From contig DAOVER010000014.1 in the NCBI GenBank assembly GCA_030668875.1, forward strand, positions 1 through 64,000: DNA of 64,000 nucleotides, read 5' to 3'. Positions 1-64,000 of this stretch are shown piece by piece (the first letter of the stretch is position 1; every line of letters starts with the position of its first letter). The DNA is from Candidatus Heimdallarchaeota archaeon (GTDB taxonomy: Archaea; Asgardarchaeota; Heimdallarchaeia; Heimdallarchaeales; Heimdallarchaeaceae). Made by a program: the position numbers and the translations under genes. A model generated the notes under the pieces. It was not told the origin of the DNA. It saw nothing but the letters and a program-made list of their open reading frames with translations, and did not search any database.

Positions 1-1445
1 GGTGATTGAAACCTGGGTTCAACCAGGCTAAGACCCAGTAAACGCCGGAGCTAACTATGAGCTTCTTAAGGTAGGCAAATGCCTTGTCTGCTAATTACAG
101 ACGTCCATGAAGGGACCAACGAGGTGCCCACTGTCTCCACCTAAAGCCTACTGAACCCACAGTCCAGCGAACAGTCTGGAACGCACCATCGGGAAGAGAA
201 GACCCTGTGGAGCTTTACTGCTGTCAGGGGCTGTTGTATTGGTGTGCATACATAGCATAGTCAGGAAACGTTATATCCTACATTCTCCGGGATGTAGGGG
301 AGTTGATCTTGAAATACTGACTTTGTGCATTGGTACGACTTACCTCTCGCGAGGGGGACACCCCCTGCCTGGCAGTTTCACTGGGGCGGTAGCCTCTTGA
401 AAAGATATCAAGAGGGCCCAAAGCCAAGCTCAACCGGGACAGAAATCCGGTGTAGAGTGCAAGGGCAAAAGCTTGGTTGACTGTGAACTCACCAACACGG
501 TTCGCAGATGTTAACGCAGGGCCTAGCGATCCTTCGCAATGCCCTTAGTAGGCGGCGGAGGTGGCAGAAAAGTTACCCCAGGGGTAACTGCATTTCTTTA
601 TTACTTACGTATTAGAGTTGTGCTCTCATCTGGGTAACATTTATCTGTTGCACATTTTTTCAATTGGCAGAGCTAAAATAAATTATTAGAAAATTGCTCC
701 TGTCTTCAATTTCCGGTGAGGAAATTAAATAGGTTTTCGCCAAATTGGCATAATAAAATCTTGAACAGAATGGGTCCATTATCTGTCTGATATCCCAACA
801 AATTGATAAGGAATTCCCGAAAAAGATTAACAACACAACAGATGAAGAGCTACAACAATAAGCGTGAGTGACGATAGGTGACAGGATTTGTAACTACCCT
901 TTACCGGGTTGACAATTGATCCTCGAACCAATGTGCTATGTATTTTGCATAAGTGCAGCCCTGAACGGAGTTGTCGTGGGTAAGAGTTCACATCGACCTC
1001 ACGGCTTGCTACCTCGATGTCGGCTCTTCCTAGCTTGGTCCTGATTCAGGGGCCAAGAGTGGGGTTGTTCGCCCATTAAAAGGGAACGTGAGCTGGGTTT
1101 AGACCGTTGTGAGACAGGTTGGATTCTATCTGATGGTGCTGGCGGGCGATTGAGAGTAAAGTCTCCACAGTACGAGAGGAACAGGCGGCTGGGGCCGCTG
1201 GTGTATCGGTTGTTCTAAAGAGCATTGCCGAGTAGCTAAGCCCTTGTAGATAAGAGCGGAATGCATCTACGCTCGAAGCTACTCTCGAAACGAGTCGTCC
1301 ACTCTGCAACACTATAGAGGGACTGGTGACAGTAACTTTCGTTGTAGACGAGAACGCGGAAAGAAGATCCGTTTGATAGAGCAGGGGTGTACGCGTCGAG
1401 CTTAGGCGAGATGTTTAGCCCACTGCCACTAACTGTTCAAGCGTA
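1..1445 (+). rRNA. 23S (LSU) rRNA, 3' part, truncated at window start; interrupted by an intron-like insertion at ~587-964
   Basis: Conserved LSU blocks: AACTATGAGCTTCTTAAGGTAGGCAAATGCC, AGAAAAGTTACCCCAGGGGTAAC, CACATCGACC...CTACCTCGATGTCGGCTCTTCC, AGTACGAGAGGAAC (sarcin-ricin loop). The 3' end is approximate. Confidence 0.95.
587..964 (+). other. Putative archaeal-type (BHB) intron in 23S rRNA near the peptidyl-transferase centre; no long ORF
   Basis: ~378 nt of non-rRNA sequence separates GTTACCCCAGGGGTA from AC..TTGTCGTGGGTAAGAGTTCACATCGACC. Flanks can fold with GGGG/CCCT as central helix, 3-nt bulges TAA and GAA, and an inner helix CTGCATTT/AAGTGCAG. Exact junctions are uncertain. Confidence 0.65.
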
Positions 1446-1614
1446 GTTAGGCCAAATAGGAATCGGTTCGTCAGATTCTTGGAGAGTTCTTGTCAGCTGA
1501 TTTTAGTTTACATGAAATTTTTTCTTGACAAAAAAATCAGAGATGTGAAAAACATTTTAGTTTACTATTTTTCAACTTAGTAAATCAGCTTTAGAATCAC
1601 TTAGAAAATATTTG

Positions 1615-3216
1615 TCACATTTTTGCTTTTAGTGCATCTTTCTGTTGTAAGTTCATATAGTTTAATAGAGTATTTTCCAATCTAGAGAACCCATAATTTC
1701 TACACTTCTTTATCGCCATATACTGTAAAGCTGGCCCAAGGGGGTCTCCATTCTTATATGCCCCTACCTGAATGAAAGCTTCCATGAAGATACGCATTTC
1801 CAGAACTTCTATTCTATGGAGTCTGTTATTGTATTTCTTTAACAGAGGAGAAATTTTAGTATAGTGCTTGAGTGAAAACAATTGTTGGGCAATAAGGAGA
1901 TCTGCATAAGCATGTTCTATGAATGTAGTTTTACTTGTTGTTATGCGCTTTTCTAAAGTAGCAATACAACTCAGTGCTATCTGTTCCTGATTAATCCATG
2001 TTAACTTTCGTTTTCCAAGCATAAACTCTATTAGATGCTTAACACGATTAATGCTGAAATTATTGATTTCTAATAACTTTTGAAGTTTATCAGAATCGAG
2101 GTCAGAATTAAGGATGAATTCACTCAAAGACATGAAATCACTGTATTGACTTTTACAATTCTCAAAAATCTCATCGATCAGCTCTTGATGCTCCTGAGGA
2201 TCATAATTTCCTAAACGTGAAATATTGTAGAAATTTACAAGATTGAGATTATGAATAATTTGTTTCTCTGTATTCTTATCTAAATGTTTTTTCATAAAAT
2301 CTGATTGGAGAAGAATGTATGCTTCTTTAATTAAAACACAAGCCTGTTCTGTTTTGCCCTGCAATCCTTTAACAATCGCAAAATAAGAGTGAAGAACAAG
2401 AAAATTGCTGAAGTAGATACTGTTATTGTAAATTGGTTTAAGGATATTATAAGCCTCATTGAAATAAGATTCAGCCATTATTAAATTAGCGTTTAGAATA
2501 TAAATCCAACCTGTGAAATAGTAAATTATACCTCTTATATCAAGTGGTAAGTTTTCAAAGAGATATCTATTAGCGAGAATTTGATTGCTCAGGTTTAATG
2601 CTTTCATGTTTTCATGCATTCTGGAATAGATTATCCCTAAAAGTCCAATAGTTTGAGCTAAACTCCTATAGAACCCTCCCTTGAAGAAATAATGCGCACA
2701 ATCTTCTAGAATTTTTACACTTTCAGAATCATGTTCTTCTAACCATTTTTCAATTGCATATGAATAATGTACAAAATGAACAATATACGGGTCTTCTTTT
2801 TTTGACTTATCAATAAGTAAGAAGGCCTTTTCTATGAAAGATTTTCCTTTAACTTTATTTACCTTTATCTTTTCTATAAACCACCAGTATGAATAAGTTA
2901 ATGCTAATCCTTCTTGATTGGAATTTTCTTTAGAAAGATTTTCCATATCATTTGCTATTTTGATGATTTTTTCCAAATTCTCTCTACGATTTTCCAGTAA
3001 CAATATTTTGAGTCCGTACAGATTTACAATTGATTTATAATCATAGAAATTCTTGGCTTTTTCTATTGTTTTCTCAATTAGTTGGATTAAATTTACATTT
3101 GATTTATTATTTAATGTAAAAACCCGAAGTTGTTCTACAATTTGTTTAAATCTATCCAACGTCATATTTTCTTGGATTTGTTGTTCAAAATAATCCTCAT
3201 TCACTCTATAACTCAT
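1615..3216 (-). CDS. TPR-like alpha-helical repeat protein, paralogue 1 (candidate peptide receptor)
   Basis: 533-aa ORF; paralogous to 4066..5652 and the 47826..49414 remnant, with a near-identical C-terminal motif RIEVLEMRIFMEAFIQVGAYKNGDPLGPALQYMAIKKCRxYGFSRLEN; helical-repeat composition. Confidence 0.85.
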   Translation of the reverse strand: MSYRVNEDYFEQQIQENMTLDRFKQIVEQLRVFTLNNKSNVNLIQLIEKTIEKAKNFYDYKSIVNLYGLKILLLENRRENLEKIIKIANDMENLSKENSNQEGLALTYSYWWFIEKIKVNKVKGKSFIEKAFLLIDKSKKEDPYIVHFVHYSYAIEKWLEEHDSESVKILEDCAHYFFKGGFYRSLAQTIGLLGIIYSRMHENMKALNLSNQILANRYLFENLPLDIRGIIYYFTGWIYILNANLIMAESYFNEAYNILKPIYNNSIYFSNFLVLHSYFAIVKGLQGKTEQACVLIKEAYILLQSDFMKKHLDKNTEKQIIHNLNLVNFYNISRLGNYDPQEHQELIDEIFENCKSQYSDFMSLSEFILNSDLDSDKLQKLLEINNFSINRVKHLIEFMLGKRKLTWINQEQIALSCIATLEKRITTSKTTFIEHAYADLLIAQQLFSLKHYTKISPLLKKYNNRLHRIEVLEMRIFMEAFIQVGAYKNGDPLGPALQYMAIKKCRNYGFSRLENTLLNYMNLQQKDALKAKM

Positions 3217-3229
3217 TACTTTCGAACTA

Positions 3230-3253
3230 TTATCCGCAAATTGATTTATAAAG
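3230..3253 (-). promoter_or_regulatory. Putative TATA-type promoter of TPR paralogue 1
   Basis: Minus strand CTTTATAAATCAATTTGCGGATAA; aligned equivalents lie upstream of the other two TPR paralogues. Confidence 0.5.
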
Positions 3254-3409
3254 GTGGATAATTATCCTCAACGAATAGTTGTGAAAAAATGAAATAAATA
3301 AAGAAACATTTGAAAAATGAAGAAATTTGAAATGGAGACCATAATAATGGTAATTATATTCATTTCCATCTTCTAGATTGTATGCTTTTTTCAATAAGTC
3401 TCTCTTTTC

Positions 3410-3478
3410 TTACGGATGCCACAAAGGAGGGGTTATTGCATCGTCTCCATCTTCCGGATCATATTTGTTTTTCATCAT
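3410..3478 (-). CDS. Micropeptide 1: MMKNKYDPEDGDDAITPPLWHP
   Basis: Micro-ORF below the track cutoff; peptide conserved in six copies with many synonymous differences; preceded by GAGTGATG (SD-like GTGAT). Confidence 0.8.
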   Translation of the reverse strand: MMKNKYDPEDGDDAITPPLWHP

Positions 3479-3590
3479 TTTTTCATCACTCTTTTATGTT
3501 ATACTTAGAAGAGACAAAAGATACTAAAAGACAACAAGAAAGAAACTGACAATAAAACAGTTTTACTAGTAGCTATATACAACAAAACAA
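3479..3590 (-). repeat. Conserved leader repeat upstream of micropeptide 1
   Basis: Minus strand ACTAGTAAAAC..TTGTCAGTTTCTTTCTTGTTGTCTTTTAGTAT..CTCTTCTAAGTATAAC..GAGTGATG, shared with other cassettes. Confidence 0.75.
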
Positions 3591-3620
3591 GAGTTTGAAA
3601 AAGAAAAATGGGAAATGAGA

Positions 3621-3692
3621 TTAATTAGGTGTCCACGCAGGGGGTAAAATGTCTTCGTCTCCTTCACCAGGATCATATTTTTGTTTCATCAT
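3621..3692 (-). CDS. Micropeptide 2: MMKQKYDPGEGDEDILPPAWTPN
   Basis: Same family; SD-like GAGTGATGAACA upstream. Confidence 0.8.
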   Translation of the reverse strand: MMKQKYDPGEGDEDILPPAWTPN

Positions 3693-3803
3693 TGTTCATC
3701 ACTCGTTAAGTCATACTTAGAAATGTAAAAACCTACAAAAAGACAACAAGAAAAAAACTGACAATCAACAGTTCTTACTAGTCATATTATCAACAAAATA
3801 AGC
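3693..3803 (-). repeat. Conserved leader repeat upstream of micropeptide 2
   Basis: Minus strand ATGACTAGTAAGAAC..ATTGTCAGTTTTTTTCTTGTTGTCTTTTTGTAGG..TTCTAAGTATGACTTAACGAGTGATG. Confidence 0.75.
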
Positions 3804-3819
3804 CTTTTATAAAAAATCT

Positions 3820-3885
3820 CTATGGTCTCCATAAGGGTGGTAATATGCTTTCGTCTCCATCTTCAGGGTCGTATTTTGTCGTCAT
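3820..3885 (-). CDS. Micropeptide 3: MTTKYDPEDGDESILPPLWRP
   Basis: Same family; SD-like GAGTGATGCAAA upstream. Confidence 0.8.
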   Translation of the reverse strand: MTTKYDPEDGDESILPPLWRP

Positions 3886-3993
3886 TTTTGCATCACTCGA
3901 TTTAGTTATACTTGAAATAGCAAAACCATACTAAAAGACATCAAGAAAGAAACTGACAATAAGGTTGTTTTACTAGTAAACATATCAATAAAA
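3886..3993 (-). repeat. Conserved leader repeat upstream of micropeptide 3
   Basis: Minus strand TTTACTAGTAAAACAACCTTATTGTCAGTTTCTTTCTTGATGTCTTTTAGTATGG..AAGTATAACTAAATCGAGTGATG. Confidence 0.75.
3906..3983 (-). CDS. Possible hydrophobic mini-ORF in leader 3: MFTSKTTLLSVSFLMSFSMVLLFQV
   Basis: ATG-initiated 25-codon frame; the SVSFLLSFSMFLLF-like frame is open in most other leaders, but conservation is also nucleotide-level. Confidence 0.3.
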   Translation of the reverse strand: MFTSKTTLLSVSFLMSFSMVLLFQV

Positions 3994-4065
3994 CAGGCAT
4001 TTTCAATAAGCAGGAGAAATTTAGTAACAAATAATAAACTTCCCAAAGAACCCTCAATTTATTCT

Positions 4066-5652
4066 CTAGATTTTTCTTGTTATTTCCTTCCGTTGCAATT
4101 GTAAGTAATCTAGTAATTTATTTTCCAATCGGGAGAAACCATAATCTCTACATTTTTTTATTGCCATATACTGTAAAGCTGGTCCTAGTGGATCTCCGTT
4201 CTTATATGCGCCTACTTGGATAAAAGCTTCCATGAAAATCCGCATCTCTAGAACCTCAATTCGCTTGAGTCTACTCTCATATTGTTTAAGAAGAGGAGAA
4301 ATTTCCGCGTACCGCTTAAGAGAGAACAGTTGCTGAGCAATAAGGAGATTCGCATTGGCATGTTCTATGAATGTAGTCTTGCTTGTTATTACGCGCTTTT
4401 CTAAAATAGTAATACAGTTCAGAGATTTCTGCTCCTGACTAATTTCCGCTTCTAACTTTTGCTTTTCTAGCATGAATTCAATTAGATGTTTTACTCGATT
4501 AATGCTGAAATTATCTATAGTTAATAACTGTTGAAGTTTATCAAAATCAAAATTGGAGTTAAGGATGAACTCGCTGAAGGTCATAAAATCACTATAATGA
4601 ACCTTACAACCTTCATAGATTTCCTCCATTAATTCCTGATTTTCTTGAGGATTATAGTTGCTTAAACGTGATATATTATAGAATTTTGTTAAATTGTAAG
4701 TATGAGTAATTTGCTTTTTTGTGTTTTCATCCAAGTTTTCCTTGATAAATTCTGTTTGGAGAAGTTTCCCCGCTTCTTTGCACATATCTGCAGCTTGCTT
4801 GGTTTTTCCTTGTAAACCTTTAACAGTAGCAAGATAAGAGTGTAAGACAAGAAAATTGCTGAAGTAAATACTGCTTTTGTAAATCGGTTTTAGGATATTG
4901 TAAGCTTCATTGAAATACGATTCAGCCATTACTAAATCAGCAACTAACATATGACCTAAACCTGTAAAATAATACATTATCCCTTTAACATCAAGAGGTA
5001 AATTCTCAAAGAGAGCTCTGTTAGCAAGAATTTTATTACCCATATCTAATGCTCTCTTACCTTGCTGTCTTCTTGAGTAGATGACACTTAGAAAACTGAA
5101 AGTTTGAGCTAGGCTTCTATAAAACCCCTCTTTATAAAAAAATTTACTACAGTCTTCAAAATCATTTGCTGTTTCAAAATTATGATTCAATACCCAATCT
5201 TCAAAGGCAAGTGAATATTTACAAATATAATAAACATAATTATCCTTTTGTTCATTTTTTGATAAAAGTAATTTTACTTTTCTTAGAGAATTAGTACTTT
5301 CTTTAATTCTCCCTTCTAACTTTAGAATACCCCATTCAATTGAATATGCCAATATTAAACCATCAATATAATTGATTTCTTTTGATATTCTAAACATTTC
5401 AGACAGAAGAAAATTAATTCTCTTTATTGAGCTTCTTTTATGAAATAATTGCTTTATTTCAAGCTCATACAGATTAACAATGGATTTTTTATGATTTAAC
5501 TTTTTACTCCATTTAATTGCTCTTCTTATTATTTCTAAAACAATTTCGGATTTTTCGTTTGCTGAAACTAAACGTAAATTCTTAATTATTCCTGGCAGTT
5601 CTTCATGATTTCTAATATTTTTAATCTGTTTTATTAATCTCTCCTTCTGCAT
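4066..5652 (-). CDS. TPR-like alpha-helical repeat protein, paralogue 2 (candidate peptide receptor)
   Basis: 528-aa ORF, paralogous to 1615..3216. Confidence 0.85.
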   Translation of the reverse strand: MQKERLIKQIKNIRNHEELPGIIKNLRLVSANEKSEIVLEIIRRAIKWSKKLNHKKSIVNLYELEIKQLFHKRSSIKRINFLLSEMFRISKEINYIDGLILAYSIEWGILKLEGRIKESTNSLRKVKLLLSKNEQKDNYVYYICKYSLAFEDWVLNHNFETANDFEDCSKFFYKEGFYRSLAQTFSFLSVIYSRRQQGKRALDMGNKILANRALFENLPLDVKGIMYYFTGLGHMLVADLVMAESYFNEAYNILKPIYKSSIYFSNFLVLHSYLATVKGLQGKTKQAADMCKEAGKLLQTEFIKENLDENTKKQITHTYNLTKFYNISRLSNYNPQENQELMEEIYEGCKVHYSDFMTFSEFILNSNFDFDKLQQLLTIDNFSINRVKHLIEFMLEKQKLEAEISQEQKSLNCITILEKRVITSKTTFIEHANANLLIAQQLFSLKRYAEISPLLKQYESRLKRIEVLEMRIFMEAFIQVGAYKNGDPLGPALQYMAIKKCRDYGFSRLENKLLDYLQLQRKEITRKI

Positions 5653-5670
5653 TCACACCTACTCGGAATC

Positions 5671-5694
5671 TAATCCGTAAATTGATATATAAAG
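5671..5694 (-). promoter_or_regulatory. Putative TATA-type promoter of TPR paralogue 2
   Basis: Minus strand CTTTATATATCAATTTACGGATTA. Confidence 0.5.
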
Positions 5695-5720
5695 AAGAAG
5701 AAAAACAAAATAAAAAGTGG

Positions 5721-5792
5721 TTAATTGGGAAACCACAATGGAGGAGTAAAGGATTCGTCACCGTCTTCAGGATCATATCTTTGTTTCATCAT
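5721..5792 (-). CDS. Micropeptide 4: MMKQRYDPEDGDESFTPPLWFPN (alternative upstream in-frame start at 5816: MTKLSDAK-MMKQ...)
   Basis: Same family; SD-like GAGTGATGCAAA upstream. Confidence 0.8.
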   Translation of the reverse strand: MMKQRYDPEDGDESFTPPLWFPN

Positions 5793-5905
5793 TTTTGCAT
5801 CACTCAATTTAGTCATACTTAGAAGAGCAAAAACATACTAAAAGACAACAAGAAAGAAACTGACAAAGAAATAGTTTTGCTAGTAGAAATATCAACAAAA
5901 TAAGA
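5793..5905 (-). repeat. Conserved leader repeat upstream of micropeptide 4
   Basis: Minus strand CTACTAGCAAAACTATTTCTTTGTCAGTTTCTTTCTTGTTGTCTTTTAGTATGTTTTTGCTCTTCTAAGTATGACTAAATTGAGTGATG. Confidence 0.75.
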
Positions 5906-5934
5906 GTTTGAAAAAGATAAAAGGAAAAAGGACA

Positions 5935-6006
5935 TTAGTTAGGTGTCCACGCTGGTGGCAAAATATCCTCATCTCCTTCTCCAGAATCATATTTTTGTTT
6001 CATCAT
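5935..6006 (-). CDS. Micropeptide 5: MMKQKYDSGEGDEDILPPAWTPN
   Basis: Same family, near-identical to micropeptide 2; SD-like AAGTGATGAACA; the full leader repeat is absent upstream. Confidence 0.8.
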   Translation of the reverse strand: MMKQKYDSGEGDEDILPPAWTPN

Positions 6007-6195
6007 TGTTCATCACTTGTTTATGTTATTATAAAAATAAATTTTAACTTTTAAAACCCATAAAAAAAGAAATGCCAGTTTCTAACCTATGTCTTCCATT
6101 TTTCATAGAAGTAACAATTTTGCTGTGCTTTTATAGTTCGAAGTAGTACAACTTTTGAATAAATTCAGTCTTCTATCCCCCTAAGAGGAGAGTTC

Positions 6196-9036
6196 ATGAA
6201 CAAAAAGAATAATCTCCATTACGAAAAAAAATACAATTATAAATCAAAAAAACACTCTAACAGAGTACTGAAGAGTTTACTTTCCTTCATTTCTGTTGTA
6301 ACCGTAGGTATTTTTTCTCTATTTTTCCTCTTCCCTGAGATTACAGTATTAGTTCCTTCGACCTTTATTCAATCATTTTCTCATTTCTGTGAGAGTGTAG
6401 GAGCTGCCATAGTTGTATTCTTTACATCCGTATTAACAAACACATATTTTCTCATTTCACTTTTCTGTGTATTATTTTGTTTAACAATCATCATCTTTCT
6501 CCCGTATAAATCAGTTGAAAATAAGAAACAATATACGTTGAAAAAATTAGGTTTACCTTTCTATCGGACGGTAAACATGATGGTAGTTTATTCCTCTTCT
6601 CACAATAATTCCAAGAATTTCAGATTCAATGCATATGCAAATAAGACTCATTCTGCTTTTCTAAGTAGTTTATTAATGAAGTTCAATCTTCTTTCTTTGG
6701 TCTTTTACAAAAACGATGAAAACCTTAACATGCTCTTTCCTATTGTTTCAAAAGGCCTTAGTTTAAAAAACATTCAAAGTAAAATAAGAAGACAAATTGA
6801 TTTTATTTCTAATTCCATTGATACTCATTATGGTAGCAAAATAAAAGAGTTATCAGTTGAACAAGTCAATAAACTTCTAACTTCTTTAGAAAAAATGGAA
6901 TCAAGAACAAAAGTGGATCTTGCTTCTGATCTAATTAATAACTTCAATCTTACAGACCAATTATACAATACTCTCCTGAGGAATGGTACAGGTTCTACAT
7001 GCCTATTGATAAAAGCAGAGAAAAAATCCAATTATGAGTGTCATTTGGCTTCAGATTTGAGCATATTTTCTGAGAACAAACAAATAGAATCTCAGGTTTT
7101 GAACTCATGTGGATTAAAAAAGAAGAAAGCATTGAATTTGTTTCGTAGGAGATTGAAATTCACCCATTTATTATTCTCTTCTCTTTGGAAAAGAAACCTT
7201 TCAAATATTGAGAAGTTATCAACATTATTTCATATTCCTTTCAATTATCAAGGGGGACCAATTTCAATAAAATCTTCTCCCACATCTGCAAATCTCTCTC
7301 CCGAACTTAAGGATCAGAATTTAATGGTAGTGGGTCAAACTGTGGAGGGTGATGAAATAGGACAAGATATCACTATAAACGTTAAAGACCTTCTTCTAAA
7401 TTTAGAAATATTTGGGATGATTGGAAGGGGGAAGACAAAATTGGTCTCTTCATTATTAAAACAGGTTCTAGATTATAATATTAGTGCTCTTGTTTTTGAT
7501 ATTAAAGGAGAATATTCGCGGGCTTTTATAGACGATTCTCGCGTGGAAATTTTTACAATAGGAAAACCTAGGCCATTATGTCTGAATTTATTTGAAACAA
7601 TCGATAGTGAAGATGTACATAATACATTGTTAATAATTGAAGAGATGATGATGTCATCAAATTTAGAATTTACTCCATCAATGAAAAACTTGTTCGAAAC
7701 TGCCTTATTTCAAACACATCGTTCTTCAAAAAGGAATCTACAAACCTTTGTTGAAAATGTGTATAAAGTAGCAGAGGATATTAGATCTAACTCCAATAAC
7801 TCTTATATTCAGCAAACTATTGACGCTGTTTTAAATAGACTAAATTTCATCTTCAATCCGATTAATTATGAGATATTAGGTGCGATACGAACAACTCTGG
7901 ATTTATCTCTTCTGGATAATAACAAAAGCATAATCTTAGATTTGAGCCAGTTTCAAAAACGAGCGGCTAGACCTTCAGACATTTTTTTAATTTGTAATCT
8001 TATTTTGAAAAAACTTTATCGCCACGCTTCTGCAAAAGAAATTACAAACAAACTAAGATATGTTGTTGTTTTAGAAGAAGCTATTAATATTATACCTAAT
8101 TTTTATCGTCCGGAGAGTTCTGCCTCCCTAATTACATCAGAGAACAATTTCTTGTTGGGACGAAGTTTGGGTATCGGACATATAACCGTCTCACAGTTGT
8201 GGTCCAGTGTCAGCAATATTGTTCACGGCAATTCCGCTACAAAAATTATCTTCCGCTCAAGTGAAAAAGCAGATATTATAGGTAAATCTATCAATTTATC
8301 TGAAGATGAGATAAGCAAAGTTCAAAGATTGCCGACCCAGCATTGCTTTATTTTCTTTGAAGGATCAGAAAAGCCTCTTAAGATTAGAACAATTGACTTA
8401 CTAAGTGAACCTATTAGCTTTGCTGAATACCGCTCTAAAATTATAAAACGATATGGACGAAATGTTCTTCCCTTACTTTACAATAATTTTATAGAAATGA
8501 GAACCTCACTTTACCAGAAATACACTCTGAGCACTAAGAAGAAATTTGGCTCAACCAACCAAGGACGTAATCCAAGTAGTGTTCAACCAAGATTAGAGAA
8601 TGTTTCATTCCAAGCAAAGACTGAGGACATAGAGAGAAAGAATATTGATGATTCTATAGCTGAAAAAGAAACAATGGATTTTGTAAATTCAGCTGAGTTC
8701 TTACCTGAAAACTTGTTATGTGAACAATTATGTCCAGAGAAAAATCACTGGAGAGATTGTATTAAGTATAATATTGGAGCAAAAATAATCAAGACCATTA
8801 TTACTAAAAACAGTTCTTCAAAAGAGTTAGCTTTCCTGTTAGATAATCCTACTCAATTGCTATCTATAGTCAAAGATTATGCAGAAAAAAGAAATCTAGA
8901 ATATGATCCGTTTTTAGCATTTTGCACTGTAAAGAGTCTTACTTTGGATTTAGTTTCAGGTGGGATACTAACCTTTCAAGAAGCCTATACTTTTCTTAAG
9001 AAATTTTCTCCCCAAACACAGACAACCTTAACCTGA
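6196..9036 (+). CDS. Membrane-anchored HerA/VirB4-like (DUF87-type) ATPase
   Basis: Two N-terminal hydrophobic segments; Walker A-like GMIGRGKTKL, ALVFDIKGEYSRAF, VVVLEEAINIIPN, GHITVSQLWSSV. Confidence 0.75.
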   Translation: MNKKNNLHYEKKYNYKSKKHSNRVLKSLLSFISVVTVGIFSLFFLFPEITVLVPSTFIQSFSHFCESVGAAIVVFFTSVLTNTYFLISLFCVLFCLTIIIFLPYKSVENKKQYTLKKLGLPFYRTVNMMVVYSSSHNNSKNFRFNAYANKTHSAFLSSLLMKFNLLSLVFYKNDENLNMLFPIVSKGLSLKNIQSKIRRQIDFISNSIDTHYGSKIKELSVEQVNKLLTSLEKMESRTKVDLASDLINNFNLTDQLYNTLLRNGTGSTCLLIKAEKKSNYECHLASDLSIFSENKQIESQVLNSCGLKKKKALNLFRRRLKFTHLLFSSLWKRNLSNIEKLSTLFHIPFNYQGGPISIKSSPTSANLSPELKDQNLMVVGQTVEGDEIGQDITINVKDLLLNLEIFGMIGRGKTKLVSSLLKQVLDYNISALVFDIKGEYSRAFIDDSRVEIFTIGKPRPLCLNLFETIDSEDVHNTLLIIEEMMMSSNLEFTPSMKNLFETALFQTHRSSKRNLQTFVENVYKVAEDIRSNSNNSYIQQTIDAVLNRLNFIFNPINYEILGAIRTTLDLSLLDNNKSIILDLSQFQKRAARPSDIFLICNLILKKLYRHASAKEITNKLRYVVVLEEAINIIPNFYRPESSASLITSENNFLLGRSLGIGHITVSQLWSSVSNIVHGNSATKIIFRSSEKADIIGKSINLSEDEISKVQRLPTQHCFIFFEGSEKPLKIRTIDLLSEPISFAEYRSKIIKRYGRNVLPLLYNNFIEMRTSLYQKYTLSTKKKFGSTNQGRNPSSVQPRLENVSFQAKTEDIERKNIDDSIAEKETMDFVNSAEFLPENLLCEQLCPEKNHWRDCIKYNIGAKIIKTIITKNSSSKELAFLLDNPTQLLSIVKDYAEKRNLEYDPFLAFCTVKSLTLDLVSGGILTFQEAYTFLKKFSPQTQTTLT

Positions 9037-9149
9037 CCTTTTTCCTCTCAATTAATAAAACTTAAAAGCGACCAAATTTTGCTTGTATCAAGTTCTGATC
9101 ACGTCGACCGTTGATTAGCTTAACAACGGAAGTGGTAGAGGATGATATT

Positions 9150-9791
9150 ATGGTAGATAAAGAACTTAATACCGCTATTGAGAAGATGAAAGAGCAATCA
9201 CCGTCTCGTAAATTCGTTGAATCTGTAGACATAGCTATAAATCTTAAAGAAATTAATCTTCAAGATCCAGCAAAAAGATTTCAAATGGAAGTGCAACTTC
9301 CACACCCATTACCAAAGGATGTAAAGGTGTGCGTAGTAGCTGAAGGTACTCAACTTGTTGAGGCAGAATCAGCTGGAGTTGCAAGAGTGATTGCTAAGGA
9401 AGAATTAGAGAATATAAGTAGAGATCCAAAACTAGCTAAGAAACTATCTAAACAGTATGATTTCTTTCTAGCAAGCGCTCCATTAATGCCTCTAATTGGA
9501 CGAAATCTAGGTAAGTTTCTCGGACCACGAGGAAAAATGCCTAAACCTGTTCCTCCAAACGCTCCTATTGGGCCTTTAATCGAAAACTATCAATCTACTA
9601 TTCAAATTCGTTTGCGACAATCCCCAGTAATTCACGCAAGGATTGGAACAGCTGAAATGAGTAGTGATGCTATTGCTGAAAATGTTCTTTCAGTTCTAAG
9701 AAACATAGAGGGCAAACTGGAAAAAGGCGAGAATAACATTAAGTCGATTTATATCAAGACTACAATGGGTCCTGCCATAAAAGTAAAGTAG
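9150..9791 (+). CDS. rpl1: Ribosomal protein uL1 (ORF track start 9111; ATG at 9150 more likely)
   Basis: FLGPRGKMPKPVPPNAPIGPLI; followed by L10 and L12. Confidence 0.93.
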   Translation: MVDKELNTAIEKMKEQSPSRKFVESVDIAINLKEINLQDPAKRFQMEVQLPHPLPKDVKVCVVAEGTQLVEAESAGVARVIAKEELENISRDPKLAKKLSKQYDFFLASAPLMPLIGRNLGKFLGPRGKMPKPVPPNAPIGPLIENYQSTIQIRLRQSPVIHARIGTAEMSSDAIAENVLSVLRNIEGKLEKGENNIKSIYIKTTMGPAIKVK

Positions 9792-9796
9792 GTGAC

Positions 9797-10810
9797 ATGA
9801 TGTCAACAGTAATTTCAGATAAGAAAAAGGAGATTGTTAATAATCTCAAAAAAGAATTGCTATCCTACCCTATTATTGGCTTAGTTAAAATTGACAATAT
9901 CAACGCAAAAGTTGTACAGAACATTCGTAAAGACCTCTATAAAGAAGCTAGGATTGTTATGGCTAAGAACAGTTTAATGAAACTAGCCTTAGCTGAAGTT
10001 AAGAAAGATATCAAAGGAATTGAAAAATTAACAGAACATATAGTTGGTTCCTGTGCTTTCTTATTAACTAATACTAATCCCTATAAACTAGCCTCTTACA
10101 TGGATGATAATAAAGTTCAAGCACCTGCAAAAGCAGGACAAGTAGCACCGAATGATGTTATAATTAGACCAATGAATACTGGTATTCCTCCGGGGCCTGT
10201 TATAGCTGAACTCCAATCTCTGGGTTTGAAAACTAGAATTGAAGGTGGTCAAATCAGAATCTCTGAAGAAGCTGTAGTGACCAAAGAAGGTGAGCGAGTT
10301 AATAGAACAGTTGCTCTCCTTCTAAGAAGACTAAACATTGAACCCTTTCAAGCAGGATTGAGTTTTGTTGTAGCTTTTGAGGACGGAGCTCTAATTGCAG
10401 GTAAAGAATTAATCATTGACTATAATATGTATGAACAGAATCTCAAATGGGCTTACTCTTCAGCGTTAAATCTTGCAATTAATGCTGGAATTATTACAAA
10501 ACAAAGCGTTGCACTAATTATGGGCAATGCTAATAGGTTTGCCCTTAATCTTTCTGTAAATGCAAGTATAATTAATAGAAAATCATTACCTCTTATTTTA
10601 TCAAAAGCTGTTCAAGAATCTTTGTCTGTTGCATCCAAAGTAGCAGAACAAGATTCAAATGCAATATCTGATAAAATACAAGAAAAACTAACCTCTGCAC
10701 CAAAAGCTCAGTCTGTTGAAACAGTTAAAACTGTATCAAAAGAAGAAGTTAAGGAGGAAGTTGAAGAAGAACCTGAGGAAGACTTAGGGTTAGGATCACT
10801 ATTTGGATAG
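9797..10810 (+). CDS. rpl10: Ribosomal protein uL10 (P0)
   Basis: P0-like sequence with acidic C-terminal EEEPEEDLGLGSLFG. Confidence 0.93.
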   Translation: MMSTVISDKKKEIVNNLKKELLSYPIIGLVKIDNINAKVVQNIRKDLYKEARIVMAKNSLMKLALAEVKKDIKGIEKLTEHIVGSCAFLLTNTNPYKLASYMDDNKVQAPAKAGQVAPNDVIIRPMNTGIPPGPVIAELQSLGLKTRIEGGQIRISEEAVVTKEGERVNRTVALLLRRLNIEPFQAGLSFVVAFEDGALIAGKELIIDYNMYEQNLKWAYSSALNLAINAGIITKQSVALIMGNANRFALNLSVNASIINRKSLPLILSKAVQESLSVASKVAEQDSNAISDKIQEKLTSAPKAQSVETVKTVSKEEVKEEVEEEPEEDLGLGSLFG

Positions 10811-11128
10811 GTGAAAAATATGGAATATGTATATGCCGCACTAGTACTACATGAATTAGGAGAAAAAATAACACAAGCAAAAGTAAAAGGAATTCTTGAA
10901 GCTGCTGGCACAACAGCAGATGATTCTCGTATCAAAGCTTTAGTAGCTGCTTTGAAAGAAGTTGATATTGAAGAAGCATTGAAAACAGCTGTTATGTCCG
11001 CTACAGCCGCACCAGCCGCAGCTCCTAAAGGAGCAGCGAAGGAATCAGACGCACCAGCTAAAAAAGAGAAAGTTGAAGAAGAACCTGAAGAAGATACCGA
11101 CTTAGGTTTAAGCGCTCTATTCGGATAA
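10811..11128 (+). CDS. rpl12: Ribosomal protein P1/L12
   Basis: MEYVYAALVLHELGEKIT... and EEDTDLGLSALFG tail. Confidence 0.93.
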   Translation: MKNMEYVYAALVLHELGEKITQAKVKGILEAAGTTADDSRIKALVAALKEVDIEEALKTAVMSATAAPAAAPKGAAKESDAPAKKEKVEEEPEEDTDLGLSALFG

Positions 11129-11190
11129 TTCTTTCTTTTCTTTTCTTATTTTTCAAAAATTTCTATTTAAAATTTTTAATTTTTTAATTT
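11129..11190 (+). terminator. T-rich intergenic terminator after rpl1-rpl10-rpl12
   Basis: TTCTTTCTTTTCTTTTCTTATTTTTC run directly after the stop, between convergent genes. Confidence 0.4.
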
Positions 11191-11200
11191 ATTATTCTTT

Positions 11201-11518
11201 CTAAGTTTTCTTTATAAAATCATTAAACGCTTCCACTATGTCATTATATTCTTCTAATATCTGATAATCCCCCAAAGATTCAATGTCCCTTTCTATAGTT
11301 AAATTAGAACTAAGAGATGCAATCCTTGATCTCCTTACTTGCCCTCTACCGTCGATTGATATGATTAATGTATGATCCTCTGCATGCATCAGAACGAAAT
11401 TAAATAGTTGACCATCTCTTAATTCCTCAAGTTGCTTTTTATCAATTCTACATTCCAGCATTCTACCGCATTTTTCACAGTTAAATGCCTTTATTATGAA
11501 TTGGTTCTCCATTTCCAT
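11201..11518 (-). CDS. Hypothetical protein with CxxC motif, last gene of the GTPase/FIST/roadblock cluster
   Basis: 105-aa ORF, CEKCGRMLEC; no family recognised. Confidence 0.6.
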   Translation of the reverse strand: MEMENQFIIKAFNCEKCGRMLECRIDKKQLEELRDGQLFNFVLMHAEDHTLIISIDGRGQVRRSRIASLSSNLTIERDIESLGDYQILEEYNDIVEAFNDFIKKT

Positions 11519-11540
11519 TCTAAATCACTTTTAGGTATTT

Positions 11541-12137
11541 CTAAACATTAGAATATTTTGAAAGTAGTTCTTTCGCTAAATTATCCTCTTTATTCACAAT
11601 TTGATTAACCATATATTCAAATGGCTCAGAAACGTTAGCTGAAAAGAGGCCACTAACTAAGAAATGTTTTCGTATGTCATGAGTTTTCATAAAATCATGA
11701 ATGTCTTCAACAGTTACTTCAACATTATCGAGGTCTAATTTATTTCCAACTAAAATTTCAGGAACTTTAGGATAATAATGGTTTTTAAGATAATTTCTGG
11801 TAAGTTCAACAAATTCACTGAGGTCGAGTAGAGTTTCAATGTCAGTTACATCATAAACATACATCACACCTTTGACTCCCCGTAGAAACACATCTATCAT
11901 AAATCTAAATTGCCTTTGACCAGCAAAGTCCCATATCTGCAGAGTTACCGCTTTATCAAATTGTGCTATTCTCTTTATAGTAATGTCGACTCCTTTAGTC
12001 ATCGAAATTTCATTAGGATCAGTCATTTCTCCTGTGTAGCCTTTGGATATTGTTGTTTTACCAACAGATCCTAAACCAAGCACTGCAACTTTTAAGATGT
12101 TTCCTTGGTTAGTGTTATGTGGTTGTCTTGCTATCAT
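11541..12137 (-). CDS. Ras/Rab/Arf-like small GTPase
   Basis: GLGSVGKTTI (G1), IWDFAGQRQF (G3), GNKLDL (G4). Confidence 0.92.
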   Translation of the reverse strand: MIARQPHNTNQGNILKVAVLGLGSVGKTTISKGYTGEMTDPNEISMTKGVDITIKRIAQFDKAVTLQIWDFAGQRQFRFMIDVFLRGVKGVMYVYDVTDIETLLDLSEFVELTRNYLKNHYYPKVPEILVGNKLDLDNVEVTVEDIHDFMKTHDIRKHFLVSGLFSANVSEPFEYMVNQIVNKEDNLAKELLSKYSNV

Positions 12138-12161
12138 TATATATCATATCCTAAAAAATAT

Positions 12162-13496
12162 TTAAAACACCACATTTTTTGTGGTATTTTCTCCCGCAAT
12201 CATTCCATGAAGAGAAACAGCTGCAAATACAGGTTTATTCCTAATTACAGAAAACTCTCCTCCTGAATAAAACGTTATGAAGGGAACATCATTACCAATT
12301 GCCTCTTTAATCATATTGGTTTCCTTTTCAATCTTATCTCCAGCAATTAACAGCCTATTACTACAGTTTATGAACACACCAAAACACGGATTCTCTATGT
12401 TTTGAGATGCTTTTATTGCACACTCAAATGCTGATTCTTGGATACCTGTTCCAGATTGTGTGAAGAAATCTGCACTAACATTGTCTTTTTTCAAGATTCT
12501 CTCTGGTATTGTAGTTACGACTCCATTCAGAATTGATTGGATTATTGAAACATAAGGTACATGCTCTCCTTCATCTGAACTGAGTGCTGATAAGTATAAC
12601 AAAGATGCATTAGCATATCGTGCAAATTCTTCATTATACATTTCCTCCGAAATCCCAATAAGATCAAGAAAGGCTTTACGTGCAGGTTTTTTGTTGATTT
12701 TTTGAACGTATCCACTTGTAAGATAATCTGAAACATTGAAATCATCTGATCTTTGTGATTTATCAAAGGTCCAATCCATATCAAACTCTAGCTTATCTGA
12801 TGAAAAGAACGTTCCAACCATTGCATCTTTTAGTACATTTATTCCTTCAAATTGAAAATTTGTCACCATATCAATATCAATGGTGGCACCCCCAATCATA
12901 TTGTAGATATTTTTCTTTGCGAGAATAGAGAGAATTTCATCAGCATAATTTGCTGTTCCATATCCGTTTTTCCCCATATTTTTGTTTATGAGTTTTCCAA
13001 TTGCATTGAACATTCCTTTGAACTTCTGTGCAAAGTATGTATCCAAAATCTTCATTTGTTCATATGCATCTGGTTCAAAAAAAGGACCAGCTGTTAGGAA
13101 AAATCCCATTTTGTTTTTTTGTTCTATTTTGTTATAACAATCAAGAATAATTTTAGCTCCTTTTTTTGGATTTGTTCTGATATTAGAATAAGAGTAGGGC
13201 TTATGAAATGTGATATCATCTGATTTAATTGCCATAACTGAGCATCCTTGAGTAGTTGGGTATCCGTCTGACGTTGCTACTCCTGGAAAAACACCTCCAA
13301 CTATGTTGGTTGTTCCACTTTCATCACTTAATTTTACAAGAGCTTCTTCGTAAGCTTGTTTACTTCGATAATTTGGTGTAAAACCTACCATTAGAAAATC
13401 AGAAGTACCGTTTATATCCCCAATTACATCTTTTACAATGTTTTTTGTTACTTGATGTATGGATCTATGACTTGCGGTTCCTGTTGCTATTTTCAT
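12162..13496 (-). CDS. FIST-domain sensory protein
   Basis: FIST-like features: GGVFPGVATSDGYPTTQGCSVMAIKSDDI, FVNCSNRLLIAGD/FYSGGEFSVI-type C-terminus. Confidence 0.75.
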   Translation of the reverse strand: MKIATGTASHRSIHQVTKNIVKDVIGDINGTSDFLMVGFTPNYRSKQAYEEALVKLSDESGTTNIVGGVFPGVATSDGYPTTQGCSVMAIKSDDITFHKPYSYSNIRTNPKKGAKIILDCYNKIEQKNKMGFFLTAGPFFEPDAYEQMKILDTYFAQKFKGMFNAIGKLINKNMGKNGYGTANYADEILSILAKKNIYNMIGGATIDIDMVTNFQFEGINVLKDAMVGTFFSSDKLEFDMDWTFDKSQRSDDFNVSDYLTSGYVQKINKKPARKAFLDLIGISEEMYNEEFARYANASLLYLSALSSDEGEHVPYVSIIQSILNGVVTTIPERILKKDNVSADFFTQSGTGIQESAFECAIKASQNIENPCFGVFINCSNRLLIAGDKIEKETNMIKEAIGNDVPFITFYSGGEFSVIRNKPVFAAVSLHGMIAGENTTKNVVF

Positions 13497-13505
13497 GTAA
13501 ATTCC

Positions 13506-13865
13506 TCACAAACTCGCTGATATCAACATAGCTTTTCTTTTTGTTTCAATAGATAGAAGACTCATGTTTGCAGTTCTAATTGCTAAAGTAGTAAGAATTG
13601 TTACGTTATTGACAACTGAAAATATAACATTGAAGTTATTCAGCTCATAGGTAACCTTAGCTAAGTTATTTGTCTTCATCTCAAGCGATACTTTTTCCAC
13701 GTTTGCCTTGCACCATTGTATTGTTCTAAGAATCTCGTTGGAATGCTCTTCTTTAAACGCAGATTTGATAACGTTACCATCTATCCGAAAAAGTATTGCA
13801 GCCTCAACATCATCTAGATGTATTAAATCAGATAATTCTGAGGTTAATCCAGTGTTATAGTTCAT
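13506..13865 (-). CDS. Roadblock/LC7-family protein
   Basis: 119 aa, roadblock-like pattern DDVEAAILFRIDGNVIKSAF...; overlaps the upstream ATPase gene by 4 nt. Confidence 0.6.
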   Translation of the reverse strand: MNYNTGLTSELSDLIHLDDVEAAILFRIDGNVIKSAFKEEHSNEILRTIQWCKANVEKVSLEMKTNNLAKVTYELNNFNVIFSVVNNVTILTTLAIRTANMSLLSIETKRKAMLISASL

Positions 13866-14788
13866 TTTTTAACCTCTTGAAGCATTTGAGGACTGGTTAT
13901 TGCATCTACAAGATCTATTTTGTCTCCTTTTTCATGTCTATCATTGAGTAGATTTTTAGCTATCTGGGCAATTATTCTCTTTTTTGGATCCTTATCTTTC
14001 GACATTTGTTTGACCTTTTTCATTAATTCATTATACCTAGTATCATAAATTGAAGGCTCGTCGCATTCTGTCTGGATTGAACTTGTATCAATAGCTATAC
14101 CTGCACCATGAGCAAAATGCATTGGGAAAATGCCTTCATGATGAGCTGTTCTTCTAGATTTTACAATTTTACAAGTTCTGTTGTACTTACCACCTAATCC
14201 GAGATTTTGAATGTGGACTACTGTATCTGATAGATAGATCGGAACTCTTGTTTCTATGGCTCCAATGTCTGTTTGTCCAAACGCATTAGGTTCTTCAACA
14301 GTTTGTAGAACAGTACCTAATGAGCTTAGGTGCTGGTAAATTTTAGTTAATACTTTTCTTTGTTCCCTTTCAGATGGGAACTCCCATAGAATTGGTGTAA
14401 GAGGATCTAAAATGATTCTTGTATGTCTAACGTTTTTATGCTTAAGTTTTTGGGCTAAAGCCGGAAGTATATTAGTCATAAATTCAACAATTTTTTCGCT
14501 TTCCACAAGGTGTATGAGGTCTGTAAAATTCTGTGAAACGTCTTTAATTCTTATTCCCAAAGATTCTGCTCCTGCTATAAGTTTAGAAGGTGTCTCTTCA
14601 AATGACAAGTAAAGTGTATGGTCTCCTTCGAGTAACCCTTGGTAAATATAAGCTAGTGCGAAAGTTGTTTTTCCTGTACCGCTGCTTCCTACAATGGAAT
14701 TGATTGAATTTTTAATCATTCCACCTTGAAGCAATACATCCAAGCCTTCAATGCCTGAAGAAATTCTTTCAGTAATTGACATATTCAT
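13862..14788 (-). CDS. KaiC-like RecA-superfamily ATPase
   Basis: ERISSGIEGLDVLLQGGMIKNSINSIVGSSGTGKTTFALAYIYQGL. Confidence 0.88.
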   Translation of the reverse strand: MNMSITERISSGIEGLDVLLQGGMIKNSINSIVGSSGTGKTTFALAYIYQGLLEGDHTLYLSFEETPSKLIAGAESLGIRIKDVSQNFTDLIHLVESEKIVEFMTNILPALAQKLKHKNVRHTRIILDPLTPILWEFPSEREQRKVLTKIYQHLSSLGTVLQTVEEPNAFGQTDIGAIETRVPIYLSDTVVHIQNLGLGGKYNRTCKIVKSRRTAHHEGIFPMHFAHGAGIAIDTSSIQTECDEPSIYDTRYNELMKKVKQMSKDKDPKKRIIAQIAKNLLNDRHEKGDKIDLVDAITSPQMLQEVKK

Positions 14789-14904
14789 CTATATTTTTAC
14801 ATGAACAAGCTAAATAAACTCCACAATTTCTTTCTAAAATCAAATTTGACCTTTTATCTAGTTAATTGAATTAAACGCAATATTTTATAAAGAAATAGAA
14901 ATAG

Positions 14905-15678
14905 ATGTTCTCGAGTATCATGACATCTCTCTTAGCCAAAATTAAAGAGCTATTCATCTCCAAAGAGAAAAAATTTGTTATTGCCCTTCATGAGGAGCTA
15001 GAAAATAAGAACTTTGTTAATCTAAAAAAAATCTCTTCCAAATTATCATTACAACAAAGATACAAAGTTGTCAGTAAACTCCAATCATCCAAAGAGCTAC
15101 GTGGTGTATTGCTTAGTGAAAGAATGTTGTTTATGTCTATTGATGAGAACAAATTAGATGATTTGAAGGACAAAATAAAGAATATTGGAACAATTAAATT
15201 ACTTGAACTAAAAAATCGGTGGAAATTAAAAGATAACATTTTGGATAACCTCCTACAGCACATTGAGAAGGGCATAATGGGCGAAAAAGCCTTTTATACT
15301 CACAGATATCTTCAACATCATTTTATTACTAATCTCACAAAAAGTGATGAACACGATCTCGAGAAGATGAGCTCAAAACTTGGTTTAGAATCGTCTGTAA
15401 TACTTCCTTTTGTTCAAAAAATGATAACTGAAGGAACAGTTTCTGGTGTAATAAAGCAACAACAGTTTTTTGTAGATTCTGAATCCTTTGAAGCTTCATT
15501 TTCTGAGTATCTTGAGGAAATAAGTGAGGATACATTAGAAAAAGAGTTCAGTGAGGTGGCTCTAGAATTAGGGGTTTCATCTTCTGTAGTTGAAAAATAT
15601 TTAGTGAAACACGTTGAGAGATCACCTGGTCGCTTTGTTATATATCCTCTTGAGAAGAAAGTAAGAATAAAAAGATGA
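14905..15678 (+). CDS. Hypothetical protein with probable repeated winged-helix domains
   Basis: 257-aa ORF; repeated Leu-rich helical pattern. Confidence 0.6.
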   Translation: MFSSIMTSLLAKIKELFISKEKKFVIALHEELENKNFVNLKKISSKLSLQQRYKVVSKLQSSKELRGVLLSERMLFMSIDENKLDDLKDKIKNIGTIKLLELKNRWKLKDNILDNLLQHIEKGIMGEKAFYTHRYLQHHFITNLTKSDEHDLEKMSSKLGLESSVILPFVQKMITEGTVSGVIKQQQFFVDSESFEASFSEYLEEISEDTLEKEFSEVALELGVSSSVVEKYLVKHVERSPGRFVIYPLEKKVRIKR

Positions 15679-15822
15679 AGCGTTATTAGTACTATCTTTT
15701 AGTCCTTTTTCATTCACATTAGAAATTATATGCTTACATGTCACTTTTTACAGCATATTTTATGAGTGTATTATCTGTCGAAATCTTTAAAATAGTATGT
15801 TGTTTTCGAACGATAGATAAAA

Positions 15823-16248
15823 ATGGCAAAGAAGCTACCATGGATTTTTCCCGGAATTAGACGACCAAATTTTAGTTTACATCAAATTTCAATTCGAATG
15901 CCAACACGAATCCCTCGTAGTGTTCTCTATATATTGATTTATGCAATTGTTTTCTATATTTTTGCTGGTGGTGCATATGATATTGTAAACAGTGAGAATC
16001 TTATTAGTATAGGCTCAGACGGAAACTCACCGATATTTATTGCCCCCAATCAACATGCACAGTATCTAATAGAGGGGATTGTAGCAGGATTCGTTTTCTC
16101 ATTTGCTGCAGCAAGTTTATACCTTTTTGAACATGCAACAAAATATGCTTTTGATGTTAATACAGCTCAAAAAGTTGAATTAATTGCAACAGTATTAGTA
16201 ATTGTATGGTTTGTTGTTATTCTTCTGCTATTTAATGCAAAAAGTTAG
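15823..16248 (+). CDS. OSTC/OST3-like oligosaccharyltransferase-associated membrane protein
   Basis: Multi-TM; FYIFAGGAYDIV ... PIFIAPNQHAQYLIEGIVAGFVFSFAAASLYLFE resembles the eukaryotic OSTC pattern (TGGIIYDVI...[24 protein letters not shown]). Confidence 0.7.
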   Translation: MAKKLPWIFPGIRRPNFSLHQISIRMPTRIPRSVLYILIYAIVFYIFAGGAYDIVNSENLISIGSDGNSPIFIAPNQHAQYLIEGIVAGFVFSFAAASLYLFEHATKYAFDVNTAQKVELIATVLVIVWFVVILLLFNAKS

Positions 16249-16338
16249 AATCTCTTTTCATCTTTTTTATATTTTATAATTGGAATTTATGCTATCCTTG
16301 GTGCTATTTATTCCACTATATAATTCATCAACAGTAAT

Positions 16339-16983
16339 TCATGTCATAAGTTCAATACCTTGAGATGATAGAGTATAAAACATCTCTTGATTACCATACT
16401 TTGCTTTCCATAGTTTCTTGTTAACATGTTCAAGTATGATGTTGTTGTCTGCGTATTTTGTTACAATTGAATTAGCGATAGGACGCAATATTTTGAGATT
16501 ATTTTCTCTGAACACACTAACTTGATTAGTTAGTACTACTGGTATGTTTAGTTTTCTACTAATCATTTGTAAATAAGCCATTTGGAGAGATAATGATTTG
16601 TTCCATTTTGTTTCATTTATATTTAATGAGCTGAACCTAAAATGATTTGTAAACCCATTTATTCCAACAAAAAGGGGCTTCTCATTTTTGAAGAAACTAT
16701 GTAATTTCATTAAAATTCCTATTTGATTCGCTTCATCTATCACTCTTAAAAGTACTATATTATTAAAATCAATCTTCTTTCCAAGAGTTATTTCACGAAG
16801 TCTTCTGGCACTGAAATTTATTTCACAATCAAGTATTAGTGCTTTTTTCCCTTTTTTCAAACCTTTACAAAGATGATAAAGAATCGTTGTTTTTCCAGAA
16901 TTTGGAGGACCAGCTATGTGTGTAATGCCATTTGGTACTATTGATTTTTCAAGAAATTTTGAAAGCATAGCTTGATCACACAT
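16339..16983 (-). CDS. radB: RadB/RecA-like ATPase
   Basis: GITHIAGPPNSGKTTILYHLCKGLKKGKKALILDCE; small RecA-fold protein. Confidence 0.7.
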   Translation of the reverse strand: MCDQAMLSKFLEKSIVPNGITHIAGPPNSGKTTILYHLCKGLKKGKKALILDCEINFSARRLREITLGKKIDFNNIVLLRVIDEANQIGILMKLHSFFKNEKPLFVGINGFTNHFRFSSLNINETKWNKSLSLQMAYLQMISRKLNIPVVLTNQVSVFRENNLKILRPIANSIVTKYADNNIILEHVNKKLWKAKYGNQEMFYTLSSQGIELMT

Positions 16984-17101
16984 TTTTCTGTTTATACAAG
17001 ATTAGTGCTATTCTATCTATATTTAACTTTTTATTAAAATTTCTCATTTAATAAACATATATTTTTTGTTTTATAGTAAATGAAAACGTGCAAAAATTGA
17101 T

Positions 17102-17404
17102 TTATACAATTAAAACGTACAGAACCAATGAGAAAAATATAAGGCCCACACCCTTGCTAATGCCAACCCCGTTCCATTTTCTTTCCTTGAAGAGAATAAC
17201 TTTACTAGCTTTATCAGTTGAAATCATAACACCTATCCACATTCCTAGTTTTGCTATATAGACTAATGCAATGTTAAGAATTGAAAGAAGGTTTTGGATA
17301 ATCTCGTTGCTAATGTCAGTAACCATTAAGATCAATATGATATTTACATGAAATATTATATACTCATCAAAAATCATATTATTACATAACTTCAAATTTT
17401 CCAC
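17102..17404 (-). CDS. Small membrane protein
   Basis: 100-aa ORF with hydrophobic segments, adjacent to nadE. Confidence 0.45.
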   Translation of the reverse strand: MENLKLCNNMIFDEYIIFHVNIILILMVTDISNEIIQNLLSILNIALVYIAKLGMWIGVMISTDKASKVILFKERKWNGVGISKGVGLIFFSLVLYVLIV

Positions 17405-17414
17405 TTAGTTGTGG

Positions 17415-18200
17415 TTACTTTCTGGTTATTGAGAGTGTTTTTGGCATTCTTCTCTTATGATGACTACTTGAGATGAGTTGTTTAATACGGGCAATTTGTT
17501 CTTCTTTTAACTGTAATTCCTCGGTAAGAAATTCTTCTTCCCTATTGTTTTCTAACCCAATTAGAAACTTGTCAAGTTTTTCATAAGAAACTCCGATTTC
17601 CTTTTCATCAGTTTGCCCTTTCCATAAACCTGCTGTTGGTGTTTTTGTAATGACTTTTTGGTTTACACCCAGTTTTTCAGCAATTTTATACAGTTCTGTT
17701 TTATATAACCCGCCTATTGGCCACATATCAGCTGCTAAATCACCAAATTTCGTTCCATAACCAATTGATACCTCTGATTTATTTGATGTCCCAGCTACCA
17801 GTCTGCTATCAATATTTGCTATAGAATATAGTATTACTGCTCTAATTCTTGCTTTTAAATTCCCCTTAGCTAAGGAATTATTCTCAACGTTTGGTAGCAA
17901 TTTAAATACACTTTCAAGTATTGGTGAAATTTTTATGATTCTTAGGGGAATGTTCAAATCGTGAGCAACAGCTTGCGCATCTTCTGTATGGATGTTATCT
18001 AACTCTTCCTCAGGTAAGTGAACTAAATCTACTCTCTCTTTCCCAAGTGCGACAGCTGATAAATGTGCAATAATTGCAGAATCAATACCACCACTTAATC
18101 CTATAACTACTCCACTTGTTTGTGAAATACTTACTTCATCTTTAATGAATTGTACTGCTAAATCTATTATTTCATCATAATTCTGGATAAATTGAAACAT
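17415..18200 (-). CDS. nadE: NAD+ synthetase
   Basis: GVVIGLSGGIDSAIIAHL, GTSNKSEVSIGYGTKFGDLAADMWPIGGLYKTEL. Confidence 0.95.
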   Translation of the reverse strand: MFQFIQNYDEIIDLAVQFIKDEVSISQTSGVVIGLSGGIDSAIIAHLSAVALGKERVDLVHLPEEELDNIHTEDAQAVAHDLNIPLRIIKISPILESVFKLLPNVENNSLAKGNLKARIRAVILYSIANIDSRLVAGTSNKSEVSIGYGTKFGDLAADMWPIGGLYKTELYKIAEKLGVNQKVITKTPTAGLWKGQTDEKEIGVSYEKLDKFLIGLENNREEEFLTEELQLKEEQIARIKQLISSSHHKRRMPKTLSITRK

Positions 18201-18282
18201 GTTTTTACGTTCCTTAAAATTTATTATGAATTTATTACTTTTAAATTTTGAGAAATGAAAAGTCTCCGGAATAACTTTTGGA

Positions 18283-18354
18283 GCCTCGAAGGGGGATTGA
18301 ACCCCTGGCCTTTACCTTACCAAGGTAACGCTCTACCAACTGAGCTATCGAGGC
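18283..18354 (-). tRNA. tRNA-Thr (anticodon GGT)
   Basis: Cloverleaf: acceptor GCCTCGA/TCGAGGC, anticodon arm TTACC-TTGGTAA-GGTAA, TTCAATC T-loop. Confidence 0.93.
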
Positions 18355-18497
18355 TTGTTCAATAGAGTGCGACGACTGAAATTTTTAAAAGTTGTGTTTT
18401 ATGTAGAAGATTCATCCCAATGATAAAATCCACAAAGGGCGAAAAGTCTAAATATACTATCTTTTAATTCCTAACAAATTAACTGATTCGGGATATT

Positions 18498-19562
18498 ATG
18501 AAAAAGCGTTCATTTGTGTTACTATTTATCTATCTTTTCGCAATAACAAATTTATTTTCGTCTATACCTCTCACTGCTGATATTACCATTGAATACATTA
18601 TAATGTATGATGAGTATCATGGACAATTCTTTGATCGGGAGCTATTGAGCACTGCTCTTAGCTCACTTGATGAATTAGTAATATACAACAATGAAACTGA
18701 AGAAAGAGTTAATATCAAAATTAAGTTGATATTTAATAACGAAACAGAGTTCAACTCTACTAATCTTCAAGGTGTAGATTTACTCATAATGACGAATCCC
18801 GGGTTTGAGGAAGAAGACAATCTGTTACCTTCTGAAAGATTAGCAATTCTCGATTTCATGGAACTTGGAGGTTCTCTTTTTGCTTTATGCAACCCCTTAT
18901 CCTATAATGAAAACGTTACAGGAAATCCTGTAGCGATTAATGCTTTGCTTAATGAGAGAGATTCATCATTAACCACTGCTCGAATACGAACAAGCGCTAT
19001 CGCTAATTCTACTGTATTGGTAGATGATTTCTCCCACGTTTATGAAAATAACACTTTCCTTTCACTAAAAAACTATGAAAGTGAACATACAATCTTTGAA
19101 CAAGAAGTCGAAATCTCAAATTTAACAGTCTACTCTGCTTCAATTGAATTAGGAAACGAACTTCGAGAGGAAGCCATAGGTAGAACTCTTGAAACAACAT
19201 ACTCTATAGATGAATCTTATCATATCTTCAGAGACCCAGCAACAGGTTTTCTAACTTGGTTATTGGCCCAAACCATGGGTAATTCACGGTTTGTCATATC
19301 TGGTTCGACAATTATGTTTAGTGATTTTGAAATTGTTAAAGATGAGAAATGGATAGATCAGGAACAAAATTTGGACTTATGGAAGAATACAATTTTATGG
19401 CTTCTAAAATACACTCCTCATCCTGAATTACCTGCTTTACCATTGTTGCCCTTCTGGAGCTACGCTTTAATTGTGGTTGGTGTTTCAATAGCAATTTTTG
19501 GGCTTTCAGTTTTACTATACAGATATCGTATTAGCAAGAAAACTGAATTTAAAGCAAAGTAA
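18498..19562 (+). CDS. Secreted/membrane-anchored protein with GATase-like domain
   Basis: N-terminal signal-like segment, C-terminal TM; GVDLLIMTNPGF...ERLAILDFMELGGSLFALCNP. Confidence 0.55.
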   Translation: MKKRSFVLLFIYLFAITNLFSSIPLTADITIEYIIMYDEYHGQFFDRELLSTALSSLDELVIYNNETEERVNIKIKLIFNNETEFNSTNLQGVDLLIMTNPGFEEEDNLLPSERLAILDFMELGGSLFALCNPLSYNENVTGNPVAINALLNERDSSLTTARIRTSAIANSTVLVDDFSHVYENNTFLSLKNYESEHTIFEQEVEISNLTVYSASIELGNELREEAIGRTLETTYSIDESYHIFRDPATGFLTWLLAQTMGNSRFVISGSTIMFSDFEIVKDEKWIDQEQNLDLWKNTILWLLKYTPHPELPALPLLPFWSYALIVVGVSIAIFGLSVLLYRYRISKKTEFKAK

Positions 19563-19585
19563 GTGGATTATCTTAACAATAAAAA

Positions 19586-20908
19586 GTGGAGTATAAATAT
19601 TCAATTTTACTTAGTTTAATGATGGAAAATAAAAAAACTGTCATGCTCGATACTAAAGAATCAATACTAATTTCCTCTTTGCTTGACGGAGCTGTTGAAG
19701 TCAGTGATTTTCGCTTATCAATTGGTCATTTCTCTAAAACAAAAGTTATTAATCTCTTCCGTGACAGTTTTCCCAAGTTTTCTTCTGGAGTAAAATCAAA
19801 AATTACAGATGTTTTTAATAGATATTTTTTCAACAATAATAAGATTGACGAAAATGAATTTTGGCGATTTGTAGATTTTAGAGATTTTTGGGCTGAATTG
19901 AGGATTTTTCATGATGTAGTCTATTCTCGAGACATGACCTTAAGTGATGTTATCAAGTTTTTTGAACAAACACTCTTTCGAACTAAATCTCGTTTGAACT
20001 TTAATTTTCTACAAAAGAAGATAATAGAAAAACTTGGAAAAAATCCTTCTTCCCTTTATAACCAACTAGCTAAAGATTTGGGCATCTCCGAGAAAAAAGT
20101 GAGTGTAACGTTGAAACATTTGAATTCTCGTGGTATTTATCTCAGCAGTTTAATTTCATATAAATCACTTAATTTACATGAATTTTTCTCTTTTAATCGT
20201 TCTGATGGTTTTGGAGATAATGCTGTGCTCATTGCTAGATATCTGCTCTTTCCAGATTTGAACATTACTCATGGGATAATGTCACGAAAAAAACATGGGC
20301 CTTCTTTCTATTATGTTAAGGAAAAGAAAATGTACTTCAATCCAGACATTTTGAATAAAGGGTTATCGATTCAAGATTGGAAGAAACATCCCCTTATCAA
20401 GCAAAAGAATTTCTCTGGTTCTCCTCCTAGTACTGAACCGAAAAAAGTTTCATCAGAAAAACAGCCTTATCTCTCTCATCTCCTACGAAATTGTGAGCTT
20501 GATTTTAAACGACCTGACATTAAAACCATTGCAGAAACGCACGATATTTCTGCTAGAACAATGTTTAGAGTAAAATCTAGATTAATTGAAGACAAAATAA
20601 TTCAACCCTGCATGGTAGTAGAAAATCCGGATTTACTTCAAGTATTGCTAGTATCTAAATCTGAATTAGTGGAACTATACGATAAAGTTCCTTTTATTCG
20701 TACTTATCAGATTCATGATGATTTTGGAGACACTAGTTGGCTTTCAAATTTATCGATCTTTGTGTCTGATTTCAAATACCTTTATTCACGTCTAAGTAGT
20801 CATGCTGAGGTATTTCAAGTGATTAAACGACAAATAAAGAATTTAAACAAAGGTTTTAGCTTGGTCACACTTTCGCATGCCAATCGTAAAACTTATACAA
20901 ACAAATAG
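19586..20908 (+). CDS. Hypothetical helix-turn-helix protein
   Basis: 440 aa; IIEKLGKNPSSLYNQLAKDLGISEKKVSVTLKHLNSRG and IKTIAETHDISARTMFRVKSRLIEDKII HTH patterns. Confidence 0.6.
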   Translation: MEYKYSILLSLMMENKKTVMLDTKESILISSLLDGAVEVSDFRLSIGHFSKTKVINLFRDSFPKFSSGVKSKITDVFNRYFFNNNKIDENEFWRFVDFRDFWAELRIFHDVVYSRDMTLSDVIKFFEQTLFRTKSRLNFNFLQKKIIEKLGKNPSSLYNQLAKDLGISEKKVSVTLKHLNSRGIYLSSLISYKSLNLHEFFSFNRSDGFGDNAVLIARYLLFPDLNITHGIMSRKKHGPSFYYVKEKKMYFNPDILNKGLSIQDWKKHPLIKQKNFSGSPPSTEPKKVSSEKQPYLSHLLRNCELDFKRPDIKTIAETHDISARTMFRVKSRLIEDKIIQPCMVVENPDLLQVLLVSKSELVELYDKVPFIRTYQIHDDFGDTSWLSNLSIFVSDFKYLYSRLSSHAEVFQVIKRQIKNLNKGFSLVTLSHANRKTYTNK

Positions 20909-20918
20909 GTGTTGTCAT

Positions 20919-23042
20919 CATATGTCAAATCAACGCTCATTAAAAGAAATTGTTGATATAATATCATCAGAAGCTGGTTTAGGAAAAGAAGAAATCAATC
21001 AATTAATCAACAATAAAATGGATGAACTAGGAGAGTTTGTAACTGCTTTGGGAGCTGCTCATATTGTCGCACGAGAAATGGGCGTTGATCTTTCTTCTGA
21101 ACCCAAGGTCACAGTTCCTTCCATGATAACTGTAGATCAACTTGTACCGGAAATAATCAATGTTAATTTACTTGGAAGAATAACAAGAATTTATGATCAT
21201 TTTGTATTTAAGAAGAAAGATGGTTCAGATGGAGTGCTCCAATCCATACTATTGGAAGATAAAACTGGTACCATCCGCGTTGTATTCTGGGATCAAAAAG
21301 CAGGTGAATTTCAGAAAGGAAATTGTAGTTTAGGTGATCCACTACGCATACTAAGTGCGTATACTCGAAAAGGAAAGGATGATTCAACAGAAGTACATCT
21401 AGGTCTCAGAAGCCATATTCAGATTAGGCCTTCAGGAATTAAGGATGAAGATTTACCTGAGTCTAAAGATTCTTTCTTTAAAATTAATGAAATAAAGGGT
21501 AGTGAAGTTGATGTTTCAATTAAAGGACAGATTACACAAATTGATAACATACTTGAGTTTGAGCGTTCAGATGGTTCAAAAGGAACAAAACGGGGGTTGA
21601 TAATTGGAGATGAAACTGGGGAAGTCCTTGTGAATTTTTGGAATGAAAAATCTTCTCAAGTAAAAGATTTGAAACTAGGAGACATTATTAGAGTTGTTGG
21701 TTTATCATCAAAAATAGGTTTGAAAGGTTTAATTGAACTTCATTCAAGTAGGTTTACAAATTTCACAAAAGAAGATACAACAGCTGATTTTGTCGTGAAA
21801 AAAGGTCTTGTAGGAACCATTTCTAAGGAAAGCATTCAAATTTCGAAACTTCAAGAAATATCAGATATTAATCAACTCATCTCAGTTAAAGGTTTAATAA
21901 TACAAGTAAATCCAATTCATGAATTTTCGCGTGAAAGTGGAAGCAAAGGAAAAGTACAAAACATAGTTATTTCAGATGATTCCAGTCTAATGAGAATTGT
22001 TTTGTGGGATGACAAAACAGCTTTGATTGATTCTAAAGATACTGACAAAATGTTAAGTATCATTGATGGAAACACTCGGAAAGGTCGGTTTACAGACATT
22101 GAAATTCATTGTGGAAACCAAACACAAGTTGATCTTGAAGAAGTTGAGATTAATGTTATTAAACAATATCAAGTAAAATTCACCAACCTTAATGACATCA
22201 CTCCAACTGAAACAGATGTAAATGTAAGAGGGGTTATAAAAGATTTTAACCTTGTGCAAGAAATTACAACAAAAGAGAATGAAACTATCAAATTACAAAG
22301 TTTTAAGCTCAAAGATCAAACAGCGGAAATCAAAATTACTTGCTGGAGAGATAATGTGCAAAAACTAGCAAATCTAAGTGGTGACGAGAAAATTGAAATA
22401 TACCAGACAAAGGTAAAGGAGGATTCAGGATATGGACACGAACTCATTATTACAGGAAATTCTTTTTTAAAAAAAGCTATTCACAATGACATGACACCTC
22501 AAGGTTTTGTACCTAGTTCAGTAATATCAAACATTGGATCCCAAATTCAATCAGTTAATGATATTGAAGATATTAAAGAAGGTGAAACTGTCACAATTCA
22601 AGGTACAGTTGTGAAACTTAATGAAACACAGTTTGTTTATTCCTCATGCCCAGAGTGTAAAAAGAAAGTTAATAAACAAGAGAAACTTTACATCTGTAAA
22701 GAACATGGGGAGGTTGAGAAACCTATAAACAGAATTCTATTTTCATTTATTGTGAATGATGGAACAGGAAATATCAACATTTTGTGTGCAGGTAAACTAG
22801 CAGAAATGATACTTGGTATGTCAGCTGATGCTGTTTCAAGAATGGTAGATGAGCAAGAATCAGAGAAGGTTCCTTACTCCATTTTGAGAAATAAAGGGTT
22901 TGAGAACTCAGAATTGAAGATTAGCGGTAAAGTCAACAAAAATCAATATCTAAATAGCTTGGAGATCATAGCCAGATCTATTGCGGAAGTAAGATATAAG
23001 GAAGCCTCTAAAAACATGGTAAAACAGATATTCACAGAATAA
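20919..23042 (+). CDS. Multi-OB-fold RPA-like ssDNA-binding protein with zinc finger (ORF track start 20877; start near 20919 likely)
   Basis: Repeated OB-fold motifs (KDGSDGVLQSILLEDKTGTIRVVFWD; RSDGSKGTKRGLIIGDETGEVLVNFWN; SGSKGKVQNIVISDDSSLMRIVLWD); CPECKKKV...CKEHGEV. Confidence 0.85.
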   Translation, partial: HMSNQRSLKEIVDIISSEAGLGKEEINQLINNKMDELGEFVTALGAAHIVAREMGVDLSSEPKVTVPSMITVDQLVPEIINVNLLGRITRIYDHFVFKKKDGSDGVLQSILLEDKTGTIRVVFWDQKAGEFQKGNCSLGDPLRILSAYTRKGKDDSTEVHLGLRSHIQIRPSGIKDEDLPESKDSFFKINEIKGSEVDVSIKGQITQIDNILEFERSDGSKGTKRGLIIGDETGEVLVNFWNEKSSQVKDLKLGDIIRVVGLSSKIGLKGLIELHSSRFTNFTKEDTTADFVVKKGLVGTISKESIQISKLQEISDINQLISVKGLIIQVNPIHEFSRESGSKGKVQNIVISDDSSLMRIVLWDDKTALIDSKDTDKMLSIIDGNTRKGRFTDIEIHCGNQTQVDLEEVEINVIKQYQVKFTNLNDITPTETDVNVRGVIKDFNLVQEITTKENETIKLQSFKLKDQTAEIKITCWRDNVQKLANLSGDEKIEIYQTKVKEDSGYGHELIITGNSFLKKAIHNDMTPQGFVPSSVISNIGSQIQSVNDIEDIKEGETVTIQGTVVKLNETQFVYSSCPECKKKVNKQEKLYICKEHGEVEKPINRILFSFIVNDGTGNINILCAGKLAEMILGMSADAVSRMVDEQESEKVPYSILRNKGFENSELKISGKVNKNQYLNSLEIIARSIAEVRYKEASKNMVKQIFTE

Positions 23043-23150
23043 TACGTTATTATCCTCCCCTCTGAATATTTTGAGTGTTTATTCATTTTTATATTTGGCT
23101 TAATGTCGAAAAGCTTATTAATAGTTACTTGACTGCTTCAACGGGTTACG

Positions 23151-23261
23151 ATGGATTTCACTATATTACTGACCGTATCTATTATATTAATTGTTGTAGC
23201 AATTATATTTGCATTATTCTATCATGCCTTTAGTATTGGAAAAGAAGATGAAATGGAATAA
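23151..23261 (+). CDS. 36-aa single-TM microprotein: MDFTILLTVSIILIVVAIIFALFYHAFSIGKEDEMEE-like
   Basis: ATG..TAA frame of 36 codons with one hydrophobic segment and acidic tail; below the track cutoff. Confidence 0.4.
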   Translation: MDFTILLTVSIILIVVAIIFALFYHAFSIGKEDEME

Positions 23262-23266
23262 TTTTT

Positions 23267-26170
23267 CTATATTTCTAATATCATGCCCTTTTTCTTATTG
23301 TAAACTTTTACTATTGTTACTATTGCACCTAACAATACACTAGAAATTGAAATAATTGGTATTACTATACTTGTGATTGTGTTTGTATTTGTTTTTTTAA
23401 TACCAACTAAATCTAGCGTCAGATAACTTCCTTTTGCTATGTCAACGTTTGATAATAAAACAAAAAGATCATTTGTTTGTAGTGAATATAATTCTGTTAC
23501 ATCTTCTTCTCTGCTTGAGAAAACTTGCCATGTATATTTAGAAGTAACGTAACTCTCATTTAAATAATAAACGAGAGAAATATTTGTGTAACTTTTAGTT
23601 CTTGCATCAATAATGAAACGTATTCTTATTTCATTATTTTCTTCTTCAATACTAGTTGAAACCTCTGGACCTGTTGTCTCCACAATTAATCTGTGGTTTT
23701 CGTCGCTTTTTTCAGCTTCAGTTTCCCAATAAATAATGTTATCATCCCAATAAACAGGAATCTGTAAGGTATCCACTTCTATATAGGCATTTATGATTGG
23801 AGTCATTTTCCCTTCAATAATAACAAACCATCTGTCGTGATTTTCTGGATATTGTATCCTGTATCTTAAAGTTATATTATCGGAACTGGCCCTTATTTCT
23901 CCATCTTGGATTATGTCTGCCCGTAAATCGCTAAAGTGTATTTCGTAAGATTCAGATAAAATTGGAGTATATTTATTAATCACAGAACAATTTACATAGA
24001 TTTCTTTTTGGTTAAGCGGTAATTGTATTTCAAATGAATATTCTCCTAAACTATCTGTAATTCCTGTTACCACACCAATTGTTTCTACTTCTATCCTAAC
24101 CGGTGCATTACCAACCGGGAGATGATTTGCAGTAACACAAAAATCAAATTGATAGTGTAATAGTGGATCTATTTTTGTATATGTAAATGAAGCTGCTAAA
24201 GTACTTTCTATAACATGAATTTCAATTGTTTCTATTATTGTGGCATGTGTTTGAGATGCTGCAAATATGTCTAGCTTGACTTCTCCTACTTCCAGATAAA
24301 ATGCTGATAAATGGAGCCTAAACGTATTCCCATTATCTTCTACTGGAATTTCTTCATTATCTAAATATACAATAAGAGATGATTCCTCTATAGATTGTCC
24401 ACTCTCCAAATCTAGATACCCGATATCTAATATCTGAAGTGCGAATTGTGGTATTTCAATTTGGTCTAAGGCTATCAGTTGGGATGGTAATCTGATTAAA
24501 TTGATTGTTGTACTTGTAACTCCTATATTGTCTACATCTATTACGATGAACGTTATATCATATGTACCACTATGTACCCACGAAGGAAAATTTAGATTTA
24601 TTGAATCATTTGTAATATAACCTTTCATGGAGCCGTTCTCAATTCCTGACCAAAATGCGAAAACTGATATCTCATCTATTGAATGACTGAATTCAATTGT
24701 CGCATTTAACATCTCAAATATTGTTAGTTCAGAAAACATTGTGTTATTTATCAAATTTTGAATAGTAAATTGACAATTGAGATTAGTAGTGGGACTAGTC
24801 TTTAGTAAAGTTAAAACGGTTTGATTTTCATTTATATTTTCGACACTTTGAATCTGAAAATTCTCTATATTCCCATTTAGAACCCAATACTCCGGATAAG
24901 TGATGTTGACTTGGTTAATTTCTAAACTTATTTGATTTGTAATTATCGTATATGAAATCGTTGTATCGTTTTCAGTTTGTACATTTTTACTGAATAGTAT
25001 ATTAATCGTCCCAGTTATGTTCAAAGTATATTCTGATTTCATTTCGAAATTTGAATTATGATTCCATCTCAAATCAATCTCATTATTTAGATTTGTCTCA
25101 TCTACATACGCATCAATATCCACAGTTCCTGAATTTATGCTAGTTGAACTAACAGAAAAATCATTTACTTTAAGATTTATGTCTTCCGGTGATACAGATG
25201 AAGTTACTCTAAAATCATCAATAAGGAGAGAACATTCTGAATATTCCGGTGAAATAACATAAATGCCTATGGATTTAAGAACCGTGGGAATATAGGGGTC
25301 TCCTTGATCAAAAAGGTCTGATATCTCAAGGGAATAAAAGTTCCATTGATCATCCCAACTACTGTTTTCTAAAAGTCGATAAACCACAAATGGAGTGGTT
25401 GTATTCTCTCCAATTTCAGGTGGATCAATATCTGTATAGTGCCAATGTATTACCATGATTCTACAAGTATCGAAAACAATATCAAAAATCAGAGAAGAAT
25501 TTATGACATTTTGTAAAGATGAATTAGATTCTAATAGATAGTTGTAACTAATGCGCGTATCTGTTTGGTACAATTCAATGTTTTCTTGATATAATGAATA
25601 GGTCATTGTTTCTGTATTACTTGAATAAAATTTCCAAACATTATCTCCTTCTATACTCCTTGGATCCACAGTTCTTTCTATGCTCAGACCTGCTTGTATA
25701 ACATTCTCTGAATAGAATGATTCTTGTACTTCAGCGCCAGGATTCTGTATATACTGTACCTCCATATTTACAATTTCTCCCTCAAGACTATACATTCCTT
25801 GACCTGGAATTGAAATAATTGAATCTCCATCTTCAATTTTACCTACTATTTGTTGCCCTGTGTAATCTGCTTCAAGACTTACATTTGGATTAAAACTATC
25901 AATGGTTTCAGTAAGCGAAATATTATTTTCCTCCCAGATGTCCTCCGAGCTACTAGCACCTAGCTCAAAATTAGAAACTGTATTTTCTCTATAACTATTT
26001 CCATGAACAGAATCTTCTATACTATCATTTACTGTGATTTTTTCCACTTTATCATTGTTTTGATAATTATCGCAATCACCTACTCCATCATCCACTAACA
26101 AGGAACCTTGATTAATCGTAGATAAACTAACAAAGACCAGTATAACAAACAACAATTTTCTGTATTTCAT
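23267..26170 (-). CDS. Large secreted/surface protein with beta-sandwich-like domains and C-terminal TM
   Basis: 967 aa; signal-like N-terminus, many N-x-S/T sequons, C-terminal TM IPIISISSVLLGAIVTIV. Confidence 0.7.
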   Translation of the reverse strand: MKYRKLLFVILVFVSLSTINQGSLLVDDGVGDCDNYQNNDKVEKITVNDSIEDSVHGNSYRENTVSNFELGASSSEDIWEENNISLTETIDSFNPNVSLEADYTGQQIVGKIEDGDSIISIPGQGMYSLEGEIVNMEVQYIQNPGAEVQESFYSENVIQAGLSIERTVDPRSIEGDNVWKFYSSNTETMTYSLYQENIELYQTDTRISYNYLLESNSSLQNVINSSLIFDIVFDTCRIMVIHWHYTDIDPPEIGENTTTPFVVYRLLENSSWDDQWNFYSLEISDLFDQGDPYIPTVLKSIGIYVISPEYSECSLLIDDFRVTSSVSPEDINLKVNDFSVSSTSINSGTVDIDAYVDETNLNNEIDLRWNHNSNFEMKSEYTLNITGTINILFSKNVQTENDTTISYTIITNQISLEINQVNITYPEYWVLNGNIENFQIQSVENINENQTVLTLLKTSPTTNLNCQFTIQNLINNTMFSELTIFEMLNATIEFSHSIDEISVFAFWSGIENGSMKGYITNDSINLNFPSWVHSGTYDITFIVIDVDNIGVTSTTINLIRLPSQLIALDQIEIPQFALQILDIGYLDLESGQSIEESSLIVYLDNEEIPVEDNGNTFRLHLSAFYLEVGEVKLDIFAASQTHATIIETIEIHVIESTLAASFTYTKIDPLLHYQFDFCVTANHLPVGNAPVRIEVETIGVVTGITDSLGEYSFEIQLPLNQKEIYVNCSVINKYTPILSESYEIHFSDLRADIIQDGEIRASSDNITLRYRIQYPENHDRWFVIIEGKMTPIINAYIEVDTLQIPVYWDDNIIYWETEAEKSDENHRLIVETTGPEVSTSIEEENNEIRIRFIIDARTKSYTNISLVYYLNESYVTSKYTWQVFSSREEDVTELYSLQTNDLFVLLSNVDIAKGSYLTLDLVGIKKTNTNTITSIVIPIISISSVLLGAIVTIVKVYNKKKGMILEI

Positions 26171-26420
26171 CTCATATGTTTATCTTAACTATATATTAAA
26201 AACCGCACATTTTTTACTCTCTCATCTTACTCTTACAACTTATCTTTGCTTATTGAACACCCTTCTGTTATGGGCATTTATCTATTTTTATCATATTTTA
26301 GTATGATTGAATACTTTCGGTTAACTGTCTCTTTTTGTTGAAATTATCAGTTATAATGAGTTTTAGATATATTGAATTTAACGTGACAGTTGCTCGAACT
26401 TCATTTCAATCTTAAAAATT

Positions 26421-27488
26421 TTGAATAGTTTTGTCGATATTGTTGTTCTGAGTCAGATGGAAGATTATATGTGTGATGAGTGCAAGTCAAGAATAGTTAG
26501 AGAAAATGGGTTATATGTGTGCCAGAATTGTGGTTTAGTTCATGATGCGGTCCTAGATGCATCCTCTTTTCAATTAGGGTCCATATCCAAAAGTAATCAA
26601 TACAAGAGCCAACAGTATACTTCTATAAACAACAGATTAGCTGTTGTGAGTTCACTCGGCTCCTCTATTGGAACAGTGGAAGGATACATGTTTAGAGACG
26701 TTAATGGATCACTATTGGATCAAAGCACTCAATCTAAGTTTAGAAAATTTAAGAATTATTATCATATCCCAGGCGCGATTAAAGGGAAGGAAACCGACTA
26801 CAGGACAATAAAAATAATGAATGAAGTATTCGCGCGTCTTCATGTTCCTGAAAAAATACGCAATCGTTCTTTGTTCCTATATTACAAATACAAGGAGGAA
26901 CATAAAGGTAAAATAACAAATCATGTCCTATTATCTGCTTTGTCTCTTCTCCTTAGTGTCCGTGAATTTAAACATAACTGTCCTTTAACTCTCAAAGAGA
27001 TAGTTGGAACATACAGAGAATTGGGTCACCGGGTGTTAGGTAAAAACTTACTTAGTTTGATGCAAGATCTAAATATTAAATCCTCCTCTTCAAGCATTAG
27101 AAGGAGTGAAGAATATGTTTTCCGGATATGCTCTCTTATATGCCGCCATTCTCCAATAAAAGAACGGATAGAAAAAAAATACTCTATTGATGTTTATGTA
27201 TATGAAAAAATGCTTCAACTACTTTGTTTACGTATTCTAGAAAGCATCCCCCACGTTGAACGTGGAGGAAAGCGCCCCTATCCTTTTTCTGCAGCTTCTG
27301 CTTATGTGGCAGATAAGCTTCTGTCAAAGAAACTTAACAGTTCTTCAGCTCTAACTCAAAAACTAGTTGCTCAATCAACTAATGTTGCTGAATTTACTAT
27401 TAGAGATCATGCAGAATTCATGTTTAGTTATGACTATGATGAAATAATCACTGAAATTAGCAAAAGACTTTCTTCAAGTTTCGAATGA
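26421..27488 (+). CDS. Divergent TFIIB-like transcription factor (TFB); start possibly 26457
   Basis: N-terminal zinc ribbon CDECKSRIVRENGLYVCQNCGLVHD followed by cyclin-like region. Confidence 0.8.
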   Translation: MNSFVDIVVLSQMEDYMCDECKSRIVRENGLYVCQNCGLVHDAVLDASSFQLGSISKSNQYKSQQYTSINNRLAVVSSLGSSIGTVEGYMFRDVNGSLLDQSTQSKFRKFKNYYHIPGAIKGKETDYRTIKIMNEVFARLHVPEKIRNRSLFLYYKYKEEHKGKITNHVLLSALSLLLSVREFKHNCPLTLKEIVGTYRELGHRVLGKNLLSLMQDLNIKSSSSSIRRSEEYVFRICSLICRHSPIKERIEKKYSIDVYVYEKMLQLLCLRILESIPHVERGGKRPYPFSAASAYVADKLLSKKLNSSSALTQKLVAQSTNVAEFTIRDHAEFMFSYDYDEIITEISKRLSSSFE

Positions 27489-27523
27489 TGCTCAACAGAG
27501 AGAAAAAATGAAATTTCTCTACT

Positions 27524-28147
27524 TTAGAATCGAATTAGACTCGAGAAAATATTTTGCACCGCTAATACAATTGCTATATGAAGAATAAACACAATTACTA
27601 CTTTAAAGATTATACGTTTTTCATTACTCATTTTCAGTAAATAATAGTTATTTAGACAATTGATTACTAAAAAGGAAAATGACAAAAATGACCATATAGT
27701 AAATGAAAAAGAAAATGAGAAATCCCCCGTGCTAATTAATGAATAGAAATTAGAAAACAATGGAGAGAAACCTGCTATCATGGCTATTGTTATTAAAGTA
27801 ACATAACGTATTATCCGCATCCTTCTTATATGAACCTTTAACAAATCATTTCTCTCTTCAAGCGCTTCTTCACGCATTTTAATGAGTTCTGCCGTTGATT
27901 TAAATCGTTCTATCATTTCTTGAGTATCAGCTTGTGATGCTGATGCAAACAGATTACCTATCTCAGGATAATCCAATTTCAGCGATGAAAAAATATCGGT
28001 GATTTCCTCTCCAAGTTGAATTCTTAGAAGTAATTCTCTAGGAAAATCTTCAATAAAGAACATGGCCCTCTCAAGATTTTCTCCTTTTTCCATTTGGTTT
28101 GCTATTTCGCGGAGTAAGATGTGGTCTGAAAATGGCAGTTTATACAT
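27524..28147 (-). CDS. TadC/GspF-like membrane protein (C-terminal part of platform)
   Basis: T2SSF-like hydrophobic pattern; operon with VirB11/TadA-type ATPase; overlaps next gene. Confidence 0.6.
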   Translation of the reverse strand: MYKLPFSDHILLREIANQMEKGENLERAMFFIEDFPRELLLRIQLGEEITDIFSSLKLDYPEIGNLFASASQADTQEMIERFKSTAELIKMREEALEERNDLLKVHIRRMRIIRYVTLITIAMIAGFSPLFSNFYSLISTGDFSFSFSFTIWSFLSFSFLVINCLNNYYLLKMSNEKRIIFKVVIVFILHIAIVLAVQNIFSSLIRF

Positions 28148-28949
28148 TCTTTTCCCCCATGCTATTGTTTTGAATTAATCTAAGTGTTACAGTTCCAAAA
28201 ACCGCATAAAGTAATGGAAAAAGCAGTAGTGTCGGTGATGTTGGTGATACTATTAGTGATAAAACCAAACTAAGAGCTAAAGGTAATAGGCATGAAATAG
28301 CAACAAAGATAACCATATTATCCTCAATCAACTTAATTTCTCTTTTTAATCTGATCAAGAAATCAGGATCGGTTTCTATGAAAGAATCAGGGTTTTTTAG
28401 GTTCTGAAAAGCATATCTGTGCTTCTTGTTTTGAAACATTATTGATTTTTCGTCAATTGTTTGATTTTCATCGGCTCCAATATTTAGATTGAAGATCATA
28501 TCTTCAAAGTATTTTTTGTAGAAATTATCAACTGTTCCTTTCTTCAGAAGTAGTTCAATGGAGTGGGGGAAAGATTGTGTTGATTTCATATTAATTGAGA
28601 GAGAATTTATAATTAGAAATGCTACCTCGTCAAACAATCTGTGTTTTTTTATTATATTTGACCTAACATAATCACTAAAAACAAAGAAAAGAGAAAGTGA
28701 AATTGCAATTGAGACAATAAACATAAAAATCAGATTCAATTGAATTAGGAAGTAACAAAGTATCATCGAAACAAAAAAACTAAGAATTGCAAGATTACAC
28801 AACACCACTAATTTTACCAGATCATTTTCTGATATGAACTCTTCTGAGTGTTTTCTAATCTTGCCTAATGTGATTCTGTAAAGAAATTCTTTTGGTATTA
28901 AGCTGAATTGCATTGTTCTTCGTATAAATGAAAAATACCTCGCCCCCAC
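28140..28949 (-). CDS. TadB/GspF-like membrane protein
   Basis: Multi-TM, directly downstream of type II/IV secretion ATPase. Confidence 0.6.
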   Translation of the reverse strand: MGARYFSFIRRTMQFSLIPKEFLYRITLGKIRKHSEEFISENDLVKLVVLCNLAILSFFVSMILCYFLIQLNLIFMFIVSIAISLSLFFVFSDYVRSNIIKKHRLFDEVAFLIINSLSINMKSTQSFPHSIELLLKKGTVDNFYKKYFEDMIFNLNIGADENQTIDEKSIMFQNKKHRYAFQNLKNPDSFIETDPDFLIRLKREIKLIEDNMVIFVAISCLLPLALSLVLSLIVSPTSPTLLLFPLLYAVFGTVTLRLIQNNSMGEKNV

Positions 28950-30326
28950 TCATTTCACCATTAACAATTGCTCCTTTTTCTTCTCAACATGACGTTGAAA
29001 ATCTATCTCTCTTTCTATAATTAAACTAATTTTTTCTTTAATGAACGATTCTTCTTTTATGGTACCGAGTATTCTTTTCTTATCCCAAGAAGAGTCGTAA
29101 ACTTTTGTTAAAAATCCATACCTTTTATCTGTTTGTGGATTATTAACATTAACTTCATAGACTTCAGCAATAGTTCTGATGAAACTATTTTTCAGTATCT
29201 CGCGTTTCATGATTATAATAGTTTCTAGAGACAGAAAGTCTGTAACTGAAATTTTGTGCAAATTCTCCCATCTTCTTAATATTTTTTCAACAGAATCGGC
29301 GTGAGCTGTTTGTATACCTTTTAAACCGGCATTTAATGCTTCAAACATGGCTTTTGTGTGCTCACTCGACTGGATTTCTCCCAAGTATATCCAATCAGGA
29401 GATCGATGAAGAAGTTTCAAAATTTCTGATGTTTTAGTGTATAAAGATCTATTAGATTCAAAAGAATCTACTTGAATTGATAATTGTTTATAGCCTAACT
29501 CCGTTTGGTTTATAGATTCAATTGCATCTTCTATTGCAATTTTTCTCCAGTGCTTTGGCGTATACAAATCTATGGCATTCGCTAATGTTGTTTTTCCTGA
29601 GTTTGGTTCTCCAATGACCGTGATGTTTTTCCTATGGTTGACAACTTCAACTAAGTAAGCTGCAAGGAGTGCAGGTAAAGTTTTCAATTCTATCAAATCA
29701 ACCATTTTTAATGGATTCTTATGGAATTTTCTAATATTAAATGTAGGACCGTTTGGAGATAATGGGGGAAAATCCATTGAAATTCTCATGTGAAAGTCAT
29801 TAGTTTTAAACTCGACTTTGAGTGATGGTTTCTTTGTAGTAACGGTAATAGGGTGTTCTAATTTTAATCTGGTTAGTAGACTTTTTACTTCTTCTTCTTC
29901 TAAAACTATCTCTGTATTGCACCTACCAAATATCCTATGATCAACATAGATTGGAGCATTCATTTGATCCATATATATTTCATTTACCCCATCATCTAGG
30001 AAAAGTGGAATAATCCTTTCTAGTTTTATTAATTTATGAATAAATAGTTCCGCAAATAAATCGGGTTCAATTGGCAAATTATTAACTTCTAATACTTTCC
30101 ACATAAACATTGTCTTTAAAACACTCACTAACTCATCAAACCTAAGTATTTTTTTTCCTAACATTTTCTTATTTTTGAAAACTATTGACGATAATTCTGT
30201 GAATACAAGTGGATCCTGATCAAAATCATACTTGGGTTCTGAACTATAGAACAAGTAATTATCATCATTTGTAATTTTAATTTTGTATCCTTTGACTTCG
30301 TATTCACATATTCCATCTATTTTCAA
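28950..30326 (-). CDS. Type II/IV secretion (TadA/VirB11-family) ATPase
   Basis: VIGEPNSGKTTLANAI, IAIEDAIE, WIYLGEIQSSEHTKAMFEALNAGLKGIQTAHADS. Confidence 0.88.
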   Translation of the reverse strand: MKIDGICEYEVKGYKIKITNDDNYLFYSSEPKYDFDQDPLVFTELSSIVFKNKKMLGKKILRFDELVSVLKTMFMWKVLEVNNLPIEPDLFAELFIHKLIKLERIIPLFLDDGVNEIYMDQMNAPIYVDHRIFGRCNTEIVLEEEEVKSLLTRLKLEHPITVTTKKPSLKVEFKTNDFHMRISMDFPPLSPNGPTFNIRKFHKNPLKMVDLIELKTLPALLAAYLVEVVNHRKNITVIGEPNSGKTTLANAIDLYTPKHWRKIAIEDAIESINQTELGYKQLSIQVDSFESNRSLYTKTSEILKLLHRSPDWIYLGEIQSSEHTKAMFEALNAGLKGIQTAHADSVEKILRRWENLHKISVTDFLSLETIIIMKREILKNSFIRTIAEVYEVNVNNPQTDKRYGFLTKVYDSSWDKKRILGTIKEESFIKEKISLIIEREIDFQRHVEKKKEQLLMVK

Positions 30327-30521
30327 TTTGAAACTGTCCTTTCAGTTTTTACACTATCCCAATTACTAATTAGTATATCAACACCACTCTTTTTGAATAA
30401 ATCAGCAATTTTAAGATGAAATATGGCAACATTTAGAAAAAGGGCTTATTCGTTGATAATTTTTGATATACATATGTAATAACTTTAAATAGAAAAAACT
30501 TACCTTTGATGATGTGAGAAT

Positions 30522-31493
30522 ATGACCAATAAGTATGATGTAATGTGGACAGAAAAATATAGGCCTAAAACTCTTGATGATCTGAAGGGTCACAAAGACA
30601 TTATAATACGTCTAAAAGGATTTGTCGAAAGAAGGAATCTACCACATCTATTATTTGCTGGACCTCCTGGCACAGGTAAAACAACAGCTCTTTTAGCTCT
30701 TGCCAGTGATTTATATGGTCACAACAATGTTTCTCGTAATCTTCTGGAAATGAATGCTTCAGACGATCGTGGAATTGATGCTATAAGAACCAAAGTAAAG
30801 GAATTTGCGCGTACAGCTTCTTATGGCGACACACCGTTTAAGATAATATGTTTAGATGAAGCAGATAGTTTAACTTCCGCAGCTCAACACGCCCTGAGGA
30901 GAACAATGGAAAGATATGTAAAAACAAGTAGATTCGCACTAATTTGTAATTATTCAAGTAAAATAATAGAACCTATCCAATCAAGATGTGCTATATTTAG
31001 ATTTAAACCACTTGACGAAGACAGCATTCGAGAATTTCTCAAATACATATGTGATAATGAAAAACTAGTGTATGATAAAGAAGGGCTGGGTACGGTTCTT
31101 TACATATCAGAAGGAGATTTAAGAAAAGCTGTCAACATTCTGCAATCTACTGCTGCCTCAGGTAAATCAGTGGAACAAATAACTGTATTACAAACCGTAG
31201 GACATGCAGATCCTGAGAGAATTAAGGAAATGCTTAATCTTGCATTAAACAAGAAATTTGAAAAATCTAGAGAGGTTTTGCAGAACCTCATTCTACAATA
31301 TGGATTATCTGGAACAGATGTAACACACCAAATTTATCGCGAAATATCCTCTCTCTCTATTCCTGATAGCAAAAAACTGGAGATTACTGAATTTTTAGCT
31401 GAAATCGATTTTCGTATTTCAGAAGGCGCTTCTAGCAATATCCAATTAACCTCTTTCCTGGCGAAGTTAGTAAAAGAAGCTACTAAAGAATAA
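30522..31493 (+). CDS. rfcS: Replication factor C small subunit
   Basis: MWTEKYRPKTLDDLKGH, FAGPPGTGKTTALLALA, CLDEADSLTSAAQHALRRTME. Confidence 0.96.
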   Translation: MTNKYDVMWTEKYRPKTLDDLKGHKDIIIRLKGFVERRNLPHLLFAGPPGTGKTTALLALASDLYGHNNVSRNLLEMNASDDRGIDAIRTKVKEFARTASYGDTPFKIICLDEADSLTSAAQHALRRTMERYVKTSRFALICNYSSKIIEPIQSRCAIFRFKPLDEDSIREFLKYICDNEKLVYDKEGLGTVLYISEGDLRKAVNILQSTAASGKSVEQITVLQTVGHADPERIKEMLNLALNKKFEKSREVLQNLILQYGLSGTDVTHQIYREISSLSIPDSKKLEITEFLAEIDFRISEGASSNIQLTSFLAKLVKEATKE

Positions 31494-31511
31494 TAGGAAT
31501 TAACAACATTC

Positions 31512-32354
31512 CTATTTTTTTAAATCTCTAATATATCCCAGAATCAATCTTTTTTGTACCTCTTCTTTCTTCATTTTTCTTAAAATACCATTGATTTTTT
31601 CTCTAATAATTTTCAATGCTTTATCATTAATAACCCATTTTATATCTTCATAATAATGCTCTACCAAAATCAGATTATTGGGGTCAGCAGGTTGTATATT
31701 CAAGCTATCAATGTCGGTTCTTGTGTGAAGGAGTGCTTTTGTATCTTTTAATTCATCAGAGAGCCCCCAATAATTCATAACATATCCTACAATTCTTCTA
31801 ACTTGTTCCCATAGAAAAGATTGAGCAACAAATTCAAATAGCATATAATTTTGTTCTTCCCTAATATTGATCTGTTCAATTTCCCTAATTGTATTGCGAT
31901 GGTCATTTTTACAGAAGAGTCTATAGTCGTTTATTCCTTCAAAAAGCAAACAAATTTCTTGCATTTTACTTGTTAATGTTCCTACTTCGTCCTCTAAGTT
32001 TCCTTTTTCTGATAAATACCAATATTTCTTCTTCAAACTGTATTTAGGGGAAAAATCTTCTTTGACTTTGGCATAAGACCAACATACAATTGAGTTATCT
32101 TTGGGAAGTTGCGCATTTATTTGCTCTAAAATAATCTCCTTTTCTGCATTAAAACCAAATATATTACCTATAGCGTTTACATTTTTATCCGTTCTACTTG
32201 CGCTAATAAATCGATTCTCTTGCGCTGAAACAATATGATTTGTTTCTATGAGTGCTTGTAGTAATGTCTCTTCCACTGTGGATACACTTGGTTGCCTTTG
32301 ATAGCCAAAGTAATTTTTGCCCTCATAATAAACTCGTACTATGTACCTTATCAT
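31512..32354 (-). CDS. truA: tRNA pseudouridine synthase A
   Basis: YEGKNYFGYQRQP..TVEETL, ASRTDKNVNAIGN. Confidence 0.9.
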   Translation of the reverse strand: MIRYIVRVYYEGKNYFGYQRQPSVSTVEETLLQALIETNHIVSAQENRFISASRTDKNVNAIGNIFGFNAEKEIILEQINAQLPKDNSIVCWSYAKVKEDFSPKYSLKKKYWYLSEKGNLEDEVGTLTSKMQEICLLFEGINDYRLFCKNDHRNTIREIEQINIREEQNYMLFEFVAQSFLWEQVRRIVGYVMNYWGLSDELKDTKALLHTRTDIDSLNIQPADPNNLILVEHYYEDIKWVINDKALKIIREKINGILRKMKKEEVQKRLILGYIRDLKK

Positions 32355-32442
32355 CTTCTACATTTTATTCTCTACAAGATTAAAAATATAATGTAACACA
32401 AAGAAAAAAATTAAAAAACCCAGCAGCTCTTATCATCTTATT

Positions 32443-32520
32443 GCCTCGATGGTGTAGTTCGGCCAATCATTGCGGACTCTCACTCCGCAGACCCGGGTTC
32501 AAATCCCGGTCGAGGCACCA
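32443..32520 (+). tRNA. tRNA-Glu (anticodon CTC), CCA encoded
   Basis: GCCTCGA...GCGGA-CTCTCAC-TCCGC...CCGGGTTCAAATCCCGG..TCGAGGC-A-CCA. Confidence 0.92.
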
Positions 32521-32544
32521 TCATTATTTTTTCTTACCATTTTG

Positions 32545-32847
32545 CTATTGCTTCTCTTCCCATATTGCAAACAGTTGTTTCAAAGATGATGCTAGAATAT
32601 TTTCACTGTCATATTGATATATCAAAATCCGCCCAAATTTCTTTTCTCTGATAAGTCCAGCCTTGCATAAAAATTTCAAATGTTCTTTTACCGCCGAATG
32701 ATTAAGATTTATATTTTTTGAGATTGCAGAGATGTTTAATTCATCAAGTTCTGCTAGTAATTTTAGGATCCTAACTCTGCCTCTTGATGACAAAACATCT
32801 TCAATAGCAAGCTTTTTTGTATCTTTCATTTTGCTAATATTTGTCAT
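32545..32847 (-). CDS. ArsR-like winged-helix transcriptional regulator
   Basis: VLSSRGRVRILKLLAELDELNISAISKNINLNHSAVKEHLKFLCKAGLIREKK. Confidence 0.82.
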   Translation of the reverse strand: MTNISKMKDTKKLAIEDVLSSRGRVRILKLLAELDELNISAISKNINLNHSAVKEHLKFLCKAGLIREKKFGRILIYQYDSENILASSLKQLFAIWEEKQ

Positions 32848-32859
32848 TTCTTTCCCCTT

Positions 32860-34098
32860 TTATCGATGTTCTATTGTTTTCTTCTGATTTTCAATTGTTT
32901 TAACCAAGAAATCTTCAATAGCTTCAACAGAAATGTCTGGAATACTTATTAACGTGGTTTTACCTCGCATTCCTTCACCTGAAATTTTCGTGCTTATAAT
33001 GTCTTGTTTTGACAGTTCTTTCAAATAAGTCCAAATTTGCGTGTGTTTTCGTGGGTCTTCGTTATATTCCTCACATAGTAGCTTGTATGAACTAATTGCA
33101 TCATTTGTTGAAATATACGCATTCTTTGTATGTTTCAATTTTCGTATTACTGCTAACAAAACTAGTTTTTGGTGCAATGTTAGAGTAAGAATAACTTCCC
33201 TTCTAACTTCCGGATGAATTAAGGCTTTGGCCTTTCTTACATGGTCGGGGTATACAATTGGAGAACTTTCATCATCTGCGCATTGACCCGCACCCCATAA
33301 TAATTCTATTGCATAGCGAGCATCTCCTAATTTACTCGCGATATCAGCTATCAATTCTGTTGCATCTTCTGTTATTATTCCATCATAAAATGCTAATTCA
33401 GATCGAGATTTTATTATGTCCCTTAGATCTTTTTCGGAATATCTATCTAATGATATGTGACTTGCTTGAAAACTACTTTGTGTGCTTGCATCAAGCTTAT
33501 GAATGAAGTTTAGATTTCTAGCAATAAAAATGTAAGATATCCATTGTTTTGTTGTCATTTCGCTTATTCTTAATAAAGTATAGAGAAAATCTGTTCCTGC
33601 GCGTGAGATAAGATAATCAACTTCATCCAAAATCAGCAATATCTTTTGTGAGTAGAAGTCCAGTAAACGAATCAAGAGGTCTTGTAGTTCCTCAAAAGAA
33701 TATCCTCGTGGTGGAATGGCTTTGTTCAATTGACGTGCTAATGTACTAATAATGAGATAAGGACTCTTATAAATTCGACAATTAATGTAAACTAAACGGA
33801 AATTCTTTTGTTTGTCTATATTTTCCAATAATTGACCAAATCGCTTAGCTAAGGTGGTTTTACCAGAACCTGTTGGTCCTGTTATACTTATTTTTCTTAA
33901 AGGCTCATCTTTCTCTTCAAAAATTGTTTTAAAGCATTTCGCTAAAGTTCTGAGCTCTTCCTCCCTGTGAGGTAAGTGTGGTGGAATATATGTAACAGAT
34001 AAACAACTTATATTCTTAAACACAGTAGGTTTTTTCAGTAAGGAATTAAAAAATTCCTCATCGGATGTAGGTATCATTCTCTCTCTGATTATACCCAA
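32860..34098 (-). CDS. cdc6: Orc1/Cdc6 replication initiator
   Basis: LPHREEELRTLAKCF, ITGPTGSGKTTLAKRFG, LLILDEVDYL, C-terminal winged helix. Confidence 0.92.
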   Translation of the reverse strand: MGIIRERMIPTSDEEFFNSLLKKPTVFKNISCLSVTYIPPHLPHREEELRTLAKCFKTIFEEKDEPLRKISITGPTGSGKTTLAKRFGQLLENIDKQKNFRLVYINCRIYKSPYLIISTLARQLNKAIPPRGYSFEELQDLLIRLLDFYSQKILLILDEVDYLISRAGTDFLYTLLRISEMTTKQWISYIFIARNLNFIHKLDASTQSSFQASHISLDRYSEKDLRDIIKSRSELAFYDGIITEDATELIADIASKLGDARYAIELLWGAGQCADDESSPIVYPDHVRKAKALIHPEVRREVILTLTLHQKLVLLAVIRKLKHTKNAYISTNDAISSYKLLCEEYNEDPRKHTQIWTYLKELSKQDIISTKISGEGMRGKTTLISIPDISVEAIEDFLVKTIENQKKTIEHR

Positions 34099-34337
34099 GG
34101 GAAATTACTATTTATATTTAGCAGACAGACATCTCTGAAAGTGATAATCAAAAGCCATTCTAACACACGTCTGTACTTATACTTCCTTGTCCCTAGTTAC
34201 AAATTTCAGATTTGATAAAAATGAAACTTGAATTGTAAGTATTCATTTTTTAAATTGTATTCTCTCTCTCAACAGTGCTATATTGAACATGTGCCGATAA
34301 AGTTAAAAATCCATGCTATCGGCTTTATTCACGATAT

Positions 34338-34422
34338 GCGGAGATTGCCGAGTGGTCAAAGGCGCTAGAATGAGGATCTAGTCCTTAGTGGTCCGGGAGT
34401 TCGAATCTCCCTCTCCGCACCA
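34338..34422 (+). tRNA. tRNA-Leu (anticodon GAG), CCA encoded
   Basis: Type II tRNA: GCGGAGA..CTAGA-ATGAGGA-TCTAG, long variable arm, GTTCGAATC, TCTCCGC-A-CCA. Confidence 0.92.
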
Positions 34423-34473
34423 ATTCAACAACATTTTTTTGCTATCTCCATAGTCTAATCATGAATCTCTTTT

Positions 34474-34659
34474 TTAGCCAAATAAGTCCTCTATAGAAGT
34501 AGTAGACCAGTCAATTAAATTTAAAATTACACCAAAAATAATGGCGAAAATGAAGATAGCTATACCAATGAGTAAGATTTCTTCAAGTATTGGAGACCCT
34601 CTCTTTTTATTAAATCTGAAACTCTTGAATAATTGAAATATTATCCACATAATTCTCAA
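34474..34659 (-). CDS. Small pilin/archaellin-like membrane protein
   Basis: 61 aa; basic KKRGSP followed by hydrophobic ILEEILLIGIAIFIFAIIFGVILNLI, class III signal-like. Confidence 0.45.
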   Translation of the reverse strand: MRIMWIIFQLFKSFRFNKKRGSPILEEILLIGIAIFIFAIIFGVILNLIDWSTTSIEDLFG

Positions 34660-34875
34660 TATTTAACTCAAGTTTGTTATTTAAACTCCACAAAACAATT
34701 GTAGAACTCTTTTCCCACTATATTTTCTCTTTCATTTGCAGAACTGTTGTCGTAATAGCGACTTTAAGGATTGTAATTATCCAGCGAAATAACATTTAAA
34801 ATACTTGAGTATGGAAAACCTTTTTTATTATCATAAATCGGTGCGATATAGTATTAACCTTTCCTAGGTGCTACT

Positions 34876-35709
34876 ATGGATATAGAGCTTGTTGAAATAT
34901 TTCCAAATTCAGTCAAATTCATCCTGTCAGATGTTTCATTAGCTTTTGCTAATGCTCTTAGACGCTTAGCTTTAGCTGAAGTTCCATCATTAGTAATTGA
35001 GGATGTTTATGTATTACGAAACACTTCACCACTTTTTGATGAATTTATTGCACATAGACTAGGTTTAATCCCCCTACAATATGATGTTGATGAACTCGAT
35101 TTGAATTTCAGAGACAAATGTGATTGTGGAGGAATTGGTTGTAATTTATGTACAGTGACTTTAATGATCTCAAAGGAAACTGATGCTCAAACCACAGCTG
35201 TTGTTTACAGTGGAGATCTTGTGTCAGCCCAAGAAGGAGTAGAACCTATAACCTCAAAGATTCCAATAGTTAAATTAGGACCAAACCAGGCTCTTGAACT
35301 GGAATGTATGGCACAACTCGGAATTGGAAAAGAACATGCCAAATGGCAACCTGTTTCTGCAATGGGATATCAAGAATTTCCCATACCGGAAATAGAAAAA
35401 AGTAAGTGTACTAACTGTTTTGCTTGTATAGATGCTTGTTACAGAGGAGTATATCAGAAAGTAGGAGAAGAAGTTCAAGTCGCAAATCCTTTAAGTTGCA
35501 CCTTGTGTAATTACTGTCTTGATTTTTGCGAACCTGGTGCTATTGAAATTGGAAGCGACCCTTCAAAAGTAATTTTTTCATTTGAAACAAATAGTGGTAC
35601 TCCTCCTTCAAAAATACTTTCTAAAACAGGAGAAATACTTCTCACAAACATCGACGAATTCAAAAAGACATTAGAATCATCGTTATTAGAAAAAGAAGAA
35701 AAAGAATGA
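34876..35709 (+). CDS. rpoD: RNA polymerase subunit D (Rpb3/AC40-like) with Fe-S domain
   Basis: SLAFANALRRLALAEVPSLVIEDVYV; CTNCFACIDAC and CTLCNYCLDFC. Confidence 0.95.
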   Translation: MDIELVEIFPNSVKFILSDVSLAFANALRRLALAEVPSLVIEDVYVLRNTSPLFDEFIAHRLGLIPLQYDVDELDLNFRDKCDCGGIGCNLCTVTLMISKETDAQTTAVVYSGDLVSAQEGVEPITSKIPIVKLGPNQALELECMAQLGIGKEHAKWQPVSAMGYQEFPIPEIEKSKCTNCFACIDACYRGVYQKVGEEVQVANPLSCTLCNYCLDFCEPGAIEIGSDPSKVIFSFETNSGTPPSKILSKTGEILLTNIDEFKKTLESSLLEKEEKE

Positions 35710-35720
35710 AGTGAGCTTAA

Positions 35721-36086
35721 ATGCCAAGAAGAACAGGACCAACAGATCCAAACATTATACAGTTAATTAATCAGCTTAAAAAGAAATCAGCTGAAACAAA
35801 TGTTTCCATTTGGAAAACAATTGCTGAAAGAATAGAGAAACCTAGAAGAAAAAGAGCTACTATTAATCTCAGTAAAATAAATAGACATTCAAAAGAAAAT
35901 GATATTATTATTGTTCCGGGTTCAGTTCTAAGTTCAGGAAAACTCGATCACTCTGTAACTATCGCAGCTCTTAAAACCACTGAACAAGCAAAGGAAAAAA
36001 TAAACGCAACAAACAGCAAATTCCTTACCATTCATGAACTCTTAGAATCTAATCATGAAGTTGGTAAAATGAAAATAATAATCTAA
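35721..36086 (+). CDS. rpl18e: Ribosomal protein eL18
   Basis: Downstream of rpoD; IIIVPGSVLSSGKLDHSVTIAAL. Confidence 0.92.
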   Translation: MPRRTGPTDPNIIQLINQLKKKSAETNVSIWKTIAERIEKPRRKRATINLSKINRHSKENDIIIVPGSVLSSGKLDHSVTIAALKTTEQAKEKINATNSKFLTIHELLESNHEVGKMKIII

Positions 36087-36100
36087 TCAAGGTGAATTAA

Positions 36101-36571
36101 ATGGCAAAAACTGGAAAAAACATTGAAACACAGTTAGTAAATCCCAAAATTATAATTGATGCAGATAACGCAATTTTAGGTCGTTTATGTTCTGAGGTTG
36201 CAAAACACCTACTAGATGGTTACGCAGTAAACATTGTAAACTGTGAAAATGCTATAATTTCTGGTAAAAAACACTCAGTTTTAAATGAATATAGAGCTAT
36301 GCATAAAATTCACACTCATACTAATCCCAGAAGAGGACCTTTTCATCCTAAACGACCTGACAGATTAGTACGACGTACTGTTCGAGGTATGCTTCCTTGG
36401 AAGAAGAGGAAAGGTAGAAGCGCATATCATAGACTATTAACATATATAGGAATTCCTGATGAGTTCTCTAGTTTAGAAATTATTAAGCCGAAGCATGCTG
36501 ATGCAAATAAACTGGACTGCAAAAAGATAACCGTTGGCAATCTGTGTAAAAAATTTGGCTGGCAAGGATAA
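36101..36571 (+). CDS. rpl13: Ribosomal protein uL13
   Basis: IIDADNAILGRLCSEVAKHLLDG; RTVRGMLPWKKRKGR. Confidence 0.94.
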   Translation: MAKTGKNIETQLVNPKIIIDADNAILGRLCSEVAKHLLDGYAVNIVNCENAIISGKKHSVLNEYRAMHKIHTHTNPRRGPFHPKRPDRLVRRTVRGMLPWKKRKGRSAYHRLLTYIGIPDEFSSLEIIKPKHADANKLDCKKITVGNLCKKFGWQG

Positions 36572-36581
36572 GGTGATTAAT

Positions 36582-36986
36582 GTGGGTAAAGTTATTGTAT
36601 CGTCTGGAAAGAGAAAAACAGCAATCGCACGTGCAACTATTAAAGAAGGAAAAGGAAGAGTTAGAATAAATGGTGTCCCCTTAGAGGTTCTACCAAATGA
36701 GCTGAAACGAGTAAAGATAAATGAAGTATTCGTACTCGCGGGGAATGAAAAGAGAGATTCTGTTGATGTTAAAGTTAAGGTAAAGGGAGGAGGATTTATG
36801 GGTCAAGCTGAAGCTGTTCGTACAGCTATTGCAAGAGGCCTAATCGAGTTTTTTGATGATATGGGTCTAAAAGAAGTTTTTGTTGCTTATGATAAAACAA
36901 TTGTTTCTGGTGATCCAAGGAGAACTGAACCTAAACACTTTGGTGGAAAAAGTTCACGTTCCAGATTTCAAAAATCCTACCGATAA
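36582..36986 (+). CDS. rps9: Ribosomal protein uS9 (GTG start at 36582 with AGGTGAT SD likely; track start 36534)
   Basis: SSGKRKTAIARATI; KHFGGKSSRSRFQKSYR C-terminus. Confidence 0.94.
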   Translation: MGKVIVSSGKRKTAIARATIKEGKGRVRINGVPLEVLPNELKRVKINEVFVLAGNEKRDSVDVKVKVKGGGFMGQAEAVRTAIARGLIEFFDDMGLKEVFVAYDKTIVSGDPRRTEPKHFGGKSSRSRFQKSYR

Positions 36987-37009
36987 CTTTTTCCCTTCTA
37001 TTATTTTTA

Positions 37010-38062
37010 TTGTTAATGAAGAATATGTCGACCGTTTTAGATTGTTCTATGGGTGAAGGGGGCGGATCAGTTATTCGAATTTCTGTTGCATTGGCAGCAG
37101 CAAACAGCTCTCCCTTAAAATTGACTAATATACGATCTAATCGATCAAATCCTGGTTTACGAGCTCAACACCTTGAATCAATAGATGCCTTAAGGCAACT
37201 ATCTGGTTTTGAAATTTTTGGTGCTAAGATGGGGAGTAAGGAAGTATCTATTCGCCAGTATGGAAAAAGAAGAAATGAAGCAACTGTAAAAATAAATACA
37301 GCTGGAAGTATCTCTCTTGTTGCTCAAGCAGTCCAGTATTATGCATTGAATAAAGAAACGGAAATAAAATTAAACATACAAGGTGGCGCTACTCATGGCA
37401 AGTGGGCCCCTTCAATTGAATTCATTACAAATGTTACTTTTAAAATTCTTGAAAAAATGAACAAAATAATTGATGTTAAGATAGACAGACATGGTTTTTT
37501 TCCAAAAGGGGGAGCACAATCATATTTTATGTTTCACCCTCATGATAAGATATTACCCCTGAATTTAACAGAAAAAGGTGTTTTAGAAGAAATACATGTT
37601 TTTTCAACAGCTTCTTCCCATCTTAAGAAAAGGAATGTAGCTGAAAGGCAGATAGATTCTTTTGTTAAACTAGCAAAATCAACAGTAGACACTGTACATC
37701 ATATAAATTATGTTGATAGTGTGTCTCCTGGCACTGGTTTAACAGTTGTAAATAAATATTCAACAGGAACTTTAAAGGGATGTTTCGTTCAAGGAGAAAG
37801 GTCATTAACAGCAGAAAATATTGGTAAAATATGCTGGAAACAATGGGAAAACTTTGAGCAAAACTCAGCAGCTGTTGACATTCATACAGCTGATCAACTT
37901 ATAGTTCCCATGGCCTTAGCTGAAGGAAGCTCAGCAATCACAACAGCTAGATTAACCAATCACACCAAAACAAACATAGAACTAATTCAGAAATTTACTC
38001 AAGCAGTTTTTAATGTAAATAAAGAAAATGGGCGTTATCTCATTTCTGTTAAACAGCCCTAG
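37010..38062 (+). CDS. rtcA: RNA 3'-terminal phosphate cyclase
   Basis: MGEGGGSVIRISVALA; NIRSNRSNPGLRAQHLES; GFFPKGGA. Confidence 0.92.
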   Translation: MLMKNMSTVLDCSMGEGGGSVIRISVALAAANSSPLKLTNIRSNRSNPGLRAQHLESIDALRQLSGFEIFGAKMGSKEVSIRQYGKRRNEATVKINTAGSISLVAQAVQYYALNKETEIKLNIQGGATHGKWAPSIEFITNVTFKILEKMNKIIDVKIDRHGFFPKGGAQSYFMFHPHDKILPLNLTEKGVLEEIHVFSTASSHLKKRNVAERQIDSFVKLAKSTVDTVHHINYVDSVSPGTGLTVVNKYSTGTLKGCFVQGERSLTAENIGKICWKQWENFEQNSAAVDIHTADQLIVPMALAEGSSAITTARLTNHTKTNIELIQKFTQAVFNVNKENGRYLISVKQP

Positions 38063-38229
38063 ACTAGCTGAATGTTCATTTTTCTCTATTTCTTTCTTAA
38101 CGACATATTTATATGATACTATACAAGTCGGAGTACGACATAGGAGTATAGTTTCTGTAAAAATTTTACTCTATTGAATATGTTTAGTAAAATAAATCAA
38201 TCAAAGAAATTTAAATGAAACATTAAGAC

Positions 38230-39240
38230 GTGAAAAATATGGGGCATAGAAGGGTAAGCGCACCCCATCGAGGATCTCTAGGATATCGAAGGGTAAGAGC
38301 GAGAAGAATAGTACCTGCACCTCGCGCATGGCAAACATACGAGGGTGTTCCTAAGTTACTTGGTTTTCTTGGTATTAAAGCTGGAATGACACATTGCGAA
38401 TATCTTGAAGACAAACCGAGAAGTCACTTAGTAAATAGGGAAGTTACTGTGGCGGTAACATGTATTGAAACACCACCAAACGTTGTGTTTGGTTTACGTG
38501 GTTATAAAAAATCACCTTATGGTCTCAAAATTGTTGCTGATTTGATTACAACTGAGACAAAAGAAGAGCTTAAGAGAAGGGTTAAACCTCCTAAACAATA
38601 CGATCTTGAGAAAGCAAAGAAAAAGTTTGAGAATCACCTTGAGGAAATAGTTGAACTAAGAGCAATTGTTCATACTCAACCTTACCTTACAGGAATTGGT
38701 ATGAAAACTCCTCAAATTGCAGAAATTAAAATTGGATGCTCAAAAATTGAGGAAGGATATCAGTATGGTCTTTCTCTTCTTGGAAAAGAAATGCTTATTC
38801 GAGATGTATTCAAAGCTGGTGAATTTGTAGATACTATTGGTGTAACAAAAGGAAAGGGTTTCCAAGGGCCTGTAAAACGACATGGAATAAAAATCCTCCA
38901 ACACAAATCTAAAGGAACTAAAAGGGGTGTTGGTTCAATTGGTCCATGGACTCCTTCAAGAACAATGTGGACTATTCCAAGATCTGGTCAGATGGGTTTC
39001 AATATCCGAACTGAGTATAACAAAAGGATAATGCAGATTGGTTCTGATGGATCACAAATCGTTCCTAAAGGAGGATTTGTAAGATACGGTGTTGTGAAAA
39101 ACAATTACGTTTTGCTTAAAGGGTCGGTTCCTGGTCCTAAAAAGCGTACAATTCTACTAAGAGAACCCGTTAGAAAAGCTCCTCAACATGAGAAAGAGCC
39201 ACAAATCCTCTATATCTCAACAAGGAGTCAACAAGGTTAG
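38230..39240 (+). CDS. rpl3: Ribosomal protein uL3
   Basis: LLGFLGIKAGMTH; GVTKGKGFQGPVKRHG. Confidence 0.95.
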   Translation: MKNMGHRRVSAPHRGSLGYRRVRARRIVPAPRAWQTYEGVPKLLGFLGIKAGMTHCEYLEDKPRSHLVNREVTVAVTCIETPPNVVFGLRGYKKSPYGLKIVADLITTETKEELKRRVKPPKQYDLEKAKKKFENHLEEIVELRAIVHTQPYLTGIGMKTPQIAEIKIGCSKIEEGYQYGLSLLGKEMLIRDVFKAGEFVDTIGVTKGKGFQGPVKRHGIKILQHKSKGTKRGVGSIGPWTPSRTMWTIPRSGQMGFNIRTEYNKRIMQIGSDGSQIVPKGGFVRYGVVKNNYVLLKGSVPGPKKRTILLREPVRKAPQHEKEPQILYISTRSQQG

Positions 39241-39256
39241 GATTGAGGCGATAAAG

Positions 39257-40054
39257 ATGAAAACAAAAATATATTCCATCAAAGGAAAGAAACTTTCAGA
39301 AACAATAGAACTTCCAGAAGTATTCCAAACACAATTACGACCAGATATAATTAAACGAGCCGTACTTGCTGAACAAAGCTGGAAGAGGCAACCAAAAGGT
39401 GTTAGCACTCTAGCTGGAAGATTAGTTGCTGTTGAGAATTGGGGACCTGGTCGGGGTGCTGCAAGAGTTCCAAGAATAAAAGGTTCTAGAACCCACAGTG
39501 CTCAACGAACAGCTTTTATTCCACAAGCACGAGGTGGTCATAGAGCCCATCCCCCTAGAGCAGAAAAGAAGATAGTAGAAAAAATCAATCGAAAGGAACA
39601 TTTACTTGCTTTGAAATCTGCGATAGCATACACAGCACAAAAAGAATCTGTTGGTCAAAGAGGACATCGTTTTGATGACAAAACTGACTTCCCAATTGTT
39701 ATTGAATCAAAAGCAGAAGAACTGGTAAAAACTCAAGAAGTTGTCACTCTGTTAGATAATTTGGGTCTGTCTTTAGAATTGTTAAGAGTGAAATTTGGTA
39801 AAAATGTTCGTCCCGGCAAAGGTAAAGGAAGAGGTCGTAAATATAAAGTGCCAGTTGGTCCGTTGATAGTAGTAAGTAATAGTGAATGTTCTTTGGTTAA
39901 GGCAGGAAGAAATATTCTAGGTACCAATGTTGTTACTGTAAACAAACTTACAACTGAACTTTTAGCCCCAGGAACTCATCCTGGAAGACTAACAATCTGG
40001 ACAGAAGATGCAATAAAATCTTTGAATGAACGCTTTATTTCAGGTGATAAATAA
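39257..40054 (+). CDS. rpl4: Ribosomal protein uL4 (track start 39188)
   Basis: WGPGRGAARVPRIKGSRTHSAQRTAFIPQARGGHRAHPPRAEK. Confidence 0.94.
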   Translation: MKTKIYSIKGKKLSETIELPEVFQTQLRPDIIKRAVLAEQSWKRQPKGVSTLAGRLVAVENWGPGRGAARVPRIKGSRTHSAQRTAFIPQARGGHRAHPPRAEKKIVEKINRKEHLLALKSAIAYTAQKESVGQRGHRFDDKTDFPIVIESKAEELVKTQEVVTLLDNLGLSLELLRVKFGKNVRPGKGKGRGRKYKVPVGPLIVVSNSECSLVKAGRNILGTNVVTVNKLTTELLAPGTHPGRLTIWTEDAIKSLNERFISGDK

Positions 40055-40314
40055 TGGATCCGTACAAAATAATAATAAAACCTCTTATCTCTGAAAAAGA
40101 CTTCGAGCTAATTGAGAAAGAAAACAAATTAGTTATACAAGTTGCTTTGAATGCTACTAAACACCAAATTAAAGAGTCAATGGAAAAATTGTACGGGGTT
40201 CAAGTTCTCAAAGTAAACACCTTGATCACACCAAAAGGAACAAAGAAAGCTTATGTAAAATTAAGCGAATTCGATGATGCTGCAGATATAGCGTCACGAA
40301 TGGGATTATTCTAA
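40054..40314 (+). CDS. rpl23: Ribosomal protein uL23
   Basis: IIIKPLISEKDFELIEKENKLVIQV; between uL4 and uL2. Confidence 0.94.
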   Translation: MDPYKIIIKPLISEKDFELIEKENKLVIQVALNATKHQIKESMEKLYGVQVLKVNTLITPKGTKKAYVKLSEFDDAADIASRMGLF

Positions 40315-40328
40315 AGGAAGTGAATTAG

Positions 40329-41066
40329 ATGGGTAAAAAAATATTAGTCCAAAGACGAGGTAGAGGAACATCGCAATTCCGAGCTGCTTCCCATAAGAGA
40401 AAAGGTAGTATCAAATATAGAAAAATCACCAAAATTGAGTATACTGACGAAATAATAATTGGCTCAGTAAAGGACATTGTACATGATCCTGGAAGAGGAG
40501 CACCTGTAGCAATAATTCTTTTCCAAGATGGATTGAAAAAAGTGATATTACCCTCTGAAGGATTAAGAGTGGGACAAACCATTGAATATGGTGCTGGTTC
40601 GTCAGTTGTCATTGGCAACACAATGCCCTTACAAGCTATACCTGATGGATCTCCCGTCTTCAATCTAGAATTAACTCCTGGAGATGGAGGCCGTTTAATC
40701 CGAGCTAGTGGTGGATACGCAACTATCTTAGGTCGTGACAAAGGAAAAGTAACTCTTCAATTACCAAGTGGTGAAATGAAGGAAGTTCCTCAAAGGTGCC
40801 GAGCAACAATTGGTATTGTTGCAGGTGGAGGAAGAACTGAAAAGCCATTTGTTAAAGCGGGAAATAAACATTATCTCAAAAAAGCAAAAGGTCATTATTA
40901 TCCAAGAGTGAGAGGTGTTGCAATGAATGCAGTTTCTCACCCACATGGTGGTGGTGCGCATCAAAGCCCTCCACGTGCAACAACAGTTTCAAGACATGCT
41001 CAACCTGGAAGAAAAGTTGGTCTTATTGCAGCAAGAAGAAGTGGAAGAAGAAGAGGCAAGAAATAG
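40329..41066 (+). CDS. rpl2: Ribosomal protein uL2
   Basis: RGVAMNAVSHPHGGGAHQ; RIIQRRGRGT-type N-terminus. Confidence 0.95.
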   Translation: MGKKILVQRRGRGTSQFRAASHKRKGSIKYRKITKIEYTDEIIIGSVKDIVHDPGRGAPVAIILFQDGLKKVILPSEGLRVGQTIEYGAGSSVVIGNTMPLQAIPDGSPVFNLELTPGDGGRLIRASGGYATILGRDKGKVTLQLPSGEMKEVPQRCRATIGIVAGGGRTEKPFVKAGNKHYLKKAKGHYYPRVRGVAMNAVSHPHGGGAHQSPPRATTVSRHAQPGRKVGLIAARRSGRRRGKK

Positions 41067-41110
41067 TTTTGTCTTTTTATTTTTTATTTTTTATTTTTTT
41101 ACTTTTTTAA
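41067..41110 (+). terminator. T-rich terminator after uL3-uL4-uL23-uL2
   Basis: TTTTGTCTTTTTATTTTTTATTTTTTATTTTTTTACTTTTTT immediately after rpl2 stop. Confidence 0.6.
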
Positions 41111-41163
41111 AACATAGTCATTAAAAACTCAAAGCTAAGATATACTGATAAGGAGTATTAAGA

Positions 41164-41907
41164 ATGCAAAGTAGGAAAACATATGGAGATGTCGAGTTTA
41201 TATTTGAAAAGCCTCAAAAATTTGAAGGTTGTGTTCTATTAAACGGCTGGCATGGAATTGGAGAGTGTGGTTTTATATCGATGAGTCATTTAGTTGAAAA
41301 CCTTGGACTAGAACGTATCGGTTTCATTATTACAAATAATTTACCTCAATTTATTTCTATCAAAAATGAACAAATTACTTTTCCTTTTGAAATTTATCGC
41401 AAAGACAATTTGGTCGTAATATTGCCTATTTTTGAACCAATAAAATCTGAACACTTGCTTTTTACTAAGACTATTGTTGAATGGTCTATTGAAGAGAAGT
41501 TCCAACAAGCTATTCTTATTGGTGGGTTGGATAAGCGTTTGCAAGGTGAACACGATGTCAAGGGGATTTATACTCGTTCTTTCAAGAGGGGTGATTCCAC
41601 TTCTGCGATTCCAGTTCTTGATGAAGGTCTATATGTAACTGGCCCCTTAGCTTACATGCTCATGTTTTACGAGCTCAATCAATTCCCTGCTTTAGCCCTC
41701 TTACCATATGCGGAAAGATCACGACCTGATCCTGTTGCCGCAAGTGTTGCAATAGAACAAATAAATCTCTTATTAGGAATAGAAATTGACACAGAAGGAT
41801 TGTTGAAAGAAGCAGAAAAGATAGAGAAGGAAATCGAGTCATTAATTCAAGCAAGTAAACCTCAAAGAGATAGAGATAAAGATTCTGATCAAGGAATGTT
41901 TGTGTAG
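41164..41907 (+). CDS. Proteasome assembly chaperone PAC2-family protein
   Basis: LNGWHGIGECGFISMSHLVENLG; YVTGPLAYMLMFYELNQFPALALLPYAERSRPDPVAAS. Confidence 0.8.
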   Translation: MQSRKTYGDVEFIFEKPQKFEGCVLLNGWHGIGECGFISMSHLVENLGLERIGFIITNNLPQFISIKNEQITFPFEIYRKDNLVVILPIFEPIKSEHLLFTKTIVEWSIEEKFQQAILIGGLDKRLQGEHDVKGIYTRSFKRGDSTSAIPVLDEGLYVTGPLAYMLMFYELNQFPALALLPYAERSRPDPVAASVAIEQINLLLGIEIDTEGLLKEAEKIEKEIESLIQASKPQRDRDKDSDQGMFV

Positions 41908-41921
41908 AGAAATAAGAGAAG

Positions 41922-42014
41922 TGGCGGACCAGACAGGATTTGAACCTGCGAACCCCGGCTTTCTTCGATAGATCTCCGGAGGCCGGCGCCTTATCCAGAC
42001 TAGACTACTGATCC
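41922..42014 (-). tRNA. tRNA-Arg (anticodon CCG) with ~15-nt intron at canonical 37/38 position, CCA encoded
   Basis: RC: GGATCAG..GTCT..AGGC..CCGGC-CTCCGG[AGATCTATCGAAGAA]A-GCCGG..GCAGGTTCAAATCCTGT..CTGGTCC-G-CCA. Confidence 0.85.
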
Positions 42015-42070
42015 TTTTTCCTTTTCATATTATATAGAATTCATTAAACTTAATTCATCAGTATAAAAAG

Positions 42071-43186
42071 CTAAATGTCGTAAGAGAAGTCCTCCTCTTC
42101 TTGGGGAAGAAACTCTTCAGAAATTGACAATTTAGCAACATCTTTGAACTTATCTTTAGTTTTTAACACAGTTAACACTGTAGTCTTTAATGCTTCTACA
42201 AGCTCTTCTAACCCTTTACCTTCCATAGTAGAGACATGAAATTCAGTCTTGAGCTCAGTTTTAGCCTTTGTAATTTGCTCATCAGTGAGCAAGTCTACTT
42301 TATTGAGCACTCTAAGAGTAGGATTATCACTAAACTCGTTGGAAATATCCTCAAGCAAATGATTTTGTTCTTTTACTGGCAATTCAGCATCTTTCGAACA
42401 ATCGAACATGTAAACAATAACGTCTGAAATATACTTGATTGAAGCTATGCTTTGACGTTCAATTAAATTGCGTTCATCAAAAGGACGATCAAGTAAACCT
42501 GGGGTATCAACAATCTGAACGAGAGTCAAACCAAAATTTGCATGACCAAATACTATCTGTTTTGTAGTAAAAGGATACTCACCAACCTCTGGCGATCCTG
42601 AAGAAATACACCTAACAAGAGAAGATTTGCCAACGTTAGGGGCACCAGCAATGACTATCGTAGGAAGTGTAGTATTGAAATCCGGTACAGATTTCAATTT
42701 TTTAACAATTCGGATAAGATATTTCACATCTCCTTGAGCCTTTTTAACAAGAGATACATATCTACCTCCTGTTTCCTTTCTTACTGAAGCCATAACATTA
42801 GGGTGATTTGTGTCAGATATTTTCTGTAATTGTTCCCTCTCAATTTCACGTAGCTGATTAGATATACCTTTTAATCTACCAAGAACTTGCTTGATTTTAT
42901 CAACACTACCAACTAAATTGCATAATTCTTGATAAAATGGATGAATATCTTCAACCCAAGGAAACTGATCAAGGATACTATCAATCTTTCTGGTAAATTC
43001 ATGAGTTAAGATTGAAATTCTATCTTTTTCAAGAAAAGCTAGTTTTTGTTCTCTGCTTATTCTTTTTTTAATACGAGTACGTCTAACTGCTTGACTTTGT
43101 TGAAAAGCATTGTCTATGATTTCGCTTATGGGAGAAATATACGTAACTCTTCTAAACGGGTTACTTGTTTTAAGGTTCTTTTTCAA
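42071..43186 (-). CDS. NOG1-like GTPase
   Basis: TIVIAGAPNVGKSSLVRCISSGSPEVGEYPFTTKQIVFGHA; NKVDLL; NOG1-like N-terminal helical region. Confidence 0.9.
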   Translation of the reverse strand: MKKNLKTSNPFRRVTYISPISEIIDNAFQQSQAVRRTRIKKRISREQKLAFLEKDRISILTHEFTRKIDSILDQFPWVEDIHPFYQELCNLVGSVDKIKQVLGRLKGISNQLREIEREQLQKISDTNHPNVMASVRKETGGRYVSLVKKAQGDVKYLIRIVKKLKSVPDFNTTLPTIVIAGAPNVGKSSLVRCISSGSPEVGEYPFTTKQIVFGHANFGLTLVQIVDTPGLLDRPFDERNLIERQSIASIKYISDVIVYMFDCSKDAELPVKEQNHLLEDISNEFSDNPTLRVLNKVDLLTDEQITKAKTELKTEFHVSTMEGKGLEELVEALKTTVLTVLKTKDKFKDVAKLSISEEFLPQEEEDFSYDI

Positions 43187-43188
43187 TG

Positions 43189-44319
43189 TTAATCACTTTC
43201 TAAATCTAGCACTGTCATGTCAATTTCGTGATCAAAATACTTGGGAAGGTTTTTTATTACTTCTTTTCGTCGAGCTTTGTGTTCTTCTTGATATTTTAGT
43301 ACCATCTCAAGTAAACGGGGTTTGCAATCGAGGCCACAAATAAGTTTACCACCTAAACAACCTTGACGAGTTTCTTCCAAATCATCATCATCTTGAATGA
43401 AGTATTTTTCAAACCAATCAAAAATTGTACAAATGTAAGGATTTGCTCCAAGTTCTCTTTGTTCTTTAACTGTAGTTCTTCCACCAGTGAAAGCACTCAT
43501 TATCTTTTTCTTCACAGTTTTAGGGTTATCTCTTAGGAATACACATGTTTCAGGGGAAGATGAAGACATAGGTCCTCCTGTAAGACCCTTCATATATCTG
43601 ATGTATAAAGATGCAGGTAAAGTAATTTTACGCTTTCGTGCAATGTCTCGAGTTAAACGCATGTATACATCCTGATCAAGGCCAATAGGAACAACGACTG
43701 GGAATTTATCATCTACCGTGGGCTGAAGAATATGAGCAGCTTGAATGCAGGTATAATAAATGGTACCAGCATTTTCCTCACCAGTTAGCCCTAAGGCAGC
43801 TTTAATAGCATTATATGTTTGGTTAATAGAAAAAGTTAAAGCTAGATACTGGATCTTCGGTGTAACACTAGAAATGTAAGCATGAACATTGTTAGGTTTA
43901 AAACCTAAAGCAAAAATGTCAATAGCATTCTCTAAAGCAAGTTTGGCTGTGCCTTCTAGATTTTCAACTTTACGAAAAACATATTTTTCATCATCAGATA
44001 AGGGCATATAATACTTGCAATCATATTTCTTTTGCAAGTAACGTATTAACTCAAAAAGAATCAAATGACCAAAATGTAAATCATTTGATGGACCGCGACC
44101 ACTGATAATAGCAAATCCTTTGTTTTGCTCAATTCTGTCAAGGATTTTATCAAAGTCTCTATGTGCAAAGACTACTCCTCTTCTAAATAATAGGTGATCC
44201 TCTCCTATTCGAGGTAGAACATTATCTATTTTAGCAATGCCAAACTCCTTGAGAATAGTTTCATAATCAGTTCTTTTCTCTATATCTCGATTTCCTGCAT
44301 TCTTGCTCATTCTAAACAC
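43189..44319 (-). CDS. trpS: Tryptophanyl-tRNA synthetase
   Basis: GRGPSNDLHFGHLILFELI; GGPMSSSSPETCVFL. Confidence 0.92.
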   Translation of the reverse strand: MFRMSKNAGNRDIEKRTDYETILKEFGIAKIDNVLPRIGEDHLLFRRGVVFAHRDFDKILDRIEQNKGFAIISGRGPSNDLHFGHLILFELIRYLQKKYDCKYYMPLSDDEKYVFRKVENLEGTAKLALENAIDIFALGFKPNNVHAYISSVTPKIQYLALTFSINQTYNAIKAALGLTGEENAGTIYYTCIQAAHILQPTVDDKFPVVVPIGLDQDVYMRLTRDIARKRKITLPASLYIRYMKGLTGGPMSSSSPETCVFLRDNPKTVKKKIMSAFTGGRTTVKEQRELGANPYICTIFDWFEKYFIQDDDDLEETRQGCLGGKLICGLDCKPRLLEMVLKYQEEHKARRKEVIKNLPKYFDHEIDMTVLDLESD

Positions 44320-44484
44320 CTTATGAAAAATGAGAATAAAATTCTTTTCAAAGAATAGCGATTTGGTCTGGTCACTATGTGTATTCTGTAATTAATGAAA
44401 CAGGAGAAAGTCATTGCCAGTCCAAGTTACCACTCTCAATATCTTTTTACAAAAAAGTCTTTATAAGATTGTCGAACAAATAAA

Positions 44485-45912
44485 ATGATGATGAAACATT
44501 GGAAAAATAGCTATCTAGAAGCGTTGCAACTTATTGATAATGATAGTATTCTTTCCAAAGGTGTCATATTAGGTTTTAATGTCAATATTGACAAAATTAT
44601 CAAAATAACACCTGAAATTCTCTCAAATATCCTCCAAACGGCTGGAGTAGAAGATAGATTGTCAGACAATTGTCGTCCAAAAAAGATTACGAATATTGAA
44701 GAATTGCTTATTTGTCTACTTCAATCAATTAATGATGGCAAAGCAGATGAGGTACTTATAAACTCAGATCAGGTTGCTATCTGGATTGAGGAGAACTTTG
44801 TAATCTCTAGAACAATGATGGGGGGCCAAGCAGGAATAATGGCAAATCTTTTGAGAAAAATTAAAGTAAATCCTGTATTATTAAGTACTCCACTTTCAAG
44901 CCCAGATTTAATTAAATTACTTAATCCATCAATTATAGACCCAACAACAAACTATGATACATTTCGATCAGAATCAGAAGAAGCAACAGAAAAAATCGAA
45001 CCAATAACACACTATGTCTTTGAATTCTCTGCAGGAAAGTATATGGTAGCTAACAAGATAATTAATTGTGAAAGATCAAACCGTTTTATTGGTTCATATG
45101 ATGAAGTGAACTCCCTACTTATGTTTTCGGAAGAATTTAGAAAATATAGTGTCGATAATATATCTAATTATGCCTTGTGTGTTATAGCCGGATTTCATCT
45201 TATTGATTTGGAAATCCACACTTCAAAATCATATACAGAGGTTTTTGAACCTGTATTAAGTTTAATAAGAAAATGGAAAGAGAGAAATCCTTTCCTAGTT
45301 GTCCATCTAGAACTTGCTGCAGTAAGAAATAGAGATTTGAAACAAGCGATAATCGATAATCTATTCTCAGTTGTTGATTCTATTGGATTAAATGAACAAG
45401 AACTTGTATCTTTTCTGCATTGTATTGATAAATCGCTTTCAGTATCTATACATTCAACCATTTCTTCAATTAATTTATTCAAAGGAATGCTTGCTATTTT
45501 TTCCAAATACCCTCATCTCCGTTTACATCTCCACTATCTTGATTATTTCTTGCTTCTATCCCCGTTAATCTCAGAACAATTTGCTCTTATACGAAAAAAT
45601 TCATTGATCGTTTCTTCACTTTTTGCAGCAGTCAAAGCAATAAATGGAACTATAGATAGACGAATAGACACTAAATTGCTCGATTATAATATATCGAAAA
45701 AAGGTTTAGAAGAGTTGCAGAATCTAGAAAATTATCTAAAAAGTGAATGGAATGGTGATAATAGCCTCATAAATGATGGTTACATACAGACAAAATCATT
45801 TGCTATGTTTGGAATACCAACCATAGTTATACCCTCTCCAAGGTATTTAGTGGGTCTCGGAGACACCATCTCTCTGATATCAATTTTGTATGAATTCAAT
45901 AAACTTGAGTAA
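44485..45912 (+). CDS. ADP-dependent sugar kinase family protein (ADP-PFK/GK-like)
   Basis: GFNVNIDKI; MGGQAGIMANLLRKIKVNPVLLS; SIGLNEQEL; VGLGDTISL. Confidence 0.75.
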   Translation: MMMKHWKNSYLEALQLIDNDSILSKGVILGFNVNIDKIIKITPEILSNILQTAGVEDRLSDNCRPKKITNIEELLICLLQSINDGKADEVLINSDQVAIWIEENFVISRTMMGGQAGIMANLLRKIKVNPVLLSTPLSSPDLIKLLNPSIIDPTTNYDTFRSESEEATEKIEPITHYVFEFSAGKYMVANKIINCERSNRFIGSYDEVNSLLMFSEEFRKYSVDNISNYALCVIAGFHLIDLEIHTSKSYTEVFEPVLSLIRKWKERNPFLVVHLELAAVRNRDLKQAIIDNLFSVVDSIGLNEQELVSFLHCIDKSLSVSIHSTISSINLFKGMLAIFSKYPHLRLHLHYLDYFLLLSPLISEQFALIRKNSLIVSSLFAAVKAINGTIDRRIDTKLLDYNISKKGLEELQNLENYLKSEWNGDNSLINDGYIQTKSFAMFGIPTIVIPSPRYLVGLGDTISLISILYEFNKLE

Positions 45913-46026
45913 TCAGAGAGAGTTTTATTATGTTCTGTCTTAGGAAATATGTATTGATTTCTCGGTGTTTAAATAACTTCTTCTAATAAGGATAATGAGT
46001 TTCAATTCAAACTAACTGATTCTAAG

Positions 46027-47436
46027 TTGATGACGATGATGGTTGTAGAACACCTTTCAAAAGAAAAACATAATTCTTTAGATTGGAAGCAGAATACTGA
46101 CATTGTTACAATACAAGTATTTGAGATTAGTTTGAATGGAAACCAAGATCAACTCACAAATCTGTTAACAGAATTGAAGTCAAAAAACGTCATGTTCACT
46201 CTGAAAATAACAAAAAGCAACCTCTTTCTTTTGATTTATTCTTTGAACAATTCAAGAAACACCAACAAAGAAACTGGCTTGATAAACTATTTTGTGCAAA
46301 CTTATTCTCTCAAGGATACAGTTAATGCAGAGGAATTTTTCATTCAAAATGTGAAGAAAGTAGTTCAAAAGGATAATATTCTACAATTCTTTCAGGAAAA
46401 TGGAAAACAGTCTTATACACTAGCTTTTTTGCTTTCCTCAATAGATTCAGACTCAAATAGTTTTTCTAAGCGTTTTACTAATTTTACAACTAACCTTGTG
46501 AAAGCTGATATATTCTCAATAATTATTTCTTCTATCCCTTCTATTGACAGAACGGCATCAAAAAACTCAAAGTGGGCGTTAATGCTTCTTGCTCAAGATG
46601 ACAACCGTATTCAGATAGAAAAAAAGGAAGAAACATTTCATCGCTTCCTTAATGCGAATTCATCGAAACTAAATTGTAAATTGTCATATATAACAAAGAA
46701 AGAATTCGTGAGGCATAAAACAAATTTTAGATATCTTGTTCCTTGGCATTATCTTAAAGGTGAATTTACAGATAATGTTGAGATAAACAAATTGCTAAAA
46801 ATTGATCACCCCTCTCTTAATCCAGCAACAGGACATTGCACAAAAACACTTAGTAAAAACCAATCTCCTCCAGTTCAAGAAAAGCTAAAAACCAAGGAAG
46901 ATCAAGTGGTTAAACAACCCTTTCCTTCTGTCAAAGCTTCAAAATCTAACAAACACATTTCTAATCCAGTTTTTGCTAAAGTAGAGAAAAAATCATACAC
47001 AAAAAGAATAAAGAGGGACAACTACATGGTAAGTAATTTAGATGATATTTCAATTCCAATGCCAAAAACAGTGAATGTTGTTTTTGATCTAGAGTATTTA
47101 AAGGTAAGAATTAGTAAGATGTTTAAAGATTTCGAATTTAAAGAAACAGTGATTTTTGAGGATAATTTTGATCTGGTTCTTAGAAAAGGATCCTTTTACA
47201 TATTTACTAAATTCTATAAGGAGATTCTAAATCAAGCTGAAGCCTACAAAATTATTGAACATTTAGGTAGCATAGCTGGGTTAAGGAACCAATTTTTATG
47301 CATAATAGTAGCTGATAATATAGAAGAGAAATCTATGAAGATTCTAAATGAGTTCAATGTGCTTCATTTAACTTTAAGCGATGTTTTGCTTGAGGATACG
47401 CTTAAAAGCAAGATTTATAATACTATCTTAGCCTAG
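46027..47436 (+). CDS. Hypothetical protein
   Basis: 469-aa ORF; no confident family. Confidence 0.6.
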   Translation: MMTMMVVEHLSKEKHNSLDWKQNTDIVTIQVFEISLNGNQDQLTNLLTELKSKNVMFTLKITKSNLFLLIYSLNNSRNTNKETGLINYFVQTYSLKDTVNAEEFFIQNVKKVVQKDNILQFFQENGKQSYTLAFLLSSIDSDSNSFSKRFTNFTTNLVKADIFSIIISSIPSIDRTASKNSKWALMLLAQDDNRIQIEKKEETFHRFLNANSSKLNCKLSYITKKEFVRHKTNFRYLVPWHYLKGEFTDNVEINKLLKIDHPSLNPATGHCTKTLSKNQSPPVQEKLKTKEDQVVKQPFPSVKASKSNKHISNPVFAKVEKKSYTKRIKRDNYMVSNLDDISIPMPKTVNVVFDLEYLKVRISKMFKDFEFKETVIFEDNFDLVLRKGSFYIFTKFYKEILNQAEAYKIIEHLGSIAGLRNQFLCIIVADNIEEKSMKILNEFNVLHLTLSDVLLEDTLKSKIYNTILA

Positions 47437-47500
47437 AAAATAGACTGCTTTTCTACCCCCATTTGTTTATGATGCTGTATATAGTTTCTGTGGATAACAC

Positions 47501-47592
47501 AACTAGAAAAACTGGGGGAATGGCGGTTTCTTTCTTGTTGTCTTTTAGTATGTTCTTACTCTTCTAAGTATGACTTAATCGAGTGATGAACA
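47501..47592 (+). repeat. Conserved leader repeat upstream of micropeptide 6
   Basis: ACTAGAAAAACT..GGTTTCTTTCTTGTTGTCTTTTAGTATGTTCTTACTCTTCTAAGTATGACTTAATCGAGTGATGAACA. Confidence 0.75.
47520..47567 (+). CDS. Possible hydrophobic mini-ORF in leader 6: MAVSFLLSFSMFLLF
   Basis: ATG-initiated 15-codon frame equivalent to other leaders. Confidence 0.25.
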   Translation: MAVSFLLSFSMFLLF

Positions 47593-47664
47593 ATGATGAA
47601 ACAAGTATATGACCCCGAACCTGGCGACGATGATATAGGACCACCATTGTGGTTTCCTAATTAA
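47593..47664 (+). CDS. Micropeptide 6: MMKQVYDPEPGDDDIGPPLWFPN
   Basis: Same family as the five copies 42 kb away; SD-like GAGTGATGAACA. Confidence 0.8.
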   Translation: MMKQVYDPEPGDDDIGPPLWFPN

Positions 47665-47731
47665 TTTTTTTTCTTAATCTATTTTTGATAGATAGTTTAT
47701 ATCAAAGATTCCTAATTATTTATTACCCTAG

Positions 47732-47754
47732 TTTATATATGAAATGTCGGATTA
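47732..47754 (+). promoter_or_regulatory. Putative TATA-type promoter of TPR paralogue 3
   Basis: TTTATATATGAAATGTCGGATTA, aligned with promoters of paralogues 1 and 2. Confidence 0.5.
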
Positions 47755-47825
47755 ATTTATAGATAACTGTAGCACATGTGCATTGAAACAAAATAATTGT
47801 GTAATAAATCAGTTTTCAAGGAAGT

Positions 47826-49414
47826 TTGGTGAGTGTTGTGTTGGATCCTAATCTATGGAATAAAGTCAAATTAGTTAAAACAAAGGAAGATTTAAGATGT
47901 TTTATTGATGTCTTGAGAATTATTGCAGCTAATGAAAAATCAGAAGAAGTAAGAGAGCTCATTAATGAAACGATTAAGAAATCTCTAGAAATTGAGGATG
48001 GTATTTCTCGTATTCATCTGTACAAATTGGAAATAAAGCAGGTTTTTCATCAAATTACAGAATTACCTAAAGCTGAGAAAAAACTAAAAGAAATGAAAAA
48101 CAGTCAATTGAGCGAAATTACAAAGATGGTTTAATTCTTAGCCTTTCAATTGAATGGGGAATTGAAAAACTAAAGGGAAACAAGGAGGATAGTAAAAGAG
48201 CCATTACTCAATGCATGACTCTGTTAGAAAACAATAATGCACGCGATGAATATATCTATCATATTTGCAGATACATTTATGCAACTGAACAGTGGATAGA
48301 AGAACACAACTACCAATGTTCAAGCATCCTTGAGGAGCTTATTCCTTATTTTCATCGAAAAGGTTTCCACAGAAGCATTGCACAAATTCTAGGAATATTG
48401 TCAATTATATATCAACACACTCAAAATGAAGCAAAAGCAAGTTATATAAGCGAACAGTTATTTAGCAATAAATATCAAATTAATCAACAGTCTGATGATT
48501 TCCAAGTAATATCTTATTATTTGGCTGGTGTAGGGAAATTATTAGGTCACAATTTGAAACAAGCAGAGAATCTGTTTAATGAATCTTATGTCTTGTTAAA
48601 TAAACAACTACAGCAGAGTAGTTACTACTCTTATTATTACATTAGATTGTTATCGCATATGGCGACTGTTCAAGCTCTGCAAGGTAAAATTGCTCTTTCA
48701 TATGGAAATATTGGGAAAATTGAAAAATTACTTGAAGATGATTTCTTTTCAAAAAATATGGAACCATATAGCAAGAAACAAGTTCCACACTCTTTGAATT
48801 TAGTCAAATTCTATGTAAAATCGCGGTTTTATGGCTTTAAAACAGAGAACATTCAACAACTTATAGGACAGATATGTAGAGGAATTGAAGGTAATTATAG
48901 TGATTCAATCCTTCTCAGTGAATTCATTCTGAATGCAGAATTAAATAAAAAACTGCTAGAAAAACTAATTGAATCAAATAATGCAAGCTTACTACGAATT
49001 AAACACATCATAGAATATATGTTACTAAAATCACAGAACAATAATGAAGATGTTGTCGATTCTTATACAAATGCTCTGAATAGAAAATTGAAGACTAAAA
49101 GGATTACATTTATTGAACGAGCATTTGCTAAACTTCTACTTGCTCAAGAACTCTTTAATAGGTAAAAATATTCAGAAATCACCCCTCTATTGAAGAAATA
49201 CGAGAGCAGGCTACAGCGAATTGAAGTCTTGGAAATGCGGGTTTTTATGGAAGCTTTCATCCAAGTAGGAGCGTATAAGAACGGAGATCCTCTTGGTCCA
49301 GCTTTACAGTATATGGCAATAAAGAAATGTAGAGATTATGGGTTCTCTAGATTGGAAAACAAACTGCTAGATTACTTACAACTACAGCGAAAGGAGATTA
49401 CAAGAACAATATAG
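47826..49414 (+). pseudogene. TPR-like paralogue 3, disrupted by one frameshift (~48100-48120) and one in-frame stop (49163-49165)
   Basis: Three ORF fragments (47826-48134, 48215-49165, 49190-49414) align end to end with paralogue 2; fragments 2 and 3 share a frame. Confidence 0.8.
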
Positions 49415-49666
49415 AACTCAGGTGAGGGGTTCTTATGCTATTTGGAGGTTTTTTGTTTGTCAAAACTCTTCAAGTTACACTGAAATTTTTCTTGAATTGG
49501 TTAGACCTTAGCAGAGTGAGTATAGACACCTTGCGATGATCTCTAAGAAATACTCTCAACTAGCTCTTGTCTAAGGCGACAGGGGAACAACAACTCATCA
49601 TAAATCCTATAAATATAGCATTTAAATTTTCTTTGAGAATCGTCTAATAAATTCACTACAAGGTTA

Positions 49667-50104
49667 TTGTATTACAGAAGATTATCAGTCATGAAGAAAA
49701 GAGTTGTTATTATGGAGGCAAAATCTAAGCTAATAACATCGTATATTGCTAGTATTGTTAAGAAATACTTGCCGAAAAACGAGGAAATTATCCACAGCGG
49801 CTTATTCCTGTTGTCTACGAGAGAAGAACAATTAAAAATTCCAGATTGGTATTATAACGGATATTCAGTAATTTCAGAAACTGTATCCAGTTATCTCCAA
49901 ACTCTTTGCATTGATAAGGCTCTTACATTCACAAATGATGGAATGTACTTGTTTAGAGATGATCAAAATACAATTTCAAGTGAAGACATAGAAAAGGCTG
50001 TTTCTACTGTCAATAATATGCTACCTGATTATGAATCAGGAATAAAAATAGTAAAAGAAGCAAATAGAGAGTTTCAATTGAAACATATTGGCGCTGTAAG
50101 ATAA
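49667..50104 (+). CDS. Hypothetical protein (start possibly 49691)
   Basis: 145-aa ORF. Confidence 0.5.
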   Translation: MYYRRLSVMKKRVVIMEAKSKLITSYIASIVKKYLPKNEEIIHSGLFLLSTREEQLKIPDWYYNGYSVISETVSSYLQTLCIDKALTFTNDGMYLFRDDQNTISSEDIEKAVSTVNNMLPDYESGIKIVKEANREFQLKHIGAVR

Positions 50105-50108
50105 TCTC

Positions 50109-51485
50109 CTAGTATGATGTTAAGGAAACATCTCTTTCTTTATCTTCTTCGCTTGGTCGAATTTTTTTCCATATATCAGAGATGATTTTTGATTCATCTG
50201 GATGGGCATAGACTCTCACCAGCGTGAACAATGAACGATATGCTCTTGGGCCTGAGAACGTTGTAATGTATGTTGTTGTATTAAGGGCCTCATTTAATGT
50301 AAAAGAACTACTTCCTGAACGTATACGATCGTGAGGGTCATATATATAAATATTTGAAGCCTGAAATTCTTGTTCGTTTATAGTTGAGAGTTTGTATGTG
50401 GAATCTATCTTCATTTTGTTTTCAAGAGTGATGTTATTATCCTTACAGTGTTGGTTGATTCTCTTAATAAATGACTCTTGAGCGGTTAGATTACACAACC
50501 CTTCCACATTAATTCCTAGATTTTCAGCTGTAGATTCATCAATTATTTTTTCCCAAACCGATTTATAGAGCCGTCTATCGAACAAATCCTTGGCTAGTGA
50601 CTTTGCTTTCTTGAGTTCATCTGAATCCTTTGAAAAGAGTTCTCCAAGTAGTGTATATTCATTTAGATAAGTATATTCTGCTAAATCATTAGTTCTCTCT
50701 ATAAGATTCAGTGGATCACAGGCTTCTCCTAGCATCTCATGAATTGTAATATCAGCTGCTCTTGCTGTTTTATGAAAATAGACATTTTTGTATTCGAAAA
50801 ACCTACCAATCAGTGATGAGTAAATATCATCTAGACATTTCCAATTATAATGAATTGCATCTTTATCAAGATGTTTTCTGATTGTAGTGTTATTAATAAT
50901 CCTATTTACTGCAATTATTCCAAAATGCAATGTTCCTGCAAAAAATGAATCTCTTAACATAAAATCTAATCGATCAGCACCTAAAGCTCCTTGAAGTAAG
51001 GGATGTAAAAGATAGTTTTCACCATTCCAAACCTCCATTAGCTCTTTTGGATTCATGAATTCTTCAATAATCGGAAGAAGAAATTCTGACATGACCATTT
51101 TGTCACGGTGAACGTCGTGACCATGAGGTGCTTTTGGATATACTCTCTTAAAAACTACATCATCGTAAGTGTGGCTAAATGGACCATGACCTATATCGTG
51201 AAGTAATCCAGCTAAACGTGCTAACTGAACTTTTTCAACAACGTCATCGTCCTCTCTAAAAACTTCCTCCGCATAACGGCCAGCTAAGTGCATAACACCA
51301 ACACTGTGAGTAAATCTAGTATGAACGGCAGAAGGGTATACTTGACGAACTCCTGATAATTGGCTAATCCATCTTAATCTTTGAAAAATAGGTGTGTCAA
51401 CAATTTTATTTTCTAAGACGGTCATTCGTATTTCATCATAAATTGGGTCTCTAATTGTGCGAACGAAGTTTAGAACGTCCTTCAT
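50109..51485 (-). CDS. HD-domain phosphohydrolase (SAMHD1/dNTPase-like)
   Basis: VHTRFTHSVGVMHLAGRYAEEV; LAGLLHDIGHGPFSHTYD. Confidence 0.92.
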   Translation of the reverse strand: MKDVLNFVRTIRDPIYDEIRMTVLENKIVDTPIFQRLRWISQLSGVRQVYPSAVHTRFTHSVGVMHLAGRYAEEVFREDDDVVEKVQLARLAGLLHDIGHGPFSHTYDDVVFKRVYPKAPHGHDVHRDKMVMSEFLLPIIEEFMNPKELMEVWNGENYLLHPLLQGALGADRLDFMLRDSFFAGTLHFGIIAVNRIINNTTIRKHLDKDAIHYNWKCLDDIYSSLIGRFFEYKNVYFHKTARAADITIHEMLGEACDPLNLIERTNDLAEYTYLNEYTLLGELFSKDSDELKKAKSLAKDLFDRRLYKSVWEKIIDESTAENLGINVEGLCNLTAQESFIKRINQHCKDNNITLENKMKIDSTYKLSTINEQEFQASNIYIYDPHDRIRSGSSSFTLNEALNTTTYITTFSGPRAYRSLFTLVRVYAHPDESKIISDIWKKIRPSEEDKERDVSLTSY

Positions 51486-51628
51486 ATCAATTCCTCTTTG
51501 TTTATCTATTTGATATTACAACCTTTTAATCTTTTTCCTCTTAACTAAATTCACGACAAAAAACATTTTAGGGCTTCTAATGGGAGAAAAGGCGTATAAT
51601 TTGTCCTTTTTTATTTGTAAAAAAACAG

Positions 51629-51705
51629 TGGTGGACCGACCGGGATTTGAACCCGGGGCCTCTTCGTTGCGAACGAAGCGATCTTCCAGACTGATCTACC
51701 GACCC
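51629..51705 (-). tRNA. tRNA-Ala (anticodon CGC), CCA encoded
   Basis: RC: GGGTCGG..GATC..GATC..CTTCG-TTCGCAA-CGAAG..CCGGGTTCAAATCCCGG..TCGGTCC-A-CCA. Confidence 0.9.
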
Positions 51706-51821
51706 AATCTTTTACATATTTTTTCTGTGATTGAACCTGAAACTTCAAGGTGTCTAACTATGGATTCTACTGTGGATCACTGTTTATCCTATAAGAAAAA
51801 GAAAAGATAAGGTAAGTAAAA

Positions 51822-52235
51822 CTAAGAAGCCGGTTTGACTCTCATGATTTTTCTTTTACCGATGGCATTCCAGTATTCAACTTCCGCCCCTTCTGTGAGT
51901 AATTTTTTCAGTTCCTCTTCACTTGGAAATGCAGCTTCGAATGTATCGTATGTTTCAAGATCCATTAATTGAACGCTATCATCCCCCATAGAGATAACTT
52001 GTGCGTTTCTTTTGTCAATAATTGGGGATTGTAATTTCGTATCGCCCGGAATAGAAATTTCAGTTTTACTACCAGTAAAAATGTTCTCAATCTTCATTCT
52101 GCACTTAGCATGTCCGTGTTTTCCTGTTTTTGATTTTTCGATTCCACGAACTAAATAAACCTCGTTGTTTTGAATTATATAGTTGCCTTCTTTAACCTGA
52201 CCAGCTTTAACTGGAGTAATATCTTGTTCTGACAT
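51822..52235 (-). CDS. eif5a: Translation initiation factor aIF5A
   Basis: KVKAGQVKEGNYIIQ..; KSKTGKHGHAKCRMKIENIFTGSK hypusine loop. Confidence 0.95.
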   Translation of the reverse strand: MSEQDITPVKAGQVKEGNYIIQNNEVYLVRGIEKSKTGKHGHAKCRMKIENIFTGSKTEISIPGDTKLQSPIIDKRNAQVISMGDDSVQLMDLETYDTFEAAFPSEEELKKLLTEGAEVEYWNAIGKRKIMRVKPAS

Positions 52236-52461
52236 GTTATTCTCCTCTTCTTTATTTAATTTTGGTAGCTGTTCGAAATATTGATTTTATACACTACACA
52301 TTAGGGAGTACCACATATAAGTGGTTGTTAATCATGTTTATTTCAATATTTTTAAAGGATTTTGGTTTTCTTCTATGAATAATATTGATTTATAAGGATT
52401 TTTTTAATTTAAATGGAACTAGCACATTAAGAAAAATTAAATTGAATAAAAAAAGATGTAG

Positions 52462-52905
52462 TCATCTTTGAGGTTTAGCTTTACGACCAGTTACTAACTG
52501 ACTAACCGCAATTCCATTAATATGTGTAACTTGCCATTTAACACCTGGAATGTCTCCCATAGCTCCCTTTTGAGCACCTCCAATACTGCATACAAGAACT
52601 TCATCATGTTCATCTATGTATAGAAGCCCTCCGTCATGAGGAACAAAAGCTCCAACCTGTTTGCCATTTTTAGTTAATCTTACTCTGACACATTTTCGTA
52701 ATGCAGAGTTTGGTTGCTTACTTTCTACACCGTATTTCTCTACAACGATTCCTCTTGCAGCGGGACTACCTTCGAGGGGATCTGTCTTCTTATCTAATCT
52801 TAACATTCTTCGTTTGTAATGAATATCTTTCCAGCGAAAATGCTTTCTCTTATTTGATAGTTTTCGAGCAGCAAATTCTCCTTTTGGACTCTTTGATCCA
52901 GTCAT
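52462..52905 (-). CDS. rps12: Ribosomal protein uS12
   Basis: [41 protein letters not shown]. Confidence 0.96.
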
Positions 52906-53074
52906 TTTAAATCACGTATTTTATAGATTCTATTACCCTTAAATTATCTTAAAGCTATTAGTCAGTCATTCCTCATATGCTTTTAATAAAAACCTTCTGT
53001 TCTTTTACTACTACGTGACAAGAAAGAACATTGAGGAAAAAATAAGAAAGAAAAAATATGTGCAAAAAGACTTT

Positions 53075-55861
53075 CTAATCCTTTTTCTCTTTGCTAAATT
53101 CTCTGTAATTCGAGCTCATGGTTAAATCAACAATACCTGTTCCCAGAGCAATGGTTTGACCAACGATAACATTTTCTGTGATGCCTTCTAGAGGATCATA
53201 CTCACCTCGAATTGCAGCATCCAAAAGATGTTTTACAGTTACTTCAAAAGCAGCTCTTGCAAAAACCGAACTTTTCTTTCCAGAAACACCATGACGACCA
53301 ATTTGTAATATTTCACCAGTGTGAGTCATTAAATCAGCAACTAGCATTACGTGACGTTTATCGACATCCAATCCTTGTTCTTTCATAACAGATAGTGATT
53401 CTTTAACTAATGCATTTCTTGAAGCTTCAATACCAAGTGTTTCTGCAATTTGATTTATATCTGTTGTATAACATCTTGTAGGATCTACACCAGGAATACG
53501 AAGCAGTTCGCTGAAATTACTTCCTTCACTTTGCAAGAAATATTTTCCTTTTCTGTCTTTCATCACAACAACACGAGAGACGTTTTTTATCCCCTTTATT
53601 GGTATTTCACGAACTTTTTCAGCAAGCTTAGGTAAATCAGAAAATTTCAACTCTTTAAGGGGCGAGATAATAATTGTATTCGTTTCTTCTGGGTCAATTT
53701 CAACTTTACATTCTTTTCGTCGCAATTGTATTTTCTTAACAACTGTTTGAGGTTCAATTCCTTTATCTTTTAAGAGTATTTCATCTAATCTGATTCTTAT
53801 TGTTCCTTCTGAAAAACTATGAATGATACTTTGAGCAATTTTGTTGACAGTTGTAAGTTCGATTCTTCTAGAAACCTGTTTTGCTAATTCTTCCTCTTTC
53901 TCAGTGTGTTGGTCAAGATAGATTAACATTGTTGGAGTGCTTGGATTTTTTCTGGCATCGAGAATTTCAATAAGACGTGGTAATCCTCGTAAAACAGACA
54001 TCTCTGCAACACCCGAATAATGGAATGTTTGAAGAGTATTATGAGTGATTAATCCTTCTGCAGTCATAAATGTCTCTAACTCTGATACAGCGAAATCGTA
54101 AACATAATCTGTTGGAGAGTTAATAGCCTCAAGTTTTACTATTTCATCCCAGATAACATCACTATTATACACACGTTCTAAGATTTTGATTTTATCAGAG
54201 ATATCAATTTTCATTTCATTAGCTTTTTGCTTGAACATACCAATATATCTACCGCAGGTACGACGACCAATAAGCTGTTTCGTAGTAAATTTCTTTGTCA
54301 AGCGAGAGGGGATCTTAAGCAGTACTTGTAATTCATCAAATAGAGTGCCAATACCAGGAATCATATCTAATAAATCATATGTTATACCACCATTCGTTAT
54401 TCGTTCCTCTTCAATCTCTGCTAGTTTATAGAGTGCTTCTTTTTTATAGGGTATTTCAGCACCAATTAAATCTCTGAATTCTGGAGCATATCTTGCTGGA
54501 ATAGCAAGTGTATATTCTACATTCTTCTCTGATTTTGTTGTAAAAATCCCTAACCGGGATAAAAGAAGGCATATTCCATCCCTCAATCTTTTTGATTTTG
54601 AGCTAGCTCTAATCATTCCACGTTCAACACTAATGTTACCATCGCCATCAAAATATCCTCTAAGAATGCTACCAATAAAGTTAGGATTAGTGTTGAGTAT
54701 CCAAGTAGGAGCAAATTTTGTTTCAGAAGTCCTTCCACACATCCTTTCAAAGAGTTTTGAAAGAAGGGTTGAATGTAGGTGTGTTGTTATACTTGCTCCA
54801 TATTCACCTTCTTTTTCTGTAGTATGATGGTTTATTCCCAAGGATTCTGCATATTCAATAGCATGCTCTCTATATTCTTCAAATTTATTCGTAATAGCAA
54901 TAGTTGTACCTGTATTATTCCCTTCAGCCAAATATGCGCCAATAAACCAACCAAAAGTCTCATTAAGTTCAAATTTTTCTGGAATCTTTGTATGAGCACT
55001 GTGATGAACTTTGGGGTAAACATATCCAGACTCCAATGTTTCATCTTTATTAGTTTTTAAAGCTACCCTCAAACCATCTTCTTTCACTGGTACAGTATAC
55101 GATTTACCATATCCTTTATGACAATTAGTACCTAAAGAAGCTGCTATCGCAATTTCAGTGCCATACCAAACTTCGTTTTTAGGTAGATATTGTTCTAAAG
55201 ATAGAAAGGTCATTGGATTATGTGCTGGTAAAGATGCAACTACCGGAATTCTATCACCAATTCTCAAATCCCGTCCTTGAATAGGAACAATTTCATTACT
55301 TTTACGTATAACAAAGGAGTGTGCAAAAGTCGCGACTATTTTTCTCCCGCTTCGTGTTGCTATTTGAAGCAATTCACCATTAGGTAAGTGTCTGCTGACT
55401 TGTAATAATTTTTGCCAGTTAATTGTTTCATTTTTCCCTAATCCGGGAACATAAACTTCTATGTTAGGCGGAATATCACACACTATACTTTCGATATAGT
55501 CATCAAGCTCGTAAGCATCATGTTGTTCAATTAATTCATCAACAAACTCACCAATTTTAACAACATCTGTTTTATCACCAATTTTAACAACTACTAATTC
55601 GTTACCTGTTAAACTCATCTGTGTTCCCGGTTCTCCAATAGATTGGGCAGCGACTGTTCCTACCGCACTGCCCGGGTCTATTTGAGCAAACTCATAACTG
55701 TTAATAATTTCTGTAATTATCTCTTCAAGTTGATTTTTCCTTACTCTCTTACCCTTTAACTCCTTTCTTAACACTTCAACAATTGAATCTGGAACAAGTT
55801 TCTTCTTCAAAAATATATTCAAACGATTTTCAATTTGGTCTTTATCAAGTATTTGTGCCAT
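53075..55861 (-). CDS. rpoA2: RNA polymerase subunit A'' (Rpb1 C-terminal part) containing an intein
   Basis: GTVAAQSIGEPGTQM / TLQTFHYSGVAEMSVLRGLPRLIEILDARKNPS exteins. Confidence 0.95.
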   Translation of the reverse strand: MAQILDKDQIENRLNIFLKKKLVPDSIVEVLRKELKGKRVRKNQLEEIITEIINSYEFAQIDPGSAVGTVAAQSIGEPGTQMSLTGNELVVVKIGDKTDVVKIGEFVDELIEQHDAYELDDYIESIVCDIPPNIEVYVPGLGKNETINWQKLLQVSRHLPNGELLQIATRSGRKIVATFAHSFVIRKSNEIVPIQGRDLRIGDRIPVVASLPAHNPMTFLSLEQYLPKNEVWYGTEIAIAASLGTNCHKGYGKSYTVPVKEDGLRVALKTNKDETLESGYVYPKVHHSAHTKIPEKFELNETFGWFIGAYLAEGNNTGTTIAITNKFEEYREHAIEYAESLGINHHTTEKEGEYGASITTHLHSTLLSKLFERMCGRTSETKFAPTWILNTNPNFIGSILRGYFDGDGNISVERGMIRASSKSKRLRDGICLLLSRLGIFTTKSEKNVEYTLAIPARYAPEFRDLIGAEIPYKKEALYKLAEIEEERITNGGITYDLLDMIPGIGTLFDELQVLLKIPSRLTKKFTTKQLIGRRTCGRYIGMFKQKANEMKIDISDKIKILERVYNSDVIWDEIVKLEAINSPTDYVYDFAVSELETFMTAEGLITHNTLQTFHYSGVAEMSVLRGLPRLIEILDARKNPSTPTMLIYLDQHTEKEEELAKQVSRRIELTTVNKIAQSIIHSFSEGTIRIRLDEILLKDKGIEPQTVVKKIQLRRKECKVEIDPEETNTIIISPLKELKFSDLPKLAEKVREIPIKGIKNVSRVVVMKDRKGKYFLQSEGSNFSELLRIPGVDPTRCYTTDINQIAETLGIEASRNALVKESLSVMKEQGLDVDKRHVMLVADLMTHTGEILQIGRHGVSGKKSSVFARAAFEVTVKHLLDAAIRGEYDPLEGITENVIVGQTIALGTGIVDLTMSSNYREFSKEKKD
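54038..55615 (-). mobile_element. RpoA'' intein (526 aa) with LAGLIDADG-type homing endonuclease
   Basis: N-terminal splice block SLTGNELVVVKIGD, C-terminal VYDFAVSELETFMTAEGLITHN|T; endonuclease motifs WFIGAYLAEGN and LRGYFDGDGNIS. Confidence 0.93.
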
Positions 55862-58555
55862 TTAATCTTCCCCCCCTTCAGCTTCATCTGGATGCGTTTC
55901 TAAGATTTTGTTTACGATAATAGAAACATTTACAGCTTTACCGTGATCGCTTTTAGCTGGATCAACATTATCCTCTCCGTACAAGAATTGTACAATCTCA
56001 CCTGTAGCGTTTCGAACAGTTTTATCATAACTTGATGATATGTCTTGTAGAGCATTTACCAATCTTCTTTGCATATATCCGCTCTGGGATGTACGAACAG
56101 CTGTATCAACTAACCCTTCTCTTCCACCTGCAGCGTGCATAAAGAATTCAATTGGATTCAAACCACTTCTGAAACTACTATCAACAAAACCATGCGCCTC
56201 AGCAGAAAGATCTCCTCGCTTAAAGAAAGGAAGAACTCTATCTCTATAACCACGTTGGATTCTTTGACCTCGGACAGCTTGTTGTCCAACACAAGAACTC
56301 ATTTGTCCAAGATTTAACATATTCCCTCTAGCTCCAGTTTTTGCCATGATTAAGGCCTCATTTTCGGGATTAAGATAGTTTGCTCCTATGTCCGAAGCAT
56401 CAGTTCTCGCTTTTGCTAAAATTTCCATTATTCTTGCTTCTAATGTTTCTTCTTCAGTACGACCTGCTTGTCGTTCAAGAGTCCCATCATCATATTTTTT
56501 GATAATATTTTGAACATCCTTCTTTGCCTTTCCTAGAATTTCATCAATCTTCTTTTCAGCTTCTCTTGGAAGGTTAATGTCACTACCACTCAAACTGAAC
56601 CCTCTAAGTGTAATATTTGTGATTAACATTCGAGTAACACTGTCAAGAAAACCTCTAGTAACGTCCGCACCATACTCTTTCAGTATTCTATGAAGAACAC
56701 TATCTGGTACTTCTGCTCCGAAGGCTTTTTTATCAATAATACCGGAAACTAAAACTCCATCTCTAATAAGAATATAGCCCTCTATTTCACATTTTGTCTT
56801 CTTACATGTTTCACGCTTTTCACAGAGATTATTGTACATTGTGAAGTTAAACGTATCTGGAAGAAGAGCACTGAACAGAGTTTTTCCACTCCATAATTGT
56901 TCACCATTTTTACCCTTTAAGTCCGGTTTAGGAAGTTCTTCTAGTCCTGCAGCAGTAAGCAACTGTGCTGCTTCACTCTTAGAATATTTAGCATCTTTTC
57001 GGGTTAGGTAGTATCCACTTGTGATAAAATCTTGAATGGCTCCAATAATTGGCCCTCCATATCTTGGGGTGCTAATTTGTTCTTGAACCCTCATCAAGAT
57101 ACGCGCCTCAGCTTGAGCTTCTTCACTTTGTGGAACATGAAGATTCATCTCATCTCCGTCAAAATCTGCATTATATGGTCTGCATACTGGAAGAGTTAAT
57201 CTGAAGGTTTTATATGGAACAACCTTCACTTCATGAGCCATAATACTCATTCTATGCAGACTTGGTTGTCTATTAAAAAGAACAACGTCTCCATTTCGTA
57301 AATGTCTTTCAATTATGAATTCAGGTTGAAGAGAATCGGCAACAGCTTGTAAGTTTCTTGCATATCGTAAGTCAACTCTTCGTCCATCGGGACGAATTAT
57401 GTAATTTACGCCGGGGAATGTACGAGGCCCCTTCATTACAAGTTCTTTCATTTCTTCAATATTCCATTCTGTTACTCTTTCAGGAACAGTTAATATTTCT
57501 GCTATGTCTCTAGGGACCCCTACTTCATTAATGCTAAGCAAAGGATCGGGGCTGATAACCGTTCTCGCACTGAAATCTACTCTTTTTCCGCTAAGGTTAG
57601 CTCTAAACCTCCCTTCTTTACCTTTCAATCTCTGTGTGATTGTTCTCAATGCTCTACCACTTCTATGTCTTGCAGGAGGAATACCGCTAATTTCATTATC
57701 AAAATAAGTACTTACGTGATATTGCAATAATTCCCATAAATCTTCTACAATAAGTTGTGGAGCACCGGCTTCACGGTTCTCTAATAATCGTTGGTTAATT
57801 CTAATAATATCCACAAGTTTGTGAGTTAAATCGTCTTCAGATCTAATACCATTCTCGAGGGTAATGCTTGGCCTGACACTTACTGGAGGCACTGGTAAAA
57901 CCCAGAGTATTGTCCATTCTGGTCTTGCAACGCTTGGTTTAATACCCAACAGTCTGCAATCTTCGTTTGAAATATCCTTAAACCAACTATGAATGTCAAG
58001 TGGAGATAATTTATTTGTTTGTTTTTGACCTGTTTCCGTTTCGATTTCTTCGAAATAAGTTGTAGGTTTTTCAAGCCTAATTTTATTCTGAGGTTCACTG
58101 CAATAAGGACACTCAGCTTTCTTTGCTGCTTTTTTCAAGATTTCCTCTACTAAATCATAATCAGGTACTCCCCATTGTTCTTCGTATTCATTCATCTTTG
58201 CAGTAATTTCTTTAATTTCTTCTGGGTCAAGTAAAATTCTGTGACATGACCGACATGTTGCACGTAGAACTTTGTAAAGGAGTTTATTAAAACCAACATG
58301 AATAACAGGTCGAGATAACTCTATGTGACCAAAATGACCAGGACATCCTCCTACTCTAGCTCCACAAGTCTTACACCTCTGGCCAGGATCAATAGTACCT
58401 AAAAGACCATCCATTAAACCGGAGGTAACAGGAGTCCCATCTGCATCGTAAGTGTCAGGAGTAATAATACGTTCAACCGATAATTTTCTAATAGTATCTG
58501 GATCAAGAAGACCAAACCGGATTCCAGATATTGACTTATAGCTTTCTGAGCTCAT
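55862..58555 (-). CDS. rpoA1: RNA polymerase subunit A' (Rpb1 N-terminal part)
   Basis: GRRVDLRYARNLQ..; PYNADFDGDEMNLHVPQ; zinc-binding CKTCGARVGGCPGHFGHIEL. Confidence 0.97.
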   Translation of the reverse strand: MSSESYKSISGIRFGLLDPDTIRKLSVERIITPDTYDADGTPVTSGLMDGLLGTIDPGQRCKTCGARVGGCPGHFGHIELSRPVIHVGFNKLLYKVLRATCRSCHRILLDPEEIKEITAKMNEYEEQWGVPDYDLVEEILKKAAKKAECPYCSEPQNKIRLEKPTTYFEEIETETGQKQTNKLSPLDIHSWFKDISNEDCRLLGIKPSVARPEWTILWVLPVPPVSVRPSITLENGIRSEDDLTHKLVDIIRINQRLLENREAGAPQLIVEDLWELLQYHVSTYFDNEISGIPPARHRSGRALRTITQRLKGKEGRFRANLSGKRVDFSARTVISPDPLLSINEVGVPRDIAEILTVPERVTEWNIEEMKELVMKGPRTFPGVNYIIRPDGRRVDLRYARNLQAVADSLQPEFIIERHLRNGDVVLFNRQPSLHRMSIMAHEVKVVPYKTFRLTLPVCRPYNADFDGDEMNLHVPQSEEAQAEARILMRVQEQISTPRYGGPIIGAIQDFITSGYYLTRKDAKYSKSEAAQLLTAAGLEELPKPDLKGKNGEQLWSGKTLFSALLPDTFNFTMYNNLCEKRETCKKTKCEIEGYILIRDGVLVSGIIDKKAFGAEVPDSVLHRILKEYGADVTRGFLDSVTRMLITNITLRGFSLSGSDINLPREAEKKIDEILGKAKKDVQNIIKKYDDGTLERQAGRTEEETLEARIMEILAKARTDASDIGANYLNPENEALIMAKTGARGNMLNLGQMSSCVGQQAVRGQRIQRGYRDRVLPFFKRGDLSAEAHGFVDSSFRSGLNPIEFFMHAAGGREGLVDTAVRTSQSGYMQRRLVNALQDISSSYDKTVRNATGEIVQFLYGEDNVDPAKSDHGKAVNVSIIVNKILETHPDEAEGGED

Positions 58556-58773
58556 TTTTAATCTCCAAAAACCTTTGAATCTCTACACTAATTTAACATA
58601 ATGTAGCTAACCTTATTTCTCTCCCTTAGCGATTTGATAAAAATCTTTTGATTCTCAACCAGTTGTGAAAATCTAACTCATTTTTGGTTATAATTGATTT
58701 TGTTCAATTAGCATAGAAAGATTCGGTAACTACTTAGAATTTATTAAGCGTTTTTAGAATCGTACGAATGTAA

Positions 58774-59736
58774 GTGGAAAAAATGAGTTTGAATAAAGTA
58801 AAATCAAAAAAAATCGATGGCAAATTATTTGCGCAAGAGTATTTGGATAAAGTGTTAAAACCACGTTGTGAAACATTTGCTGATACTTATAAAAAACTAC
58901 CAAAGTTATCAACTATACTAGTTGGAGAGAGTCTTGCTTCAGAATCGTATCTCAAACTTAAGGAAAAATTTTTTGCTAAACTATGTGTTGAATCAGAAGT
59001 ATTTCGTTTACCTGAAAAAACTACCGAAGAAGAACTCTTAGCATTTATCGATAAGCAAAATCATGATGATCAAATAGATGGGATATTAGTTCAAGTACCT
59101 TTTCCTTCACACATTGATGAAGATACAATCAGTGAAAGCATTGCACCAAGTAAGGATGTTGAAGGTCTATCTCCAGGTAATGTACATGCTTGGACTAAAG
59201 CTCTATCAAACTTAGTTCCACCCACAGCTTTAGGAGTTTTAGCCCTGTTAAAATTCTATAAAATTCAAATTGAAGGTAAGCACGTAGTAATTGTTGGCAG
59301 AAGCATGATTGTAGGCAAACCAGTTGCACATCTTTTACTTAAGGAAAATGCGACAGTTACATTGTGTCATTCAAGATCAAAACCTCTTGAGGAGTATACA
59401 AAGCAAGCAGATATACTTATTGCAGCAGTAGGGCGTCCTCATTTAATTAAGAAAGGCATGATAAAGGATGGGGCCATTGTAGTGGATGTAGGAATAAATT
59501 TTGAAAATTGTAAAATAATGGGTGATGTGGATTATGATGATCTTTCTGAGACAGCAAGTTATATTTCTCCAGTTCCTGGGGGTAGTGGTCCAGCAACTGT
59601 TTGTATGTTAGCTAGTAATCTATTGCTTGCTTTTGAGCTAAAACATATTAAGAAAAACGAAGAGAGACTAGACTGTTTAAGAGATTATTATACAAATTAT
59701 GATACCATAGGTGAGACAGGTTTCTGTCTAGAATAA
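58774..59736 (+). CDS. folD: Methylenetetrahydrofolate dehydrogenase/cyclohydrolase
   Basis: GILVQVPFPSHIDE; VVIVGRSMIVGKPVAHLLL; SPVPGGSGPATVCMLASN. Confidence 0.95.
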   Translation: MEKMSLNKVKSKKIDGKLFAQEYLDKVLKPRCETFADTYKKLPKLSTILVGESLASESYLKLKEKFFAKLCVESEVFRLPEKTTEEELLAFIDKQNHDDQIDGILVQVPFPSHIDEDTISESIAPSKDVEGLSPGNVHAWTKALSNLVPPTALGVLALLKFYKIQIEGKHVVIVGRSMIVGKPVAHLLLKENATVTLCHSRSKPLEEYTKQADILIAAVGRPHLIKKGMIKDGAIVVDVGINFENCKIMGDVDYDDLSETASYISPVPGGSGPATVCMLASNLLLAFELKHIKKNEERLDCLRDYYTNYDTIGETGFCLE

Positions 59737-59806
59737 CTAGCAGATTCCATTGCTGCTTATCCTTTTTTCAGAGATAAAATTAATAGTTAAGATCATATAT
59801 GTAAAG

Positions 59807-60157
59807 ATGATGAGTGATATAACCGAATCAAAATCCTTTGAGATTGAAGAAAGGAAATTTGGATTAACTTTGACTTCTTTTGAAAATGCTATAGCTTTGT
59901 ACATCTACGAGGAGACTCCGCGGATAGGAACTTTTGGTGTTTCAGTCCCCGGTACTTCCATAATGCCTGCTTCAACACTTTACATTACTGGAGCAAAGAA
60001 TGAACATTATGCAAAAATGATGGGCGAAAGATTTGCTACAAAGCTTCAGAAATTAGTTCTAATCTCATTGAGCGTGAAAGATATTGATAATGAATTAATC
60101 ATAGAATTTATGCAGAAAATTGAAACAACTTTTTTCGATAAAAAAAATGAAAATTAA
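59807..60157 (+). CDS. Possible PAC3/PAC4-like proteasome assembly chaperone (track start 59750)
   Basis: Small protein FGVSVPGTSIMPASTLYITGAKNEHYAKMMGERFATKLQKLVLISLSV; resemblance only. Confidence 0.4.
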   Translation: MMSDITESKSFEIEERKFGLTLTSFENAIALYIYEETPRIGTFGVSVPGTSIMPASTLYITGAKNEHYAKMMGERFATKLQKLVLISLSVKDIDNELIIEFMQKIETTFFDKKNEN

Positions 60158-60205
60158 ATATTTGATTAAATTGAAAAAATGGAAGAGAGGGTAATATTTT
60201 GATGA

Positions 60206-61534
60206 TTATTTCAAAATTGATAACCCTGGATAGAGTGGAAACTGTTTTGTAAGTTCAAGAATATTCTCCCTAACTTTTTCGCTTACTTCTGCGTCACCCT
60301 TCGATTTAATGACCTTTTTTATGCCTTCTGCAATTACTTTCATTTCTGATTCTTTCATTCCTCTTGATGTTATTGCAGGTGTCCCTAGTCTAAGTCCTGA
60401 TGGATGGAAGGGACTTGAGGGCTCATATGGGACAGTGTTTTTGTTAACTGTTATACCTGCTTCATCCAAAGCATTTTGAATTGGTCCACCTTTACCAGTT
60501 AAATCTTCAGGACGCAAATCAATGAGGATCAGATGGTTGTCAGTTCCATTTGTAACTAGTTTTATATCAAGAGCCATTAATTCATCAGCCAAAGCCTTAG
60601 CATTCTTGACAATTTGTTTTGCGTAATCCTTAAACTCTGGTTTAAGTGCTTCAGCAAATGCAACAGCTCGTGCAGCAGTAGAATGGTCGTGTGGTCCTCC
60701 TTGTAGTCCAGGAAATACCGCAGAATCTATTAATCTTGCTAAACTAAATGGTTCTCCGGTTTTTGTTTTTTTCTCGGGATGGTGAATCTCATGTAATCTA
60801 TCTTCCATTTTGCTCATTATAATGGCACCACGGGGACCTCTAAGACTTTTATGAGTTGTAGTTGTTATAACATCAGCATAAGGAACAGGACTTGAATGAG
60901 CTCCACCTACAACCAGACCAGAAATGTGTGAAATGTCTGCAAGTTGATAAGCATCAACTTCTTCTGCAATTTCTTGAAATGCTTTGAAATCTATTTTTCT
61001 AGGATATGCGGTTAAACCCGATACGATCATTTCTGGCTTCTCCTTTTTAGCTAACTCGTGAATAACAGCCATATCTAACATTTCTGTCTTTTTATCAACA
61101 TCATAGCTAATGCAAACGTAATTTTTACCTGAGAAGTTTACCCGACTTCCGTGAGTAAGATGGCCTCCCGATGTAAGACTGAAACCTAGAAATTTATCTT
61201 TAAGGTTAAGCAAAGCAAAGAAAACTGCTTGATTCGCTGGGGAACCAGAATAGGGTTGAACATTAACATGCTCACAACCAAAAAGTTTCTTGGCGCGTTC
61301 TATAGCCAATATTTCAACTTCATCAACAATTTCATTTCCACCATAATATCTTTTCTTGGGGTAACCTTCAGAGTATTTATTTGTTAAAACACTACCCATG
61401 GTTTGAAGAACAGATCGATAGGTATAATTTTCAGAAGGAATAAGTTCAATGCCTTCTTCTTGACGTTTTAATTCTCTCAGAAGCATATCAGCAACTTCTG
61501 GGTCGGAATTAGCTAAATCATTCATTAAATTCAT
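60206..61534 (-). CDS. glyA: Serine hydroxymethyltransferase
   Basis: ELIPSENYTYRSV; YGGNEIVDEVE; DVITTTTHKSLRGPRGAIIM. Confidence 0.97.
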   Translation of the reverse strand: MNLMNDLANSDPEVADMLLRELKRQEEGIELIPSENYTYRSVLQTMGSVLTNKYSEGYPKKRYYGGNEIVDEVEILAIERAKKLFGCEHVNVQPYSGSPANQAVFFALLNLKDKFLGFSLTSGGHLTHGSRVNFSGKNYVCISYDVDKKTEMLDMAVIHELAKKEKPEMIVSGLTAYPRKIDFKAFQEIAEEVDAYQLADISHISGLVVGGAHSSPVPYADVITTTTHKSLRGPRGAIIMSKMEDRLHEIHHPEKKTKTGEPFSLARLIDSAVFPGLQGGPHDHSTAARAVAFAEALKPEFKDYAKQIVKNAKALADELMALDIKLVTNGTDNHLILIDLRPEDLTGKGGPIQNALDEAGITVNKNTVPYEPSSPFHPSGLRLGTPAITSRGMKESEMKVIAEGIKKVIKSKGDAEVSEKVRENILELTKQFPLYPGLSILK

Positions 61535-61725
61535 ATGTAATCCTCAGAAGAATACAAACTGTTTTCTTTAAATGTTTTTTCAATCGCACTATTGTACAAA
61601 AATGTAATTTGCAATGTCTTACCACGTACAAAATAATAAGTGTGGTAAGATTTTATTATTTCCAACGCGGCTTCAAAAAAGAAGTTTCTTTAGAAACAAA
61701 AATAAGATTTAGAGAAAGTCACTAA

Positions 61726-63006
61726 TCAAAAAGGTATGACTCTTTCATATCCCGCTTTATCCTTCTTCTTTGTTGCATCAACTATTATCTTGATTGAAGT
61801 GTTATCCTCTCTATTTCGTGAAGGATCAAGAGAAGAACCTCTCACATTTTCAAGTATAGTGATGTCATTAGATCCAGCTCTAGTAATCCTTGCCCATTCA
61901 ACAGCTGAACTATTACTTGTGTCTATATCTTCATCTACAACTGTACACCATTTCAGTGAAGGATGTGCTTCAAAAGCTGTCAAACCTACTTTTTTAGCAT
62001 CCCCGTCATTCTCAATTGATACAGAAATAACGCAATTTAACCATCCACATCCACTTGGTGTTAAATAAACTCCGTGTACTTTGGGGACAACTTTGCTTAC
62101 TCGGTTATGAATTTCTGCTTCTCTTGGAAAACCCATAAGTATGAAATGTTCTTCATATGCAGGTAGAATGGTCTGAAAGATTGCTTCATCACGATACAAT
62201 ATCTCCTCAAATTGAATTATAGGCTGAGTTCGGACATCATCATAGGTGCCAGTAATGTCAACAAAAGGTCCTTCCTTTACCTCTTCGTCCGCTAGAATTT
62301 TCCCTTCCAAAATAAATTCAACATCGGAGGGAACAGTAATGTTATAGCGGGGTGTTTTAACAGTTGAAAGTTTACCTCTCATAAGCGTGTTAGCTATAGC
62401 CAATTCTGTTCGATTTAGAGGAGTAGGAGAAGATGCTGCTAAAGCTAGTATGGGATGATAACCATTTACGACAGCAATTGGTGTATCCAAACCATTATTC
62501 TTATTTTCTAGAAAGATTTTATGTAAATCTCTGGGAACAATTCGTATAGTTCCTCTCTGATCATCAAGGATCATAATCCGATGAATACTCATATTGGGAG
62601 TATCAGTTCCAGGAAATTCTGCGAAAACGATACCAGACGAGAGATATCTGCCTCCGTCAATAGGAAAGAATTTCGGGATAGGCAGATGTGAAAAATTTAC
62701 TTGTTTCTTGTTAGAAAAAGTAAGACTAGTCTCAGTCTTGGATGGTTCTTTTGGAGTGAGAAGCGCTTGTTGAAAGAAACCATAGTAGTTTTCCTGTTCA
62801 TTTAAAGCTAATTTAAGCTGTTCACGAGAAGAAAGACTATTTCCTAATAGAGGAAAATGAGAGCCTTCTACATTATAAAACAGAACAGCTTTATCTTTGT
62901 TTGTTTGTAGATGTTCGGTAACACCATATTCAAATTCAACTTTATCGTGAATCTCGATTATTAAATTAGATTGTTTGAGTGTCTCAATATAAGGTCTTAA
63001 ACTCAT
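61726..63006 (-). CDS. UbiD-family decarboxylase
   Basis: IPKFFPIDGGRYLSSGIVFAEFPGTDTPNMSIHRIMILDDQRGTIRIVPRDLHKI. Confidence 0.88.
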   Translation of the reverse strand: MSLRPYIETLKQSNLIIEIHDKVEFEYGVTEHLQTNKDKAVLFYNVEGSHFPLLGNSLSSREQLKLALNEQENYYGFFQQALLTPKEPSKTETSLTFSNKKQVNFSHLPIPKFFPIDGGRYLSSGIVFAEFPGTDTPNMSIHRIMILDDQRGTIRIVPRDLHKIFLENKNNGLDTPIAVVNGYHPILALAASSPTPLNRTELAIANTLMRGKLSTVKTPRYNITVPSDVEFILEGKILADEEVKEGPFVDITGTYDDVRTQPIIQFEEILYRDEAIFQTILPAYEEHFILMGFPREAEIHNRVSKVVPKVHGVYLTPSGCGWLNCVISVSIENDGDAKKVGLTAFEAHPSLKWCTVVDEDIDTSNSSAVEWARITRAGSNDITILENVRGSSLDPSRNREDNTSIKIIVDATKKKDKAGYERVIPF

Positions 63007-63098
63007 AACTTATAACATCCTTTGAATACAAAAGACATAAGATACAATGACTTAAATATCTTGTTGGAAAAAAAATGATTGAAAATTCAGATACTTTA

Positions 63099-63183
63099 GC
63101 GGGGATTGCCGAGTGGTCAAAGGCGCTAGATTCAGATTCTAGTCCTTAGTGGTCCGGGAGTTCGAATCTCCCTCCCCGCACCA
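63099..63183 (+). tRNA. tRNA-Leu (anticodon CAG), CCA encoded
   Basis: Type II tRNA: GCGGGGA..CTAGA-TTCAGAT-TCTAG, variable arm, GTTCGAATC, TCCCCGC-A-CCA. Confidence 0.93.
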
Positions 63184-63278
63184 ACTTATGAAATCAAAAC
63201 AATTTTTAACTTGAAATTTATTTGAACATAAGAATTGTGAGCGATTCTCACAACAATTTGGAACTGATTGATTAACTG

Positions 63279-64000
63279 ATGTCATCAATAATACCAATGG
63301 TCTCTGTGGAGTTAAAAAACTATCTAGCAATTCTTCTTGGAAGTGAAGTTTCTAAGAAATACCTTCAAAAAGTCGTAACACCAATGGAGGAATACAGTCT
63401 TCATGTATATAGGGATGTTTCTAGAGTAAGTGACATTATTGATAATCTTGAATTGAAAGGTTTTGATGCACACCAACATGAGATTTTTGATAATTTAATC
63501 ATCACTGCTCCAAAGGGACCATTTGAGTTAACACATTTAGAAGGTTCAAAAGAAATAATTGTTGATAATAGAGCAGCTGAGATGATATATCAAGGAGCCA
63601 ATGTATTTGTTCCAGGTGTAAAGAGGGCAAATCGAGTTAAGATGGGGGATGTTGTCAACATTCTCAATCAAAGAAACATATTAGTTGCTAGAGGCGAAGC
63701 AGCAATGAATCACAATCAGATGTTAAGGAAAGGTCAGGGGATAGCAGCAAAGAACATTCTTTCCCCTTATATCGTTCCCAGTCTTGAATTATTAGATGAT
63801 GAAACTCTCCCAATATACTTTCAAAGTGTTCCAGCGTATCTTGCAAGTATAAATCTTGATCCTAAGCCAGAGGATAAGATTCTTGATTGTTGTGCTGCCC
63901 CTGGGAACAAAACTTTTCACTTGAACGAGCTTACAAAGGATCAAGCTCAGATTATAGCGGTGGATAGATCTAAGAGAAGAATTGAAAAAATCAAGAGTAA
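63279..64000 (+). CDS. NOL1/NOP2/Sun (NSUN6/RsmB-like) RNA methyltransferase with PUA-like region, truncated by window end
   Basis: Open frame from ATG 63279 to window end; PGVKRANRVKMGDVVNIL (PUA-like), KILDCCAAPGNKTFHLNE, IIAVDRSKRRIEKIK. Confidence 0.82.
   Translation, partial: MSSIIPMVSVELKNYLAILLGSEVSKKYLQKVVTPMEEYSLHVYRDVSRVSDIIDNLELKGFDAHQHEIFDNLIITAPKGPFELTHLEGSKEIIVDNRAAEMIYQGANVFVPGVKRANRVKMGDVVNILNQRNILVARGEAAMNHNQMLRKGQGIAAKNILSPYIVPSLELLDDETLPIYFQSVPAYLASINLDPKPEDKILDCCAAPGNKTFHLNELTKDQAQIIAVDRSKRRIEKIKS

Follow-up and report, generated by a model that had tools for sequence, protein, structure and literature searches.

Why does an archaeal genome place open reading frames of about 20 codons directly in front of genes for TPR proteins, and what do the products of these small frames do? 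The question is raised by a 64,000-nt stretch of DNA (the window), which is contig C9 in a genome of 3.2 Mb; among its near relatives are the Candidatus Heimdallarchaeota MAGs AB_125, HM4_B41, 7H_bin003 and bin51. Heimdallarchaeota belong to the Asgard archaea, the nearest relatives of eukaryotes.

A sequence-only reading of the window had listed six micro-ORFs, five on the minus strand and a sixth on the plus strand at 47593, with GTGATG directly preceding each start and with the gene order p5-p4-TPR2-p3-p2-p1-TPR1, and the sequence agrees on all of these points. On the minus strand, p1 (MMKNKYDPEDGDDAITPPLWHP, 3410..3478), p2 (MMKQKYDPGEGDEDILPPAWTPN, 3621..3692), p3 (MTTKYDPEDGDESILPPLWRP, 3820..3885) and p5 (MMKQKYDSGEGDEDILPPAWTPN, 5935..6006) were recognised as ORFs carrying the family pattern, and p4 (MMKQRYDPEDGDESFTPPLWFPN, 5721..5792) as an ORF. 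The intact peptide closest to TPR1 is p1, the one closest to TPR2 is p4, and p5 is TPR2's second peptide. The p4 ORF has an extra in-frame ATG upstream (start 5816), and an identical peptide adjoins the TPR2 counterpart (78% identical) of another genome. TPR1 (533 aa; 1615..3216, minus strand), the putative receptor of the p1-p3 unit, was assigned from its ORF and paralogs and gives a weak Pfam match to TPR_12 (E 3e-4). TPR2 (528 aa; 4066..5652, minus strand), the putative receptor of the p4-p5 unit, was assigned from its AlphaFold2 TPR solenoid, and the two proteins are paralogs with 59% identity.

Beyond the earlier reading, p6 (MMKQVYDPEPGDDDIGPPLWFPN; 47593..47664, plus strand), recognised by sequence and family pattern, was found to sit 5' of a third, broken TPR gene and is therefore not isolated. 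This TPR3 pseudogene (about 47826..49415, plus strand) lies directly 3' of p6, carries a frameshift and stop codons, and was identified by 47% identity across 437 residues with a TAA inside. A decayed peptide copy (KKAYNLEDGNEYN...; 3360..3394, minus strand; repeat family D4), its frame lost, lies between p1 and TPR1. Six more copies lie on contig C95 of the same genome, every one next to a TPR paralog; five are intact, and in the decayed sixth the W has become a stop.

Across genomes, the peptides share the consensus [YFHN]DPxxGDxx[ILV]xPPxWxP, are mostly 17-24 aa long and have no leader; in almost every one of the 117 peptides compared, the start codon is just 1-6 residues away from the core. 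Two features outside the search pattern are nearly constant as well, namely a Pro two residues past the Trp and a stop 2-3 codons past it. The peptides are acidic and hydrophilic without a membrane segment. The remark that the core peptide has no evident export signal extends to the whole set, as none of the 117 contains a signal sequence or hydrophobic export signal. Codon-level selection, for which a dN/dS check had been proposed, was also borne out: pN/pS is 0.29 over all 117 cores and 0.11 in close pairs, a ratio calculated on copies collected by a pattern that fixes some residues. The relation is reversed in shifted frames, and third codon positions hold 60% of the nucleotide differences among the cores. 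Conservation covers the whole peptide, the DPxxGD half included, with no division into leader and core. Judged from these substitutions, the peptides evolve as protein, under protein-level selection, and the micro-ORFs are almost certainly translated.

The family is narrow in range. A DNA pattern for YD...GD....PPxW with one mismatch allowed gave 125 matches in 21 of 58 related genomes, and the reversed pattern gave none; a profile scan of the fetched loci gave 155 matches, and none in reversed sequence. Set against these controls, the micro-ORFs are far beyond chance. All 21 genomes belong to two genera of one Heimdallarchaeota family, and a second pattern (without the first Tyr, no mismatches) returned the same 21 only from 232 Asgard genomes. 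The genomes compared are draft MAGs. A TPR profile built from 37 proteins was found in 22 genomes, the same 21 and one with a distant relative only; the co-occurrence that the sequence-only reading had proposed to look for is strict, and among the 232 Asgard genomes, none has the peptide without the TPR family. A C19-type single-copy relative (about 24% identical) has no detectable peptide. Two other sources of the motif were considered and rejected. Viral contigs and phage records contained no TPR relative, and two pattern matches in viral contigs fell within long unrelated ORFs. Larger proteins ending in the motif were sought with a looser pattern, whose in-family matches lay almost only at peptide genes and whose few matches outside the family occurred at the control rate.

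Within the family, the two genes are neighbours. Of the 125 peptides, 95 have their nearest TPR gene downstream, on the same strand and no more than 1.5 kb away, and a pattern peptide was found upstream of 58 of the 68 intact close TPR genes. At the remaining loci, a profile scan of the fetched loci (G007:C141 left out) revealed variant peptides upstream, such as YDPSEPGDEHITPPIWSP, YDPDGDGDEDIGPPLWRP and one ending in PPMYFPN. The final set counts 70 intact TPR genes, and 64 of these are preceded by a peptide no more than 900 nt away; the usual distance to the TPR start is 50-180 nt. Two of the six exceptions are technical misses (a GTG start and a start-codon call), and the other four come from a distantly related clade, at about 20% identity, in which the peptides lie convergent past the TPR 3' end. 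A peptide gene thus adjoins all 70 intact TPR genes examined, with up to three peptides per TPR gene. TPR genes of the distant clade often have an inward-facing peptide on either side. Inward-facing peptide cassettes flank some TPR genes, but a mobile element with terminal inverted repeats was considered and rejected, the repeated DNA being short (33-177 nt), and no transposase is found among the recurrent neighbours of the arrays. No conserved third gene recurs beside the arrays except by synteny, which probably explains why Orc1/Cdc6 recurs in 10 genomes and an FtsX-type permease in 9.

Peptide and TPR genes also appear to be separately transcribed. A genome-wide element search placed a conserved upstream element before p1 (3520..3550), p2 (3732..3762, 3 mismatches), p3 (3927..3957) and p4 (5834..5864) on the minus strand and before p6 (47522..47552) on the plus strand. 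This 31-nt element has seven copies in the genome, each at a peptide gene, the decayed C95 one included; a wider regulon was therefore rejected, the element being confined to peptide genes. More generally, three elements stand upstream of the peptide genes: a TGTCA box near -72, a TTTTA[AG]TA-like TATA near -50 and, near -10, a Shine-Dalgarno sequence. Their enrichment over shuffled sequence is 8- to 12-fold in each case. Sequence and enrichment also point to putative TATA-type promoters on the minus strand for TPR1 (CTTTATAAATCAATTTGCGGAT, 3232..3253, between p1 and TPR1) and for TPR2 (CTTTATATATCAATTTACGGAT, 5673..5694, between p4 and TPR2). A TATA element lies close to the TPR start in 51 of 64 TPR genes (19 in shuffled sequence), and 52 of the 64 have a TATA-like element in the gap that separates the peptide stop from the TPR start. 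These motifs suggest that peptide genes own a promoter-like region and that TPR genes usually own a second promoter.

The two partners covary in sequence. Peptide distance and TPR distance between genomes are correlated (Mantel r 0.55), and within-genome shuffles average 0.19, with none of 2000 reaching 0.55. The correlation is 0.56 with the variable N-terminal part of the TPR protein and 0.31 with the C-terminal part; for TPRs with at least two peptides (n=22), it is 0.65 for the nearest peptide and 0.34 for the second. Specifically, the covariation links peptide positions 4-5 mainly to TPR residues around 320-350, positions 8-11 to residues around 265-340, position 14 to residues around 190-200 and position 16 to residues around 90-130. 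This antiparallel order, analysed on 52 pairs related by descent and seven peptide positions, has a rho of -0.89 to -0.93 (p 0.003-0.006) with genome-conditioned scores and is negative in every genome bootstrap of a simpler score. Under global shuffles rho is weaker, at -0.18 to -0.86, and we therefore regard the evidence for the order as good but not conclusive. A co-duplicated, non-interacting neighbour would give some correlation too; a gradient within 45 nt is more than linkage alone would give.

Structure prediction is consistent with contact between the partners. AlphaFold2 models TPR2 as an all-helical TPR solenoid from end to end (pLDDT 91.8, pTM 0.89). For docking, we used a natural in-frame chain of peptide, intergenic linker and TPR (L113:624-2378), in which stops were read as Gly, and judged the placement of the peptide by pLDDT. 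The linker is disordered (pLDDT 25-46), and the peptide is placed from residue 4 onward, with the block 11-20 at 86. Such a value is unexpected for a lone acidic 22-mer, which suggests that in the model the peptide packs on the solenoid. The TPR protein has a nearly invariant C-terminal block at residues about 465-510.

Taken together, the co-occurrence, adjacency, selection, separate promoters, covariation and predicted docking make it probable that the peptide is a dedicated ligand of the adjacent TPR protein. Direct binding between the two is, on this evidence, slightly more probable still. The locus is accordingly best read as two such peptide-TPR units in tandem, part of a lineage-specific system of ligands and receptors. 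Action in the cell that makes the peptide is favoured, since the peptides have no export signal. That binding acts as a regulatory switch is a conjecture to which we give slightly better than an even chance. In the mechanism we propose, the translated peptide would stay unprocessed in the cell and lie extended and antiparallel along the TPR superhelix. The C-terminal half of the TPR protein (around residues 320-445) would receive the DPxxGD end of the peptide, and the N-terminal half (around residues 60-235) its PPxWxP end. Peptide occupancy would toggle the TPR protein between states that may be read out via the C-terminal block at about 465-510, again a conjecture. Arrays would grow as copies duplicate and decay, and the outcome would be pairs that work in parallel with differing specificity.

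Leaderless export is the main rival to intracellular action. Here the same pair would serve as a pheromone system, in which a transporter exports the peptide and kin re-import and sense it as a quorum or kin signal. Leaderless communication peptides do occur in Firmicutes (PMC10518010), and the arrays, with their divergent pairs and their gain and loss of copies, recall pheromone systems. However, the complete lack of signal sequences among the 117 peptides counts against export, as does the lack of a recurrent exporter, protease or permease beside the arrays, apart from the synteny-like FtsX-type permease. We consider the pheromone unlikely, though it deserves to be kept in mind.

The promoter and placement data bear on a leader-peptide attenuator, in which ribosome pausing at PPxWxP-stop would control TPR transcription or translation in cis, the peptide having no role in trans. 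Pro-Pro motifs are able to slow ribosomes, and the usual site of the peptide gene, a short distance 5' of the TPR gene, suits such a device. An attenuator of this kind acts in cis only and is always 5' and co-directional, whereas some of the peptides are convergent with the TPR gene or downstream of it. The TATA-like element past the peptide stop of most TPR genes also argues against it, and so do the presence of as many as three peptides per TPR, the conservation of the DPxxGD half and the covariation of the whole peptide with the TPR protein sequence. An attenuator is quite improbable in this light.

A toxin-antitoxin pair, in which the TPR protein would bind and neutralise a short toxic peptide, would explain a small gene adjoining a larger one, the arrays and the frequent decay of copies. 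On the other side stand the acidic, hydrophilic character of the peptides without a membrane segment, the absence of a PADLOC match, and the strict-pattern peptide still found upstream of 9 of 11 broken close TPR genes. A toxin should not persist once its antitoxin is lost, although other paralogs could cover; we regard such a pair as very improbable. Least credible of all is a RiPP precursor, in which an enzyme would modify the peptide with the TPR protein aiding maturation: short variable genes with conserved motifs recall one, but the recurrent neighbours of the arrays include no modifying enzyme, protease or transporter, and the whole peptide is conserved without a leader/core split.

The dedicated-ligand reading, if true, would describe an unexported peptide-receptor family in Heimdallarchaeota, and this design would have arisen independently in archaea. 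It would offer some 70 natural pairs of receptor and ligand, whose specificity code is readable and which are amenable to work with synthetic peptides and recombinant protein, with no need to grow the organism. Genes of ~20 codons are readily missed by annotation, and in the open literature searched we found no description of this Heimdallarchaeota peptide-TPR system. In its widest form, the proposal is of an RRNPPA-independent archaeal system in which unprocessed cytoplasmic peptides of ~20 residues switch paralogous TPR hubs with a common C-terminal output block, array diversification forming a lineage-specific specificity code in organisms related to the ancestor of eukaryotes; we put this at even odds.

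RRNPPA receptors have an HTH in all but Rap and an N-terminal 3-helix bundle in Rap and NprR, and their peptides are secreted propeptides with an export signal, which are then re-imported. Searches placed the archaeal TPR protein in no known family beyond weak TPR matches. Pfam scans of 37 family members contained no HTH; NCBIfam, PHROG, PADLOC and the PDB searched by sequence gave no match; and a profile search matched IFIT and designed repeat proteins and no RRNPPA protein. Foldseek on TPR2 listed many TPR proteins, and the top target-normalised TM values among the 50 matches listed belonged to RapI (0.56), pLS20 Rap/Phr* (0.54) and NprR/NprX (0.50), whose E-values were not the best among those listed. 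The sequence-only reading had proposed an archaeal analogue of RRNPP. The peptide-receptor pair at the heart of that proposal has good support from co-occurrence, covariation and predicted docking, and a likeness in possible mode of action stands; kinship does not, there being neither HTH nor sequence match.

So far, descriptions of genetically encoded peptide-TPR receptor pairs have come from Gram-positive bacteria, namely the Firmicutes and the mobile elements these carry (PMC9765709). In archaea, the few established cases of quorum sensing (Methanosaeta, Haloferax) rely on molecules that are small or unidentified, with no peptide-TPR pair described (PMC12240190), and the present system would join them as archaeal signalling if its peptide is exported. 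RopB resembles it in pairing a TPR receptor with a very short leaderless peptide encoded beside it (PMC10518010), but RopB is a Firmicutes HTH regulator, and the archaeal peptides are longer (mostly 17-24 aa) with a strongly conserved motif. NprR/NprX, PlcR/PapR and AimR/AimP likewise combine a TPR receptor with a peptide encoded close by; their receptors are HTH DNA-binding proteins and their peptides are secreted, whereas the archaeal system has neither HTH nor export signal. Rap/Phr shares with it an HTH-less TPR receptor, adjoining small peptide genes, sometimes two per receptor, and many paralogous pairs per genome (PMC9765709), as well as the general TPR fold seen in the RapI and Rap-Phr* matches. 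The archaeal system differs in having no detected sequence homology, secretion signal or propeptide, in an upstream peptide gene with its own promoter, in a DPxxGD...PPxWxP motif without counterpart and in the near-invariance of its TPR C-terminal block. Since sequence homology, HTH and secreted propeptide are all absent, it is best read as standing outside RRNPP(A) and yet working like Rap/Phr.

Among the paralogs of the TPR family, the roughly 530-residue helical-repeat proteins encoded beside the peptide genes and regarded as putative receptors, residues about 430-528 of the family alignment form a C-terminal block that is much more conserved than the remainder. This block looks as if gene conversion had homogenised it, or as if a common partner constrained it.

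At several loci (L060:10375-12420, L036, L099, L104, L109 and L001:8600-11250), copies of the peptide cassette face inward on both sides of TPR genes. The inverted copies at L060 are identical over 114 nt, and recombination between such inward-facing cassettes could invert the TPR gene. In L142:2683-4410 and L115:1999-3726, peptide and TPR share one frame with a single stop and 60 nt between them, so that read-through would yield a peptide-TPR fusion; over all pairs, in-frame spacing is apparently no commoner than expected by chance. One class of TPR genes (L036, L061, L063, L066, L071, L080 and L081) carries an operator-like direct repeat, ACTGCAATYTAACTGCAAT, immediately before the TATA element.

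The window opens with an archaeal 23S rRNA gene, represented by its 3' portion (1-1452, plus strand). Since these 1452 nt cover only 1025 positions of the rRNA model, they contain about 400 nt of inserted sequence, AT-rich at about 590-890 and perhaps an rRNA intron or expansion. The C-terminal Rpb1 subunit of RNA polymerase (53075-55861, minus strand) contains an intein, which bears a LAGLIDADG endonuclease.

Divergent from p5, the second peptide gene of TPR2 (5935-6006, minus strand), lies a gene for a 946-residue HerA/TrwB-type ATPase (6196-9036, plus strand; Pfam DUF87, E 6e-15; TrwB_AAD_bind), with hydrophobic segments predicted at its N-terminal end; PADLOC likewise returned HerA-type matches.
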